A program made the position numbers and the translations under genes. 64,000 nucleotides of DNA from Elusimicrobiota bacterium (lineage in GTDB: Bacteria; Elusimicrobiota; Elusimicrobia; UBA1565; UBA9628), in the NCBI GenBank assembly GCA_023249675.1, contig JAHFCE010000004.1:675-64674 (forward strand). The letters run 5' to 3'. Below the pieces are notes generated by a model. It made no database searches, was not told the origin of the DNA, and was given only the letters and a program-made list of their open reading frames with translations. Shown piece by piece: positions 1 through 64,000 of this stretch (position 1 is its first letter; each line of letters starts with the position of its first letter).

Positions 1-74
<74 letters not shown>

Positions 75-128
75 CCGAGCTTGGCGGGGGGCCGTTTAGG
101 CTTTCCGGAGAGTATTTAGGAAGAAATT

Positions 129-929
129 ATGAGCGAGCAGCAGACGATTGAAGCGACGGCCGCGAACGACGGAGTCAAAAAGGCTCCCGCGACGTTCCGC
201 GCCATTTTGGGCGAGAAGATCGGCATGACGCAGATATTCCATCCCAAAGATCAGAACCTTTATGGCGTCACTGTGGTGAAGGCCGGTCCGTGCCCCGTTC
301 TTCGGGTGAAGACCGCCGAGTCCCGGGATGGCTACAACGCGGTGCAGCTCGGCTTCGGCACGCGCAAGGACAAGTCCTGCGATAGGTCCGAGATCGGTCA
401 GTTCAAAGCCGCCGGAGCGGCGCCCGCCAAGCATGTGCGCGAGATCCGCGCAGCGAACCTGGCCGGCCTCGAGGTCGGCCAGACCGTCACCGTCGATACC
501 GTGTTCAAGACCGGCGACTACGTTGATGTCCAGGGAATTTGTAAAGGCAAGGGCTTCGCCGGCGTCATGAAGCGCCACAATTTTAAAGGCCTGCCCGCCT
601 CGCACGGCGCGTCGGACAAGCAGCGTTCGCCGGGCTCGCTTGCATCGCGCCGTTCCCTTGGCCGCGTCATGCCGGGCCAGCGCATGGCGGGTCATATGGG
701 CAACGTCACGACCTCGACCATAAAAATTGAAGTTGTCGCCGTTGACGCGGAGAATAACTTGATCTATCTCGCGGGCGCGGTCCCTGGCCCCCGGGGCGGA
801 CTCGTCACGATTTTCGAGACCGTCAAGAACAAGAAGGTTCGCGTCGACACCGTCAAGTCCACGATCAAGAAGGACAAGATGGGCAACATCATCAAGGCCG
901 CCGCCAAGCCCGGCGCCGCGAAGAAATAA
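129..929 (+). CDS. rplC: 50S ribosomal protein L3
   Basis: ILGEKIGMTQIF and SPGSLASRRSLGRVMPGQRMAGHMGN motifs; operon position. Confidence 0.98.
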   Translation: MSEQQTIEATAANDGVKKAPATFRAILGEKIGMTQIFHPKDQNLYGVTVVKAGPCPVLRVKTAESRDGYNAVQLGFGTRKDKSCDRSEIGQFKAAGAAPAKHVREIRAANLAGLEVGQTVTVDTVFKTGDYVDVQGICKGKGFAGVMKRHNFKGLPASHGASDKQRSPGSLASRRSLGRVMPGQRMAGHMGNVTTSTIKIEVVAVDAENNLIYLAGAVPGPRGGLVTIFETVKNKKVRVDTVKSTIKKDKMGNIIKAAAKPGAAKK

Positions 930-938
930 GGAATCATA

Positions 939-1562
939 ATGGACGCTAAAATCATCGACGTCAACGGCAAAGAAGCCGGTTCCGTGACCCTGGCCGAAAA
1001 CATTTTCGGTCACAAGCCCGAACGGCGGTTTTTGCATGAGTTCGTCACCATCTATCTCGCCAACCAGCGCGCGTGGACCTCGAACACCAAGAGCCGAACC
1101 ACGGTGTCCGGCGGCGGACGCAAGCCGTGGAAGCAGAAGGGCACCGGCCGCGCCCGTTCGGGCTCGATCCGCTCCGGTTTGTGGCGCCACGGCGCGATCA
1201 TCCATGGCCCGCGCATGGGCCGTGGCTCACGCCTCGACTACCCGCGTCAGAAGGCCCGACTCGCTCTTGCGCAGGCTCTTTCGGCCCGCGCGCAGGACGG
1301 CGGACTCATTTGCGTCAAGGATTTTACGTTGAAGGAGCCGAAGACGAAGCTGTTCGCCGCGACCCTCAGCAAGCTGGGTTGCGAAGGAAAGACGTTGATT
1401 GTTTTGGACGCCCCGAACGAGGCCCTAGCTCGCGCCAGCAGGAATATCCCGACCGTGGCAGTCCGCCTTGCGGCGGATATTAATGCCTACGAGGTTCTTT
1501 ACTGCAAGAAGCTTGTGATCACGCAGCCCGCGCTCGAGAAGCTTGGCGCGCGCTGGAATTAG
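939..1562 (+). CDS. rplD: 50S ribosomal protein L4
   Basis: GGGRKPWKQKGTGRARSGSIRSGLWRHGAIIHGP motif; operon position. Confidence 0.98.
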   Translation: MDAKIIDVNGKEAGSVTLAENIFGHKPERRFLHEFVTIYLANQRAWTSNTKSRTTVSGGGRKPWKQKGTGRARSGSIRSGLWRHGAIIHGPRMGRGSRLDYPRQKARLALAQALSARAQDGGLICVKDFTLKEPKTKLFAATLSKLGCEGKTLIVLDAPNEALARASRNIPTVAVRLAADINAYEVLYCKKLVITQPALEKLGARWN

Positions 1563-1573
1563 GGAGTACGACG

Positions 1574-1873
1574 ATGTCCGATAGAGCTCTTCACGAAATC
1601 CTGGTCCGGCCCCTCCTCACCGAGCGCGGCACGGGCATTCAAGAGAAGTTCAACCAGTATCTCTTCGAGGCCGCTCCCGACGCGACGAAGACCGATATTA
1701 AGCGCGCCGTCGAGACGATGTTCAAAGTTGAAGTTGAAAAGATCCGCACGATGGTCGTTCCGGGCAAGTTCCGCCGGTTCGGCCGCGGCGGCGGCATGCG
1801 CCCTGATTGGAAGAAAGCGATCGTGACCGTGACGAAAGGCCAGAAAATAGATTTCTCCACACCGGCCGCCTAG
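1574..1873 (+). CDS. rplW: 50S ribosomal protein L23
   Basis: [11 protein letters not shown]...[20 protein letters not shown]; operon position. Confidence 0.97.
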
Positions 1874-1881
1874 AGGACACC

Positions 1882-2730
1882 ATGGCTATTAAATCCTACA
1901 AGCCTTATACCCCGTCCCGCCGCGGAATGACGTCTCAGGATTATTCAGACATTACCACGAACGTTCCTGAGAAGAGTCTTGTTTCTCCATTGACCCGCAA
2001 GGGCGGCCGCAACAATACGGGCATGATCATGGTCCGCCATCAAGGCGGCGGCCATAAGCGCGCGTTCCGAGCGATCGACTTCAAACGTTTCGATAAGGCC
2101 GGCATCCCGGGCAAGGTCGTTTCAATCGAGTACGATCCGAACCGCTCGGCTCGCATCTGCCTCGTGAACTACGCGGACGGTGAGAAGCGCTACATCGTGC
2201 AGCCCGCCGGCATGAAGGTTGGCGACGCCGTGATGAGCGGCCCCGAAGCGGAGATCAAGTTGGGCAACGCGCTGCCTCTCATTAAGATTCCCGAAGGTAC
2301 CTTCATCCATTGTGTGGAGTTGAACCCCGGCAAGGGCGCGCAGATGATGCGCTCGGCCGGGACTCAGGCCCAGCTGATGGCAAAGGACGGCGGCTACGCA
2401 CAGATTAAGATGCCGTCGGGCGAAGTCCGCATGGTGCCCGACACCTGCTACGCGACCATCGGTCAGGTCGGCAACTTCGAGCACAACACGATCACGCTCG
2501 GCAAGGCCGGCCGCAACCGCCACCTCGGCATCCGCCCGACCGTCCGCGGCGGCGCCATGAACGCGACCGATCATCCGCTCGGCGGCGGCCGTGGCAAGTC
2601 TAAAGGGAACAACCACCCGCGTTCTCCCTGGAACCAGCTTTCAAAGGGCTTCAAGACCCGGAACAAAAAGAAGGTCTGGGGCTGGATGATTGTCTCCGAC
2701 CGGCGCCGCTCGGCGCAGCACGCGGGGTAA
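1882..2730 (+). CDS. rplB: 50S ribosomal protein L2 (ORF track start at 1807 is over-extended)
   Basis: [17 protein letters not shown]...[42 protein letters not shown]. Confidence 0.97.
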
Positions 2731-2739
2731 AGAGGAACC

Positions 2740-3024
2740 ATGAGCCGATCCACCAAAAAAGGGCCTTACGTCGAAGCGAGCCTTCTCAAGAAGGTTCAGA
2801 AGCAGAATACGGCTGGTGAAAAAAAGCCGATCAAGACTTGGGCGCGCCGCTGCACGATTACCCCCGAGTTCGTCGGGCACACTTTTTCAGTCCACAACGG
2901 ACGGAAATTTTTACCTGTTTACATCAATGAGCAAATGGTCGGCCACAAGCTCGGTGAATTCTCATTCACCCGCTTCTTTAAGAATCACGGCGGGACGCAC
3001 AAGGACGCGGACGCGAAAACCTAA
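2740..3024 (+). CDS. rpsS: 30S ribosomal protein S19
   Basis: [19 protein letters not shown]...[23 protein letters not shown]. Confidence 0.98.
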
Positions 3025-3041
3025 CGGTAAAGAGAAATAAC

Positions 3042-3413
3042 ATGGAAGCAACAGCTCACTCTCGGTTTCAGCGATACGGAACGCGCAAGGTCGGCCAGGT
3101 CCTTAAGGAAATTCGCGGCAAGTCCGTTCTCGAGGCCGAGCGGATTCTTCCGATGATGCCCCGCATCTGCTCGACAATGGTCGGCAAGGCCGTCCGTTCC
3201 GCTGCGGCGAACTTGGTTCATCTCGCGGCCAAGAGTGGCCACTCGGTCAACCCCGATAGCGTCTATATCAAGTCCTGCTGGTCCACGATGGGCCCGATGG
3301 GCAATATGAAGCGCATGCTGCCCGCTCCGCAGGGCCGCTCCTACACTTTCAAAAGAAAAGTCTGCCACTTGACCGTCATCGTCAGCGATGAGCGCGTCGC
3401 AAAAGGAAAGTAA
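3042..3413 (+). CDS. rplV: 50S ribosomal protein L22
   Basis: L22-like sequence, RILPMMPRICSTMVGKAVRSAAANL; operon position. Confidence 0.95.
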   Translation: MEATAHSRFQRYGTRKVGQVLKEIRGKSVLEAERILPMMPRICSTMVGKAVRSAAANLVHLAAKSGHSVNPDSVYIKSCWSTMGPMGNMKRMLPAPQGRSYTFKRKVCHLTVIVSDERVAKGK

Positions 3414-3419
3414 TTTACC

Positions 3420-4166
3420 ATGGGCAATAAGATCCATCCGAACGCGCTCCGCCTCGGCTACATCCACGACTGGCAGTCCAAGTGGTTCTCCACGAAGGAC
3501 GCCCCCGCTCTTATCGGCGAGGACTTCAAGATCCGAAACCTCGTCCGCAAGGCTTTCCCCGCCGCCGCGGTCAGTTGGGTCGGCATCGAGCGCGCCGGCT
3601 CCTACCTGCGCGTCAACATCCACACGGCCCGCCCGGGCGTTGTGATCGGGAAAAAAGGAGCCGACATCGAAGCTCTGAGGAAAAACGTCGAGGCCATGAC
3701 CTCCCGCAAGACGTATGTCAACGTCATGGAAATCAAGGACCCGGAGCTCGACAGCCGCCTCGTCGCGGACTCGATCGCGGTCCAGCTCGAGAAGCGCATC
3801 GCCCACCGGCGCGCCATGCGCCGCGCGATGGAACGCACGATTCAGTCCGGCGCTCTTGGTATTAAGGTCATGATCTCGGGCCGCGTCAATGGCGCCGAGA
3901 TTTCGCGCCGCGAGTGGCAGCGTGAAGGCCGCGTTCCTCTGCACACTTTCGCCGCCGACGTCGACTACGGCACGGCCGAAGCCATGACGCACGCCGGCCT
4001 GATTGGCGTCAAGGTTTGGATTTTCAAGAAGCAGCACTTTGTAAAGTCACTTAAGGAGCTGCAGATGATGGCCAAGAAAGAGGCGGCGCTCGTTGCGGCC
4101 GCGATGTCCATCGAAAGCGGCGAGACGCCGTCCGCGCCCGCGCCGGCGCCCGAGGGGGGGAGATAA
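3420..4166 (+). CDS. rpsC: 30S ribosomal protein S3
   Basis: [25 protein letters not shown]-domain [22 protein letters not shown]. Confidence 0.98.
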
Positions 4167-4167
4167 A

Positions 4168-4584
4168 ATGCTGATGCCCAAGCGCGTTAAGTATCGCAAG
4201 CCCCACTCTCATCCCCGCATCAAGGGACCGGCGAAGCGGGGCGTCAGCCTTGCGTTCGGCGAGTTCGGTCTCAAGGCGCTCGAGCCTAAGTGGGTGACCG
4301 CTCGCCAGATCGAGGCGAGTCGCGTGACTATCGGCCGCCACCTCAAGAAAGGCGGCAAGCTTTGGGTCCGCATTTTCCCCGATAAGGCCATCACCAAGCA
4401 CCCGGCCGAAACACGCATGGGCAAGGGCAAAGGCGCTCCGGATCATTGGGCCGCCGTCGTGCGGCCGGGCCGCATGCTTTTCGAGGTCGGCGGCTTGACT
4501 CTCGATGAGGCTAAGAAGGCACTCAAGATGGCCTCCTACAAGCTTCCGATCCTCACCAAGTTCGTCGTTCGCGAGCACATCTAA
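4168..4584 (+). CDS. rplP: 50S ribosomal protein L16
   Basis: [20 protein letters not shown]...[32 protein letters not shown]; internal ATG at 4168 chosen. Confidence 0.97.
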
Positions 4585-4591
4585 AAAATAT

Positions 4592-4807
4592 ATGGCCGAC
4601 AAGAAGACGAAGACTGCGACGCAAGACAAGACCGTCTTAAGCCCGACGGAGCTGATGAGCGGACTACGGGCCGCGCTCGAAAAGCGCGCGAAGCTCACGT
4701 TTCAGCACAACGTCGCCCCGCTCAAGAATCCGATGGAACTGCGCCATCTCCGCCGCGAGATCGCGCGCTTCAAGACTCTGATGTCGAGTCAGGAGGCCGT
4801 GAAGTGA
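4592..4807 (+). CDS. rpmC: 50S ribosomal protein L29
   Basis: AKLTFQHNVAPLKNPMELRHLRREIARFKTLMS; operon position. Confidence 0.93.
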   Translation: MADKKTKTATQDKTVLSPTELMSGLRAALEKRAKLTFQHNVAPLKNPMELRHLRREIARFKTLMSSQEAVK

Positions 4808-5124
4808 TGAAAACCGCCGCCGCTCCAAGTGCTTCCGCCGAGACGCTCGACCGTGGTGGCCGGAAGTCCCTCGAAGGAGTCGTCGTGTCCGACAGGATGA
4901 ACAAGACCCGCGTTGTCCGCGTGTCCCGTTCCGTCCGACACCCCTTTTACGAGAAGATCATGAAGAAGTCCAAGAAGTTCCACGCCCACGATGAGAACAA
5001 CGAGGCTCGCGAGGGCGACGTCGTGGAGATTGCCAGCACCCGGCCGCTGTCCAAACTGAAGCGCTGGCGCATCGTTCGCGTGGTCAAGGCCGCTCCGAAG
5101 ATTTCGGCGGAGGCCGTTAAATGA
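4804..5124 (+). CDS. rpsQ: 30S ribosomal protein S17
   Basis: [47 protein letters not shown]...[13 protein letters not shown]. Confidence 0.97.
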
Positions 5125-5489
5125 TCCAGCTTCGCACGATGGTCAACGTCGCCGACAATTCCGGCGCTCGCCGTCTGCAGTGCTTCCACGTGATGGGCGG
5201 CTCGTACCGCCGTTACGCGTCGCTGGGAGACATCATCGTTTGCTCCGTTGTGGACGCTCTTCCGAACGGCGCGATCAAAAAAGGGACGGTCGTCAAGGCG
5301 GTCGTGGTGCGCGTCAAGCGCAACCTGCGCCGCGCCGACGGCTCCCATGTCTCTTTTGACGACAACGCCGCGTGCTTGATCGACGATAAGAACGAGCCGA
5401 AGGGCACCCGAGTCTTTGGACCTGTGGCGCGCGAATTGCGCGACAAGGAGTTCCTGAAGATCGTGTCGCTCGCCCCGGAGGTCGTTTGA
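5121..5489 (+). CDS. rplN: 50S ribosomal protein L14
   Basis: [27 protein letters not shown]...[32 protein letters not shown]. Confidence 0.98.
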
Positions 5490-5490
5490 C

Positions 5491-5817
5491 ATGAAGTTTA
5501 AGATCAAGAAGAAGGACAAAGTCGTCGTGATCTCCGGTAAGGAAAAGGGCAAGACCGGAGAGGTGATCGAACTCATTGCCGGCGACGCATTCACGCCAAC
5601 CCGCGTGCTGATCGCCAAAGTCAACATGGTGACCAAGCATAAGAAGCCCACGCAGACCGACCCCGGCGGCATCACGAAGATCGAAGCGCCGCTGTCTTTG
5701 AGCAACGTCATGCTCGTCGATCCGAAGACCAACAAACCCACGCGCGTGCGCATCAAGACCGCCGCCAACGGCGATAAGTCCCGCGTGGCGATCAAGTCCG
5801 GCGAGATCATCGCCTAG
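5491..5817 (+). CDS. rplX: 50S ribosomal protein L24
   Basis: [25 protein letters not shown] motif; [17 protein letters not shown]. Confidence 0.97.
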
Positions 5818-5832
5818 TTTAGGTAAGGAATC

Positions 5833-6555
5833 ATGGCTGAAAAAACTCAACAAGACGAAAAAGCGAAAGCGACCGCGCACAAGGCCGCTCAGGCCGCCAA
5901 GAAGGCGGGCCTCGAGAAGCAGGCTGCCTCCAAGGCCGGTCCGGCGTTCGAGCTAAACCAGGACGGCCGCGAGACCGCGCATCCGACGCCTCGCCTCAAG
6001 ACCCATTATCGCGAGAACGTGATTCCGGCGTTCATGGGCAAGCATGGCATGACGAATCCCCATGAGGTCCCGATCCTGCGCAAAATCGTGCTCAACATCG
6101 GCGTTTCCGAGGCTCGCGACAACGTCCAAATGCTGGACTCGGCCCGCGAAGAACTCGCGTTGATCACTGGTCAGTGGCCGCAGGTCCGCAAAGCCACGAA
6201 GTCGATCTCCAACTTTAAGCTGCGCCAGGGCATGCCGATCGGCGTGCGCGTCACTCTGCGCGGCGACCGGATGTGGGAGTTCCTAGACAGGCTTATCGCG
6301 GTCTCCATTCCCCGCATTCGAGACTTTCGCGGCCTCGAACCCAGAGGCTTCGATGGTTCCGGCAACTTCAACCTCGGCTTAAAAGAACAGTTGATTTTTC
6401 CCGAGATCAAGGCCGAACGTGTTCCTGCGCAGCGCGGCATGAACATTTCGTTCGTCATCGGCGGCGGGAAGGACGATCTCAGTCTCGAGCTCCTTAAAGA
6501 GCTCGGGATGCCGTTTAAGACGCCGGATCAAGCTGCGAACCCGGGGAGAAACTAA
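5833..6555 (+). CDS. rplE: 50S ribosomal protein L5 with Lys/Ala-rich N-terminal extension
   Basis: L5 core from about RLKTHYRENVIPAFMGKHGMTNPHEVP; QVRKATKSISNFKLRQGMPIGVRVTLRGDRMWEFLDRLI. Confidence 0.97.
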   Translation: MAEKTQQDEKAKATAHKAAQAAKKAGLEKQAASKAGPAFELNQDGRETAHPTPRLKTHYRENVIPAFMGKHGMTNPHEVPILRKIVLNIGVSEARDNVQMLDSAREELALITGQWPQVRKATKSISNFKLRQGMPIGVRVTLRGDRMWEFLDRLIAVSIPRIRDFRGLEPRGFDGSGNFNLGLKEQLIFPEIKAERVPAQRGMNISFVIGGGKDDLSLELLKELGMPFKTPDQAANPGRN

Positions 6556-6558
6556 CTT

Positions 6559-6744
6559 ATGGCCACCACCGCATGGCGCGCCAAGATGACCAAGACGCCC
6601 AAATTCTCCACGCGGCATCGCAACCGCTGCCAAATCTGCGGCCGTCCTCGTGCATTCTACCGCGACTTCGGCCTGTGCCGCATGTGCTTTCGGAAGATGG
6701 CCCATCAGGGACTGCTTCCGGGCATCAAGAAATCCTCATGGTAA
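6559..6744 (+). CDS. rpsN: 30S ribosomal protein S14, zinc-binding form
   Basis: 61 aa with [38 protein letters not shown] (two CxxC pairs). Confidence 0.97.
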
Positions 6745-6751
6745 GGTAATC

Positions 6752-7147
6752 ATGGACCCCATCGCCGACCTGCTCACCCGCATTCGCAATTCCAATATCC
6801 GACAGAAGGACCGCGTCGATGTCCCCTTGTCGAAGATGAAGATGGAAGTCGTTCGCGTCCTGAAGGAGGAGGGTTTTATTGCCAACTTCAAGACGCTGTA
6901 CAACGGCACCAATAAGCGCGGTACGATCCGTGTGTTTTTGAAATACTCTCCGACCAAGGAAGCCGTCATTCGCGGGATCAAGCGCGTGTCGAAGCCCGGT
7001 CTGCGCATTTATCGTCCGCACGATGATATCCCGCGTTCGCGCGGCGGATTTTCGGTCACGATCATGTCCACGTCTCAAGGCGTCATGACCGACGCCGCGG
7101 CGAAGGAAAAGAAGGTCGGCGGCGAAGTTCTCTGCCAGGTGTGGTGA
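6752..7147 (+). CDS. rpsH: 30S ribosomal protein S8
   Basis: MDPIADLLTRIRNSN...PGLRIYRPHDDIPRSRGGFSVTIMSTSQGVMTD. Confidence 0.97.
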   Translation: MDPIADLLTRIRNSNIRQKDRVDVPLSKMKMEVVRVLKEEGFIANFKTLYNGTNKRGTIRVFLKYSPTKEAVIRGIKRVSKPGLRIYRPHDDIPRSRGGFSVTIMSTSQGVMTDAAAKEKKVGGEVLCQVW

Positions 7148-7153
7148 TCTAAC

Positions 7154-7726
7154 ATGTCCCGAATTGGAAAGCAGCCCGTCGTCATTCCCAACGGCGTCCA
7201 GCTCAAGCTGGAAGGAAATCTTGTCACCGCCAAGGGGCCCAAGGGGGAGCTCAAAGAGGCCCTGCATCCCTACGTCAAGGCCGAGATCAAGGGCGGAGCC
7301 GTCGTCCTGTCCGCCGACATCTCGGTCGCCCGCGACGCTTCCGCGATCTGGGGCATGACCCGTGCCCGCCTGAACAATCTCGTCCAGGGGGTGGCCGTCG
7401 GCTATTCAAAGATTCTCGAGATCCACGGCCTCGGTTTCCGCGCTGAAATCGCGGGCCAGAAGCTCACCCTCGCGCTGGGCAAGTCGCATCCGGTCGTGTT
7501 CGAAGCGCCTAAGGGAGTGACGATCGTGGTCGACGCGAAGAAGACTCTGCTCACCGTGTCCGGGATCAGTAAGGACGCGGTCGGCGCTGCCGCCGCGGAT
7601 ATCCGCGAGTTGCGCAAACCCGAGCCCTACAAAGGTACGGGCATCCGTTATCAGGGCGAATACGTCCGCAAGAAGGCGGGCAAGACCGCGGCCGGCGCCA
7701 GCGCCGGAGCGGGAGGCAAGAAGTAA
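7154..7726 (+). CDS. rplF: 50S ribosomal protein L6
   Basis: MSRIGKQPVVIPNGV...RKPEPYKGTGIRYQGEYVRKKAGK. Confidence 0.98.
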   Translation: MSRIGKQPVVIPNGVQLKLEGNLVTAKGPKGELKEALHPYVKAEIKGGAVVLSADISVARDASAIWGMTRARLNNLVQGVAVGYSKILEIHGLGFRAEIAGQKLTLALGKSHPVVFEAPKGVTIVVDAKKTLLTVSGISKDAVGAAAADIRELRKPEPYKGTGIRYQGEYVRKKAGKTAAGASAGAGGKK

Positions 7727-8089
7727 ATGAAGAACAAATGGGTTCGGGCCGAATTTAGAAAAACGGCAACACGCAAACGCCTGTTCGAGCACCGCGGCGA
7801 GCGGCCGCGCCTGACGGTGCACCGCAGCCTCAAGTACATCTACGCCCAGGTCATTGACGACAACAAGGGCGTCACCTTGGCCGCGGCGTCCTCGCTCGAC
7901 AAAGACCTGCGCAAGGCGATGAAGTCGCATCAGAGTCTTGAAGCGGCGAAGAAGGTGGGCGAGAGCATCGCCGTGAAGGCGGTGAAGGCCGGCATCAAGA
8001 AGGTCATGTTCGACCGGGGCGCATACATCTATCACGGCCGCGTCAAGGCCTTGGCCGACGCCGCGCGCGCCGGCGGACTCGAGTTTTAA
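7727..8089 (+). CDS. rplR: 50S ribosomal protein L18
   Basis: [31 protein letters not shown]...[26 protein letters not shown]. Confidence 0.97.
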
Positions 8090-8104
8090 TATGGAGATTT
8101 TCTC

Positions 8105-8695
8105 ATGAGCACTGAAACGACGGTCGTCCCCACACAGCCCCTCGTGCCAGCGGCCGTTGAACGGCCCGAGCGCGGCGGCGAGCGCGGACGCGGCGGTCCC
8201 CGGGGCCCGCGCCGGCGCGACAACCCCCGTGAAGAGGGGGGATTCAAGGAAACCGTCGTTACGATCAACCGAGTGGCCAAGGTCGTCAAAGGAGGCAAGC
8301 GCTTCTCTTTCTCCGCGCTCGTTGTCGTCGGCGACTCGGCCGGCCAGGTCGGCTACGGCATGGGCAAGGCCAAGGACGTGCAGGCCGCCATCCTGAAGGG
8401 CAACGCGCACGCGCGCAAGGCCCTTGTCAAATTCCCGATCGTGCCCGAAGGCACTATCCCTCATGAAATCGTCGCGAAGTTTGGCTCCGCCAAGGTCTGG
8501 ATGAAGCCGGCGACTCCCGGGACCGGCGTCATCGCCGGCGGCGGCGTGCGTGCGGTCCTCGAGGCCGCCGGCGTCAAGAATATCCTCACCAAGAGCCTCG
8601 GCTCATCGAACGCCTTCAACATGGTCGGCGCGACATTCGAGGCTCTTAAGCTCCTTCGCACGAAGGAAGACATCATCAAGCTCCGCGGAAAATAA
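8105..8695 (+). CDS. rpsE: 30S ribosomal protein S5 with RG-rich N-terminal extension
   Basis: [31 protein letters not shown]...[23 protein letters not shown]. Confidence 0.97.
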
Positions 8696-8696
8696 A

Positions 8697-9185
8697 GTGG
8701 CCAAAATCCAAGCGCCTGTCCAAACAATTTCTCTCTCCAACCTCGAGCCCGTCCCCGGCTCGCGCCGTCGCCCGGTTCGTCTCGGCATGGGCGAAGGTTC
8801 CGGCACCGGTCAGACCGCGACGCGCGGTCAGAAGGGCCAGCGTTCCCGCTCGGGCGACGGCAAGCTCGTCGGGTTCGAGGGAGGCCAGACGCCGCTCATC
8901 CGCCGCATTCCGAAGCGCGGCTTCACCAACGGTTTGTTTAAGACCGTCTACCAGGTGATCGACCTCGGCACGCTCGACCGGGTATTCAAGAATAAGGCCG
9001 AGATTACGATCGAAGACCTGCGCATCCACAACCTCATCAAGGGCCGCAAGCCCGTCAAGATCCTTGCCGACGGCGAGCTCAAGCGCGCCATCAAGGTCAG
9101 CGCTCACGGATTCTCCGCGAGCGCCAAGGAAAAAATCGAAAAGGCCGGCGGGAAGGTCGAGATCGTGAAGGCGGCGAAGGCCTAA
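8697..9185 (+). CDS. rplO: 50S ribosomal protein L15 (GTG start at 8697)
   Basis: SLSNLEPVPGSRRRPVRLGMGEGSGTGQTATRGQKGQRSRSG...FEGGQTPLIRRIPKRGF. Confidence 0.95.
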   Translation: MAKIQAPVQTISLSNLEPVPGSRRRPVRLGMGEGSGTGQTATRGQKGQRSRSGDGKLVGFEGGQTPLIRRIPKRGFTNGLFKTVYQVIDLGTLDRVFKNKAEITIEDLRIHNLIKGRKPVKILADGELKRAIKVSAHGFSASAKEKIEKAGGKVEIVKAAKA

Positions 9186-9187
9186 AG

Positions 9188-10528
9188 ATGCGTGGGCTCG
9201 GCGACATCTTCGACATTCCGGAACTGCGCAAGCGCGTGCTGTTCACGCTGGGCGCGATCGCCGTCTTCCGCGTCGGCGCGGCGATCCCGATCCCGGGCGT
9301 CAACGGCGACGCTATCCGCGCGATTTTTAACGCCCAGCAGAGCAGTCTTCTCGGCTTTCTGAACACCTTCTCGGGCGGCGCTCTCGGACGTTTCTCGATC
9401 TTCTCGATGGGCGTGGTGCCTTATATCAACGCCTCGATCATCATGAGCCTGCTGCAGGGCGCGCACGTCCTGCCGTTCCTTGACCGTTTGGCCAAGGATG
9501 GAGAACTCGGTCGGCGCAAGCTCAACAGCTACACGCGCTACCTGACGCTTTTCCTCGCGGTGTTCCAGTCCTTCGGCCTGACCATCGCGATCAGCAAGAT
9601 GCAGGCTCCGGGCGGCCTGCCGACCGTCATCGACCCGACCTGGACGTTCTACTGCGTGACCGTGCTGACGATGACGGCCGGTACGATCTTCGTCATGTGG
9701 CTCGGCGAGCAGATGACCGAGCAGGGAATCGGCAACGGCGTGTCTTTGCTTATTTTCACCGGCATCGTCGAGCGCATCCCAGCCGCATCTTGGAGCCTTT
9801 TCGAGCTGGTGCGTCTTGAAGAGATCAACCTGTTCGCCGCGATCGCGATTGTCGCAGCGCTCGCGGCGGTCATCATTTCAGTCGTTTGGGTCGAGACGGC
9901 CCAGCGTAAGATCCCCGTCCAGTACGCCAAGCGCATGGTCGGCCGCAAGATGTACGGAGGCTCGCAGAGCTACCTGCCGCTCAAGGTCGACCAGAGCGGC
10001 GTGATCGCCGTCATCTTCGCGCTGTCTTTGCTGTCGGTGCCGGTCACGATCATGACCTTCGCTCCGAACCAGCCGTGGGCCGAGGGCGCGATGAGGTTCT
10101 TCGGCGGGGGCAATTGGGTCTATGACGCGGTGTACGCCGGCCTCATCATTTTCTTCTGCTACTTCTACAACTCGGTCTCAATCAACCCCGTGGACCTCGC
10201 CGAAAACATGAAGAAGTCCGGCGGTTTCATCCCTGGAATCCGCCCCGGCGAGCCGACCGCCAAGCACATCGAGTGGATCCTCGAGCGCATTACGCTTGGC
10301 GGCGCGCTGTTCGTCGCGGCGATTGCGGTCATGCCCGACATCATGAAGCGCCAGTTCAGCGTCCCCTTCTTCTTCGGGGGAACGTCGCTGTTGATCGCCG
10401 TCGGCGTGGCTCTCGACACGATGGGCCAGCTTGAGGCGCATCTGATCATGCGGCATTACGAGGGCTTCCTGAAGAAAGGCCGCATCCAGGGACGCTGGTT
10501 CAACGTGGGCAGCGGAGCCGCTCGATGA
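9188..10528 (+). CDS. secY: Preprotein translocase subunit SecY
   Basis: Multi-TM protein with ELRKRVLFTLGAIAVFRVGAAIPIPG, GEQMTEQGIGNGVSLLIF, SINPVDLAENMKKSGGFIPGIRPG. Confidence 0.98.
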   Translation: MRGLGDIFDIPELRKRVLFTLGAIAVFRVGAAIPIPGVNGDAIRAIFNAQQSSLLGFLNTFSGGALGRFSIFSMGVVPYINASIIMSLLQGAHVLPFLDRLAKDGELGRRKLNSYTRYLTLFLAVFQSFGLTIAISKMQAPGGLPTVIDPTWTFYCVTVLTMTAGTIFVMWLGEQMTEQGIGNGVSLLIFTGIVERIPAASWSLFELVRLEEINLFAAIAIVAALAAVIISVVWVETAQRKIPVQYAKRMVGRKMYGGSQSYLPLKVDQSGVIAVIFALSLLSVPVTIMTFAPNQPWAEGAMRFFGGGNWVYDAVYAGLIIFFCYFYNSVSINPVDLAENMKKSGGFIPGIRPGEPTAKHIEWILERITLGGALFVAAIAVMPDIMKRQFSVPFFFGGTSLLIAVGVALDTMGQLEAHLIMRHYEGFLKKGRIQGRWFNVGSGAAR

Positions 10529-11175
10529 TCGTGATCCTTCTCGGCTCTCCGGGTTCAGGCAAAGGCACCCAGTCCCAGAGCCTGGCCCAGAAGTACGGGT
10601 TCAAGCATCTCGCCACGGGCGATATCTTTCGCGCCGAGATCAAGTCGCAGACTTCGATCGGCGTGAAGGCGCAGGACTATTTAAAGAGCGGAAAGCTCGT
10701 TCCTGATTCGATCGTTATCGAGATGGTCGCCGGCAAGATCGAGACCGGCGGGAAGTACCTGCTTGACGGCTTTCCCCGTACGCTCGAGCAGGCCCAGGGC
10801 CTTGATTCGATGCTGAAGCGCATCGGTTCTTCTATCGACCTTATTGTCTTCCTCACTTTGCCGAAGGAAGAGGCGATTCGCCGCATGGCCTCGCGCCGCA
10901 CCTGCGCCGGTTGCGGCGAGGTCTACAACGTCATCAGCCGTCCGCCGAAGGCAGCCGGCGTTTGCGACAAGTGCTCGGGCCAGGTGGTTCAGCGGGAGGA
11001 CGATTCCGAGGCGACCTCCGCCAAGCGGCTCATGGTGTTTGAGGACCTGACGCACCCGCTCGTCGCGTATTACAAGTCCGAAGCGACGTTCCACGAAGTG
11101 GATGCTTCGCCGACGCCAGAGAAGGTGGAGGCCGCGTTGTCGGCTGTCATCGAGTCCGTCAAGGCGGCGCGGTGA
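10525..11175 (+). CDS. adk: Adenylate kinase, zinc-lid type
   Basis: LLGSPGSGKGTQSQ P-loop; DGFPRTLEQA; lid CAGC...CDKC. Confidence 0.97.
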   Translation: MIVILLGSPGSGKGTQSQSLAQKYGFKHLATGDIFRAEIKSQTSIGVKAQDYLKSGKLVPDSIVIEMVAGKIETGGKYLLDGFPRTLEQAQGLDSMLKRIGSSIDLIVFLTLPKEEAIRRMASRRTCAGCGEVYNVISRPPKAAGVCDKCSGQVVQREDDSEATSAKRLMVFEDLTHPLVAYYKSEATFHEVDASPTPEKVEAALSAVIESVKAAR

Positions 11176-11975
11176 CCATGCTCATGCAAAAGACCATCGA
11201 GGTCAAGAGCCGCGAAGAGCTGGCGATCATGCGCGTCGCCGGCGGCATCGTCGCCGACATCCTCGTTCTGCTCAAGGGTATGGTCAGGCCCGGCATGACC
11301 ACGGGGGAGATCGATCAGGTCGCGCGCGAAGAGCTGAAAAAACGCAATGCCAAGCCCGCGTTCCTCAACTATCACGGCTTCCCCGGCGTGATCTGTGTTT
11401 CGATCAATTCCGAGATCGTGCACGGAATCCCGTCGGACAAGCGTTCGCTGAAGGACGGCGACATCGTCGGGCTTGATTTCGGCTCGATCGTCGAAGGCTG
11501 GTACGGAGACTCGGCGATCACGGTGCCTATCGGCACCATCAGCCCAGAAGCCGAGCGTCTAATACGCGTGACGCGGGAGTCGCTTGAGAAGGGCCTCGCG
11601 GCCGTCAAGGGCGGCGGCCGCGTTGGAGATATCGGTTTCGCGGTGCAGTCTCACGCTGAGGCCGCCGGCTACACGGTGGTCCGCGAATTCGTCGGCCACG
11701 GCATCGGCCGCGCCCTGCACGAGGAGCCGCCGATTCCGAACTATGGAAAACCGGGCACGGGCGCCCGTTTAAGAACCGGCATGACGATCGCCATCGAGCC
11801 GATGGTGAATATGGGTGGGCCAGAGGTCGCCACGCTCGGCGATGGCTGGACCGCGGTGACCAAGGACGGCAAGCTGTCCGCGCACTTCGAGCATACCGTT
11901 GCCGTGACGGATGCGGGATTTGAAATCTTGACATTGCCTTCGGCAATGACACATCGACAGCCTCGAGCGATTTGA
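11172..11975 (+). CDS. map: Methionine aminopeptidase type I
   Basis: [59 protein letters not shown]. Confidence 0.97.
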
Positions 11976-12190
11976 TGACGAAAGAAGAGAAGATTGAAGT
12001 CGAAGGCCGAATTTTAGAAGCGCTTCCGAACGCGATGTTCCGCGTCGAGATCGCGCCGAGCAAGATCGTTTTGGCCCACATTTCCGGCAAGATGCGTATG
12101 CACTACATAAAAATTCTGCCCGGAGACAAAGTCCGCATCGAACTGTCCCCCTACGACCTGACTCGGGGACGCATCACCTACCGGGAGTAA
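11972..12190 (+). CDS. infA: Translation initiation factor IF-1
   Basis: [25 protein letters not shown]...[22 protein letters not shown]. Confidence 0.97.
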
Positions 12191-12194
12191 CGAC

Positions 12195-12308
12195 ATGAAA
12201 GTGCGAGCGAGCGTCAAACCCATTTGCCAGAAGTGCAAGATTGTGAAGCGCAACGGAGTCATCCGCGTTCTGTGCTCGAACCCGAAGCACAAGCAGCGGC
12301 AGGGCTAG
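12195..12308 (+). CDS. rpmJ: 50S ribosomal protein L36 (37 aa, absent from ORF track)
   Basis: Hand translation [37 protein letters not shown]; zinc-type Cys/His pattern; between infA and rpsM. Confidence 0.96.
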
Positions 12309-12355
12309 AAATAGCGAATTTAAAGATCTGGCATCGGAGAACAGGAGAATAAAGT

Positions 12356-12751
12356 ATGGCGCGTGTGGCAGGAGTCGATCTTCCCAAGAACAAGCGTATC
12401 GATGTGGCGCTTCAGTACCTTTACGGCGTGGGCGAGACCCGTTCCAGAGTGGTGATCGCCAAGCTCAACGGGATGGTCAAGCCCGAGACCCGGGTCAAGG
12501 ATCTCACGGAGGAGCAGGTGGTGCTTATCAACAACCTCCTGCTTAAAGATTTTAAAATTGAAGGCGAACTCCGCCGCGAGACGCTTGCGAACATGTCCCG
12601 CCTGACCGAGATCGGCTCGTTCCGCGGCCACCGCCATCGCCGCAACCTGCCGTGCCGCGGACAACGCACGAAGACGAACGCGCGCACTCGCCGCGGCCGC
12701 CGCAAGACGGTCGGCGTGGGCAAGGCCGCTTCGCCCACGGGTAAGGCCTGA
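12356..12751 (+). CDS. rpsM: 30S ribosomal protein S13
   Basis: MARVAGVDLPKNKRIDVALQYLYGVGETRS...GSFRGHRHRRNLPCRGQRTKTNARTRRG. Confidence 0.98.
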   Translation: MARVAGVDLPKNKRIDVALQYLYGVGETRSRVVIAKLNGMVKPETRVKDLTEEQVVLINNLLLKDFKIEGELRRETLANMSRLTEIGSFRGHRHRRNLPCRGQRTKTNARTRRGRRKTVGVGKAASPTGKA

Positions 12752-12774
12752 GGACGTTTTTAGGAGAATGAATC

Positions 12775-13197
12775 ATGGCTGACGAAAAACAGACCCCCGC
12801 CGCGACGAAGGCAGCCCCTTCGGCGGCCCCCCGCAAGAAAGCCTGGAAGTCCCTGACTTTCGCAAAGGTCCATATCCAGTGTTCCTTCAACAACACCATC
12901 GTGACTTTGACCGACGATCGCGGCGACGTGCTTATCTGGGCCACTGCCGGCGGCTCGGGCTTCCGCGGCACGAAGAAGGGTACCCCCTTCGCGGCTGGGG
13001 TGACGGCGAAGAAAGTCGCCGACCGAGCCGTCCAGCTCGGCGTCAAGCAGGTCGCCGTGTTTATCAAGGGCCCCGGACCCGGTCGAGAGACCGCTGTGCG
13101 GTCGCTCGGTTCCGCCGGCCTGATGGTCATCAGCCTTAAGGATGTCACGCCGATGCCGCACAACGGCTGTCGCCCGCCCAAAGCGAGGAGAGTCTAA
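12775..13197 (+). CDS. rpsK: 30S ribosomal protein S11
   Basis: [43 protein letters not shown]...[18 protein letters not shown]. Confidence 0.98.
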
Positions 13198-13202
13198 GTT
13201 TT

Positions 13203-13829
13203 ATGGCCCGTTATACCGACGCCGTCTGCAAGTTGTGCCGCCGAGAGCAGCAGAAGCTGTTTCTTAAGGGCGACAAGTGCTACACGAAGTGCGTGCTCGA
13301 GAAGCGCCCCGGCATTCCCGGCATGGCGAAGCCTCAGCGCGGCAAACCGTCCGCCTTCTCGATCCGCCTGCGCGAGAAGCAGAAGCTTCGCCGCATGATC
13401 CAGATGAACGAGCGTCCGTTCGAGCGCGCGGTCACCAACGCGGCTGCGGCTCGCGAGGAGTCGGGCGCCGCGCTGCTGCGCGGTCTTGAACTGCGCCTGG
13501 ACAATATCGTGCGCCGCATGGGCGTGGCGACCTCGATCAAGACGGCGCGCCAGCTCGTCCTGCACGGGCACGTTAAGATCGGCGGCAAGGTGGTGGATAT
13601 CCCCTCCTACCCCGTCAAGGCCGGCAGCGTGGTGTCCGTCGATGTCAAGATGAGGGAGAATGTCGGCGTCAAGCTGAGCCTTGAGACGGCTAAGAAGTTG
13701 AACAACCGTCCCGCCTTCCTTGAGTTCGACGAAGCCGCCCTTGCCGCGAAAGTGCTCCGCATTCCGGAGCGCGGCGAGACGTCCTTCCCCATCAACGATC
13801 AGCTGATCATCGAATACTATTCACGATAA
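13203..13829 (+). CDS. rpsD: 30S ribosomal protein S4 (cysteine-containing form)
   Basis: MARYTDAVCKLCRREQQKLFLKGDKCYTKCVLEK...RLDNIVRRMGVATSIKTARQLVLHGHV. Confidence 0.97.
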   Translation: MARYTDAVCKLCRREQQKLFLKGDKCYTKCVLEKRPGIPGMAKPQRGKPSAFSIRLREKQKLRRMIQMNERPFERAVTNAAAAREESGAALLRGLELRLDNIVRRMGVATSIKTARQLVLHGHVKIGGKVVDIPSYPVKAGSVVSVDVKMRENVGVKLSLETAKKLNNRPAFLEFDEAALAAKVLRIPERGETSFPINDQLIIEYYSR

Positions 13830-13838
13830 ATCGTGAAT
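13819..13838. other. Perfect dyad ATTCACGAT-AA-ATCGTGAAT; as RNA an 8-bp stem with TAAA loop containing the rpsD stop codon
   Basis: Direct reading; rpsD TAA at 13827-13829 sits in the loop; no downstream T-tract. Confidence 0.7.
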
Positions 13839-13877
13839 GGACACATTGAATAAACACCCTCTGGAGAGATAAAGAAT

Positions 13878-14882
13878 ATGGCTTACAAAGAACTGATCCT
13901 GCCGCAGAAGCTATCAGTCGATGAGAAGTCGATGTCGGACAGCTACGCGAAATTCGTGGCCGAGCCGTATGAGCGCGGCTATGGACACACGGTCGGCAAC
14001 GCGCTTCGCCGCGTGCTGCTCTCGTCCCTGGAAGGCGCTGCGGTCACCGCGGTCCGCATCGAGAAGGCGACGCATGAGTACCAGGCGCTGCCCGGAGTGA
14101 AGGAAGATGTCATGAACATCCTCCTCAACCTCAAAAAATTGCGGGTTAAGCTGTTTTCAAACGGCCCCGAGACCATTTACTTGTCCGTCGGCAAGGAGGG
14201 GACCGTCACAGCGAAAGACATTCAAGGGAATGCGAATGTCGAAGTCGTCAACAAGGACCTCGTGATCGCGCACCTCGAGGCCGGCGGCAAGATCGGCATG
14301 GAGATCGAAGTGTCCAAGGGCCGGGGCTACGTTCCGGCCGAGGAGCTCCGAGCGCAAAACCAGTGGGCCGCGGGTTTCTTGCCCGTCGACGCGCTGTTCT
14401 CGCCCGTCGTCAAGGTTCACTATGACGTCGAAAATGCGCGCGTCGGTCAGGTGACCGATTACGACCGCCTGATTCTTGAAATTTGGACCGATGGATCGCT
14501 GAACCCGGCTGAGGCGCTGATCCAGTCGTCCAAGCTTTTGCGCGAGTCTCTCAACATCTTCATCCCCGAGGAAGAGCAGGCGGCCGAGGCGGCCGGCGGC
14601 CTTGAGGGGGGGGCGGGGTCCGAGGGGGCCGTTTCCCTTGCGGGTCTCGATCCGAAGCTGCGCGAGATACTCAACCAGCCGATCGAGATGATCGAGCTGT
14701 CTTCGCGCGCGTCGAACTGCCTGAAGGTTGCCCGCATCCGGACAATCGGCGAACTCGTCGGCAAGCGCGATGAGGAGCTGCTCGCCGTCAAAAATTTCGG
14801 GAAAAAGTCCCTCGATGAGATCAAGGACCGCCTGAAGGACATGGGGCTGTCGCTCGGCATGCAGGTGGGCCAGCTCGGCTGA
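13878..14882 (+). CDS. rpoA: DNA-directed RNA polymerase subunit alpha
   Basis: EPYERGYGHTVGNALRRVLLSSLEGAAVTAVRI; C-terminal VARIRTIGELVGKRDEELLAVKNFGKKSLDEIKDRL. Confidence 0.98.
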   Translation: MAYKELILPQKLSVDEKSMSDSYAKFVAEPYERGYGHTVGNALRRVLLSSLEGAAVTAVRIEKATHEYQALPGVKEDVMNILLNLKKLRVKLFSNGPETIYLSVGKEGTVTAKDIQGNANVEVVNKDLVIAHLEAGGKIGMEIEVSKGRGYVPAEELRAQNQWAAGFLPVDALFSPVVKVHYDVENARVGQVTDYDRLILEIWTDGSLNPAEALIQSSKLLRESLNIFIPEEEQAAEAAGGLEGGAGSEGAVSLAGLDPKLREILNQPIEMIELSSRASNCLKVARIRTIGELVGKRDEELLAVKNFGKKSLDEIKDRLKDMGLSLGMQVGQLG

Positions 14883-14895
14883 AGAGGAGTCAATT

Positions 14896-15243
14896 ATGGC
14901 GTCTAAAGCACTCGGTCATCGACAGCTCGGAATCACCAGCGCGCACCGCCGCGCGCTGCTGCGGAACATGGCCACGAGCCTGTTCAAGCACGAGCGCATC
15001 GAAACCACCATCGCGAAGGCGAAGGAGCTCCGCCCGTACGCTGAGAAGCTCATCACCAACGCGAAGAAAGGCGAGCACTTCATGGTGCGTCGCCAGATCC
15101 AGGACAAGGTGGTCTACAAAAAACTGTTCGAAGTCCTGGCTCCCCGGTACGCGCAGCGTCCCGGCGGCTATACTCGCATCCTCAAGATCGCTCCGCGCAT
15201 CGGCGACAGCGCCAAGCTCGGATTGATCATGCTCGTTGCCTAA
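14896..15243 (+). CDS. rplQ: 50S ribosomal protein L17
   Basis: LGHRQLGITSAHRRALLRNMATSLFKHERIETTIAKAKELRPYAEKLIT. Confidence 0.97.
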   Translation: MASKALGHRQLGITSAHRRALLRNMATSLFKHERIETTIAKAKELRPYAEKLITNAKKGEHFMVRRQIQDKVVYKKLFEVLAPRYAQRPGGYTRILKIAPRIGDSAKLGLIMLVA

Positions 15244-15248
15244 AATAA

Positions 15249-16316
<1,068 letters not shown>

Positions 16317-16401
16317 GACGTCCTTCAGCCGAGGGACCGTCGTTCGTGTCGTCGTTTAAATTCCGGGCCTAGGCGTCGCTGGCGTCTGAGGGCTCGGTCA
16401 C

Positions 16402-17244
16402 ATGCAACGCGAAACACGGATAGCCAACTTCGTTCTGGGCGCCTTAGCGGCGCTCTCGCTTCTGCTTCTGTCCCTGCCCTTGTCGACGCCGGTGCGGTCC
16501 TTCAAGGCAGGGGCGGGGTATTTGCTTGACCCCCTCGCCTATCACGGCGAGGCGGGGTACCGGCGTTTGGCCGGCGCGCCCGACCGGATTCGGCGCTTGC
16601 TCGAGGCGGACATCGAGAATGAGAGTCTGCAGGCTGAACTGCGGCGGGGGCAATGGCTCGCGACAACGGTTTCCGCGCTCTCTCTTGAGAACGAGCGTTT
16701 GCGTCGGGAGCTTGCGCTGAAGGCCCCCGCGGGCCGATCGCCCGCATGGGCGCATGTCATGGAGCGCGACCCGATCCATTGGTACCGCAGTCTCGTCGTC
16801 GATGTCGGCTCTGATCGGGGCGTCGAGCTCAACGATCCCGTTCTCGGGCCCCACGAGGGCCAGCTCGTGGCCGTCGGACGAGTGGTCGACGTCCGACCGA
16901 ATACCTCGACCGTTTTGCTGCTCACCGATGAGTTGTCCGCCGCCGCCGCTTATCTTTCCTCTGGGACGCTTGAGGGCCTCATTCAGGGCCAAGATGGCCC
17001 GCGCTTGCGCATGAACTATCTCAACGCCGAAGCTCTGTTGTCCGAGGGTGACGCGGTGTACACGTCGCCGACGAGCGCAACGTTCCCGCCCAATGTGCTC
17101 ATTGGTCGCGTTGCGCGCGTCAATGCGCGCGATCCGTTTCTCACCTTCCAGTCCGTTGAGGTGGCGCCTGCCGCCGACGCCTCCTCGCTTCAAGAACTGA
17201 TGATCCTGCGGTCTCGGCCGCTCGCGGGCGAGGAATCCCGATGA
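16402..17244 (+). CDS. mreC: Rod shape-determining protein MreC
   Basis: N-terminal TM, coiled coil, VMERDPIHWYRSLVVDVGSDRGVELNDPV...GRVVDVRPNTSTVLLLTD; follows mreB. Confidence 0.93.
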   Translation: MQRETRIANFVLGALAALSLLLLSLPLSTPVRSFKAGAGYLLDPLAYHGEAGYRRLAGAPDRIRRLLEADIENESLQAELRRGQWLATTVSALSLENERLRRELALKAPAGRSPAWAHVMERDPIHWYRSLVVDVGSDRGVELNDPVLGPHEGQLVAVGRVVDVRPNTSTVLLLTDELSAAAAYLSSGTLEGLIQGQDGPRLRMNYLNAEALLSEGDAVYTSPTSATFPPNVLIGRVARVNARDPFLTFQSVEVAPAADASSLQELMILRSRPLAGEESR

Positions 17245-17720
17245 TCGGCTTTTTGCGCGCTGTCGCGTTGTTCATCGGAGCCATGTTTCTGCAGTGGTGG
17301 TGGAACACGCATTTCGCCTATTGGGGCGCGGCGCCTCAACTCCTGCTCGTTCTGACGATCTTCATCGCGGCGCGGCGCGGGCCGGTCCTGGGCATGCTGG
17401 CGGGTTTCGGCTGGGGGCTCTACCTCGACGTCGCGCGCGCGGAGCTTTTCGGCGCGAGCGCGCTCACTTTGACCTTGGCCGCCTACTCTGCTGGCGTCGC
17501 GCGCCGCCAGATCGACCTGCGCGCGGCCGGATCGCTTGCGGCGACGACCTTCCTTCTCACCTGGGTCGTCTTCATCGGGCACGGCTTTCTTGGATTGATA
17601 TTCACGAAAAGCTTCGAGTGGAGCGGCTGGATCTCGATTCTGGTGACTCCGTTCCTCAATGCCGCGGTGGTGACCGTCGCGGCGTTGCTGTGGGACGCGC
17701 GGGGGGATAGTCGACCATGA
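17241..17720 (+). CDS. mreD: Rod shape-determining protein MreD
   Basis: About 160 aa multi-TM protein between mreC and PBP2. Confidence 0.8.
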   Translation: MIGFLRAVALFIGAMFLQWWWNTHFAYWGAAPQLLLVLTIFIAARRGPVLGMLAGFGWGLYLDVARAELFGASALTLTLAAYSAGVARRQIDLRAAGSLAATTFLLTWVVFIGHGFLGLIFTKSFEWSGWISILVTPFLNAAVVTVAALLWDARGDSRP

Positions 17721-19561
17721 GCCGCGGCGGCGCCGTGCCTCAAGAGCGCCTGGAGATCCTCTGGTCTGTGATCGCGGCTGCCGGCCTTGTCCTCGGCTTG
17801 CGCTTGACGCAGATGCAGCTCGTCCAGGCCGCGGAGTGGCGGCAGGCCGCCGAGCGCAATCGCTCTCAGATGATCCACCAAAACGCCCCGCGCGGCCGGA
17901 TTTACGACCGCCATGGCGTGGCTGTGGCCGCCAACGCACCCGCTTTCTCTCTCATCTTCCTGCCCGGCAAGGACCGACGGCGCCAGGACCTCAAGCCGCT
18001 TGCGCGGGAGCTTGCGCGCCAGCTCGGCCGCGATCCAGACGATCTGCTTGAGGCGCTTGAGCAGGCCGTACGCGAGGAAAGCGCTGTGCGTCTCGCCGAG
18101 AACTTGCCCACACAGACGATGTTTCGGCTGTCCGAGCTCAAGACGCTCTATCCCGGCGTCGACTTGATCGTCGAGGCGCGCCGTTACTATCCCTTCGGCC
18201 GCTTCGCCAGCCACCTCCTCGGCTACATGGGCAAGATGGGCCAGCGCGAGTGGCGCGAGCGCAAACCGAAAGGCTACCGCGTTGACTCTCGCACCGGCCG
18301 TCTTGGTCTTGAGAAGATTTTTGAGGATGAGCTGCGCGGGCGCGACGGGGGCCTGCGCATGGAAGTCGATGCGCAGGGGCGCTTGAAGCGCGTGCTCGAC
18401 AAGATTCCGTGGGAGGCGGGCAGCAACATTCATTTGACGATCGACGCGGCGGTTCAGCGGGCGGCCGACGAGGGCTTGCGCGCTACGCCGACGGGACGCG
18501 GCGCGGCAGTGGCGATCGATCCGCGCAACGGAGATCTACTCGCGATGAGCTCCCAGCCGGACTTCGACCCGAACGCCTTCCTCTCCACCGACCCGAACGA
18601 AGTCAAGAGCACCGTACTCGAGTTGTCCGAGTTCAACAACGCGATCTCGGGCGCCTATCCCCCGGGCTCGACGTTCAAGCCGATCGCGGGCCTCGCGGCG
18701 CTCAGCGAGGGGCGCATGAGGCCCGAGGACACGGTGTTCTGCCCCGGCCATTTTGAGCTCGGCGGACGGACCTTCCTCTGTTGGGAGCACAAGGGCCACA
18801 AGCGGGTGTCCTGGCTCATGGGATTGGCCCTGTCCTGCGACGTCTATTTCTACACTCTTGGTCTCAGAACGGGGGGCGTGGCGATCGAGCGCTACGCACG
18901 CGCCTTCGGCCTCGGCCAGAAGACGAGTATTCCGCTTAAGGGCGAGAAAAGCGGCCATCTGTTTGGGCCCGAAGCGCGCGAGAAGACGGGCAAGGGCTGG
19001 TACGACGGAGACACTCTCAACCTCGCGATCGGTCAGGGCGAGTTGACCGTCACGCCGCTGCAGATGGCGATTGCGACCGCAGCTCTGGCCAATCGCGGCA
19101 GCGTTTGGCGCCCGCGCTACATCCAGAAGATCGTCTATTCCGACGGCCGTCCGGACTACGTCCCGAAGCCGGAGCGCCGAGGACTCGTGCCGGCGAGGGA
19201 TGAAGCCTGGGACGAGGTGCAGCGCGGCCTTGAGACCGTGGTCTCCTCGGGTACGGGCGGCAGCGTGCGCATTCCTGGCCTGGTCACGGCGGGCAAGACC
19301 GGCACCGCGCAAAACCCGCACGGCGAAGACCACGCCTGGTTCGTCGTCTACGCGGCCAAGCCCGGTGAACCTGCATCGATCGCGATCGCCGTCCTCGTCG
19401 AAAACGGCGGCCACGGCGGCACGATGGCCGGCCCCGTGGCGCGCAAGATGATCCTCGCCTATTTCGGCATGAAGGATCCAGGCGCTTCGCGGCCGGCTCC
19501 TGTTGCGGCGGCCGTCCCGGTCGTTCCCCCTATTTTCGTGCCGCACGGGGTGATGAGATGA
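17717..19561 (+). CDS. mrdA: Penicillin-binding protein 2 (peptidoglycan transpeptidase)
   Basis: RGRIYDRHGVAVAANAPAFSL; GAYPPGSTFKPIAGLAAL (SxxK); TAGKTGTAQNP (KTGT). Confidence 0.95.
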   Translation: MSRGGAVPQERLEILWSVIAAAGLVLGLRLTQMQLVQAAEWRQAAERNRSQMIHQNAPRGRIYDRHGVAVAANAPAFSLIFLPGKDRRRQDLKPLARELARQLGRDPDDLLEALEQAVREESAVRLAENLPTQTMFRLSELKTLYPGVDLIVEARRYYPFGRFASHLLGYMGKMGQREWRERKPKGYRVDSRTGRLGLEKIFEDELRGRDGGLRMEVDAQGRLKRVLDKIPWEAGSNIHLTIDAAVQRAADEGLRATPTGRGAAVAIDPRNGDLLAMSSQPDFDPNAFLSTDPNEVKSTVLELSEFNNAISGAYPPGSTFKPIAGLAALSEGRMRPEDTVFCPGHFELGGRTFLCWEHKGHKRVSWLMGLALSCDVYFYTLGLRTGGVAIERYARAFGLGQKTSIPLKGEKSGHLFGPEAREKTGKGWYDGDTLNLAIGQGELTVTPLQMAIATAALANRGSVWRPRYIQKIVYSDGRPDYVPKPERRGLVPARDEAWDEVQRGLETVVSSGTGGSVRIPGLVTAGKTGTAQNPHGEDHAWFVVYAAKPGEPASIAIAVLVENGGHGGTMAGPVARKMILAYFGMKDPGASRPAPVAAAVPVVPPIFVPHGVMR

Positions 19562-20916
19562 CCTTGACGATGGCCCGCGCCGTGCGCGTCCAGTCTGGCC
19601 TGTCAGGCCGCGTCGATTGGACCTATATCGCGGCTGTGGCGGGCCTTATCGTTGCCGGCTCACTCGCCATGCTTTCGGCCGCGAGCACGACGACCTTCTA
19701 TTCCTCGATCCTGCAGAAGCACTTCATCGCGCTGACGTTTGGGATGACCCTGTTTGCGTTGGCTCTCGCCTTCAATTACCAGGTGTTCCAAGACCAGTCG
19801 AGGTTCGTGTACGGACTGGCGATCTTGATCGTCGCGGCGACCTTGATTCTCGGGAAAATCTCTCGCGGACAGCGCTCGTGGGTGCACTTGTTCGGCTTCA
19901 GCTTTCAGCCCGCGGAGATGGCGCGTACGCTTGTCGTGCTCGCACTCGCGGATTTCCTCGACCGGCGCGCGCGTCGGATCGGAGATCTTTCCACCGTCCT
20001 GCTCGGCCTACTTCTCTGCGCGCCTGTGATGATCCTCGTGCTCAAGCAGCCCGATTTTTCGACGACTCTGACCTTCGTGCCCGCGATCTTTGGGATGCTG
20101 TTCTGCGCGGGCGCTGACCTGTTCCAGCTCGCCGCGATCTTCGGTTTCGGGGGCGCGGCGGTTTTGGTGCCGTTGATCTACACGATCTGCCAGGTGCGCT
20201 ATCCGCTCGCGCCGGCGCACAGCCTACCGGGCATGATTCTCGCGACCTCGCGCATGGGCTGGGCGACGGCGGCCGCAATTCTTCTGTTCTGCACAATCGG
20301 ATTTGTGGTCTGGCGTCTCGCGAGCTGGATGCGCGTGCAGATCAAGCCCGCGGCGTTCGCGGCGATCCCGATACTCCTGTCAGCCTCGCTGCTGTCGGGC
20401 ATCGTCATGCAGCGCGGCTTGAAAGGTTATCAGCGCAACCGCTTCGTTGCTTGGATCGCGCCACAGAGCGACGTTCAGGGCGCGTCGTACAACGTTATCC
20501 AATCCCAGATCGCGGTCGGGTCGGGGGGGATGTGGGGCAAGGGGCTTTTCTCGGGCACCCAGTCCCAGCTCGGCTTCCTGCCCGAGCGGCACACCGATTT
20601 TGTCTTCGCCAACGTCGGCGAGGAGATGGGCTTCTGGGGAACGTCGTTGATTCTTGGTTTGTACATGATCTTGTTGTGGCGGATCGTGGCGGCCGCGCGC
20701 CAGGCGCGAGATCGCTACGGCTATCTGGTCTGCGCGGGTCTGGCCTCGACGTTGGCCTTCCAGCTCGTTCTCAACGTCGGCATGTGCTTGGGACTCATGC
20801 CTGTCGCCGGCGTGCCGTTGCCCCTCGTTTCTTATGGCGGCTCAAGCCTCCTCGTCACTTTATGGACGCTCGGCATCGTCGCCAACATCTATGCGCGGAG
20901 ATACGCGCTGCTTTAA
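19558..20916 (+). CDS. rodA: Rod shape-determining protein RodA (SEDS glycosyltransferase)
   Basis: Multi-TM; RSWVHLFGFSFQPAEMARTLVVLALADFL; GFLPERHTDFVFANVGEEMGFWG; GVPLPLVSYGGSSLL. Confidence 0.96.
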   Translation: MTLTMARAVRVQSGLSGRVDWTYIAAVAGLIVAGSLAMLSAASTTTFYSSILQKHFIALTFGMTLFALALAFNYQVFQDQSRFVYGLAILIVAATLILGKISRGQRSWVHLFGFSFQPAEMARTLVVLALADFLDRRARRIGDLSTVLLGLLLCAPVMILVLKQPDFSTTLTFVPAIFGMLFCAGADLFQLAAIFGFGGAAVLVPLIYTICQVRYPLAPAHSLPGMILATSRMGWATAAAILLFCTIGFVVWRLASWMRVQIKPAAFAAIPILLSASLLSGIVMQRGLKGYQRNRFVAWIAPQSDVQGASYNVIQSQIAVGSGGMWGKGLFSGTQSQLGFLPERHTDFVFANVGEEMGFWGTSLILGLYMILLWRIVAAARQARDRYGYLVCAGLASTLAFQLVLNVGMCLGLMPVAGVPLPLVSYGGSSLLVTLWTLGIVANIYARRYALL

Positions 20917-20930
20917 TTCCCGGAGGACTT

Positions 20931-23033
20931 ATGTCCAACGAAAACGAACAGATTCAGACGCCTGCTGAAGCCCCAGCCCGTCCGGAGCCCGTGCGCGTGC
21001 ATGACAATTCGACGCCCGGGCCGGTGTCAATTCCGCCTGCGCGGGAGGACCTTTATCCCCGCGCCGATGGGCCTGTCGAGGCCGATCGAGACATTCCGCA
21101 GATGGTCGACGAGGCGAACGATGACGCTGCAGACGATGATGAGGGCCCTCAGGCGCCCATCGACACCCCTCTTGCGGATCCGGCGTCGTCTGCACCTCGG
21201 GCTCCAGCTCTCGACAGTGCAGGACTCGCAGCCCCCGGCGTCCCTGGACAGCCAGGTTCCGAGTCGCGTGAAGGCGGACGACGACGTCGTCGCCGTCGTC
21301 GCGGAGGCCGGGGTGGAGAGCGCGGCCAGAACAGCCAAGTCCCGGGACAGGACCGCAAGCAGGGACAAGCTCAACCGCCGGCCGAGGGCCAGGCGCCGGC
21401 GCCGGAGCGCCCCATGCAGGAGCGCCGCGATCCTGGGCGCCGTGATCAGCCGGGGCGGCGCGACGAGCGCCGTGACGGCGGGCGCGGGCGAGGAGAAACC
21501 CGCGGAGGCGACCGTCCGCGGGACGATCGTCGCGATGAGCGCCGTGACGACCGCGGCCGCAGCCAGGAGCGGACCAACACCGGCAAAAGCTCTCGCGCGC
21601 CCGTCAAGCGCGAGGTCCTCGCCAACACCAGCTTTGAGGAGACGCGCATCGCAATTCTGGAGAACGGCCGCCTGGCCGAGCTCCATTGGGAGCGCAAGAG
21701 CTCGCAGAATATCGTCGGCAACGTCTACAAGGGCACGGTCGAGAACGTTCTTCCCGGCATTTCGTCGGCGTTTGTCAACATCGGCTTTGAAAAGAACGCC
21801 TACCTCTACATCTCCGATGTCCTCGGCGACAAGAATGCGCCGATCGACCAGACGCTGAAGAAGGGCCAAACCGTCATGGTGCAGGTCGCCAAGGAAGCGA
21901 TCAGCACGAAGGGTCCGAAGGTCACGATGGACGTGTCTCTGCCCGGACGCTATCTCGTGTTTACTCCCTATCAGGAGTATGTCGGCATCTCCAAGCACAT
22001 CGCCGAGCCCGAGGAGCGCCAGCGTCTTGAGCGCATCGTCGACAAGCTCGTCAAAGCGCATCTCGGGGGCAAGGGTGTGGTCGTCCGCACCGAGGCGGAG
22101 GGCGCTTCCGAAGAGGAGCTGGAGCGCGAGGTGAAGTATCTTCAGAATCTTTGGGCCGCGGTCCAGAAGAAGTACGCGGAGCCGCCGTCTCCCGCGATCC
22201 TGCATCAGGATCTCGGGCTTGCGATGCAAATCGCGCGCGACCTTCTCTCCGAGCAGGTCTACGTATACCTGCTCGACAGCAAGGAATCGCAAAAGCAGGT
22301 CATCGATTTCGTCGATGGCTTCGCGCCCGAGTTGAAGGATCGGATCAAGCTGCACGAGGCCAAGACTCCGATCTTCAAGGCGTTCAACATCGAAAAGCAG
22401 ATCGAGACGATCCGTGAGACGAAGGTCTCCCTGCCCAACGGCGGATCGATCGTGATCCAGGAGGCTGAATCCCTGTGCGCGATCGACGTCAACACCGGCC
22501 GCTTCACGGGCTCGAAGTCCCAGGAAGAGACGGTGACGCAGACGAACATCGAGGCCGCGATGCTCGTGGCCCAGCAGATCCGCTTGCGCAACATTGGAGG
22601 CATCATCGTCGTCGACTTCATCGACATGCGCAAGGCGTCCAACCGCGCGAAGGTGATGGAGGTCTTCGCAGACGCGTGCAAAGCGGATCGGGCGAAGATC
22701 CGCATCCTGCCGATCACGCGGCTTGGCTTGATCGAGCTCACGCGCGAGCGCAAGCGCATGTCCACCGCGGCCCTGCTCACGGCCGAGTGCCCGCAGTGCC
22801 GGGCGTCGGGACGCGTGCTCTCCGTGGAGACCCTGCGCATCAAGATTCAGCGCGAGATCTTTGAGATGACGGGGGGCCGTCCCGGCGGCTCGATCCGCGT
22901 CTCGCTGCATCCGTCGGTCGCGGAGGGGTTCCGCTGCCAGCAGCCGATCATTGAGAAGAATATTCAGCGCTCCGTGCGCATCCAATCCGATCCGAACCTG
23001 ATGTGGGAGGACTACCACATCGTCCTGGAATAA
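20931..23033 (+). CDS. rng: Ribonuclease E/G family protein with long Arg/Gly/Asp-rich N-terminal extension
   Basis: ETRIAILENGRLAELHWERKSSQNIVGNVYKGTVENVLPGISSAFVNIGFEKNAYLYISDV; AIDVNTGRFTG; VDFIDMRKASNRAKV; start 20931 rather than ORF start 20451. Confidence 0.93.
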   Translation: MSNENEQIQTPAEAPARPEPVRVHDNSTPGPVSIPPAREDLYPRADGPVEADRDIPQMVDEANDDAADDDEGPQAPIDTPLADPASSAPRAPALDSAGLAAPGVPGQPGSESREGGRRRRRRRRGGRGGERGQNSQVPGQDRKQGQAQPPAEGQAPAPERPMQERRDPGRRDQPGRRDERRDGGRGRGETRGGDRPRDDRRDERRDDRGRSQERTNTGKSSRAPVKREVLANTSFEETRIAILENGRLAELHWERKSSQNIVGNVYKGTVENVLPGISSAFVNIGFEKNAYLYISDVLGDKNAPIDQTLKKGQTVMVQVAKEAISTKGPKVTMDVSLPGRYLVFTPYQEYVGISKHIAEPEERQRLERIVDKLVKAHLGGKGVVVRTEAEGASEEELEREVKYLQNLWAAVQKKYAEPPSPAILHQDLGLAMQIARDLLSEQVYVYLLDSKESQKQVIDFVDGFAPELKDRIKLHEAKTPIFKAFNIEKQIETIRETKVSLPNGGSIVIQEAESLCAIDVNTGRFTGSKSQEETVTQTNIEAAMLVAQQIRLRNIGGIIVVDFIDMRKASNRAKVMEVFADACKADRAKIRILPITRLGLIELTRERKRMSTAALLTAECPQCRASGRVLSVETLRIKIQREIFEMTGGRPGGSIRVSLHPSVAEGFRCQQPIIEKNIQRSVRIQSDPNLMWEDYHIVLE

Positions 23034-24488
23034 ATGAAGAAGATCGTCCTCCTGCTGGTGACTCTGTCGATGACCCTCGCGGCCGCGCTTTCTCGGGCGC
23101 GCGCCGAGGAGGTCTCCGTCGTCGTTTCCGGAACGCCGCAGTCAGCCGCCGACGCCTACAAGGCCGGCGGCAAGCTCTATCTCGACGCGAAGCGGGTCGG
23201 CGCGCTCTATGGCGGGCAGGTCTACTGGTATCCGGTCTCCGGGCGCGTGCAGCTGAGCCTGCGCGGACGATCGCTGCAGCTCGTCGTCGGCGCGAATAAG
23301 GCGGCCGCCGGCGCCGAGGAGCTGAGTCTGGGCGATCCGATGATCGTGAGGGTTTCGCGCGCCTTCGTGCCCATGTCTTTTCTAACCGGGCCGGAGTTCG
23401 CGGCTTGGAGCGGACATCAGACGCGCTACGATGAGCGCACGCGCACTTTGATCGTGGAGAAGACGGGCACCGTCGGCGCGCCGCGCGCGTTCTCGTACAG
23501 GGGGCGCACGCGCATATCTCTTGAGCTTGCGTCGGGCGCCTCTTATCGCGCCGTCGCGCGCGGCACCGGCGGACTCGATCTCATCGTCGACTACGGCGTG
23601 GCTGAGGGCGACGAGAGTATTTCGCTCGAAGACGGGGTCGTGGACTCTTACGCGCTCAAGCAGGAGGCCAAGCTCGTGCGCTTGACCGTCCGGTTCACCG
23701 ACAAGGGTCAGCGTTGGCGCGTCCTTGAGCTTGCCGGGCCGCGTCGCGTCGCGCTCGACGTCTATGCTCCGGGCGCCGAGGCGCCCGTTTCCGAGCCTGT
23801 CAAGCGCCGCCGTTTGATCGTCATCGACCCCGGCCATGGCGGCAAGGATCCGGGCGCTACCGGCGGGCGGGGCACGCACGAGAAGGATGTGAATCTCGCT
23901 GCGGCTCTTGAGCTGGCGCGCGTATTGCGCGAGCGCGGCGATTTTGAAGTGCTGTTGACGCGCGAGGACGACACCTTCCTTCCTCTGTCGGAGCGTTCCG
24001 AGTTCGCCAACGGCAAGAAGGCCGATCTTTTCATCTCGCTGCACTGCAACGCGGCCCGCAACAAGCGCGAGAATGGGTTTGAGGTCTACTCGGTGTCCGA
24101 GACGGCTTCCGACCCCGAGGCCGAGCAGCTGGCCGCGGCCGAGAACGCGGCCCTTGAGTTCGAGGGCAAGGACCCGCAGGATGAGACGGCGAAGATGATC
24201 CTGCTTGCGATGACGAAAACCGAGATGATCAACGAGTCGGCGACCTTCTCGGCGCTGTCGGCGCAGTCCATCGCCAAGCGCGTCGACGTCGCCGCGCGCG
24301 GCGCGAAGCAGGCCGCCTTCTACGTCTTGCGCGGCACGCACGCGCCCGCGATCCTCGTTGAGATGGCGTTCGTGAGCCACGCGAAGGACGAGGCGAAGCT
24401 CGCCTCGCGCGGCTTCCGGCGCAGGATGGCCGAGGGCGTGGCGGCGGGCGCGGTGGAGTATGCGCGGAGGCAGGGATGGCTCGAGTGA
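23034..24488 (+). CDS. N-acetylmuramoyl-L-alanine amidase (Amidase_3), exported
   Basis: Signal peptide; LIVIDPGHGGKDPGATGGRGTHEKDVNL; FISLHCNAARNKRENGFEVY; APAILVEMAFVSHAKD. Confidence 0.93.
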   Translation: MKKIVLLLVTLSMTLAAALSRARAEEVSVVVSGTPQSAADAYKAGGKLYLDAKRVGALYGGQVYWYPVSGRVQLSLRGRSLQLVVGANKAAAGAEELSLGDPMIVRVSRAFVPMSFLTGPEFAAWSGHQTRYDERTRTLIVEKTGTVGAPRAFSYRGRTRISLELASGASYRAVARGTGGLDLIVDYGVAEGDESISLEDGVVDSYALKQEAKLVRLTVRFTDKGQRWRVLELAGPRRVALDVYAPGAEAPVSEPVKRRRLIVIDPGHGGKDPGATGGRGTHEKDVNLAAALELARVLRERGDFEVLLTREDDTFLPLSERSEFANGKKADLFISLHCNAARNKRENGFEVYSVSETASDPEAEQLAAAENAALEFEGKDPQDETAKMILLAMTKTEMINESATFSALSAQSIAKRVDVAARGAKQAAFYVLRGTHAPAILVEMAFVSHAKDEAKLASRGFRRRMAEGVAAGAVEYARRQGWLE

Positions 24489-25285
24489 ATAGACAGGCGG
24501 TCGGCGTCTTCGACTCGGGTCTCGGCGGCCTGACCGTGTTCAAGGCGCTCGCGCGGCTCATGCCTGAGGAGTCCCTGATCTACTTCGGCGATACCGCGCA
24601 CGTTCCCTACGGCTCGAAGTCACCGGGGGCGATCGCGCGTTTCTCGAGTACGATAGCGATCTTCCTCGCGAAGCGAGGAATCAAGCTCCTCGTTGTCGCC
24701 TGCAACACGTCCTCGGCCTGGGCCCTGCCGGCGATCCGCAAGGCCGTGAAGATTCCGGTCATCGGCGTCATCGAGCCCGGAGCGCGGGCCGCCGTTCGGG
24801 TCTCGCGCGGCGGGCGTATCGGCATCATCGGCACCGAGGCGACGGTCAAATCGGGGGCCTACGTGAAGGCGATCAAAACCATCAAGAAGGGGGCGCGCAC
24901 GGAGTCCGCGGCCTGCCCGCTGTTCGTTCCACTTGTGGAGGAAGGCTGGTGGAACGGCGGTATCGTCGATGCGGTGACGCGAAAATACCTGGCGCCGCTC
25001 AAGCGGGCGCGCGTGGACACCTTGATCCTGGGCTGCACGCACTATCCTTACCTGAAGCCGGTGCTGGCCCGCGTGATGGGCCCGCGCGTGAGGCTGATCG
25101 ACTCGGCGGAGGAGATCGCGCGCAAGACGTACGGCGTCCTGAGCGAACTCGGCCTGCGCGCGCCCCGCGGCCGCCGGGGCCGCCGCGAGTTTTACGCGTC
25201 CGACGCCCCGGAACGCTTCAAGCGCCTCGCGCGCCGCATGCTCGGCCCCGGCGTCACGAGAGTTCACGCGCACCCGTTCGACTGA
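24476..25285 (+). CDS. murI: Glutamate racemase
   Basis: VGVFDSGLGGLTVFKAL; YFGDTAHVPYGSKSP; VACNTSSAWALPAI; LILGCTHYPYL. Confidence 0.96.
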   Translation: MARVNRQAVGVFDSGLGGLTVFKALARLMPEESLIYFGDTAHVPYGSKSPGAIARFSSTIAIFLAKRGIKLLVVACNTSSAWALPAIRKAVKIPVIGVIEPGARAAVRVSRGGRIGIIGTEATVKSGAYVKAIKTIKKGARTESAACPLFVPLVEEGWWNGGIVDAVTRKYLAPLKRARVDTLILGCTHYPYLKPVLARVMGPRVRLIDSAEEIARKTYGVLSELGLRAPRGRRGRREFYASDAPERFKRLARRMLGPGVTRVHAHPFD

Positions 25286-25324
25286 AGACGGACATGATTT
25301 CCCCAATTTCGAGAGGATAAAGAG

Positions 25325-26455
25325 ATGATGAACGAAGAGACGACGGGACAAGGCGGCGCGGCGGGTCCGAACCCTCCGGGCGGAGGAAGCGGAGATCAGC
25401 CGCCCCGACAGCAGTTCTCGGGCGGCGGCCAGCCCGGCGGCGAGGGTCAGGGACGACGGCGTCGCCGCCGCCGTGGCGGCCGCGGCCGCAGCGGCCAGGG
25501 CGGCGGCCAGAACCAAGGCGGCCAGCATGGCCACCGCGGTCAGAACGGAGGTGGATCACGCCCCCCGCATCTGCCCCAGGCGCCCGTGCGCTCCGACGTT
25601 GAGCAGCTGTTCGCGGCGAAAACGCCGGTGGACCCCTTCGAGTGGCTTCAGCTCGAGAAGGGCTCGACCGATCCCTCGATGCGCGCGCTCGATTTGCTCG
25701 CACCCATCGGCAAGGGCACGCGCGGCCTCATCGTCGCTCCTCCGAAGGCTGGCAAGACCACGTTCCTGAAGCAGATCTCGAACGCGGTGCATGAGGTTGA
25801 TCCGAAGATCCGCCAGTACTGCCTGCTCATCGATGAGCGCCCCGAGGAGGTCACGGACTTCAAACGTTCCGTGCCCGCCGAGGTGTGGGCCTCCTCGTCC
25901 GATCAATCCTATGACAAGCACAAGCGGCTTGCCGAGGATCTGTTCCGCACGGCGCTCGAAAAGGTCGTGGCGGGCGAGGACGTCTTCATCCTGCTCGACT
26001 CGCTCACGCGCCTGGCGCGCGTGTACAATCAGTTCGCGACGGGCAACCGCACGATGTCGGGCGGCCTCGATTCGCGGGCGATGGAAATTCCGCGGCGCTT
26101 TTTCGGCGCGGCGCGCAAGCTCGAGGGCGCGGGCTCGCTCACGATCTTGGCGACCATCCTCGTCGATACGGGCTCGAAGATGGACGACATCATCTTCCAG
26201 GAGTTTAAAGGGACCGGGAACATGGAACTCGTTCTCTATCGGCAGGCGGCCGAGATGCGCATCTTCCCGGCGCTGAAAGTCCGCGATTCCGGCACCCGCA
26301 AGGAGGAGAAGCTGTTCACGCCGGAATACCTCGAGGGCGTCTACAAGCTCCGCCGCCTCGTGGCGGGCATGGGCGACATTGAGGCGATCAAGGCGCTGAC
26401 CGAGATGATGCGCGTGCACAAAACCAATAAAGCGCTGCTTGAGTCGCTGAAATGA
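25325..26455 (+). CDS. rho: Transcription termination factor Rho; ATPase core present, canonical N-terminal RNA-binding domain replaced by Gly/Arg/Gln-rich tail
   Basis: LDLLAPIGKGTRGLIVAPPKAGKTTFLKQI; LLIDERPEEVTDFKRSV; SLTRLARVYNQFATGNRTMSGGLDSRAM; DTGSKMDDIIFQEFKGTGNMEL. Confidence 0.95.
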   Translation: MMNEETTGQGGAAGPNPPGGGSGDQPPRQQFSGGGQPGGEGQGRRRRRRRGGRGRSGQGGGQNQGGQHGHRGQNGGGSRPPHLPQAPVRSDVEQLFAAKTPVDPFEWLQLEKGSTDPSMRALDLLAPIGKGTRGLIVAPPKAGKTTFLKQISNAVHEVDPKIRQYCLLIDERPEEVTDFKRSVPAEVWASSSDQSYDKHKRLAEDLFRTALEKVVAGEDVFILLDSLTRLARVYNQFATGNRTMSGGLDSRAMEIPRRFFGAARKLEGAGSLTILATILVDTGSKMDDIIFQEFKGTGNMELVLYRQAAEMRIFPALKVRDSGTRKEEKLFTPEYLEGVYKLRRLVAGMGDIEAIKALTEMMRVHKTNKALLESLK

Positions 26456-26832
26456 AAATTCAACCGGTCGTCACACCGAAGGCTCCGGCGGCGATCGGCC
26501 CTTACTCGCAGGGCATTGCCGCCGGCGAGCTGATCTTCGTCTCCGGGCAGGTTCCGCTCCGGGAGGACGGAACCTTGGTTGCTGGGAGCGTGGCCGAGCA
26601 GACCGCGCAGTGCCTGACGAACATCCGCGAGGTCCTGCTCGCCGCGGGGCTGACCATGGGCGCGGTCGTCAAGACGACCGTTTATATGACGGACTTAGGC
26701 AAGTTCGCGGAGATGAACGAGGTCTACGCCCAACGCTTCCAGGCGCCGTTTCCGGCGCGCGCGACCGTGCAGGTCTCGGCGTTGCCCAAGGGTGCGGCCA
26801 TCGAGATCGATGCCGTCGCGGTGAGGTCCTAG
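26452..26832 (+). CDS. ridA: RidA family reactive intermediate/imine deaminase
   Basis: KAPAAIGPYSQGIAAGELIFVSGQVPL...VVKTTVYMTDLGKFAEMNEVYAQRF...RATVQVSALPKGAAIEIDAVA. Confidence 0.95.
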   Translation: MKIQPVVTPKAPAAIGPYSQGIAAGELIFVSGQVPLREDGTLVAGSVAEQTAQCLTNIREVLLAAGLTMGAVVKTTVYMTDLGKFAEMNEVYAQRFQAPFPARATVQVSALPKGAAIEIDAVAVRS

Positions 26833-26838
26833 GCGGGG

Positions 26839-27795
26839 ATGTTCATGCGCGCGCTCGCCGCGGCGGCGCTGGCATTGCTCATCAGCGGCGACGCTGCTCG
26901 GCTCGGCTGGGACGCGATCGGGTTGTGGCGCTTCATGTTTCCATACCTCTGGCTGTTCGTCCTGCTCGAGGTGGGCCGCGCGCGTCGGCGCATCGAGGAC
27001 GGCGAGATTTTTCTCGCGGGCGCGGCGATGGCGATGCTGTACGGCGGGATCTACGCGAAGGACCTCCAGCACGGCCTTCATCCATTCGGCATCGACTGGC
27101 TGGGTGCGCTTTGCGCGGCCTTCGACGGGGGCATGACGACTGTCCTGGCCCTCCACGTCGCCGACCGCCTCCGGCCCCGGGGCGAGGAAGAACCTCGGGA
27201 GATGGGCCTGCTCGTCATTGTTTTCCTCGTCTTCGGCCTCGCCGCGGCCGCAGCCGTTTATGGCGTGAAGACCGCCTTCAATTTCTACCGGGCCGAGCGC
27301 CTGCTCGGGCCGACCTGGCTCGTCGCCGACATTCTCTTCGCTTATGCCGCATGGACCTTGGCGCGGCGCGCGTGGACGCGCTCCGAGGAGGAGGCCGAGA
27401 CGGGCCGCGAATCCTGGGTCTGGAGTCTCGCCGCGTTCGCCGTCTGGCTCCCGGGGGCGCGCCTCATTGCCCGCGCGTGCGTGGCCATGGAGCTTTCCGG
27501 CGCGCTTCTCTATTTCTGTGTCGGCGCCTGGACGTTTGGGGTTGTCGGGATAGTCTGGCGGTTACGGGCCGCTTTACCAACGGATTTTGGAAGCGGCATT
27601 CCCTCGCCGAGGGCTCGGTCACGCGCAGCGCTGGCCGCGGCGCTGTGGCGCGCGGCGGGGGCATTGATCCTCGCGGTTTCTTTGGGCGCCGACCTCAATG
27701 AGGCCCGCGCCGCCGGCCTCTTTTCCGCTGCGATCGATTGGCCCTCCCGAGCGTTGTTTGCATGGGTTTTCCTGACCGCAAAGCTCAAAGTCTGA
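26839..27795 (+). CDS. Hypothetical polytopic membrane protein
   Basis: 318 aa ORF with several hydrophobic segments, no recognised family motif; abuts ridA. Confidence 0.65.
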   Translation: MFMRALAAAALALLISGDAARLGWDAIGLWRFMFPYLWLFVLLEVGRARRRIEDGEIFLAGAAMAMLYGGIYAKDLQHGLHPFGIDWLGALCAAFDGGMTTVLALHVADRLRPRGEEEPREMGLLVIVFLVFGLAAAAAVYGVKTAFNFYRAERLLGPTWLVADILFAYAAWTLARRAWTRSEEEAETGRESWVWSLAAFAVWLPGARLIARACVAMELSGALLYFCVGAWTFGVVGIVWRLRAALPTDFGSGIPSPRARSRAALAAALWRAAGALILAVSLGADLNEARAAGLFSAAIDWPSRALFAWVFLTAKLKV

Positions 27796-27902
27796 CCCCG
27801 GACTTCGGGCCCATGACGGCCTAGGCCACCTGCCACTTTCGCCCTTACCGATGGACCCAGGTGCCTGGAAATCGCGTCTGTCATAATGAGAACGTGAGTT
27901 TA

Positions 27903-27916
27903 TTGATTTGGATCAA
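27903..27916. promoter_or_regulatory. FNR-type dyad TTGAT-N4-ATCAA upstream of giant Bat fusion
   Basis: Sequence TTGATTTGGATCAA read directly; perfect match to FNR consensus half-sites and spacing; 3 nt before ATG at 27920. Confidence 0.45.
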
Positions 27917-27919
27917 TCA

Positions 27920-30900
27920 ATGAGGCGCTTTCCCCTGCGCCGCGTCCTGGGAGCCTTTCTCGCCCTTGTCCTCGTCGTGGGCGCTCCCGGTTCCGAGGCC
28001 TATTACGCCGCTGCCCAGACCATCGGCGGGCGCGCCTCTGAGCCGGGCTCCGCCTCGCGGGCGATTCCCATCCTGGGTCTATCCGGACCCTCCTCTGAGG
28101 TCTCCTCACTGTCTGCCGCGGCGTTTTCCCTTTCCCCCGCCGTTCTGTCCGCTCCCGTCGCTGCACCGGAAGTCCGTGCCGTTCCGGCCGCCGCGTTGGC
28201 CGTCCCCGCGCGGGCTGCTGCCGCCGGGGTTGCCGCCGTCCCAACGCGATCGGCGCATGTCTCCGCGCTGCCCGCCGCGGCCGTCGCCGAGACGAGCAGT
28301 GCCGTCGGAACTCTGTTCGACGGTTCGGCCGCCAAACACGCCGTCGAGACGCCCGTCGTCGCTTCGGTCCGCCGAGGTGCGTTTGGCCGCTCGATCACCA
28401 AGGGTCTTGCGATCCTCGCCCTGTCCCTTGGCGTGCTGGGAGTCTCGCAGGACGCCCACGCTCAGCTCCTGCCGTTGATGCCGCCGCCCATCGTCTCGCC
28501 GAGCGACCCCGCAGACAAGCTCCTGCAGACCAAGGTCCGGACCGTCCAGGATGTCATTGACTTGATCAATCGGAGCATCGCCGGGGCCTTGAAGAAGGCC
28601 GCGACGCCGGCGGCGCAGGCCCCCGCGCCCGTCGTTCTGCCCCGGCCCATCGAGGCCGGCGTCGTTGTGGACCGCCAGGGCGTGACCGTCGGCGAGCGCA
28701 TCCACCTGACGATCACTTTGCGCAATACCTCGGACAAGCCGGTCACGCTGGAGGGTCTGCGTTCCTCTCTGCAGGAGGCTCTGCCCGAGGATCTCGAGCT
28801 CGAGGGTAAGGACGCCGAGGCGCCGCTCGCCCTCGCTCCGGGCGAGAGTCAGACTATCGTCTACGAGGCGATTCCGTTCGGCTCGGGGACGCTCACTTTG
28901 GACGGCGGCATCGCGGTCGTCGCGGTCGGCGAGACCGCCGCCTATCCCCAGGGCATCGAGATCGTCCTGCCCGCGACCGAGATCACCGTCGCGTCCGTTC
29001 TCACGCCCGACTGGAAGGAGAAGGGCCTGCGCGACATCGTCGGCGTCAAGCGCGCCGATGGTCCAGATTGGATGTGGCTCGCGGCGATTCCTCTTGGGAT
29101 TCTGCTGCTGGTTGGCGTGCACCGCCTGGTCGCGGCGCGCCGCCTGTATCCGAAGCTCAACACCCAGCGCCTCTCACTCGTCACGGTCGCCGAGGCGGAG
29201 TTGGCGCGACTGAAGGCCGCGTCCGACGACCGCGACGCGGCCTCTTTTTATGCCCGCTACCAAGACCTTTTGACCGGCTTTATGGTCGATTTTGCGGGCC
29301 TGCCCAAGGCGGCGCGCGATGCGCGCGCGCTGGAGCGCGACCTGCGCAAGTCCTCCTATGACGCGGGGCAGATTTCCGTTGCGGCGCGTCTGGCCGCCGC
29401 GGCCGAGGCCGCGCGCTTCGCGGGCCTTGAGAAAGATGCTTCCGAGCGCGGGCGCATGCTCGACCGCCTCGCGGCCCTCATCGAGAGCGTGGCCGGCAAG
29501 GCCGGCCAGCCGCAGGCGGACAACACGGGCGTGTTCGCGCTGCTGGCACTTTTGCCCGGCGCCGCCGGCCTGGCTTTCGGCAGTCCCTGGGTCCTTCTTC
29601 TTCTGGCCCCGTTCGCAGCCTATGCCCTCTGGTCGTGGCGCAATCGGGCCAAAGGCGGGCGTTTTACCGTTTCCTCATCCGCGCAGACGCCCGCGCGCCG
29701 CACCGTGCGCGAGCGTCTCGCGGGCCTGCCGCGCGTCCTGCGCTTGGCCGCCTTGGGTCTGATCATCCTGGCGCTCGCGCGGCCGATGATCGGCACCCAG
29801 CGCAGCGAGACCTTCATCCCCTCGACGGACACGGTGGTCTCGATCGACTTGTCGAGTTCGATGAGCGGCGACAAACTCCAGGGCGTACGCGACGCCGTGC
29901 GCGGCTACATCGAGGAGCAGCGCCGCGGCACCGAGAATCGTGTCGGCATGGTCACCTTCTCCGATGACCCCTACCTCGACGTCAAGCTGACGACCGACTA
30001 CGATGCTTTGATCTCTCATCTTAAGGAGCTCGGGACTTCGGGAAATACGGCAGTCGGCAAGGCGATGCTGACCTCGATCGCCCACTTCCTTGAGCTTAAC
30101 GCTCTCGATCTTGACGCCCAGGCCGACCCGCGCGCGGCCGAGGTTCAGCGTCTGCTGCGAGACCAAGGCCTGTCCGCGGCGCTCGCCTACGCCAAACCGT
30201 ATCCGGATCTGATGCAGAAAATCCTGCAGCCGGACCGCGCGAAGATCGTCGTGCTTTTCACGGACGGCGACTCCAACTCCGGCATCGACCCCCAGGCCGC
30301 GGCCTCGATTGCCGCCTCCCTCGGCGTGAAGATCTACGGCGTGGGCATCGCGGGCCCTCACGAATCCTTCAACGAAGCGACCTTGCGCGGCGTGGCTGAG
30401 AAGACGGGCGCGAAGTTCTTCCGCGCCGGCGACGCGGACGCGATGCGCGCGGTTCTTCTCGAGATATCCCGGCTGGAAAAGAGCCCGGCCAAGATCGTCT
30501 CGAGCGTCACGGTCAAGGATTACACGAGCCTGCTCGCACTTCTGGCTTTCCTGCTTCTCGGCGCCGAGCTGACGCTCGCCAACACGCGCCTGCGCACGTT
30601 GTACGGCATGGCCTTCGTGATGGCCCTCGGCGCGGGTCCTTTGGATGCGCCGCGTGCAGTCCCGGCGCCGCCCGCCGCGGTCGCGGCTTCGGCCGAGGCG
30701 CCGAAGTCGGCGACCGAGGCGGTGCCGCCCGAGGTGATCGAGGGCAACAAGCTGTATCATCAGGGCCTTTTCGCCCAGGCGCTCAAGAAGTACGGCGAGG
30801 CGATCGAGCGCCATCCCGATGTTCCCGAGATTTACTTCAACATGGCCGATGTTTACCTGCGCCTGGGCGAGAACGTGAAGGCCGACGCCGCCTGGGCGAA

Positions 30901-33900
30901 GTACCTGGCGCTGACCCCGGACCTCAAGAAGCAGTCGCAGACCCTCTTCAACCTCGCGAACTCGGCGCTTGAGGCCGGCGACGCCGAGAAGGCGGTTGAG
31001 CTCTATAAGGAAGCCCTGCGCCGCGACTCCGGCAATCAGGACGCGAAGTGGAATCTTGAGGCGCTCAAGCAGGCGCAAAAGGAGCAGCAGCAACAGCAGC
31101 AGGACTCGAAGAAGGGAAAAGCCGGGAAGCAGAAAGGAAAGCCAGGCAAGCAGAAGGGCAAGTCCAGCGAGGGCCAACCCGAGCAAGGCCAACCCGGCAA
31201 CGGTCAGCCTGGTGACGGCAAACCCGCCCAGGCCAAACCCGATCCGCAGGCGGGTGCTGACAGGCTCGGCCAAGAGCTCGGCGCTCAGGATAAGGAAGCA
31301 AAGGACGCCGCGCGCGAGTACATGACCCGCAGGGGCTCCGGCGTGTGGGGCGTGGCCGCTGTGCCTCTGGCCTTCGCCGGACAAGGCATCGTCTTTTCCT
31401 CCTCGGCTTTTCTCTGGGCTGTCGTTCTGGGCCTGCCGGTCGCGGCTTTGCTCGTCGCGTGGGGTATCAAGAAGCGGTTGGACGCGGCTCGGCGCCTCAG
31501 CCCCGGAACCGCGCCGAAGAGTTTCCGGTCCTGGTGGGGGGCGCGCCGTTTCCTGGGCAAGTCGGCGTTGGCGCTGGCGGCGCTGGGCCTGATCGGCCTG
31601 ACCGCCGGCGATCCGCGCGGCGGCATGGTGGATGAGCGCGTCAATTTCGGCGGCAAGGACATCGTCGTCACCGTCGACGGCTCCTACAGCATGGTTTACG
31701 CCGAGGACGGGCGCATGGCGCGCACGCAGAAGGAGCTCAGCGAGTTCATCATGCGCCTGCAGGGCACCGATCGCGTGGGCCTCGTGGTCTTCGCGGGCCA
31801 GGCGCGCACGGCTTCCCCGATCTCGATCGACTACAGTAACTCCGAGTTCAAGATCAACCGGCTCGATGTCGAGGCGCGTGATCTTGCTGAGGGCTCGAAC
31901 CTCGCCGCCGCGATCGAGTACTCAGCCGCGCACTTCGAGACGGCCAAGAAGTTGGGCGACCGTCAGCGCATTCTGATCGTCATCTCCGACGGCGACGTGC
32001 CCGAGGCGGACATCGATGATGCGATCACAGCCGCCGCCGAGCACGGCGTGACCGTCTACGCGATCGGCGTCGGCGACCCCGCCGGCACCAAGATCAAAAT
32101 ACCGACGTCCGATGGGACTGGCACCATGTATCTGATCGACGATAAGACCGGCGAGTCTGCGGTCACGCGCCTCAACGAAGCTCCCCTGCGCAAGCTCTCC
32201 GAACGCACGGGCGGCGCGTACTTCCGCGCCGGCGGCCGAGCGTCCATCGACCGTATACTCAACGAGGTCTCCCGCCTTGAGAAAGGCCAGAGGGGCGATC
32301 AGATCAAGTCGCCGAGACCGATTGGCGTCTACCTGCTGTGGCCAGCACTCCTGATGCTGCTCCTCGACCTGCTTCTGCCCGGCCGCTCTTTGCTCAGACG
32401 CGGTGTGCCGGCTCAGAAGCTCGCAGCCGCGGAAAAGCCGAAAAGCGGCGGCTCCGGGGCGCTGCTCGGCGCGGCGCTGATTCCTCTCGGCGCCTGGCCC
32501 CAGATACTGCCTTTCGCCGCATTCGCGGTCGTCGTTGCCGCCTACCTCGCCGCCGACTCCTGGAGCGGCGGGGCGATCACGCGGCGCATCCGCGAGGCAT
32601 GGCAAAGCCGGCGCGGCGTCGTTGAAAAAGGCGTCGCCGCCGATCTGGTCCATCTGTACGATTTGCGCGAGGCCGACGAGCGCCGTTTGTCCGCCTTCGT
32701 CAAACGCTGGCAGAATGCCTCGGAGCCCCGGCACGAAGCCTTGATCGCGGCGGCCGCCCGCGATGGGGCGCTGTGGCGCGAAAGTCTCACCGCCGCTTAT
32801 TTATCGGGCGCAGCACCCGAGACGCTCGAGAAGATCCTGGCCGCCCTGCGCCGCACGGCGCGCCAGCGTCTGGAGCCGCTTGCGCCCGTGACCGGCCGCA
32901 TGTTGGCGCGGCGCGAGCTGATTGCCTGGATGGCGCACGCCGAGGCCGAGGCCCGCCTCGCGGCGCTTGCCGCCGTCGCCGCGGGCCAGCCTGCCGTCCT
33001 CGCCGTGCCGGCGCCCGCGTCCGCTCCCGCCGGTTTTTTCGCCCGATTCAAGAGGGGTGCTGTGGTCGGCATGCTGGTTTTGATGATCGCGCTGACCGGC
33101 GTGTCCTCGGTCGGCACGGCGCATTTTCGTGCCGAGCAGCGCGCCGCGGCCGAGTTCACCCTCAAGAACTTTTATGCCGAAGATCTGTTCGTTTTCTCTG
33201 ATCGCTACGTCGACGCGCGCATCCCCGAGCAAGTTCTGCCCGCGCTCAAGCGCTGGCACGAGTCGCGCAAAACCGCGGGCGCGGACTTTGCGCGCGCGCT
33301 GGCGATCCTGCGCGAGTCGCCAGACCCTAAGGCCGACAACATCCTCGTGGCGATCTTCCGTCATGTCGGCGTCCTGCCGCTCACGAACGCCGGCAAGGAC
33401 GTTCTTCTGCGCGCGCTGATCGAGCGCGAGAGCGACTCGCTGTGGAACTCGATGGACGATCTGATCCAGTCATCGCGCGGCGATCCGGCCGCGGCCCGGA
33501 TGCTGGTCAGGCTTGTGACTCTTGGCGTCGAGTCCAATAACGAGAAGACGATCCTTCGGTTGTTTCGCGTGCTCAAGAGCCCAAATGAGTCGGTCGCGCA
33601 GCTCTCCGGCAGGGTGTTGTTCGCTTACCTGTCGCGCGACGGCGGCTCCCGGTTTTTTGAGATATTGAAAACGGTTCAGGCCACATATGAGCTTGATCCA
33701 GATCTACAGCTGTGGACGGCGTCTTTCGCCTTCTTCCGCCTCACCGACCCGGCCGCGGCCGTGGCTGATCTCAGACAGGCCAAGGACTTGCTCGACCGGG
33801 CGCTCATCAACGCCGCCCGCCTCGATGCCGTCCGCCGGGCGATCTACGCGCAGACGCCGCCGGATGAGGACATCGAGGCTCCGCCCTCTTTGACGACGGA

Positions 33901-36241
33901 GCTGGTCGACCTCGCGGACCACGTGTTGGGCGACGGCGGGGCTTCCGCGTCCTCGGCCGAGGCGGCTCGCTTCCTCGTGACCGAGGCGACGAATTTATTT
34001 ATCCGGGAAGCGGAGGCGGCGATCCCCGGTCTCCACGAGCGCCTGATTCAGGACGGCGTCACCCTGCCTGACGGCCAGGGCTTCATCTTCACGACGGCGA
34101 CCCCCCGGGAACGCTATAGGCTCGACCACTTGAGGGCCTTCTGGGCCGCGCTGGAGGACATGGGCGGGCCGCTCGTCGCGGAGCCGACGCAGGAGAACGC
34201 GGCCCTGCGCGAACTTCTCGACCGCGCCGGCGCGACGATCGCAAAAAGTCTTGAGGCGGGGGCTAAGGCCGGCATGAAGGAGAGCGGCGGCGTGCCGGAT
34301 GCGGCGGCAGATCAGCTCTTGCCTGTCCTGCGCGAGGGCTACCGGGTGTTTAGCCGGGACTTCTTCCTACGCGTCCTGCGCGCGGAGAGCCTGGCTCCCG
34401 CGTTCGGCGATCCCGCGGGTCCGTTCGCCTACCCGGAAGCGCTCGACGCGGCCTCGCTCGCGAAACTGCGCGAGGCCTTGCTCGGGATTGCCCGTTCCGG
34501 CAACGGCTGGGATGATGACGGCAATCCGCGGACGTTGACCTGGGGGGAGAAGATATATCTCGTCGGCGCGCTCGAGGCGGTCGACGCGGCTCGATGGACT
34601 TACTATCCAGATGCGGCCATGCCGGGCGCGAGCGACGCGGAGTCTCTCGCGCTGGCGCGCCTGGCCTTGGCCCTTGCGGCGCATCCCAAGGACGCCGACT
34701 TCGCCCTCAAGGCGGAGGAGAGCCTGATCAAGCTTTTGGCCAGGGGTCCGCTCAATACCGAAGACGCGCTCAAGGTCCTGGAGCAGATCTTCACGGTCGT
34801 CAACGGCACCGAGAATGCGGCCGCGGCGACCGCCGCGATCGTCGACGCGATGAGACTTCCCAATAGCGCCGTTCTGGCGCCGGCGGTTGCCGCCATGATC
34901 CTGAACCCGGCGCTCCATAACGGCTGGAATGTGTTCCCTGGCGATGTGTTCGTCGAGAGGTTGCGCGACAAGGGCTTCTTGAATAAGAACTTGGACGGCG
35001 ACTACGAGTTCAAGCAATCCTACACGCGTCAGGAAGTCGCGGCGATCCGCGCCTGGCTCAAGGGCGTGCTGGCTGCGGGCCGAGGCCGGGAGTCCGGGGC
35101 CTCTCGACCTCTTCAGGATAAGGAGAAGGCGGCGTTGCGCCGGGCGATCGCCGCCGCCGAACAGGCGTTGAAATGCTTCCCCGCCCCGGCGGACCCGGGC
35201 CTCCACGCCTTCGCGCCGCTGACTATGGCCGCTTTGCCCGGTCTGGCGCCGTGGCTGCTGTTCACGATCCTCGGCCTGAGCGCGGCGTATCTTGTCTGGC
35301 GCCTGCTGGCGCGACGAACGTCCGGCGCCGCAGTCGAAAGTCCCGCGCGCGCGGAGGTCCCCGCCGACGTGATCGCGCGCCACCGCCGCATCGAGCTCTC
35401 TGCCCGCCGCCTGGCGAGCGCCGTCGGCGGGGGCTTATTCCGCTCGCGCTTCATCGGCCCGGGTGGCATCGACTTCGCCGAGGCCCGCCCCTATCAGGGC
35501 GAGGACCTGCGCGAGATGGACTGGAAGACCTCCGCGAAGAAGGGCGAACCGTTCGCCAAGAAATTCGAGCTCGAGCGCGACATGCCCTTGATGCTTGTCA
35601 TCGACATCAGCCGCTCCGGGCGCTTCGGCACGCGCGGGACCGACAAGCGCACGGTGATCGAGGACGCGGCGGCCGTGCTCGCCCTGGCCGCCGCCCACTC
35701 CAACATCCGGGTCGGCGCCGTGCTCGTCTCCGACCGCGTGGAGAAGGTCATCCCCGCGCGCGGCGGCGCGCGCCACGCGATGGCGATCGTCGACGCGATT
35801 CTTCAGGCCGAGCCGACGGGCGTTGCGACCAACCTCAAGCCCGGTCTCGAGGCTGCCGGCCGCCTGCTTGGCTCGCGCGCGATGGTCGCCGTGCTCTCCG
35901 ACTTCCTCGCCCCCGATTTCAAGGATGCGCTCGGCGCGCTCGCCTCGCGCCATGATGTTCGCGCCATCCGCGTGAGCGACCCGGCCGAGCTCGGCCCGCT
36001 GCCCGACGTGGGCCTGCTGCCTGTGGTAGACGCCGAGACCGGCGTCACGCGCCTGCTCGACACCTCCTCGCGCGCCGGACGCGCCGAGGCTGCCGCCGCC
36101 GTGGCCCGCCGCGAGGCCGCCATCGAGAACGCCTTTGACGCGGCGCGCCTTCATCCGATTTTGATTTCCACCGCGGGAGACCCGCTCGACAGCCTCGAGC
36201 GCGGCTTCCATCCCAAAGCCAAGCCGTCCTTCACGCCGTAA
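27920..36241 (+). CDS. Giant multidomain Bat-operon fusion: BatD-like region, BatA-type VWA, BatC/E-type TPR, BatB-type VWA, helical region, DUF58 (ORF track start is TTG 27908; ATG 27920 also possible)
   Basis: Uninterrupted ORF of 2777 codons from 27908. MIDAS DLSSS at 29846-29860, DGSYS at 31676-31690, DISRS at 35603-35617; TPR about 30740-31070; DUF58 motif ARPYQGEDLREMDWKTSAKKGEPFAKKFELERD about 35480-35580; several TM segments. Confidence 0.9.
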   Translation: MRRFPLRRVLGAFLALVLVVGAPGSEAYYAAAQTIGGRASEPGSASRAIPILGLSGPSSEVSSLSAAAFSLSPAVLSAPVAAPEVRAVPAAALAVPARAAAAGVAAVPTRSAHVSALPAAAVAETSSAVGTLFDGSAAKHAVETPVVASVRRGAFGRSITKGLAILALSLGVLGVSQDAHAQLLPLMPPPIVSPSDPADKLLQTKVRTVQDVIDLINRSIAGALKKAATPAAQAPAPVVLPRPIEAGVVVDRQGVTVGERIHLTITLRNTSDKPVTLEGLRSSLQEALPEDLELEGKDAEAPLALAPGESQTIVYEAIPFGSGTLTLDGGIAVVAVGETAAYPQGIEIVLPATEITVASVLTPDWKEKGLRDIVGVKRADGPDWMWLAAIPLGILLLVGVHRLVAARRLYPKLNTQRLSLVTVAEAELARLKAASDDRDAASFYARYQDLLTGFMVDFAGLPKAARDARALERDLRKSSYDAGQISVAARLAAAAEAARFAGLEKDASERGRMLDRLAALIESVAGKAGQPQADNTGVFALLALLPGAAGLAFGSPWVLLLLAPFAAYALWSWRNRAKGGRFTVSSSAQTPARRTVRERLAGLPRVLRLAALGLIILALARPMIGTQRSETFIPSTDTVVSIDLSSSMSGDKLQGVRDAVRGYIEEQRRGTENRVGMVTFSDDPYLDVKLTTDYDALISHLKELGTSGNTAVGKAMLTSIAHFLELNALDLDAQADPRAAEVQRLLRDQGLSAALAYAKPYPDLMQKILQPDRAKIVVLFTDGDSNSGIDPQAAASIAASLGVKIYGVGIAGPHESFNEATLRGVAEKTGAKFFRAGDADAMRAVLLEISRLEKSPAKIVSSVTVKDYTSLLALLAFLLLGAELTLANTRLRTLYGMAFVMALGAGPLDAPRAVPAPPAAVAASAEAPKSATEAVPPEVIEGNKLYHQGLFAQALKKYGEAIERHPDVPEIYFNMADVYLRLGENVKADAAWAKYLALTPDLKKQSQTLFNLANSALEAGDAEKAVELYKEALRRDSGNQDAKWNLEALKQAQKEQQQQQQDSKKGKAGKQKGKPGKQKGKSSEGQPEQGQPGNGQPGDGKPAQAKPDPQAGADRLGQELGAQDKEAKDAAREYMTRRGSGVWGVAAVPLAFAGQGIVFSSSAFLWAVVLGLPVAALLVAWGIKKRLDAARRLSPGTAPKSFRSWWGARRFLGKSALALAALGLIGLTAGDPRGGMVDERVNFGGKDIVVTVDGSYSMVYAEDGRMARTQKELSEFIMRLQGTDRVGLVVFAGQARTASPISIDYSNSEFKINRLDVEARDLAEGSNLAAAIEYSAAHFETAKKLGDRQRILIVISDGDVPEADIDDAITAAAEHGVTVYAIGVGDPAGTKIKIPTSDGTGTMYLIDDKTGESAVTRLNEAPLRKLSERTGGAYFRAGGRASIDRILNEVSRLEKGQRGDQIKSPRPIGVYLLWPALLMLLLDLLLPGRSLLRRGVPAQKLAAAEKPKSGGSGALLGAALIPLGAWPQILPFAAFAVVVAAYLAADSWSGGAITRRIREAWQSRRGVVEKGVAADLVHLYDLREADERRLSAFVKRWQNASEPRHEALIAAAARDGALWRESLTAAYLSGAAPETLEKILAALRRTARQRLEPLAPVTGRMLARRELIAWMAHAEAEARLAALAAVAAGQPAVLAVPAPASAPAGFFARFKRGAVVGMLVLMIALTGVSSVGTAHFRAEQRAAAEFTLKNFYAEDLFVFSDRYVDARIPEQVLPALKRWHESRKTAGADFARALAILRESPDPKADNILVAIFRHVGVLPLTNAGKDVLLRALIERESDSLWNSMDDLIQSSRGDPAAARMLVRLVTLGVESNNEKTILRLFRVLKSPNESVAQLSGRVLFAYLSRDGGSRFFEILKTVQATYELDPDLQLWTASFAFFRLTDPAAAVADLRQAKDLLDRALINAARLDAVRRAIYAQTPPDEDIEAPPSLTTELVDLADHVLGDGGASASSAEAARFLVTEATNLFIREAEAAIPGLHERLIQDGVTLPDGQGFIFTTATPRERYRLDHLRAFWAALEDMGGPLVAEPTQENAALRELLDRAGATIAKSLEAGAKAGMKESGGVPDAAADQLLPVLREGYRVFSRDFFLRVLRAESLAPAFGDPAGPFAYPEALDAASLAKLREALLGIARSGNGWDDDGNPRTLTWGEKIYLVGALEAVDAARWTYYPDAAMPGASDAESLALARLALALAAHPKDADFALKAEESLIKLLARGPLNTEDALKVLEQIFTVVNGTENAAAATAAIVDAMRLPNSAVLAPAVAAMILNPALHNGWNVFPGDVFVERLRDKGFLNKNLDGDYEFKQSYTRQEVAAIRAWLKGVLAAGRGRESGASRPLQDKEKAALRRAIAAAEQALKCFPAPADPGLHAFAPLTMAALPGLAPWLLFTILGLSAAYLVWRLLARRTSGAAVESPARAEVPADVIARHRRIELSARRLASAVGGGLFRSRFIGPGGIDFAEARPYQGEDLREMDWKTSAKKGEPFAKKFELERDMPLMLVIDISRSGRFGTRGTDKRTVIEDAAAVLALAAAHSNIRVGAVLVSDRVEKVIPARGGARHAMAIVDAILQAEPTGVATNLKPGLEAAGRLLGSRAMVAVLSDFLAPDFKDALGALASRHDVRAIRVSDPAELGPLPDVGLLPVVDAETGVTRLLDTSSRAGRAEAAAAVARREAAIENAFDAARLHPILISTAGDPLDSLERGFHPKAKPSFTP

Positions 36242-36250
36242 GGAGTATCG

Positions 36251-37690
36251 ATGAAGAAAATAAAAGTCCTTTCAAATCTCCTGAGCCTGGGGCTCGCCGC
36301 GATCATCGCGGCGCCAGCCTCGGCCCAGACCGCGGCCGGACGCGCCGCGACCCCCGGCGATTCCGCCGGGATCGTGCCGGTGTCCGGCGGCGGTCCCATC
36401 GCGCCGCTCGTGAACGGGACGCTGAGCCCGTCGGCTCTATCATTGGCGCCGTCGGTGGTGCCTGTCGCTCCCGCGCCGCAGGCCGTTGCGGCCTCCGGAG
36501 TCGAGCGCATGAAGGCCGCGACCGTCGCTTTGGCCGCGATGCCCGACCCCGGCAAGGCCTCCTCTGCGCAGATGCGCGACGCGGGCGCGATCCTCGAGGA
36601 GGCGCTGACCGGCGAGAGAGGCGTGCTGTCCGCCGCCGCCGTGGATGCCTCGCCGCGCGGCCACGTCGAAGTGGGAGGCGGGGTGGCTGATGTGGCGGTC
36701 GTACGCGCGGCCGCGGTCGTCATGCGCATCCGCGCTGAGATCGCGAAGGTCATCGTCGGTCAGAAAGAGATGATCGACTCGATTCTTATCGCGATGATCG
36801 CCGGGGAGCACGTCCTGCTTGAGGGCGTTCCCGGCGTGGCGAAGACCCAGACGGTCAATGCCTTAGCCGATGCCGTCGAGGGTGGGTTCAATCGCGTGCA
36901 GGGTGCGCACGACCTTATGCCGAGCGATGTGCTCGGCGCCGAAATCCTCGAGGAGGATCCGGCGACAGGCCGGAAAGAGTTCAAGCTCAAGAGGGGGCCG
37001 GTGTTCACCAATATCCTCCTCGCCGATGAGATCAACCGCACGACGCCGAAGACTCAGGCAGCGTTCCTCCAGGCGATGCAGGAACGCAAGGTCACGATCG
37101 GAGGCAATACGCTTGACTTGCCGAAGCCGTTCACGGTGCTCGCGACGATGAATCCGCTCGAGCAGGAAGGCGTGTTTCCTCTTCCCGAGGCCGCGCAGGA
37201 CCGATTCATGTTCAAGGTTCTCGTTCCGAAACCGAGCAAAGAGGAGCTCATCGAGATCATGCATCGCTTCAGCGGCGACAACCAGCCGAAGGCGGGCAAG
37301 ATCACCACCCTCGCCGAGCTGGTCGAGATCCGAAAAATCGCCGAGAAGGTCCGCGTCAACGGGTCAATTGAGACATACATCGCCAGCATCGTCGATGCCA
37401 CGAATAATCCGATGACGTATGGCATCGCCGCGGAGGGCGTCATCGAATCGGGAGCTTCTCCGCGCGCGGCCATCTTCCTGCTCAAGGCCGCCAAGATCAA
37501 CGCGCTGCTCGAGGGCCGCGCATGGGTCGGTCCGCGCGACGTGCGCAAGGTCGCGGCGCGCGTCCTGCGCCATCGTCTGACGCTTAGCTACGCGGCGCAC
37601 GAACTGACCACGGACCAGGTCATCGAGAACATCCTGAGCAAGGTTCCGATTCCTCAACCGCTGCCCGCGGCGGCGACTCCCGTCCCGTAG
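36251..37690 (+). CDS. MoxR-family AAA+ ATPase with signal-peptide-like, Pro/Ala-rich N-terminal extension (about 170 aa)
   Basis: VIVGQKEMIDSILIAMIAGEHVLLEGVPGVAKTQ (Walker A), NILLADEINRTTPKTQAAFLQAMQERKVTI (Walker B), TMNPLEQEGVFPLPEAAQDRFMFK; N-terminus MKKIKVLSNLLSLGLAAIIAAPASAQTAAG. Confidence 0.93.
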   Translation: MKKIKVLSNLLSLGLAAIIAAPASAQTAAGRAATPGDSAGIVPVSGGGPIAPLVNGTLSPSALSLAPSVVPVAPAPQAVAASGVERMKAATVALAAMPDPGKASSAQMRDAGAILEEALTGERGVLSAAAVDASPRGHVEVGGGVADVAVVRAAAVVMRIRAEIAKVIVGQKEMIDSILIAMIAGEHVLLEGVPGVAKTQTVNALADAVEGGFNRVQGAHDLMPSDVLGAEILEEDPATGRKEFKLKRGPVFTNILLADEINRTTPKTQAAFLQAMQERKVTIGGNTLDLPKPFTVLATMNPLEQEGVFPLPEAAQDRFMFKVLVPKPSKEELIEIMHRFSGDNQPKAGKITTLAELVEIRKIAEKVRVNGSIETYIASIVDATNNPMTYGIAAEGVIESGASPRAAIFLLKAAKINALLEGRAWVGPRDVRKVAARVLRHRLTLSYAAHELTTDQVIENILSKVPIPQPLPAAATPVP

Positions 37691-37735
37691 GCCACTCAGA
37701 GCGCGACGGATTGGGGGATAAGGAGGCCGCGCAGT

Positions 37736-40246
37736 TCAGCGACTCGGCGTTGTGGTTTTTGCGTCGGCAGTCAGCTCGAGTTCGAGGGGCGAGTCTCCGC
37801 GCAGGACCTTGATGGTCACTTTCTGACCGGGGATCATCTTCGCCAGCGCGGCCGCGACATGGTCGGCGGCTTCCTGGCCGCCTTCAGTGATTGACTCTGC
37901 GCCGATGCCAATGAGCAGGTCGCCGCGCCGAAAGCCCGCTGTGTCGGCCGCCGAGCCGCGGCGCACGTATTCGATCGCGAGGCCCGCATCGGGCGCTTGG
38001 GGGTCGGTGAGATCGGCGATGATGCCAAGCGAAGCGGTGGCGATATTGCCCGTCGCCGCGTACTGCGCCATCGCGCTCGCCACGTCCACAGCTTGGATCG
38101 AGAGGGCGAGGCCGTCGGAGCCGCCGCCCTTGCTGATGATTTCGGTGTTGATACCGACGACCTCGCCCTGGTCGTTGAATAGCGGGCCGCCCGAGTTGCC
38201 GTGGTTGACCGCGGCGTCGGTTTGCAGCTCGCGGACGTATATGTTGCCGCGGCCGTCGTCCAGGCCGCTGACGATGCCCCGCGTGACGGTAAACGGAAGA
38301 GATTCTGGGTAGCCGATCGCGGTCACTTCCTCGCCTTCGCGCGGGGGGATCGCCGCGAGCGGAACGGTCGGCCATGGTTTGCCGTCCAGGCGCGGCGGCA
38401 GCTGGACGATGGCCAGGTCCTTGTCGTGGTTGACGGCGAGAACCGTGGCGCTCAACTCTCCATCGACGCCGGGCACGCGGGCGTTGACGAACTCGCCGGG
38501 CTGCTTGGCGCCGACGACATGCCCGTTGGTGATGAACAGGCCGTCCGGCGTCAGTATGAAGCCGGAGCCTTTTGCGACCATGTTGCCCGGCCGGTCGACG
38601 ATGACATGGACGACCGCAGGCTTGACCCGGGCGACCATGTCCGCGCGGGACTCTGGGATGCGCCCATCTGAGAAATAGTGCTGGGAATGCGGCCTCGCGG
38701 CTTTGGCGTCGCCCGCGACGGCGGGCGGCGCGACCGGGGGAACGGCCTTTTTGTGTTTGTGCGGCGCCCGCGGAAGCGCGGCGGCGAGCGCGGCGCGGGC
38801 GTTGAGGCTGGCGGGGGCGCTTGTCGGTCCGCTTTGCCACAGCGAGAGGCTCGCACCCACGATCAGCAGGGCGGCGAGGGCTTTACCGCCGTGCTTGAGC
38901 CGGAAAGCGAGCTCTTTGCGCTTCGACAGATAGCCGTGAAAGAGCGAGCAGACTCCGATCAGTCCGGCGATGATGGCGAAGGCCTCTCCGGCGAGAGGGG
39001 AGTAGGACATCGCAATCAGCATTGCGCCGATCGTGACGAGGTTGAAGATCAGGTGCGCGAGAATCGGAGACGTCAGGCTGCGGCTCTTGTAGGCGGTGTG
39101 GGCCAGGAACAGGCCGAGCGAGAGATTGAAGATGAAAACGAATGGGCTACATCCCCACGTCGCGAAATGGGCGACGGCGAAGGTGACCGCCGAGGACGCC
39201 GCCGCGATCGGAAAGGCGAAGGAGGAGACCCAGACGCCGAGGTCCAGGACGCGCTTGGTGCCGCTGACCGCGCCGGCCGCGTCGGGCAGGCCGTCGATCA
39301 TCGCGGAGAGCCAACGCGCGAACGGCTTGATCGCGGCGAATGCCAGGAAGGTCAGGCCGAAGTTGAGCAGGCGGTAGCTGACCTCCTCGACCGTGACGGC
39401 CATGGGGAGGTCGATGGCGAGGAAGGCCGCCGGGGAATCGGCGAGGTTGGCGGCGATTTCATTGGGACCGTATTGAGTGAGCAGGGCCACGCGGCCGAAG
39501 CCGTGCAGGACATGGTCGGAGAGGTACTGGGGCCACGGGACCAGATCGAGAAGGGGCCGGATGGACGCGTTGAGAATCGCGCCGATGCCGACGAGATCGA
39601 GGCCTTGTTTGAGGCCGTAGCTGAGGCGCGGCTTGTCGATGCCGGCCATGGCCGCGGCGCGTTTGGCGTCCGCGAGCGTTTTTCGGAGGGCGGCTAACTT
39701 CGCCGGCAACGCGGCCTTGAGGCCGGAGGGGCGTCGGGCGGCATTTGGGGGACTCGTGACGGACAGTCCTGCGACCTGTCCGGTCTTTTCGACCGCGCCA
39801 TCAAAGGCCTGATCCGCGTCGGCTTTTGCGGCTTCGACGGACGGAGCCGAGGTCGCCGGCTTGCGGCCGAGCACCGCGGCGATGCGTTGGCGCCAGCTCT
39901 TCTTTGCAACAGGAGAGGCCGCCCTCCGTGCGTTCGGGGGCTTCGCCGTGTCCTTGGAGGCGGCGGCATGCCCGGGGCCGGACAGAGCGGCCGCGACGGC
40001 GGGGTTGACGGGTGAGGGGGCGATCGTCGGGGCAGGCCAGACTCCATCGGGGCTCGCGGCGCCGATGTCGAGCGCCGGAGCCATCTGCGGCGCGGCGGCG
40101 AATCCGCCGGCCGGCGAGACCGGCATCCCGCCCGTTTCACCGGCGGCGACGCGCACGACCTGAGCCGAGACTTCCGGAGGCACGCAGCCCAGCAAGAGGG
40201 CGGCGGCCAAGATGGCTGAGAGCGCGCGGCGCGGGGAAATCCTCAT
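37736..40246 (-). CDS. CPBP intramembrane metalloprotease fused to HtrA/DegP-like trypsin and PDZ, with signal-peptide-like N-terminus
   Basis: CPBP motifs EEVSYR (EExxxR), FAVAH (FxxxH), HLIFN (HxxxN); trypsin motifs TNGHVV, DKDLAIVQL, NHGNSGGPLF; PDZ GLAIEYVRRGSAADTAGFRRGDLLIGIG. Confidence 0.88.
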   Translation of the reverse strand: MRISPRRALSAILAAALLLGCVPPEVSAQVVRVAAGETGGMPVSPAGGFAAAPQMAPALDIGAASPDGVWPAPTIAPSPVNPAVAAALSGPGHAAASKDTAKPPNARRAASPVAKKSWRQRIAAVLGRKPATSAPSVEAAKADADQAFDGAVEKTGQVAGLSVTSPPNAARRPSGLKAALPAKLAALRKTLADAKRAAAMAGIDKPRLSYGLKQGLDLVGIGAILNASIRPLLDLVPWPQYLSDHVLHGFGRVALLTQYGPNEIAANLADSPAAFLAIDLPMAVTVEEVSYRLLNFGLTFLAFAAIKPFARWLSAMIDGLPDAAGAVSGTKRVLDLGVWVSSFAFPIAAASSAVTFAVAHFATWGCSPFVFIFNLSLGLFLAHTAYKSRSLTSPILAHLIFNLVTIGAMLIAMSYSPLAGEAFAIIAGLIGVCSLFHGYLSKRKELAFRLKHGGKALAALLIVGASLSLWQSGPTSAPASLNARAALAAALPRAPHKHKKAVPPVAPPAVAGDAKAARPHSQHYFSDGRIPESRADMVARVKPAVVHVIVDRPGNMVAKGSGFILTPDGLFITNGHVVGAKQPGEFVNARVPGVDGELSATVLAVNHDKDLAIVQLPPRLDGKPWPTVPLAAIPPREGEEVTAIGYPESLPFTVTRGIVSGLDDGRGNIYVRELQTDAAVNHGNSGGPLFNDQGEVVGINTEIISKGGGSDGLALSIQAVDVASAMAQYAATGNIATASLGIIADLTDPQAPDAGLAIEYVRRGSAADTAGFRRGDLLIGIGAESITEGGQEAADHVAAALAKMIPGQKVTIKVLRGDSPLELELTADAKTTTPSR

Positions 40247-40436
40247 CTTGGGAAGTGTAGCCCTTCGTCCCCGATCCGACGGGGGTCGGAGGTCCCATGC
40301 GGTTGACTTCTTTGGTCCCTGCTTTTGGGGCCCAATGGACCCCCTCCCAGAGGCCCTCCTGATTGTGGGTCAGGAAGCCGATTTTGTACGGTAGACGCAT
40401 GTATCAGAAGCTCGCCGCAGGGTTTTGGCCCGGCCG

Positions 40437-41117
40437 ATGAAGGTTTCCATCGTGGTCTACGTGCTCAATGAGCTCGAGGGCCTGCGCGTTATGCTGCCGC
40501 GGATCAAGAAGGAATGGTATGACCAGCTGGTCTTTATCGATGGAGGGTCCACGGACGGCAGCGTTGAATACCTGCAAAAAAACGGTTATGAGGTTTATCG
40601 GCAGATAGGATTCCGTTGGGCGGGCGCCTATTCCGAAGCTTTTCGGCGCGCGACCGGGGACATCCTGGTCGACTTCTCGCCGGACGGGAATTCCGTTCCG
40701 GAGCGGATTCCGGAGTTGATCGAGAAAGTCAAAGAAGGCCATGACATGGTGACGGCCTCCCGCTACGTGCCCGGAGCAAAAAGCGACGACGATACGCCCC
40801 TGACGCGGTTTGGGAATTGGCTTTTCACCTCCATGATCAATCTTCTCTTCCGCGCGCACGCCACCGACAGCCTCGTGATTTTCAGGGCTTACCGCAGGTC
40901 TTTCTTGGAGAAAGCTGGAATCCTGGACGCGCAGCTCGGTCAGTGCGTGACGGGCCTCTTGACGATTCGCTGCGCCAAAATCAAGGGGATGTACACCGAC
41001 ATCCCCGGCGACGAACCGCGACGCTTGTTTGGCACAAGCAAGCTGAGCGTCGTCGTCGACGGTTTGCGCGTCTTGGCGCTTATTCTCAAAGAATTCGCTC
41101 TCAGGGCCTGCCCATGA
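40437..41117 (+). CDS. Glycosyltransferase family 2 protein
   Basis: MKVSIVVYVLNELEGL...VFIDGGSTDGSVEYLQ...GDILVDFSPDGNS. Confidence 0.88.
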   Translation: MKVSIVVYVLNELEGLRVMLPRIKKEWYDQLVFIDGGSTDGSVEYLQKNGYEVYRQIGFRWAGAYSEAFRRATGDILVDFSPDGNSVPERIPELIEKVKEGHDMVTASRYVPGAKSDDDTPLTRFGNWLFTSMINLLFRAHATDSLVIFRAYRRSFLEKAGILDAQLGQCVTGLLTIRCAKIKGMYTDIPGDEPRRLFGTSKLSVVVDGLRVLALILKEFALRACP

Positions 41118-42682
41118 AATTATTATTTTTGCAGGAAAATCCCATGTACGAGGCCCTGGGCGTTCACGCCATCGCCGGCTTCGTCAAGGCCGCCGGCCAT
41201 GAATGCGATCTTTTGGTCGCTTCCGATGAGGAGCATTTTGATCAGAAGATCGCCGACCTGAAGCCCGATCTGATTGCTTTTTCTTGCATGACGCGGCAGC
41301 AGGAGTGGGTGATCAGCACCACAAATAGGCTTAGGGAGCGGCTGGACATACCCATTCTCCTGGGCGGGACCCACCCCACGATGTACCCGGAGACCTTGGG
41401 CCATTGCGCCGCGGACTACCTGTGCGTCGGCGAAGGCGAGTTTCCAGTCTTGGACCTTCTGAATCGAATGGCTGAGGGGGGGCGGACCGATAATATTCCC
41501 AACATTCACGCCAAAGTCGGCGGGAAGTTGATCAAAAATGAAATACGTCCCTTGATGACCGATTGGGATGATCTCGCCTTTCCCGATCGCGAGGTTTACG
41601 GCCGATATCCTTTTCTTCAGGAATTGCCGCTCAAACGGTTCATCACGGCCTTCGGTTGCGCCTACAAATGCTCCTTCTGCTACATCAATAATTATCGCGA
41701 GGTTTACGCCGGCAAGGGAAAATTCTTTAGACGTAAGAGCGTCTCCCGAGTCATCAACGAGATGAAGCGGGTTCGAGAGCGCTATCCGCTCAAGCGAATC
41801 CACTACGTTGACGATCTGTTTTCTCTCAACAAAGAATGGCTGAACGAATTCCTCCCGGTCTACACGCAGGAGATCGGCCTGCCTTGGTCGGCCAACGTGT
41901 GGATCGCTCACATGAACGAGGACATGGTTCGCCTCTTCAAAGAGAACGGCTGCGTCGGGGTCACTTTCGGGGTCGAATCGGGCGATGAAAAGACACGGAT
42001 CGAGTTGATCGATAAACACCTTCCCAACGACATTTTCATCAAGAACTGCAAGTACCTCACCGATTATGGGATCCCCTTCCACACCGGCAACATCATCGGC
42101 CTGCCGGGCGAGGGGGTCGAAAAGGCTTATGAGACGGCAAGATTCAACAGGCAGATCGGGGCCACATCGACGCGCGCCGGCTTGTTCTGGCCTTTTCCGG
42201 GGACCAAGCTCACTGAATACGCGGTGGACCACGGCATGTTGAGCGCCGACTACAGCGTCGAATACTTCAACAAGGGGATATACCCTAAGGTTAAGCATGA
42301 GCAGGTGGATGAGCTGACCGTTTTAGCCAACATATTTCAGCTGGTGGCCAAGTGGGGCTGGTTTGAACGGGTGAGCCGCGTTCTTTTGAAATGGCCGAAA
42401 AGCTTCATCGTGCAGACGATCGCCAAACTGGTGGATCAGAGCTATTGGTACCACGAAGCGAAGTTTTTCGGCGTGCTGAACTGGAGCGGAATAAAATATT
42501 ACTGGCACATACATCGGTCTCTTGCCGGGATGCGTCGGTTCGGCACGAATCCCGAATATCATAAAGACGGCTCTGCGTCGGAGCGCATTGAGAACGATGC
42601 GCAGGGCCAGCGGCCCTCGTGGAACATCAGCAAAGAAGACATGGACCGCGTCTATGAGAAAACCCGCGATGGGATCACGTAG
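41114..42682 (+). CDS. B12-binding-domain radical SAM protein
   Basis: N-terminal MKLLFLQENPMYEALGVHAIAGFVKAAGHECDLL; AFGCAYKCSFCYINNY (CxxxCxxC); GIPFHTGNIIGLPGE. Confidence 0.9.
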   Translation: MKLLFLQENPMYEALGVHAIAGFVKAAGHECDLLVASDEEHFDQKIADLKPDLIAFSCMTRQQEWVISTTNRLRERLDIPILLGGTHPTMYPETLGHCAADYLCVGEGEFPVLDLLNRMAEGGRTDNIPNIHAKVGGKLIKNEIRPLMTDWDDLAFPDREVYGRYPFLQELPLKRFITAFGCAYKCSFCYINNYREVYAGKGKFFRRKSVSRVINEMKRVRERYPLKRIHYVDDLFSLNKEWLNEFLPVYTQEIGLPWSANVWIAHMNEDMVRLFKENGCVGVTFGVESGDEKTRIELIDKHLPNDIFIKNCKYLTDYGIPFHTGNIIGLPGEGVEKAYETARFNRQIGATSTRAGLFWPFPGTKLTEYAVDHGMLSADYSVEYFNKGIYPKVKHEQVDELTVLANIFQLVAKWGWFERVSRVLLKWPKSFIVQTIAKLVDQSYWYHEAKFFGVLNWSGIKYYWHIHRSLAGMRRFGTNPEYHKDGSASERIENDAQGQRPSWNISKEDMDRVYEKTRDGIT

Positions 42683-43913
42683 GCTGCTCATCGGGGCCTT
42701 GGCGCTGGGGCTGGCGCTGCGACTGATCGCGGCCTTCTCCATGAGCCAAACGCCGCTCGTTGCCGATGAGCTGAACTACGCGGCCATCGCCACGAACATC
42801 GCTACGCGCGGCGAGTTTGTCGATGAGACTGGCAAGGCGACTGCGCTGCGCACTCCGATGTACCCTGGCTTTCTGGCTCTTTTCGTCCGGCTCTCTCCTG
42901 GACACTGGTCTTTTGCCCGAGTCGCCCAAGCCGCGCTCGACACGACGACCATCCTACTGGTTTACGTGATCGGCTTACGGGCGCTGCGTTGCGAACGCGA
43001 GGCGGTCGTGGGGGCGTTCCTCTACGCGCTGCACCCCATCTTCATCGCCTATAGCGCCCGTATCCTCAGCGAAACATTCTTTATCTGGGTTTGGTTGCTC
43101 ACCGTCTGGTTGTTTCTGAGAGCCATGGACTCGGTGGCCGGCCCAGCGCGCGCTGCGGCGGCCGGCGTGGCCCTGGGCCTGACGGTTCTCTCCCGTCCCA
43201 ACTTCATGTTTTTCCCGCCCGTCCTCGCGGCGATCGTGGCGGCTCTCCACGATCGGCGGCCGGCTGGACTGCGCCGGCTTCTCATGATCGTCGTGATCTG
43301 CTACGCGACGGTCCTTCCGTGGACTCTGCGCAACCGCTTAGTGATGGGGAAATGGGTCCTGGCGACGGGGGGCGGGTATATGACTTGGTGCGGAGCGCAA
43401 TTGGGCAGTCCGGCGACGGTGATGGCGCAGTGGAACAGCCTCTACTATCAACTGTCCCGCGAGCGGACCGAGCTTGAGACCGATGCCGAGTTTTACCGGC
43501 TGGCCAAGCTTGATTTAAAACGAAACGGACCTTCCCTCCTGAAAGACCTCCCCAGGCGTTGCCTGGTCTTTTGGCTCACTAGCCATTCGGCCATGTTTGG
43601 GATCGACCAGCCCCTATCCACCTACCGGGCCCAGGGGCGATGGGTCCCGATCGCCGTGAGAGCCGGGTTATGGGCGATGCACATTGGGCTGCTCGCATTG
43701 GGGGCGCTCGGCTTCTGGATGATGCGGCGTTCATGGACGATCGCTTGCACCGTAGGGTTAATCACCTTCGCCTATTACAGCCTGCACGCGCTCGGAGGCT
43801 ACTGGAACTGCCGATACCACTTGCCCGCTCTCGCCTTCTGGCTGATGTTTGCGGCGGTTCCCATTGTCTACGCCCAGTCGCTCCTTCCCGTCCGGCAAGC
43901 GCCGCGCGCCTAA
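42669..43913 (+). CDS. GT39/ArnT-like polytopic glycosyltransferase
   Basis: Multi-TM with N-terminal TPLVADELNYAAIATNIATRGEF and TPMYPGFLALFVRL; start 42654 or 42669. Confidence 0.8.
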   Translation: MGSRRLLIGALALGLALRLIAAFSMSQTPLVADELNYAAIATNIATRGEFVDETGKATALRTPMYPGFLALFVRLSPGHWSFARVAQAALDTTTILLVYVIGLRALRCEREAVVGAFLYALHPIFIAYSARILSETFFIWVWLLTVWLFLRAMDSVAGPARAAAAGVALGLTVLSRPNFMFFPPVLAAIVAALHDRRPAGLRRLLMIVVICYATVLPWTLRNRLVMGKWVLATGGGYMTWCGAQLGSPATVMAQWNSLYYQLSRERTELETDAEFYRLAKLDLKRNGPSLLKDLPRRCLVFWLTSHSAMFGIDQPLSTYRAQGRWVPIAVRAGLWAMHIGLLALGALGFWMMRRSWTIACTVGLITFAYYSLHALGGYWNCRYHLPALAFWLMFAAVPIVYAQSLLPVRQAPRA

Positions 43914-43922
43914 TGTTATACT
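43914..43922 (+). promoter_or_regulatory. Candidate extended -10 (TGTTATACT) 7 nt before MaoC start codon
   Basis: TGn followed by TATACT; no good -35; spacing implies leaderless or very short leader. Confidence 0.35.
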
Positions 43923-43929
43923 GCGAGAG

Positions 43930-44325
43930 ATGAAGGTCGTTTCGTCTGCGCAGTTGCGATTCACCGTCACTCCAAGCGACATGGACTTGTACAAGAACAT
44001 GAGTGGCGACACCAATCCGCTGCATTGGGATGATTCTTACGCCCAAGCGAGGCAATTTAAAGGCCGAGTCGTTTACGGGGGGCTGATCGTCGCGGCGGTC
44101 TCCCGACTTTTGGGCACGCAGCTGCCGGGGCCGGGTTGTGTATGGCAAAGCCTTTCTCTGCAGTTTCGCCGTCCCCTTTACGTCGATGAAGCCGCGGAAG
44201 TGATCGGCCTGGTGACCTATTCCAACCCCGAACTGCGTGTTCTTCGCATGGATATTGAGGTCAAGCGCGCGGACGATTGCATCGCCGAAGGCAGCGTCCA
44301 AGCGGGCCTGGCGGGACCGGTCTAA
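43930..44325 (+). CDS. MaoC-like (R)-specific enoyl hydratase family protein
   Basis: FTVTPSDMDLYKNMSGDTNPLHWDDSYAQARQFKGRVVYGGLIVAAVSRLLG, MaoC hot-dog signature. Confidence 0.88.
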   Translation: MKVVSSAQLRFTVTPSDMDLYKNMSGDTNPLHWDDSYAQARQFKGRVVYGGLIVAAVSRLLGTQLPGPGCVWQSLSLQFRRPLYVDEAAEVIGLVTYSNPELRVLRMDIEVKRADDCIAEGSVQAGLAGPV

Positions 44326-44343
44326 TACGAGCCCAAGGATTGA

Positions 44344-45063
44344 ATGAAAACAGTCCTGCTCGCGGGTGGTAGCGGTGGGATGGGCTCTGCCGTCGCCCGA
44401 CAGGCGGCTCGAAGCGGATGGTCGGTGATTGTCGGTTACAATCATGGCCGTGACCGCGCGGAAAATCTTGTCAAGGAAATCGTCGATTCCGGACAACAGG
44501 CTTCCTCGGTCCGTCTGGCCCTCGATGATTCCTTGACGATCAATCGAGCGCTGGAGGTCGTCGCCGATCAGGGCGGGACCCTGCAGGCTTTGGTTTTGGC
44601 CGCTTCTCAGCCCCCGGTCCTCAAGCCTTTTTTGAAAATCGGGCAGCCGGATTTCACGAATGAGCTTGCGGTCAATCTCCTGGGGACTCAGGTGCTGATC
44701 GCCGAGAGCTGGAAGCGCTTTTTTAGGCGCAACGGCGGAGGCCACGTCATTGCGGTCTTAAGCGCCGCCGCCGGAGCGCCTCCCTGGGGGAACATGTGCT
44801 CGTACGTTGTGGCGAAACGCGCGCTGCAGGCGCTGTTGGAGTGCGCGGCGGTTGAGTTGGGCGACGCGGGGTTGCGAGTCAGCGTCATTTCACCATCTTA
44901 TACGGAGACTCCGATGCTTTTGGGGGTTCACCCGCTCGTGCTCGGGGCTGCTCGCGCCAAACAGCGGTTTCTTCTGCCTGATGAGGTCGCGCGGAGGATC
45001 GTCGCTTCTTTGGAGAATCCGCCCCCCGATTCGAATCTCCAGACTTTAAAGATCGATGAATGA
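44344..45063 (+). CDS. SDR family oxidoreductase
   Basis: TVLLAGGSGGMGSAVARQAARSGWSVIVGYN; AVLSAAAGAPPWGNMCSYVVAKRALQAL (YxxxK). Confidence 0.9.
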   Translation: MKTVLLAGGSGGMGSAVARQAARSGWSVIVGYNHGRDRAENLVKEIVDSGQQASSVRLALDDSLTINRALEVVADQGGTLQALVLAASQPPVLKPFLKIGQPDFTNELAVNLLGTQVLIAESWKRFFRRNGGGHVIAVLSAAAGAPPWGNMCSYVVAKRALQALLECAAVELGDAGLRVSVISPSYTETPMLLGVHPLVLGAARAKQRFLLPDEVARRIVASLENPPPDSNLQTLKIDE

Positions 45064-46984
45064 ACTGTACTGGCTGCCGCGCATTGCTAACTTTGGATCA
45101 TCCTTAGAAGCGATTGGGGAATCGAAAGAGGCCCCCGCTTTAAAACTCCGGAAGCTTCGGGGCCTGGCCAATCATCGGCTCGATTTCAATCAAAGCGCCA
45201 AGGTCGACCGCGCGCTTGCGGCCCTCTTGGCTCAGACGGAGATCCCCGTTTCGGGGTTCACACCGTTGAAAGTGGCGATTCTCTGTTCTTCGACCATTGA
45301 GCCTTTTTTGCCGTCGATACGGATTGGAGCTCTGCGGCGGGGACTCCTGATCGAATGTTATACCGGGGCCTACAACCAGTATCGTCAGGAATTGCTCGAT
45401 GCGTCTTCAGGGCTGCATCGATTCAAGCCGGATGTCGTCATCTTTTCATTTCATCCGGGGGAAATCAGATGGGCTCTGGATTTGAAAGCGTCCGCCGTCA
45501 AGATCACGCAACAGGTCGCGGACGTTATTGAAGATTGGGCCGGACTGTGGAATTGCGCTCAACAGCTGGGGGCCGTGGTTATTCAGCAAAATATCATGAT
45601 CCCCGGCTTGAGAGTGTTTGGACAACTCGATACCATCAAGCCCGCGACCGCGATGAGTTTCTTGGCGGAATTAAATCGGGCGCTTCGTGTCAAATCAGCC
45701 GAGCAGGGAGTGCTTGTTTTGGATCTTGATGACTTGGCGGCGCAGGGCGGTAAAAGCGCCTGGTTTGACCCGGCACTCTGGCATCACGCGCAGTTGGCCA
45801 TCTCGCCCGTCTTCGCTCCGCTGTTCGGTGATCATGTCGGCCGGATGCTTGCGGCGATCCGGGGTCTTTCGCAAAAATGCCTGGTGCTGGATTTGGACAA
45901 CACCCTTTGGGGAGGAGTCGTCGGCGAAGAGGGGCTTGAGTCCATCGAACTGGGGCCCGGGAGCGCCGCGGGAGAGATTTTCTCGGGATTCCAGGAGTAC
46001 TTAAAGAGTCTCAAAGAGCGGGGGATCCTTTTGGCCGTGTGCAGTAAAAACGAAATGCGCGCGGCCATGCTTCCATTTCAGGGGCATCCCGGGATGAAGC
46101 TCCGTTTGGAAGACTTCGCCGTATTCATCGCGAATTGGAAAGACAAAGCCTCCAATATCAGGCAAATCGCCGCGCGTCTCAATATTGGGTTGGAGGCCAT
46201 GGTCTTTTTTGATGATAATCCTGCGGAAAGAGGGTGGATTCGGGAGGCGCTGCCGGACGTCTTGGTTCTTGAGGCGCCAGAAGATCCGGCGAGATATGCG
46301 GATGCCCTTTCCGACTCAGGCTATTTTGAGGCCGTGAACTTGACGGAGGAAGATCTCCAACGAGTCAACCAATATGCTGCGCAGACACAGCGGGAAGCGC
46401 TCAAAGAAAAGACGCCCACTTTAGACGGATTCCTCCAGGGTTTAGGCATGCAGATGACGGTATCCTCGTTCGATGGACCAGGGGCCGCGCGAATAGCCCA
46501 ATTGATGAACAAGACCAATCAATTCAACTTGACGACCCGGCGATACACTGAAGCCCAGGTCCTGCAGAGAGCGCGCGCGAACGATGTGACGACCTTCCAA
46601 TTTCGACTCAAAGACGTCTATGGGGATTGCGGAATGATCAGCGTTGTTATCCTGACGCCGGTCCAGTCCAGCGGCGGTCAAGAGCTGCTTATCGATGCGT
46701 GGCTGATGAGCTGCAGGGTTTTTGGACGGCAGGTTGAGTTCGAGGTCTTGAACCAAATCGTCGAACAGGCGCGCAAGTTGGGCGCCCATTTTTTCCGAGG
46801 AGAATATATCCCGACTGAAAAAAACGGCCTGGTACGAGAACATTATCAGCGGATGGGATTTGCACGCGTGGATGAAGCCGACGGCGCAGGTCAAGCCGGC
46901 CGCAGCGTCTGGCGGCTTTCCCTTGACTCATACCGCCCCCATCACACTCATATCCGGGCGCGGCATTCTTCAGAGATCGCGTGA
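45056..46984 (+). CDS. FkbH-like HAD-IIIC family phosphatase/acyl-loading protein
   Basis: CLVLDLDNTLWGGVVGEEGLESIELGPGSAAGEIFSGFQEYLKSLKERGILLAVCSKN; C-terminal GNAT-like DVYGDCGMISVVIL. Confidence 0.92.
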   Translation: MNELYWLPRIANFGSSLEAIGESKEAPALKLRKLRGLANHRLDFNQSAKVDRALAALLAQTEIPVSGFTPLKVAILCSSTIEPFLPSIRIGALRRGLLIECYTGAYNQYRQELLDASSGLHRFKPDVVIFSFHPGEIRWALDLKASAVKITQQVADVIEDWAGLWNCAQQLGAVVIQQNIMIPGLRVFGQLDTIKPATAMSFLAELNRALRVKSAEQGVLVLDLDDLAAQGGKSAWFDPALWHHAQLAISPVFAPLFGDHVGRMLAAIRGLSQKCLVLDLDNTLWGGVVGEEGLESIELGPGSAAGEIFSGFQEYLKSLKERGILLAVCSKNEMRAAMLPFQGHPGMKLRLEDFAVFIANWKDKASNIRQIAARLNIGLEAMVFFDDNPAERGWIREALPDVLVLEAPEDPARYADALSDSGYFEAVNLTEEDLQRVNQYAAQTQREALKEKTPTLDGFLQGLGMQMTVSSFDGPGAARIAQLMNKTNQFNLTTRRYTEAQVLQRARANDVTTFQFRLKDVYGDCGMISVVILTPVQSSGGQELLIDAWLMSCRVFGRQVEFEVLNQIVEQARKLGAHFFRGEYIPTEKNGLVREHYQRMGFARVDEADGAGQAGRSVWRLSLDSYRPHHTHIRARHSSEIA

Positions 46985-47244
46985 TGGCCTTGAGACAGCG
47001 GAGCCGGGATGAAATCTATAAAGAGTTGACCGATGTGTTCCGCGATGTTTTTGATGACAATCAGATTGATCTCAGCGATGAAACTTCCGCAAAAGACATC
47101 GCGGGTTGGGACTCCCTGGCGACCATTAATTTAGCCATCGAGGCTGAGCGGGTGTTCGGGGTCAAATTTCTGACGACCGAACTGTCGCGGCTCAAAAATG
47201 TCGGAGAATTTGTCAGCGTCATTACGCAGAAATTGGGTCGGTAA
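46984..47244 (+). CDS. Acyl carrier protein
   Basis: About 86 aa with phosphopantetheine motif AGWDSLATINLAIEAERVFGVKF; ATG overlaps FkbH stop. Confidence 0.92.
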   Translation: MALRQRSRDEIYKELTDVFRDVFDDNQIDLSDETSAKDIAGWDSLATINLAIEAERVFGVKFLTTELSRLKNVGEFVSVITQKLGR

Positions 47245-47256
47245 CCCGCGCCTCTC

Positions 47257-48675
47257 ATGCTCTTCAACTCCCTCCATTTCCTCACCTTTTTCCCGATAGT
47301 CTTAGCGGCCTATTTCTCCATCCCGCAACGATGGAAGTGGCTTCTTCTCTTGTCGGCAAGCTGCTATTTCTACATGGTTTTTATTCCCAAATATATCCTC
47401 GTTCTGTTCGCCCTCATTCTTATTGATTACACGGCCGGGATCATCATCGAACGCGCGCAGGGCCGCCGACGAAAACGATGGCTGGCGGCTAGCCTCATCG
47501 CGAATATCGGACTGCTGGGATTTTTCAAGTATTTCAATTTCGCCAGCGCCAATTTGGCGGCGTTCTTTTCCGCGCTTCACTGCGGCTTCGTTATCCCCAA
47601 TTTGGATGTTGCGCTTCCGTTGGGGCTTTCCTTCCACACATTCCAATCCATGAGCTATACGATTGAAGTTTATCGCGGGGCTCAAAAAGCCGAGCGCCAT
47701 TTGGGAATGTACGCGTTATACGTGCTGTTCTTCCCGCAGCTGGTCGCCGGTCCGATCGAGAGGCCGCAAAATCTTCTGCATCAGTTTTATGAAAGGCGCG
47801 AGTTCGATTATCAGGATGCGGCGGATGGATTCAAACGGATTGTTTGGGGATTATTTAAGAAAACAGTTATCGCCGATCGGTTGGCGGTTTTCGTCAACGA
47901 GGTGTACGGCAACTCCGGAGCTTATAATGGGGCCGCGCTCATCGTGGCCACCTACTTATTTGCGCTGCAGATCTACTGCGACTTTTCCGGCTACACGGAC
48001 ATAGCGCTTGGCGTGGCCAGAACGATGAGGTTCAAGCTGGGAGAAAATTTCAATAGGCCCTATTTTTCCAGGTCCATTGGGGAATTCTGGAAGTCTTGGC
48101 ACATCTCGTTGACCACGTGGTTTTTTGACTACGTGTATTCCGCGCTCCCGTGGCGGTGGTATGCCAGCCTTCTATTCGTCTTTCTTCTGAGCGGATTGTG
48201 GCACGGTGCGAATTGGACTTTCGTCCTTTGGGGGGCCATGCACGGTTTCTACATGGTGGTTTCTATTTTAACGCGAGAAACCCGGCGGCGGATGGTTGCA
48301 TTCTTGCATCTGGATCGAGCGCCTGTTTTGCGAAAGACGTGGCAGCAGTTAGCGACGTTTCATTTGGTGGCGTTGGCCTATGTTCCGTTCCGAGCCAAAT
48401 CCTTATCCGAAACCTGGGCGATCATGGTTAAAATATTTAATTTCAGCGATTGGCGCCTGCCGCTGCATTTTAAATCAGACATCACGGGTCTGTGGATCGC
48501 CCTCGCCGCGGCGCTCTTGCTGGGCTGCATTGAGCGGGCCCAGCGAGATGCCTGGGGCAGCATCTCATTTCCCGGCAAACCCCCCATCCGTTGGGTCGTT
48601 TATTTTGCGATGGTTCTGATTGTTGTTTGTTTGGGTAAATTCGAAGCGCAAAGTTTCGTCTACTTCCAATTCTAA
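47257..48675 (+). CDS. MBOAT family membrane-bound O-acyltransferase
   Basis: FNSLHFLTFFPIVLAAYF; KYFNFASANLAAFF; QLVAGPIERPQNLLHQF; LSGLWHGANWTFVLWGAMHGFYM. Confidence 0.95.
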   Translation: MLFNSLHFLTFFPIVLAAYFSIPQRWKWLLLLSASCYFYMVFIPKYILVLFALILIDYTAGIIIERAQGRRRKRWLAASLIANIGLLGFFKYFNFASANLAAFFSALHCGFVIPNLDVALPLGLSFHTFQSMSYTIEVYRGAQKAERHLGMYALYVLFFPQLVAGPIERPQNLLHQFYERREFDYQDAADGFKRIVWGLFKKTVIADRLAVFVNEVYGNSGAYNGAALIVATYLFALQIYCDFSGYTDIALGVARTMRFKLGENFNRPYFSRSIGEFWKSWHISLTTWFFDYVYSALPWRWYASLLFVFLLSGLWHGANWTFVLWGAMHGFYMVVSILTRETRRRMVAFLHLDRAPVLRKTWQQLATFHLVALAYVPFRAKSLSETWAIMVKIFNFSDWRLPLHFKSDITGLWIALAAALLLGCIERAQRDAWGSISFPGKPPIRWVVYFAMVLIVVCLGKFEAQSFVYFQF

Positions 48676-49770
48676 ATGATGGATTTTAATCGGCAGCGGC
48701 TTCTTCTGTTCGGCATCCGAGGCCTCGGCATTTTCAGCTTTATTATTCTGCTTGTTGCCAAATGTCCCTATGCGCGAGTTCTCAATTCACTCTGCGTCGA
48801 TGATATGGTTTACGGCAATACGTACCGGGACGCCAAGCTGAGACCGTTTAAAGTCCGCCTGCCCGATCCCGTTGGCGACGTGCCTGCGATCTCCGACCCG
48901 AAGAGGCCGGGAGCCCATCGATTGTTTTTTATCGGAGACTGCGCGAGCCAGGCGCATTACGGCATGAAGGCCCTCGTTCTCCAGCTGTCGGAGAGGCTTC
49001 GAGAGCCGATCTACTACGACCATCTCGATGATTTGCTTAATCCGGCGTGCCTCTTTCAGGAGGAGGCCCCGCATTCACAGGCGCCCGGGCGAGTCCTAGT
49101 GGTGGACTCCGTTGAGTTTGCCCTCGTCAGGCGGTTGTCCAAAAGTCGACCATGCCCCGCTCCCGTGAGTGCGAAGGCCCGGCCATTCGAATCGTGGGCG
49201 CCCGTTGTCTGGTCAAATAAAATCATCAACGTCCTATTCTTGGACATCGAGCGCCGCCTTCATTTCCTGCTGACCAACAGCAAGCTGACTGCGCCTTTCG
49301 TGGAATCTTGGAACACGGCGTTGTTCGCCCGATTTTGCCTTCTGCCCGCCAGCGAACCGATGGTCTCGCTGGCCCCCCCGTTTTTATTTAGCAGCACTGA
49401 AACGAGCCCGATCCTATCATCGAGCTTCTATGCTCCTCATGACGATGCCTTGGTTTTAACCATCGCCAAAAATTTAGAAGAGATATCGAACACGCTGCGA
49501 TCCCAGTATAACGTGGAGTTGATCTTCCTGCCGGTCCCAAATAAATTCACGATTTATCATCGGTTTGTGACGGCGGACCGTTACGACAACTTTCTTCCGC
49601 GCCTTGATGAAGAGCTCAGGCGGCGGGGGGTGCGCACGGTCAGACTGTATGAGCCGTTCCTGCGATCCCAGGAGTTCGTCTACCATCCCTCCGATAGCAA
49701 CTGGAATCGTTACGGGGCCTCCATTACTTTGGAGGAGGTTGTCCGCGCCATAGAAGAAGCTCGTCGCTAA
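48676..49770 (+). CDS. SGNH/AlgX-AlgJ-like MBOAT partner (divergent catalytic motifs)
   Basis: N-terminal TM, RLFFIGDCASQAHYG, C-terminal YHPSDSNWNRYGASI; directly after MBOAT gene. Confidence 0.55.
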   Translation: MMDFNRQRLLLFGIRGLGIFSFIILLVAKCPYARVLNSLCVDDMVYGNTYRDAKLRPFKVRLPDPVGDVPAISDPKRPGAHRLFFIGDCASQAHYGMKALVLQLSERLREPIYYDHLDDLLNPACLFQEEAPHSQAPGRVLVVDSVEFALVRRLSKSRPCPAPVSAKARPFESWAPVVWSNKIINVLFLDIERRLHFLLTNSKLTAPFVESWNTALFARFCLLPASEPMVSLAPPFLFSSTETSPILSSSFYAPHDDALVLTIAKNLEEISNTLRSQYNVELIFLPVPNKFTIYHRFVTADRYDNFLPRLDEELRRRGVRTVRLYEPFLRSQEFVYHPSDSNWNRYGASITLEEVVRAIEEARR

Positions 49771-51467
49771 CTTCGGGTTTCGCGGATGCCGACGGAGTGC
49801 GTATTCCGGATTCGGACTCCCGTGGGGACAAGACCGCTTTGCGCCTGCCGGTCTTCGAGGAGTTTAGAGACCGCCTTCTTTCGGCGGACGTTGGCGAACG
49901 CCAAAGTCAAAATTGAGGACATCTCGTTCTTCACAAAGTAGGTGTAGAGCAGTCCGACGGCGCGCCAGGGGCGGAACAGATAGCTGAGGGAATAGAAAAA
50001 CAGGAAGGCGACCGAGCACAGAGCCCCGAGCGTCGTTGAGCTGAAGTCCTCGTTGTAAGACACCGTGTTCTTGGTGTGAAGGTTGCGCGACAGGCTGAGC
50101 AGGCCCCGAAAATACTCGTCGTTGAGGCGCAGGCGGCCGCGCGTCACCAAGTCCCTAAAATTCTCGGAGCCCGGATACGGAGAGAACGGATACGCGGTCG
50201 CATTAGTCACGCCCGCCGCGGCGATCCGGAAAATAAAGACGAAGGTGTTCAACACATCCTTCCAGGTTGAGCCCAGCATGCCGAAAATCAGGTTGGCCTT
50301 CGTCTCGATGCCGGCCTTGTGGGCCGCGCGTATCGAGCTGATCATCCGGTCGAGATTGACCTTCTTCTTGATGCGGCGTAATTCCTCGGGCGAACCGCTC
50401 TCGGGAGCGTAGATGATGAAGCGGCAGCCGGACGCATACAACAGCTTGACGATCTCATCATCGAGGGCCTCGCTGCGCGTTCCCGATGGCAGCTGCCAGG
50501 TGATGTTCAACTTCTCCCGGAGCAGAAGCTTGCAGAAATCAGCGATCCACTCCTTTTTGACGATAGCCGTCAGGTCGTAAAAATCGAAGTTTGTGGCGCC
50601 GTAGCGCTTCATATACTTCTTGATTTCCGCCACAACGGCTTCGGGTTTTCGAGCGCTCCAGCGCGTTGTCCACATCTGGGGGCTCGAACAGAATGTGCAT
50701 TCAAACGGGCACCCGCGGCTTGCGAGGAGCGGCATCGAACGTCCGAGGTTGAAGCCATAGGTGCAGGCGTTCTCGATATACTTTTCGATTGGGATCAGCG
50801 ACCAGTCGGGCTCGGGGATGTCATCCACCGAACGGATGCGCGCGCGCCGCGGCGTCGTCGCGGCGCGCAAGCCGCTCCGGAACACAATGCCCGGGACATC
50901 CTGAAAACCCCGTTTCGCCGCGTGCGCCTCGACGAGATCGATGAGGGTTTCCTCTCCCTCGCCCAGTACGCAGGCATCGACTTCGGGACAGGTCTCGATG
51001 ATGTACTCGGCGCAGGCAGTCGGGTGCTCGCCGCCTAAGACGATGAGCCGGTCCGGAAACGCTTGGCGGATCAGCTTGACCAGGTCTCGAACAAACAGCC
51101 ACTGATTCGAGAACATATTGCTGATGCCGATGACGTCAGCCGAGGGGTCGATTCGAGCGACCACCGCGGACAGGCTCAACCCATGGACAAGAAGGCCTGG
51201 ATATCCCGGCGCACGACCGTATTGCTGGAGGGCGTCCCCAATGCCGTCCACAACGGACACGTGATGTCCGGCGCTGTTTAAGGCCGCGGCCACGTAGGCC
51301 AGGCCCAAGGGGGGGACCACGTCGAGTCCGTAGGCGTCGGCGCTCGTCAGGGTCGGAGGATGAACCAGGCAAACGCGGCTTCTTGACGGAGCGGACCTCG
51401 GCCTGAAAAGGTCGAGCGATTGGGTTGTGGGATCGTGCATCTGGAGGGTGATGTGGAAGGTCCACAC
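49767..51467 (-). CDS. B12-binding-domain radical SAM protein (start GTG 51467 or ATG 51440)
   Basis: VCLVHPPTLTSADAYGLDVVPPLGLAYVAAAL; LASRGCPFECTFCSSPQMWTTRWSARKPEAVVAEI (CxxxCxxC). Confidence 0.9.
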   Translation of the reverse strand: MWTFHITLQMHDPTTQSLDLFRPRSAPSRSRVCLVHPPTLTSADAYGLDVVPPLGLAYVAAALNSAGHHVSVVDGIGDALQQYGRAPGYPGLLVHGLSLSAVVARIDPSADVIGISNMFSNQWLFVRDLVKLIRQAFPDRLIVLGGEHPTACAEYIIETCPEVDACVLGEGEETLIDLVEAHAAKRGFQDVPGIVFRSGLRAATTPRRARIRSVDDIPEPDWSLIPIEKYIENACTYGFNLGRSMPLLASRGCPFECTFCSSPQMWTTRWSARKPEAVVAEIKKYMKRYGATNFDFYDLTAIVKKEWIADFCKLLLREKLNITWQLPSGTRSEALDDEIVKLLYASGCRFIIYAPESGSPEELRRIKKKVNLDRMISSIRAAHKAGIETKANLIFGMLGSTWKDVLNTFVFIFRIAAAGVTNATAYPFSPYPGSENFRDLVTRGRLRLNDEYFRGLLSLSRNLHTKNTVSYNEDFSSTTLGALCSVAFLFFYSLSYLFRPWRAVGLLYTYFVKNEMSSILTLAFANVRRKKAVSKLLEDRQAQSGLVPTGVRIRNTHSVGIRETRS

Positions 51468-51479
51468 CAGCCCAAATCA

Positions 51480-51508
51480 ATGGTAGTGGATAAACCCGGC
51501 ACTGTCAA
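51480..51508 (-). promoter_or_regulatory. Sigma70-type promoter TTGACA-N17-TACCAT driving the 51467 radical SAM gene
   Basis: Minus-strand reading: perfect -35, 17-nt spacer, TAnnnT -10. Confidence 0.5.
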
Positions 51509-51621
51509 GGCATTGAATTTTCTATATTTTTAAATGATTTTCCAATGCGAGATGGGCCCAAACGAATGCTCGTTGGACGATGCGCCGGGGATTTGCTAGC
51601 GTACTCGGCCCCAGCTCCCCT

Positions 51622-52404
51622 ATGACCCCTGCGTGCAAAGAAATTCGCCGCAAAATTTTGCATACCTCGCGCGCCAGCGGCCACGGGCACATTCCCACCT
51701 CGTTTTCTGTCGTCGAGATGCTCTCCGCGGTCTATGACACCATGCGCCACGATCCGGCCAAGCCCGGTTGGGAGGAGCGCGACATTTTCATCCTCAGCAA
51801 AGGCCACGCCTCGCTGGGTTTTTACTGCGTCTTGTCCCAATACGGCTACATCCCCGATGAAGAGCTCAAGACTTTCGGAGCTTTTCAGTCCCGGCTTGGC
51901 TGCCATCCCGACCGGCTCAAAGTCCCGGGCGTCGAAGCCTCGACCGGCTCTTTGGGCCACGGCATCGCCATCGGGGTGGGCATGGCCCTGGCTTTCAAGC
52001 TTCAAGGCTCGAGTCGAAAAGTGTATACCCTCATTGGCGACGGTGAATCGAATGAAGGCTCGGTCTGGGAGGCCTTGATGGTGGCCACTCACCTTCAACT
52101 GGACAATCTGACGGTTCTCTACGACAACAATAGATCCCAAGAGCGGTCCCTCCCCATCCCCAATCCCCGGGAGCGGCTGGCCGCTTTCGGTTGCGAGGCC
52201 GTTCAAGTCAACGGCCACGACCTCTCCGCGCTTAAAAAAACGCTCGCTCTCAAACAAACCAACGTCAAGGCCGTGGTTTGCGACACGGTCAAGGGATTTC
52301 CCTGCCCGACCTTGGCCAAAAACGTTTTTGAGTGGCACCGCAAGTCTCCGGATGAACACCAATTCAAACAATTGATCGGAGAGCTCGATGCGCAAACAGT
52401 TTAA
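51622..52404 (+). CDS. Transketolase, N-terminal (TPP-binding) subunit
   Basis: RKILHTSRASGHGHIPTSFSVVEMLSAVYD; ILSKGHASLGFYCVLSQYG; GDGESNEGSVWEALMVATHLQLDNLTVLYDNN. Confidence 0.92.
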   Translation: MTPACKEIRRKILHTSRASGHGHIPTSFSVVEMLSAVYDTMRHDPAKPGWEERDIFILSKGHASLGFYCVLSQYGYIPDEELKTFGAFQSRLGCHPDRLKVPGVEASTGSLGHGIAIGVGMALAFKLQGSSRKVYTLIGDGESNEGSVWEALMVATHLQLDNLTVLYDNNRSQERSLPIPNPRERLAAFGCEAVQVNGHDLSALKKTLALKQTNVKAVVCDTVKGFPCPTLAKNVFEWHRKSPDEHQFKQLIGELDAQTV

Positions 52405-53269
52405 AGACACCGCGACCGATCTTGCGGCCAAGGACGACAAACTTGTGGTGATTTTAGGTGACATCAGCCACTTTCTTTTCCGCGATTTCCAAGAAAAATA
52501 TCCTCAAAGATTTTTCAACATGGGTATTTGCGAAGGCACGCTCGTCAGCGTGGCTGCGGGTTTGAGCGCCCAGGGCTTTCACCCCTTCGTCCACACGATA
52601 GCGCCTTTTATCACCGAGCGCAGCCTTGAGCAAATCAAGGTTGACCTGGGCTATAATCAATTCAGTGCCAACATCCTCTCAACCGGCGCTTCTTTCGACT
52701 ACGCTTGGGACGGCGCCACGCATCACTGCTATACGGATTTGGCGATCCTGCGCTTGATCCCCGGCATGGAAGTCCTTCAGCCTGGCTCGCGTAAGGAGCT
52801 GGACACTCTCTTGCGCAGTCAGTACAACAACGGCAAGCCCACTTACTTCAGGCTCTCAGACAACGGCCACACGCTTGACGTGCCGGTGAGTTTCGGCAAG
52901 GGCAACATTCTCAAAGACCGCGGCGCGGCGGTGACCGTTATGACCGCCGGACCGATTTTAGGCAACGTGATGGAAGCCTGCGCCGATTTAGACGTCAACA
53001 TCGTCTATTTCACGACGATCAAGCCCATCGACAAGGAACTCATCGCGCGCTTTAAGCACACGCGCATTCTGGTGATCCATGACGCCTTCGGGCTCTATGA
53101 GGCGATTTGCGAGGTGCCCAACATCTCGGTTTCCTATCACGGTCTACCCGACCGCTACAGCGTGTGCTATGGGACCGTGCACGATATGAGGCGCCTGATC
53201 GGACTTGATCCGGCCTCGATTAAAAAATTGGTGGGTGATGTCCAAGGAAAACATGTTTTACAAAGATAA
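52388..53269 (+). CDS. Transketolase, C-terminal subunit
   Basis: FFNMGICEGTLVSVAAGLSAQGFHPFVHTIAPFITERSLEQIKVDLGYN; overlaps the N-terminal subunit gene. Confidence 0.92.
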   Translation: MRKQFKDTATDLAAKDDKLVVILGDISHFLFRDFQEKYPQRFFNMGICEGTLVSVAAGLSAQGFHPFVHTIAPFITERSLEQIKVDLGYNQFSANILSTGASFDYAWDGATHHCYTDLAILRLIPGMEVLQPGSRKELDTLLRSQYNNGKPTYFRLSDNGHTLDVPVSFGKGNILKDRGAAVTVMTAGPILGNVMEACADLDVNIVYFTTIKPIDKELIARFKHTRILVIHDAFGLYEAICEVPNISVSYHGLPDRYSVCYGTVHDMRRLIGLDPASIKKLVGDVQGKHVLQR

Positions 53270-54221
53270 GACAGTGCTCGTGACGGGCGGCACGGGGTTT
53301 GTCGGTACGAATTTCGTCGAGGAATTGGTGCGCCGCGGGGCGCGCGTGCGCGTGCCCCTTCATCGGCGGCCGCTCATGGTCAAAAGCCCGCTGATTGAAG
53401 TCGTGTCCGCCGATTTGACCAGGCTTGACGACTGCCTGGCCGTGTGCAAGGACGTGCAATATGTCGTGCACGCCGGCGGCGCGGTTTCAGCCGCGGGGGT
53501 CACGGTGTCAAACCCCATGGCGGTCATCACTACGAACTTAATCGTGACCGTTCAAATGCTCCAAGCGGCATGGATGGCCGGTGTCGAGCGCTTCCTGCTT
53601 TTAAGCAGCGCCACGGTCTATCCGGCGGCCGATCACCCGATCAAGGAAGAAGAGATTTGGAACGGGCCGACGCATCCAAGTTACTTCGCCTACGGTTGGA
53701 TGCGACGCTACTTGGAGCGAATGTCCGAGTTCGTGATCCAGAAGTCCAAGATGAAAATCGCTTTAGTGCGGCCGACCGCGGTGTATGGCCCCTGGGACAA
53801 CTTCGATCCGGCCACGAGCCATGTGGTCCCGGCCTTGATTCGCAAAGCGGTCGAGAAGCTGGACCCTTACGAAGTCTGGGGCACGGGCGATGAGGTGCGT
53901 GATTTCATCCATGTCAGCGACATGGTTGCGGGCTCGCTGCTTTGCCTTGAAAAATATGCGACAGGCGATGCGGTCAATTTAGGCTACGGCAAATCCTTCA
54001 CCGTTGGCGACGTCGTGCGCATTATTTTAAAAGCCGCGGGGCACGACAAAGCCAAGGTCCGTTTTGACGCCTCTAAGCCCACCACTATTCCCTTCCGCAT
54101 GGTCGACATTGAGAAAGCTCGGACTCAATTCGGTTTTGAACCCAAGGTGACGCTCGAGCAGGGGCTCACCGATACGCTCAACTGGTACAAGAAAAACCGC
54201 GCTGTGGCCCATGGCGGCTAG
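53238..54221 (+). CDS. NAD-dependent epimerase/dehydratase
   Basis: FYKDKTVLVTGGTGFVGTNFVEELVRRGARVRVP; TAVYGPWDNFDPATSHVVPALIRKAV; GTGDEVRDFIHVSDMV. Confidence 0.92.
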   Translation: MSKENMFYKDKTVLVTGGTGFVGTNFVEELVRRGARVRVPLHRRPLMVKSPLIEVVSADLTRLDDCLAVCKDVQYVVHAGGAVSAAGVTVSNPMAVITTNLIVTVQMLQAAWMAGVERFLLLSSATVYPAADHPIKEEEIWNGPTHPSYFAYGWMRRYLERMSEFVIQKSKMKIALVRPTAVYGPWDNFDPATSHVVPALIRKAVEKLDPYEVWGTGDEVRDFIHVSDMVAGSLLCLEKYATGDAVNLGYGKSFTVGDVVRIILKAAGHDKAKVRFDASKPTTIPFRMVDIEKARTQFGFEPKVTLEQGLTDTLNWYKKNRAVAHGG

Positions 54222-54229
54222 AGGCGAAT

Positions 54230-55216
54230 ATGTTTTATAAAAACAAAAAAATTCTCGTGACCGGCGGCACCGGGATGATCGGCAGGCCGCTGGTGGAAAT
54301 GCTTTTGGCCGCGGGCGCGACCGTGCGCGTGGCCTCAATGGATGACCCGTCCCGCGCCCATCCTCGGGCCGAGTTTCGCCAGGCCAACCTCACGCACTTT
54401 GATCGCTGCCGCGAGGTCTGCCAGGGCATCGACTGCGTGTTTCACTTGGTCGGCGTCAAAGGCTCGCCCGCCATGACCGCCAAGTACCCGGCCAACTTTT
54501 TCGTGCCGGTCATTTTGTTCAACACCAACATGATGGAAGCCGCCAGGCAAGCGGGCGTCAAAAACTACCTTTTCACAAGCACCGTGGGCGTCTACGCCCC
54601 GGCCGAGGTGTTTCGCGAAGATGACGTGTGGAAGACATCCCCTTCGGAGAACGACCGGTTCGCGGGCTGGGCCAAGCGCATGGGCGAACTTCAGGCGGAG
54701 GCTTACGCGATCCAGTATGGATGGAAAGGTGTCTCGATCGTGCGCCCGGCCAACGTCTACGGGTCTTACGATAATTTCGATCCCACAAATGCGATGGTGA
54801 TCCCATCGCTGATTCGCCGCGCGTTGAGCGGTGAAAACCCCTTCACGGTTTGGGGCGACGGTTCGCCGGTCCGGGATTTTATTCACGCGCGTGACGTGGC
54901 CCGCGGCATGATGTTGGTCATGGAGCAAGGCTACACCCAGCCGGTCAATTTGGGAAGCGGTGTGGGCATCACGATTCGCGAACTTGTTGAAATCGTGGTC
55001 GCCAATCTGGAGACCAAGCCCAAGGTTGTTTGGGATATTTCAAAACCGGCGGGCGACAAGCGTCGGGTCATGGATGTCTCACGGGCGCGCGCGATCGGAT
55101 TTAGGCCGGAAATCTCCTTCCGGGAAGGCATCAAAGAAGTCATGGACTGGTACCGCAAAAACCAGGACTCGGCGGCCAAGCGCTACAACATTTTTACCGA
55201 AGAAAAACTGGTTTAG
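54230..55216 (+). CDS. NAD-dependent epimerase/dehydratase (tandem paralogue)
   Basis: MFYKNKKILVTGGTGMIGRPLVEMLLAAGATVRVA; NVYGSYDNFDPTNAMVIPSLIRRAL; GDGSPVRDFIHARDVA. Confidence 0.92.
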   Translation: MFYKNKKILVTGGTGMIGRPLVEMLLAAGATVRVASMDDPSRAHPRAEFRQANLTHFDRCREVCQGIDCVFHLVGVKGSPAMTAKYPANFFVPVILFNTNMMEAARQAGVKNYLFTSTVGVYAPAEVFREDDVWKTSPSENDRFAGWAKRMGELQAEAYAIQYGWKGVSIVRPANVYGSYDNFDPTNAMVIPSLIRRALSGENPFTVWGDGSPVRDFIHARDVARGMMLVMEQGYTQPVNLGSGVGITIRELVEIVVANLETKPKVVWDISKPAGDKRRVMDVSRARAIGFRPEISFREGIKEVMDWYRKNQDSAAKRYNIFTEEKLV

Positions 55217-55221
55217 AAGCC

Positions 55222-56391
55222 ATGAAGCCGCTTCGTTATCATCTCGCCGAGGACACGATCGACCGCGCGGACGTCGACCGCTTAATCGGCTGGCTTAAGA
55301 CCTATCCCCGCCTCACTCAGGGAGAGATCACGCGTAACTTTGAGTCGCGGTGGAGCCGCTGGCTCGGCCGCCCCCGCTCCGTTTTCTGCAATTCGGGCTC
55401 CTCGGCGAACCTCCTCATGTTCGACGCGCTTTTGCTTTCCGGGCGGCTCAGGAACCGCAAGGTCATCGTTCCCTCCGTCGGCTGGGTCACATCGGTCGCA
55501 CCCGCCATCCAGCTCGGATTTGAGCCGATTATGTGCGAGGCCGACCCCGATACTTTCGGTCTCGACCTTGATCACCTGGAAGTCTTGCTCAAGAGGCATT
55601 CCCCCGGTGCCGTCATGCTGGTGCAGGTTCTTGGGGTTCCGCACAAGATGACCAGGCTTGCGGCTTTGAAGAAGAAGCACGGGTTCATCCTCCTCGAGGA
55701 CGCCTGCGCCGCCGTCGGGGCCGCCGTCTCGGGGCGCAAGGTTGGGACCTTTGGCGACATGTCCAGTTTCTCGTTCTACTTCGGCCACCAGTTTTCGACG
55801 ATCGAGGGCGGCATGGTCTCGACCGCGGACAAGGGCTTTCATGATCTGCTCTTGATGCTGCGCAGCCACGGTTGGAGCAAGGATTTGGATCCGAGGACGC
55901 ACAAGGCTCTCGTCGCTCGCTACGCGATCGACGACTTCCATTCGCCCTTCGTCTTCTACGAGCCGGGCTTCAACCTGAGGTCGACGGACTTAAACGCATT
56001 CATCGGCCTCGGCCAGCTCGAGAAGCTCGACGCGATGATCGCCGCGCGGCGGAGGAATCATGCGATCTACCAGGCGCTTCTCGGCGGGAGCTTCTACGTC
56101 CAGCGCCCGGAGCCGGGTTCTAAGACCTGCAGCATTTCTTTCGGCCTCCTTGCCAAGGACCCCAAGCAGCGCCGCCGCATCGTCAAGGCCCTCGAACAGG
56201 CTGGAGTGGAGACTCGAATTTTCTCGGCCGGCAATCTCGGTCTGCATCCATTTTGGTCCAACCGGTACGGCAAGGCGAGCTTTCCTTTCGCCGATCGGAT
56301 CCATCATACCGGCTTCTTTCTCCCCAACAACCCGGCGCTCTCTCCGGAGATGATCCGGCGGATCTCCCGGATCGTGCTGGAGGCCGCATGA
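55222..56391 (+). CDS. DegT/DnrJ/EryC1/StrS family sugar aminotransferase
   Basis: FCNSGSSANLLMFDALLLSG; LLEDACAAVGAAVSGRKVGTFGDMSSFSFYFGHQFSTIEGGMV. Confidence 0.93.
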   Translation: MKPLRYHLAEDTIDRADVDRLIGWLKTYPRLTQGEITRNFESRWSRWLGRPRSVFCNSGSSANLLMFDALLLSGRLRNRKVIVPSVGWVTSVAPAIQLGFEPIMCEADPDTFGLDLDHLEVLLKRHSPGAVMLVQVLGVPHKMTRLAALKKKHGFILLEDACAAVGAAVSGRKVGTFGDMSSFSFYFGHQFSTIEGGMVSTADKGFHDLLLMLRSHGWSKDLDPRTHKALVARYAIDDFHSPFVFYEPGFNLRSTDLNAFIGLGQLEKLDAMIAARRRNHAIYQALLGGSFYVQRPEPGSKTCSISFGLLAKDPKQRRRIVKALEQAGVETRIFSAGNLGLHPFWSNRYGKASFPFADRIHHTGFFLPNNPALSPEMIRRISRIVLEAA

Positions 56392-57371
56392 ACGTTCCTC
56401 AAGTGCGCCGTGTTTTGATTACCGGCATCGCCGGCTCCGGGGGAAGCTACCTCGCCGAATATGTCGCGGAGCGCCATCCCGAGGTCGAGATTCACGGTCT
56501 GGTCCGTTGGAGGAGCACCAATCAAAATTTGGCGGCGATCAAAGATAAGGTCCGGCTCCACGAGTCGGATCTGACCGATCTCTCCTCGGTTTTCCGCGCC
56601 GTCGAGGCCGCCAAGCCCGATGCCATCTTTCACCTGGCGGCGCACGCCAACGTCCGGGCCTCTTTCGATACTCCGGCCGCGGTTCTCGCCAATAATATCC
56701 TGGGAACCAGCAACCTTTTCGAGGCGGTCCGCATGACGCGCCGAGACCCGCTCATCCAGCTGTGCAGCACTTCCGAAGTCTATGGCCAGGTGGACCCCAA
56801 GAACGTTCCCATCACCGAGGACTGTCCCCTGCGTCCGGTGAGCCCCTATGCGGTTTCCAAGACCGCCGCGGATCTGCTCGGCTGGAGTTATTTCAAGAGC
56901 TACGGGATGAAGATCGTGCGCACGCGGATGTTCACCTATCTCAATCCGCGGCGCACGGACCTGTTCGCGACGTCTTTCGCCCGGCAGATCGCACGCATCG
57001 AGCTCGGACTCCAGAAGGAGATCGTCCACGGCAACCTCGACTCGGTGCGGACCTTCATCGATGTGCGCGACGCGATGGCCGCCTACTGGGCGGCGCTCCT
57101 GCGCGGAGAGCCGGGAGAGGTCTACAACATCGGCGGCAGCACGACGATGACCGTCGGGGAGTGCCTTAAGCGTCTTCGAGCCCTTTCCAAGAAGAAGATT
57201 TCCGTTCGGCAGGATCCGGAGCTCATGCGGCCCGCCGACGTCACTTTGCAGGTTCCCTGCGTGGACAAGTTCATTCGCGCGACCGGTTGGAAGCCCCGTT
57301 ATGGGTTCGAGGAAAGCCTCAAAGACCTCCTGGAGTATTGGAGAAAAGAGGCCAGGAAGGAGATGCCCTGA
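56388..57371 (+). CDS. GDP-mannose 4,6-dehydratase-like NDP-sugar dehydratase
   Basis: RVLITGIAGSGGSYLAEYVAERHPEVEIHGLVRWRS; IFHLAAHANVRASFDTPAAVLANNILGTSNLFEAV; CSTSEVYGQVDPKNVPITEDCPLRPVSPYAVSK. Confidence 0.9.
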   Translation: MNVPQVRRVLITGIAGSGGSYLAEYVAERHPEVEIHGLVRWRSTNQNLAAIKDKVRLHESDLTDLSSVFRAVEAAKPDAIFHLAAHANVRASFDTPAAVLANNILGTSNLFEAVRMTRRDPLIQLCSTSEVYGQVDPKNVPITEDCPLRPVSPYAVSKTAADLLGWSYFKSYGMKIVRTRMFTYLNPRRTDLFATSFARQIARIELGLQKEIVHGNLDSVRTFIDVRDAMAAYWAALLRGEPGEVYNIGGSTTMTVGECLKRLRALSKKKISVRQDPELMRPADVTLQVPCVDKFIRATGWKPRYGFEESLKDLLEYWRKEARKEMP

Positions 57372-58309
57372 TGCCCACGAAAGTCTTGATCACCGGCGGG
57401 GCGGGTTATATTGGCTCCGTCATGACCCGGGCCTTCCTCGAGAAAGGCTTTGAGGTCGTCGTGCTCGACAACTTCATGTATCGCCAGTCGAGTTTGCTTG
57501 ATCTCTGCGCGTTCGAGGGCTTGCGCGTCGTGCGCGGGGACTGCCGCGACGAGAGTCTGATGGCGGAGCTTTTGAAGACCCCCGATGTCGTCATCCCGCT
57601 TGCCGCCTTGGTCGGCGCGCCGCTCTGCGATCGCGACCGGCTCGGCGCCGAAACGATCAACCTCAAGGCCGTGCAGATGATCTGCCGCTTGGCTTCGCGC
57701 TCCCAGCGCATCCTCTTTCCGGTCACGAACTCCGGGTACGGCATCGGCGAGAAGGGAGCCTTTTGCACCGAGGAGAGCCCCTTGAAGCCTATTTCCTTCT
57801 ACGGGCGAACCAAGGTGGACGCCGAGCGGGCCATTCTGGATCGCGGCAATGCCGTGACCTTGCGCCTGGCGACGGCTTTCGGCGTTTCTCCCCGCATGCG
57901 TCTAGACCTTCTGGTCAACGACCTCGTCCATCGCGCGGTCGTGGACCGGACCGCGGTCATCTTCGAGGGCCATTTCCGGCGCAACTTCATCCACGTGCGG
58001 GACATCGCCCGAGCCTTCCTGCACGCCATCGAGCGCTTCGACGCGATGAAGGACAAGCCCTACAACCTGGGGCTTGACGACGCCAACCTCTCGAAAATCG
58101 AGCTCTGCAAGATCATCCAAGGGGTTCTTCCTCAGTTTGTCTTCATCGAGGCGCCCATCGGCGAGGATCCCGACAAGCGCGACTACGTCGTCTCCAACGC
58201 CCGCATTCTCGCGACAGGCTTTCGTCCTGAGTGGAACTTGCAACGGGGCATCCGCGAGCTCGTCAAGGCTTACGAGATTATAGGGGGAGGCTCTTTTGCC
58301 AACGCCTGA
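57371..58309 (+). CDS. NAD-dependent epimerase/dehydratase
   Basis: MPTKVLITGGAGYIGSVMTRAFLEKGFEVVVLDN; FYGRTKVDAERAI; NFIHVRDIARAFLHAI. Confidence 0.9.
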   Translation: MPTKVLITGGAGYIGSVMTRAFLEKGFEVVVLDNFMYRQSSLLDLCAFEGLRVVRGDCRDESLMAELLKTPDVVIPLAALVGAPLCDRDRLGAETINLKAVQMICRLASRSQRILFPVTNSGYGIGEKGAFCTEESPLKPISFYGRTKVDAERAILDRGNAVTLRLATAFGVSPRMRLDLLVNDLVHRAVVDRTAVIFEGHFRRNFIHVRDIARAFLHAIERFDAMKDKPYNLGLDDANLSKIELCKIIQGVLPQFVFIEAPIGEDPDKRDYVVSNARILATGFRPEWNLQRGIRELVKAYEIIGGGSFANA

Positions 58310-58318
58310 GCGATTGCC

Positions 58319-59308
58319 ATGGTGATCAGCCGCACGCCCTTTCGGATCTCCTTCTTCGGAGGAGGCACGGATTATCCGGCTTGGTTCCGCGCGCGGGGGG
58401 GAGCGGTTCTCTCGACGACGATCGACAAGTACTGCTATATCACCTGCCGGCGGCTGCCGCCTTTTTTTGAGTACAAGAGCCGGATCGTCTATTCGAAGGT
58501 TGAGCTGGTGAAGGCCAACAGTCAGATTGAACACCCCGCCGTCCGGGCCATTCTGGACTACCTGAAGGTGGAGGAAGGCGTCGAGATCCATCACGACGGA
58601 GATCTTCCCGCTCGGACGGGCCTCGGCTCAAGCTCTTCCTTCGCGGTGGGGCTGCTTCACGCGTCCTATGCCCTGAAGAACGCGATGATCGACAAGATGC
58701 GTCTGGCCCGGGAAGCCATCCACATCGAGCAGGAAGTCCTCAAAGAGAACGTGGGCTGGCAGGACCAAGTGATCGCCGCCTGCGGCGGGCTCAACCGCAT
58801 CGACTTCACCCGCGGCGGCGCCGTCGACGTCACCCCCATCACTCTCAATCCGGCCCGCCTCGAGGTCCTCCAGAGCCATTTGCTGCTCTACTTCACGGGA
58901 TTTTCTCGGATCGCCTCGCTGATTGTGAAGGAGCAGATCGAGCGCATTCCGGACACCCATTCGGAACTCGCCCGCCTGCAGGACATGGTTCCCGAGGCCG
59001 CGAGCCTCCTGTGCTCCAATGGGAATCTCGATGAATTCGGGCGGCTTCTCCATGAGGCCTGGACGCTCAAGCGGCGTCTCAGCTCGAAGATTTCTTCGCC
59101 GGAGATCGATGAGATTTACGAACGCGCCCGGTCGGCCGGAGCCCTCGGCGGCAAGCTCCTTGGAGCCGGCGGCGGGGGCTTCATGCTTCTCTTCGCACGG
59201 CCCGAGGATCAGCCGAAGATCCGCAAGCGCCTGGAGAAGCTGACGATGGTTCCCTTCCGTTTCGAGACCGAGGGCAGCCGCATCATCGTCTATCAGCCGG
59301 AATCGTAG
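58319..59308 (+). CDS. GHMP kinase, HddA-like (D-glycero-manno-heptose 7-phosphate kinase-like)
   Basis: MVISRTPFRISFFGGGTDYPAWFRARGGAVLSTTIDKYCYIT; PARTGLGSSSSFAVGLLHA; GGKLLGAGGGGFMLLF. Confidence 0.88.
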   Translation: MVISRTPFRISFFGGGTDYPAWFRARGGAVLSTTIDKYCYITCRRLPPFFEYKSRIVYSKVELVKANSQIEHPAVRAILDYLKVEEGVEIHHDGDLPARTGLGSSSSFAVGLLHASYALKNAMIDKMRLAREAIHIEQEVLKENVGWQDQVIAACGGLNRIDFTRGGAVDVTPITLNPARLEVLQSHLLLYFTGFSRIASLIVKEQIERIPDTHSELARLQDMVPEAASLLCSNGNLDEFGRLLHEAWTLKRRLSSKISSPEIDEIYERARSAGALGGKLLGAGGGGFMLLFARPEDQPKIRKRLEKLTMVPFRFETEGSRIIVYQPES

Positions 59309-59350
59309 GTCGATGAACGCCCTGAATCCGGCTGGGATGGCGGCGCTGCA

Positions 59351-60028
59351 GTGAAGGTGTCCGTCCTCGTTCCGGCCTATAACGAGGCCCGTACGATTGT
59401 CCGCATGCTCGACGCCGTGTATGGGCGCAATCCCGGTCGGGATCTTGAGGTCGTTATCGTTGATGACGGCTCGACCGATGGGACATATGAGGCCGCTGTG
59501 GCTGCCGCCAAGCCGGGAACCATCGTGTTGAAGCACGTGAAAAACTTGGGTAAAGGAAGCTCCATCCGCACCGCGCTTGCCGCCGCGACGGGCGACGTCG
59601 TGGTCATCCAGGACGCGGATCTCGAGTACGATCCCGCCGACTATTCGCTGCTGCTCAAGCCGATCGAGGAGGGCGAGGCCGAGGTCGTGTACGGTTCTCG
59701 CATGATGAAGTCCGTCGCGCGCTCCTACCACCGCTATTACTGGGGCGGACGGCTTGTCTCGCTGTGGACGAACATTCTGTACGGCTCGCACCTCACCGAC
59801 GAGCCGACGTGCTATAAGGTATTCAAGACGCCGTTCCTGCGTTCCCTTGATTTAACATGCACGGGCTTCGAGTTCTGTCCCGAGGTCACAGCGAAAACCC
59901 TCCTGCGCGGCGTCAAGATTCGCGAGCTTCCGATTTCCTACTGCCCGCGCCGCATGGAGGAAGGCAAAAAGATCCGCTGGACCGACGGCGTGATCGCGCT
60001 CTGGACCTTGCTCAAGTTCCGCTTCTGA
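59351..60028 (+). CDS. Glycosyltransferase family 2 (dolichyl-phosphate mannosyltransferase-like; likely GTG start)
   Basis: KVSVLVPAYNEARTIVRMLDAV; VVIVDDGSTDGTYEAA; NLGKGSSIRTALAAATGDVVVIQDADLEYDPADY. Confidence 0.9.
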   Translation: MKVSVLVPAYNEARTIVRMLDAVYGRNPGRDLEVVIVDDGSTDGTYEAAVAAAKPGTIVLKHVKNLGKGSSIRTALAAATGDVVVIQDADLEYDPADYSLLLKPIEEGEAEVVYGSRMMKSVARSYHRYYWGGRLVSLWTNILYGSHLTDEPTCYKVFKTPFLRSLDLTCTGFEFCPEVTAKTLLRGVKIRELPISYCPRRMEEGKKIRWTDGVIALWTLLKFRF

Positions 60029-60049
60029 GCGCAAGTGCTCAGAAGCGGA
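60018..60049. terminator. 13-bp perfect inverted repeat with 6-nt loop between convergent genes (candidate bidirectional terminator, no clear U-tract)
   Basis: TCCGCTTCTGAGC-GCAAGT-GCTCAGAAGCGGA read directly. Confidence 0.6.
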
Positions 60050-61039
60050 TTACGGAAGGAGCTTTGCCCGGAGCTTCGGCAGCCATGATTGCTCCTCATA
60101 GATCCGGCTCAGCCAAACGTACAAGGACGGCCAAGTGAGAGCGGCCGCGAGAGCGACGGTTTTGAAGAGAGAGTAGGGCCTCCAGCCGCACAGGGTCACG
60201 ATATTCTTCCAGGCGCCGAGGGCCTCTCCCCAGGAGCCTTGGGAGCGGTGCCAGAAAAGCTCGAGCTCAAGGTGGGCGATCCTCCGGAAGCGCTCGTTCT
60301 TGGGGGAAAGCCTCCGGTCTTGTTCGCTCAGGAAAGCGTTCAGATGAGAGTCGAGAGCGGAGCGCAGGGAGAGATATGATTTCAGGCGGCCTGGATCCTG
60401 GCGCATCCCCGCGTAAAAATTACGGCCGTGCACCCGTCTCAATCCCAAGGGCTGGGCCAGGTGTTCGACGGGCCCACGCAGAAGCAGGCGCGGCTGGAGG
60501 TATTCGTCCACGCAGGTGACCAGATCGTCGGGCAGAGGCAGAAGTCGGCTGAGCGCCTCCCGCCGCGCGGTCAGGGCGCTTAAGCCCGTCAACAGGGCGC
60601 GGCCGTCTAGAAAATCGGCGAGAGTTTGGTGGCGGCTGTCTCGGGGAAGCCAGGTGGGCAATGGCTTGAGCTGCGCGTTGACCTGGCTCATGGAATGCTG
60701 GACAGCCGAAAGCGCAGGGTCTTTCTTTAGGCAGTCGAGGACGGCCGTCAGCTTTCCGGGGAGCCAAAGGTCGTCCGATTCCAAAAAGGCGACCCAGTCC
60801 CCGCGGCAGCGCGCCAGGGCGGCGTTCAAGGCCGCACCCTGTCCGCCATGGGCCGTGGGGATCCAATCGACCGAGCCGAAAAAAGGCTCGACTTGGGTCC
60901 TGGAATCGTCCGTGGACCCATCATCGACGACCAGGATCTCGAGGGGCTTGGCCTTCTGGGCGAGGACGCTCTTCAGGCTTTCCGCCAGAAAACGGGCGCA
61001 GTTATAGTTGCAGACGATGACCGACACGGAGTCGCGCAT
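60050..61039 (-). CDS. Glycosyltransferase family 2 protein
   Basis: [60 protein letters not shown]. Confidence 0.92.
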
Positions 61040-61063
61040 AGCGGAGCGGGCTTCAGTTCCTGC

Positions 61064-61555
61064 CTATCTTCCGGGTTTCCAGTCCGGATAGACGTTGTCG
61101 CCGTCCACAAAAGGGCCGAGCTTGCTTTCGTGGAACACGACGTACTCTCCCTCGGGTTCGGTCGAGTGCCACGTATTGGCCGGGATGCGGTGCATGAAGG
61201 CGCCTCCCGAACCTTTGGGTCCCAGGACGAGAGTGCTGACCAGCTTGCCGTCGTTATCGAACCTATTGACGCGCAGCCGCCCTTCGATCACGTGGTAGGA
61301 CTCGCTTTTCGCCGGATGCTTGTGGGGTCTAAAATCCCCAGCGCGTTTATGAGCGATGAGCATTTCATGGAACGGGGCCGCGGCGTCTTGATGGAGACAG
61401 ATCCGGACCGTGTTGCCGGGAGTCGTTTGAAGTTTCTCCTTCAGCCAGGCAATCGTTGCGTCATCGATCACGATGAAGGCCGTCTTGCAATAGTAGGACT
61501 CGCTTTTGGCTCCGAGGTCCTGGGCCAGGAGGAGATTTTTTAGAGAATCAGCCAT
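61064..61555 (-). CDS. WbuC-like cupin-fold protein
   Basis: RICLHQDAAAPFHEMLIAHKRAGDFRPHKHPAKSESYHVIEGRLRVNRFDNDG; glycan-locus context. Confidence 0.8.
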   Translation of the reverse strand: MADSLKNLLLAQDLGAKSESYYCKTAFIVIDDATIAWLKEKLQTTPGNTVRICLHQDAAAPFHEMLIAHKRAGDFRPHKHPAKSESYHVIEGRLRVNRFDNDGKLVSTLVLGPKGSGGAFMHRIPANTWHSTEPEGEYVVFHESKLGPFVDGDNVYPDWKPGR

Positions 61556-62567
61556 CGGCGTCTCTTTTCCCGAGAAGAGTGAACCATTCCTTGGTGGCCT
61601 CTCCGATGGTTTTTTCGTCCCAGACCGGGGCATCGCGCCATTGCTCAAGCAGTCCCAATAGGCGGCGCACGCCTTCAGGGAAGCCGACCTTGGGGCGCCA
61701 GCCGAGAGCCCTTTCGATCTTGCCGGTGTCGGCGAATGTACAGTCGGGCTCTCCAGGACGCTTGGGAAGGTGGACGGTCTGTCCTCCACCGAGCAATTTG
61801 ACCAGATCGTTGATCGAGTAAGTGCCGCCCGAGCCGACATTCAGGGCCTCTCCGGATAGATCCGACTGAGCCGCGAGAGCAAAGGCCTCGGCCACATCGG
61901 TCACGAAAGTGAAATCCCGCGTCTGCTTCCCATCGCCGACGATCGTGAAGGGCTTGTTGGCCAACTTTTGCGCAAGGAAGACTCCGAAGACCGCTCCGTA
62001 GGCGCCGGTGGTCCGCGAACGAGGGCCGTAAACGTTGAAAAGCCTCAAGGACAAGCAGGGAAGTCCGTACACCTTGGCCCAGTGCAGGACGTATTGTTCC
62101 GCGACGTTTTTGGTGAGTGCGTAGGGATAGAGGGGGCGCATCGGCGCCGTTTCCGGTGTCGGGAATATGTCGGGTATTCCGTAGCAGGATGAGGAGGCCG
62201 CATAGAGGAACCTCTTCACCCCGGCTGCGCGCGCCGCCTCCAGGGCCGCCACGGTCGCGTCTACGTTGCAGGCGTGATATGTCTGGGGTTCTGCGACTGA
62301 TGGGACAATGTCGGCCAAGGCCGCTAGATGGAAGACCCAATCCGCGCCCGTAAAAACATCCTTAAGCCGCTTCCCGTCGGAAAGGCTGGCGCGCTGGAAT
62401 GAAAAGGAGGGGTTGTGACTCACGGACGCCAAATTCTCGAGCCTTCCCCGCGACAAATCGTCCAGGACCCGGACTCGGTGGCCGTCTTGCAGCAGTCTTT
62501 CCACCAGATGGCTGCCGATGAATCCCGCCCCACCTGTGACGACGGCGCATTGAGACGTCACTTTCAC
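61548..62567 (-). CDS. NAD-dependent epimerase/dehydratase (GTG start at 62567)
   Basis: KVTSQCAVVTGGAGFIGSHLVERLLQDGHRVRVLDDLSRG; VFHLAALADIVPSVAEP; YPYALTKNVAEQYV. Confidence 0.92.
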   Translation of the reverse strand: MKVTSQCAVVTGGAGFIGSHLVERLLQDGHRVRVLDDLSRGRLENLASVSHNPSFSFQRASLSDGKRLKDVFTGADWVFHLAALADIVPSVAEPQTYHACNVDATVAALEAARAAGVKRFLYAASSSCYGIPDIFPTPETAPMRPLYPYALTKNVAEQYVLHWAKVYGLPCLSLRLFNVYGPRSRTTGAYGAVFGVFLAQKLANKPFTIVGDGKQTRDFTFVTDVAEAFALAAQSDLSGEALNVGSGGTYSINDLVKLLGGGQTVHLPKRPGEPDCTFADTGKIERALGWRPKVGFPEGVRRLLGLLEQWRDAPVWDEKTIGEATKEWFTLLGKRDADG

Positions 62568-62573
62568 CGGCCC

Positions 62574-62582
62574 ATTGTAGCA
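62574..62582 (-). promoter_or_regulatory. Candidate extended -10 (TGC TACAAT) 6 nt before GTG start of epimerase
   Basis: Minus-strand TGTGCTACAATGGGCCGGTG; no convincing -35. Confidence 0.3.
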
Positions 62583-62667
62583 CAAGAACTTGTTTTTCGA
62601 CGAGGAACCTGTTAAACTTCGATGAGCGCCGACCGACCTGGAGGCGCGCGCGGTTTTCTCGGAGATC

Positions 62668-63678
62668 ATGACCGTCAAAAAAGCCGACCTCAAGGAATAC
62701 CTCCGAGAACGCATCAACACGAGGACGCGCTACGAGGGCCTGCTCAGCTTCCCTAGCTACTTGGAGATCGAGACGGTCAACGTCTGCAACGCCCGCTGTC
62801 CCATGTGCACCATCGATGATTGGGAGCGCGGCGGTCGTCCCATGACCGATGAACTGTACGCCAAGATCGCCCGAGAAGTGATCGCGCATGCCGACCAGGT
62901 GGAGCGGGTGAGTCTGTACCGCGACGGGGAGCCACTCATCGACATGAAGCTGGCCAATCGGGTCGCGATGCTCAAAAAGGGCGGGATAAAAAACGTCTGC
63001 ATCAGCACCAATGTCTCCCTGCTCAATGAGGCCCGGTCCCGAGACCTGCTGACAGCCGGCTTGGACACGATCATCATGTCCATCGACAGTCTGGACAAAA
63101 AAACATTTGAGGGCATCCGAGTCCGGCTGGTCTTCGAGGAAGTGCTGGCCAACGCCCTGCGCTTCATCGAGTTGCGCAATCAGCTGCGTCCCGAAACGAA
63201 AATATGGATGCGCATGATCCGGCAGGAAAGCAACAAGGACGAGTGGCCCAGCTATCAGGCGTACTGGTCCAAGCGTCTGGCGCCCACCGACCGAATCTAT
63301 TATCACAACATCTTCAACTGGGGCGGACAGCTCAAGGGGTTTAAGCCCGTCACCACGAGTTACGAGCCCAATCTCCCTTGCGTGGCTTTGTGGTCTCTCA
63401 TGGTCATCTTCTGCAATGGCGACGTCCCGCTGTGCAACGTGGATTTCAACAACAAGTTTCCTTCCGGGAGCGTCGTCAAGGACACGATCGTAGACCTTTG
63501 GCGTTCCAAATTAATGAACGAAAGCAGGGAGATGCATCTTGCGGGACGCAAAGCCTGCATCAGTCTTTGCAAGAACTGCAATGTTTGGGACGAGCCTCCC
63601 GGCGGGGAGAATATCTCGGCGCGTTATGCGGCTCCGGCGGTCATCGGCGGCGACGCCGCCGCGGATTTGAAACCATAG
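62668..63678 (+). CDS. Radical SAM protein with SPASM-like C-terminus
   Basis: EIETVNVCNARCPMCTIDDW (CxxxCxxC); C-terminal CNGDVPLCNVDFNNKFPSGSVVKDTIVDLWRSKLMNESREMH...CISLCKNCNVW. Confidence 0.92.
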   Translation: MTVKKADLKEYLRERINTRTRYEGLLSFPSYLEIETVNVCNARCPMCTIDDWERGGRPMTDELYAKIAREVIAHADQVERVSLYRDGEPLIDMKLANRVAMLKKGGIKNVCISTNVSLLNEARSRDLLTAGLDTIIMSIDSLDKKTFEGIRVRLVFEEVLANALRFIELRNQLRPETKIWMRMIRQESNKDEWPSYQAYWSKRLAPTDRIYYHNIFNWGGQLKGFKPVTTSYEPNLPCVALWSLMVIFCNGDVPLCNVDFNNKFPSGSVVKDTIVDLWRSKLMNESREMHLAGRKACISLCKNCNVWDEPPGGENISARYAAPAVIGGDAAADLKP

Positions 63679-63700
63679 GCTGCCGTCCGGCGGATGCCCA

Positions 63701-64000
63701 ATGAGCCCGCGCGATAAGATCCTGATCCTCGGCGCTTCGAGCTATGTGGGACGTCCTCTCTTCGACCGTCTTGGACCGCAGAGAGCGGCGGCGACCTACC
63801 ATCAGCGGCCCCTGGACGCGGCCGTGCGCTTCGATTCCCTGTCTATGGATTTGGCTGAGGTCGTGAAGGACCCGTCCTCTTTCTCCCACGCCGTTATTCT
63901 TTTTGCGGACAAGAACCCCGAGAGCTGCGCGGCCGATCCTGCCGGTTCCAGGGCGCTCAACGTGGAGAGCGTCTGTCGCGTCCTGGACCGCTTGAGGCAG
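63701..64000 (+). CDS. NAD(P)-binding RmlD-like sugar reductase/epimerase, N-terminal part (truncated by window end)
   Basis: MSPRDKILILGASSYVGRPLFDRLGPQRAAATYHQRPLDAAVRFDSLSMD, open to the window edge. Confidence 0.7.
   Translation, partial: MSPRDKILILGASSYVGRPLFDRLGPQRAAATYHQRPLDAAVRFDSLSMDLAEVVKDPSSFSHAVILFADKNPESCAADPAGSRALNVESVCRVLDRLRQ

Follow-up and report, generated by a model that had tools for sequence, protein, structure and literature searches.

Most modules of a MoxR-Bat stress-protection machine are joined in one membrane protein in an order of Elusimicrobiota

The structures of NorQ-NorD showed that the VWA partner engages the MoxR-class ring and that ATP twists the linker of this partner (PMC13036017). 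The VWA domain of the Borrelia BatA-domain protein BB0173 is periplasmic (PMC5700661), and in Riemerella both Bat and MoxR affect survival under oxidative and heat stress (PMC11834572). Fusion of bat coding regions has been described for batB and batC in Leptospira biflexa, and for others in Borrelia burgdorferi, Spirochaeta thermophila and Francisella tularensis (PMC3557215), bb0170 being among the Borrelia fusions (PMC5700661). In the locus described here, most parts of this stress-protection machine, which are elsewhere separate genes, are joined in one membrane protein within one order of Elusimicrobiota. The locus resembled the Bat operon with MoxR in its BatA, BatB, BatC, DUF58 and MoxR modules with transmembrane (TM) segments and MIDAS motifs, and differed from it in the single polypeptide, the other order of parts, the absence of BatE and PF13584, the extra helical region and leader, and the coexistence with an ordinary operon. 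Compared to the described bat fusions, which join few bat regions, five modules including DUF58 and a new helical region were found in one chain. As in NorQ-NorD, CbbQ-CbbO and RavA-ViaA, a MoxR-class AAA+ ATPase stood beside a VWA partner with a MIDAS motif; NorD has one VWA domain and is no multi-TM scaffold, whereas the fusion is multi-TM with three VWA domains. To our knowledge, the assembly mode and ratio of Bat, DUF58 and MoxR proteins have not been established, and a natural fusion, which would fix the module order and a one-to-one ratio, could serve as a single-chain target for structure or cross-linking work.

The window, i.e. the whole stretch of 64,000 nucleotides that was analysed, corresponds to contig C33 of genome G000 (62% GC, no N). 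The fused gene lies in one open frame, which runs from TTG 27908 to the stop codon that ends at 36241 (2,777 codons), and GC3 was higher than GC2 in each 200-codon block, which is coding-type throughout. The orthologues of the genus start with MRRFPL, MRRSPL or MSRFP at the site equivalent to ATG 27920. The start of the fused gene is best placed at ATG 27920, because the genus conserves this start and because TTG 27908 falls within a DNA dyad that is itself conserved. The features of the locus were as follows, in window coordinates.

27879..27887, +, putative extended -10 TGTCATAAT (genus TGNSATAAT), consensus match, kept in 7 of 7 same-genus loci
27903..27916, no strand, FNR/DNR-type dyad TTGATTTGGATCAA, ending 3 bp 5' of the start codon
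27920..36241, +, fused Bat gene; 2,773 aa counted from the conserved ATG
27920..28015, +, signal-peptide-like leader, aa 1-32, ends AAA before Q; profile family common to MoxR and other large proteins
28016..28369, +, Pro/Ala/Ser-rich linker, aa 33-150, fast-evolving
28382..28459, +, another hydrophobic stretch resembling a signal peptide, aa 155-180 (by hydropathy; several relatives have similar segments)
28625..29524, +, Ig-like, TM and helical module, aa 236-535 (hhalign, AF2 model, Ig-type fold matches)
29525..30580, +, BatA module, aa 536-887: two N-terminal TMs, VWA1, closing TM (NF047508; Pfam VWA and BatA)
29846-29860, +, MIDAS 1, DLSSS, in VWA1
30734..31177, +, BatC-like TPR and start of the Q/K/G-rich linker, aa 939-1086 (NF047507; Pfam TPR)
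31340..32377, +, BatB module with TMs and VWA2, aa 1141-1486 (NF047506; PF00092)
31676-31690, +, MIDAS 2, DGSYS, in VWA2
32378..35209, +, TM segments and all-helical HEAT-like region with divergent repeats, aa 1487-2430 (AF2, alphaRep/armadillo hits, repeat matches)
35237..35299, +, last TM, aa 2440-2460 (hydropathy and flanking charge; DUF58 predicted cytoplasmic)
35480..36115, +, DUF58 domain, aa 2521-2732 (PF01882, E=2.5e-59)
35603-35617, +, MIDAS 3, DISRS, in DUF58
36251..37690, +, moxR, AAA+ ATPase, 479 aa (PF07726, E=3.6e-55), with its own signal-peptide-like leader

After the leader and its linker, the fused protein contained in order an X/BatD-C-like module, BatA, BatC, BatB, the helical region and DUF58, and the MoxR gene followed. 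In the profile searches, Pfam matched three VWA domains, TPRs, DUF58 and, weakly, the BatA N-terminus (E=0.0015), and the Leptospira models of NCBIfam matched in the order BatA (NF047508, E=3.8e-50), BatC (NF047507, E=1.8e-19) and BatB (NF047506, E=3.6e-20), each under its strict curated cut-off. Comparison of the modules within the genome gave the same picture (DUF58 1e-40, BatB/C 1e-23 and 4e-10, BatA 1.5e-11). All three MIDAS motifs lay where they had been read from the letters, and DxSxS was kept at the three sites in 11 of 11 orthologues compared; the G021 and G020 orthologues diverged at VWA2 or DUF58 residues outside DxSxS.

The N-terminal module, earlier called BatD-like, consisted of one Ig-like domain, a TM segment and a helical domain (AF2 pLDDT 77; Ig-type folds), and the name was found to fit in part. 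BatD aligned over its C-terminal half only (hhalign E=1.1e-8), no match to BatD PF13584, with its Ig repeats, was found in the four giant fusions scanned with Pfam, and protein X of the split operon fitted somewhat better (hhalign E=1.5e-12). Two members of X weakly matched DUF4381 (PF14316), and the DUF4381 proteins of MoxR operons have a layout like that of X; in the fusion, this module sits N-terminal to BatA and is preceded by the leader. The SH3 domain, which goes with TPR in BatE, likewise had no Pfam match in the fusion, while BatE was present in the split operon. The helical region between BatB and DUF58 was novel and all helix (AF2 pLDDT 80), and Pfam gave no match for it in the window protein. 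Its sequence matched alphaRep/armadillo-like proteins, its last part recurred as divergent copies, and the fold search returned generic alpha-solenoids only, with low TM-scores and no exact fold match. In this region the window protein was about 400 aa short of the length seen in its genus; a collapsed tandem repeat was thought unlikely to be the cause, as self-comparison in three relatives gave no similar copies at E<=1e-3.

The split operon MoxR-DUF58-X-BatA-BatB/C-BatD-BatE was also kept as separate genes in the genome of the window, with batB and batC fused as in described cases. The relatives examined kept it too, including G018, in which no giant was found, although some loci were cut by contig ends. 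A DUF4381/BatD-C-like module, BatA, BatC, BatB, DUF58 and the new helical region are held in one conserved polypeptide, a dedicated MoxR gene is next to it, and the ordinary Bat operon is untouched. The proposal of a Bat/MoxR operon collapsed into one polypeptide had to be given up in this respect; what remained of it was one conserved Bat-module polypeptide beside moxR, with a membrane-anchored layout predicted. Compared to the split operon, the fusion had another order, lacked BatE and the BatD Ig repeats, and added the all-helical region and the leader. In the MoxR tree, the split between the giant-linked MoxRs and those that are solitary or belong to operons had 99/98 support, some branches being long. 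Since the split operon persists and the tree separates the giant-linked MoxRs, the fusion is an extra, old, long-diverged paralogue with its own part order. The unfused paralogous system in the same genomes provides a control, which allows the two forms to be set side by side within a single lineage.

As had been expected from the letters, MoxR directly followed the fusion. The gap was 9 bp, the Shine-Dalgarno (SD) sequence of moxR overlapped the fusion stop codon, and the arrangement was the same in most relatives with downstream DNA. This MoxR also matched the lid domain PF17863 (4e-16). Unlike the MoxR of the split operon, the giant-linked MoxRs had a signal-peptide-like N-terminus (36251-36328 in the window; orthologues L032, L033, L036-L042 and L044), and an ATPase carrying an export-like signal is a puzzle.

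An FNR/DNR-type dyad was present at the promoter. The sequence TTGATTTGGATCAA was the only TTGAT-N4-ATCAA match in the window (0.04 expected) and was kept in 7 of 7 same-genus loci while the surrounding DNA varied; G031 had the one-base variant TTGACCTGGATCAA. Genome-wide, 8 sites were found versus 0 for the reversed control pattern, and one of them adjoined a multihaem cytochrome gene and a Crp/Fnr gene whose product has the E-x-x-S-R recognition motif. TTGAT-N4-ATCAA is the FNR/DNR consensus, with which the E-x-x-S-R motif goes, and the three Crp/Fnr proteins of the genome are candidate binders. Fnr-family control of the fused gene is therefore predicted, and because the dyad sits between the extended -10 and the start codon, repression would be the likelier mode. 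The dyad by itself hints at control by oxygen or NO, and it offers a specific and cheap test linking MoxR-Bat to the sensing of either. Another of the eight sites lay shortly upstream of a further leader-bearing gene (L156, G000:C54:16197). In most loci, GGGCCCA and CCTAGGCC-type palindromes were repeated at a distance of about 130 bp on the 5' side of the fusion (27790-27870 in the window), and no RNA elements were found at 27000-41000.

Based on the precedents of NorQ-NorD, BB0173, Riemerella and the bat fusions, the locus is read as a second, fused MoxR-Bat (aerotolerance) machine, an envelope remodelling scaffold that spans the membrane, is worked by its MoxR and is under Fnr-family control, and a probability of roughly 0.6 is given to this reading. 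From hydropathy and charge, the Ig domain, VWA1, TPR, VWA2 and the large helical repeats would lie on the periplasmic side, and the N-terminal helical domain and the C-terminal DUF58 on the cytoplasmic side. By analogy with NorQ-NorD and related pairs, the MoxR ring may dock on the cytoplasmic DUF58 VWA, and both this binding and the fixed stoichiometry are predictions. ATP use by MoxR would then twist or pull the chain, so that the periplasmic MIDAS domains and the helical region could change their hold on envelope or respiratory clients. A regulator of the Fnr/Dnr family would bind after the promoter and ahead of the start codon, where it would most likely repress the gene, and expression would be tied to oxygen or NO. 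Several points speak against the scaffold. MoxR, if exported by its leader, would be without ATP, and the fused chain could be cut after synthesis. The topology is drawn from hydropathy only, and its N-terminal parity would be inconsistent if the leader and the second segment both span the membrane. A dyad downstream of a putative -10 would be unusual for an activator, and the divergence of G021 and G020 outside DxSxS and five frame changes in the closed chromosome CP096137 also have to be counted.

Internal translation starts at the domain borders were considered and rejected: no conserved SD and start was found there, only weak matches recurring in the helical repeat region, which supports a single chain. 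Such a chain could still be a precursor from which envelope proteases release the usual separate Bat subunits, the working machine being like any Bat complex. The fast-evolving linkers would suit such cutting, and so would the signal-peptide-like segments inside the chain that precede the Ig module and the TPR, as would the many envelope proteases of the genome, some with the same leader. Between G003 and G016, however, the Q/K/G-rich linker and the TM borders between modules were nearly as constrained as the domains, which makes cutting unlikely, though it deserves to be kept in mind. In the same comparison pN was lower than pS in every segment, strongly so in the domains; the repeat region alone was near parity, and the linker of the leader was fast. 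Purifying selection on the fusion across domains and junctions is thus supported by these substitution patterns.

The leader followed by a Pro/Ala/Ser-rich linker occurred in three genes of the window, namely the fusion, its MoxR and a convergent gene (37736-40246, -) in which a CPBP-type intramembrane protease is fused to a trypsin-like HtrA/PDZ protease. In a census by profile searches and sampled stretches of the genome, the leader profiles matched other large proteins (Lon-like AAA protease, M50-S8, M48, M28, S8, MFS, MscS-like, HAD and methyltransferase), several weaker matches being near E=0.01-2 and some neighbours judged by eye. At E<=0.001, most giant-carrying members of the genus had 10-17 hits and members with no detected giant mostly 0-3, a count biased by a profile built partly from giant-carrying genomes. 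The exceptions were G001, which is 73% complete and had 10 hits with no giant found, and G005 and G012 (giant, 1 hit); in 79 other genomes of the phylum the profile gave none. Leader-bearing proteins of about 400-1,930 aa also formed clusters on contigs C5 and C25 of G000 (L098, L099, L128), which include an M50-S8 double protease and several proteins with no Pfam match, and a leader-bearing MFS protein (L136:2804-4684, +) weakly matched ATP/ADP transporters (TLC, E=3e-5). The box 3 bp before the start and the leader common to the fusion, MoxR and other large proteins, AAA+ enzymes among them, are new facts, and the latter is a separate puzzle of protein placement in Elusimicrobiota.

Given that MoxR and Lon need ATP and that MFS proteins begin on the inside, a plain export role for the leader is doubtful. 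It might instead be a lineage-specific targeting tag that brings ATP-driven and proteolytic machines together at a single site of the membrane, the Bat fusion letting one tag deliver the whole machine; this is speculative and rather improbable. Still harder to credit is the view that the leader does export MoxR, leaving a static periplasmic or surface adhesion assembly that either no longer uses ATP or receives it in some unknown way. The leader is present on the giant-linked MoxRs whose starts were covered and on many envelope proteins, but MoxR keeps strong AAA+ and lid matches, which would be odd without ATP, and the same leader is on the Lon-like ATPase and MFS proteins expected to begin inside.

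A wrong joining of adjacent bat genes by assembly or annotation has a negligible chance, even though all assemblies but one are metagenome drafts and the sole closed chromosome has frame changes in the gene, since 12 further orthologues from independent assemblies of several genera are unbroken and the true split operon was assembled as split in these same genomes. The uninterrupted frame was in this way confirmed as real, an assembly join or missed stop codons being ruled out, and no relative was seen that has the same sequence as separate genes at the locus. CP096137 carried the fused gene colinearly at a single location, where it falls into six blocks and has five frame changes. Two of these changes lie in the helical region and one in DUF58, and all five are probably sequencing indels. 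The 12 unbroken frames were about 2,770-3,420 aa (roughly 2,800-3,400 residues as the range of the order) and came from the same genus (G003, G006, G013, G015, G016), the same family (G020, G021, G260, G276) and two other families of the order (G024, G026, G031), thus spanning three families; further pieces reached contig ends or were partial. In the phylum scan, 14 of 295 genomes matched the fusion. Two fusion-specific patterns, run against one genome per species for 84,980 species in a scan that covers fusions built like this one, found 13 loci, all in Elusimicrobiota (one titled only "bacterium").
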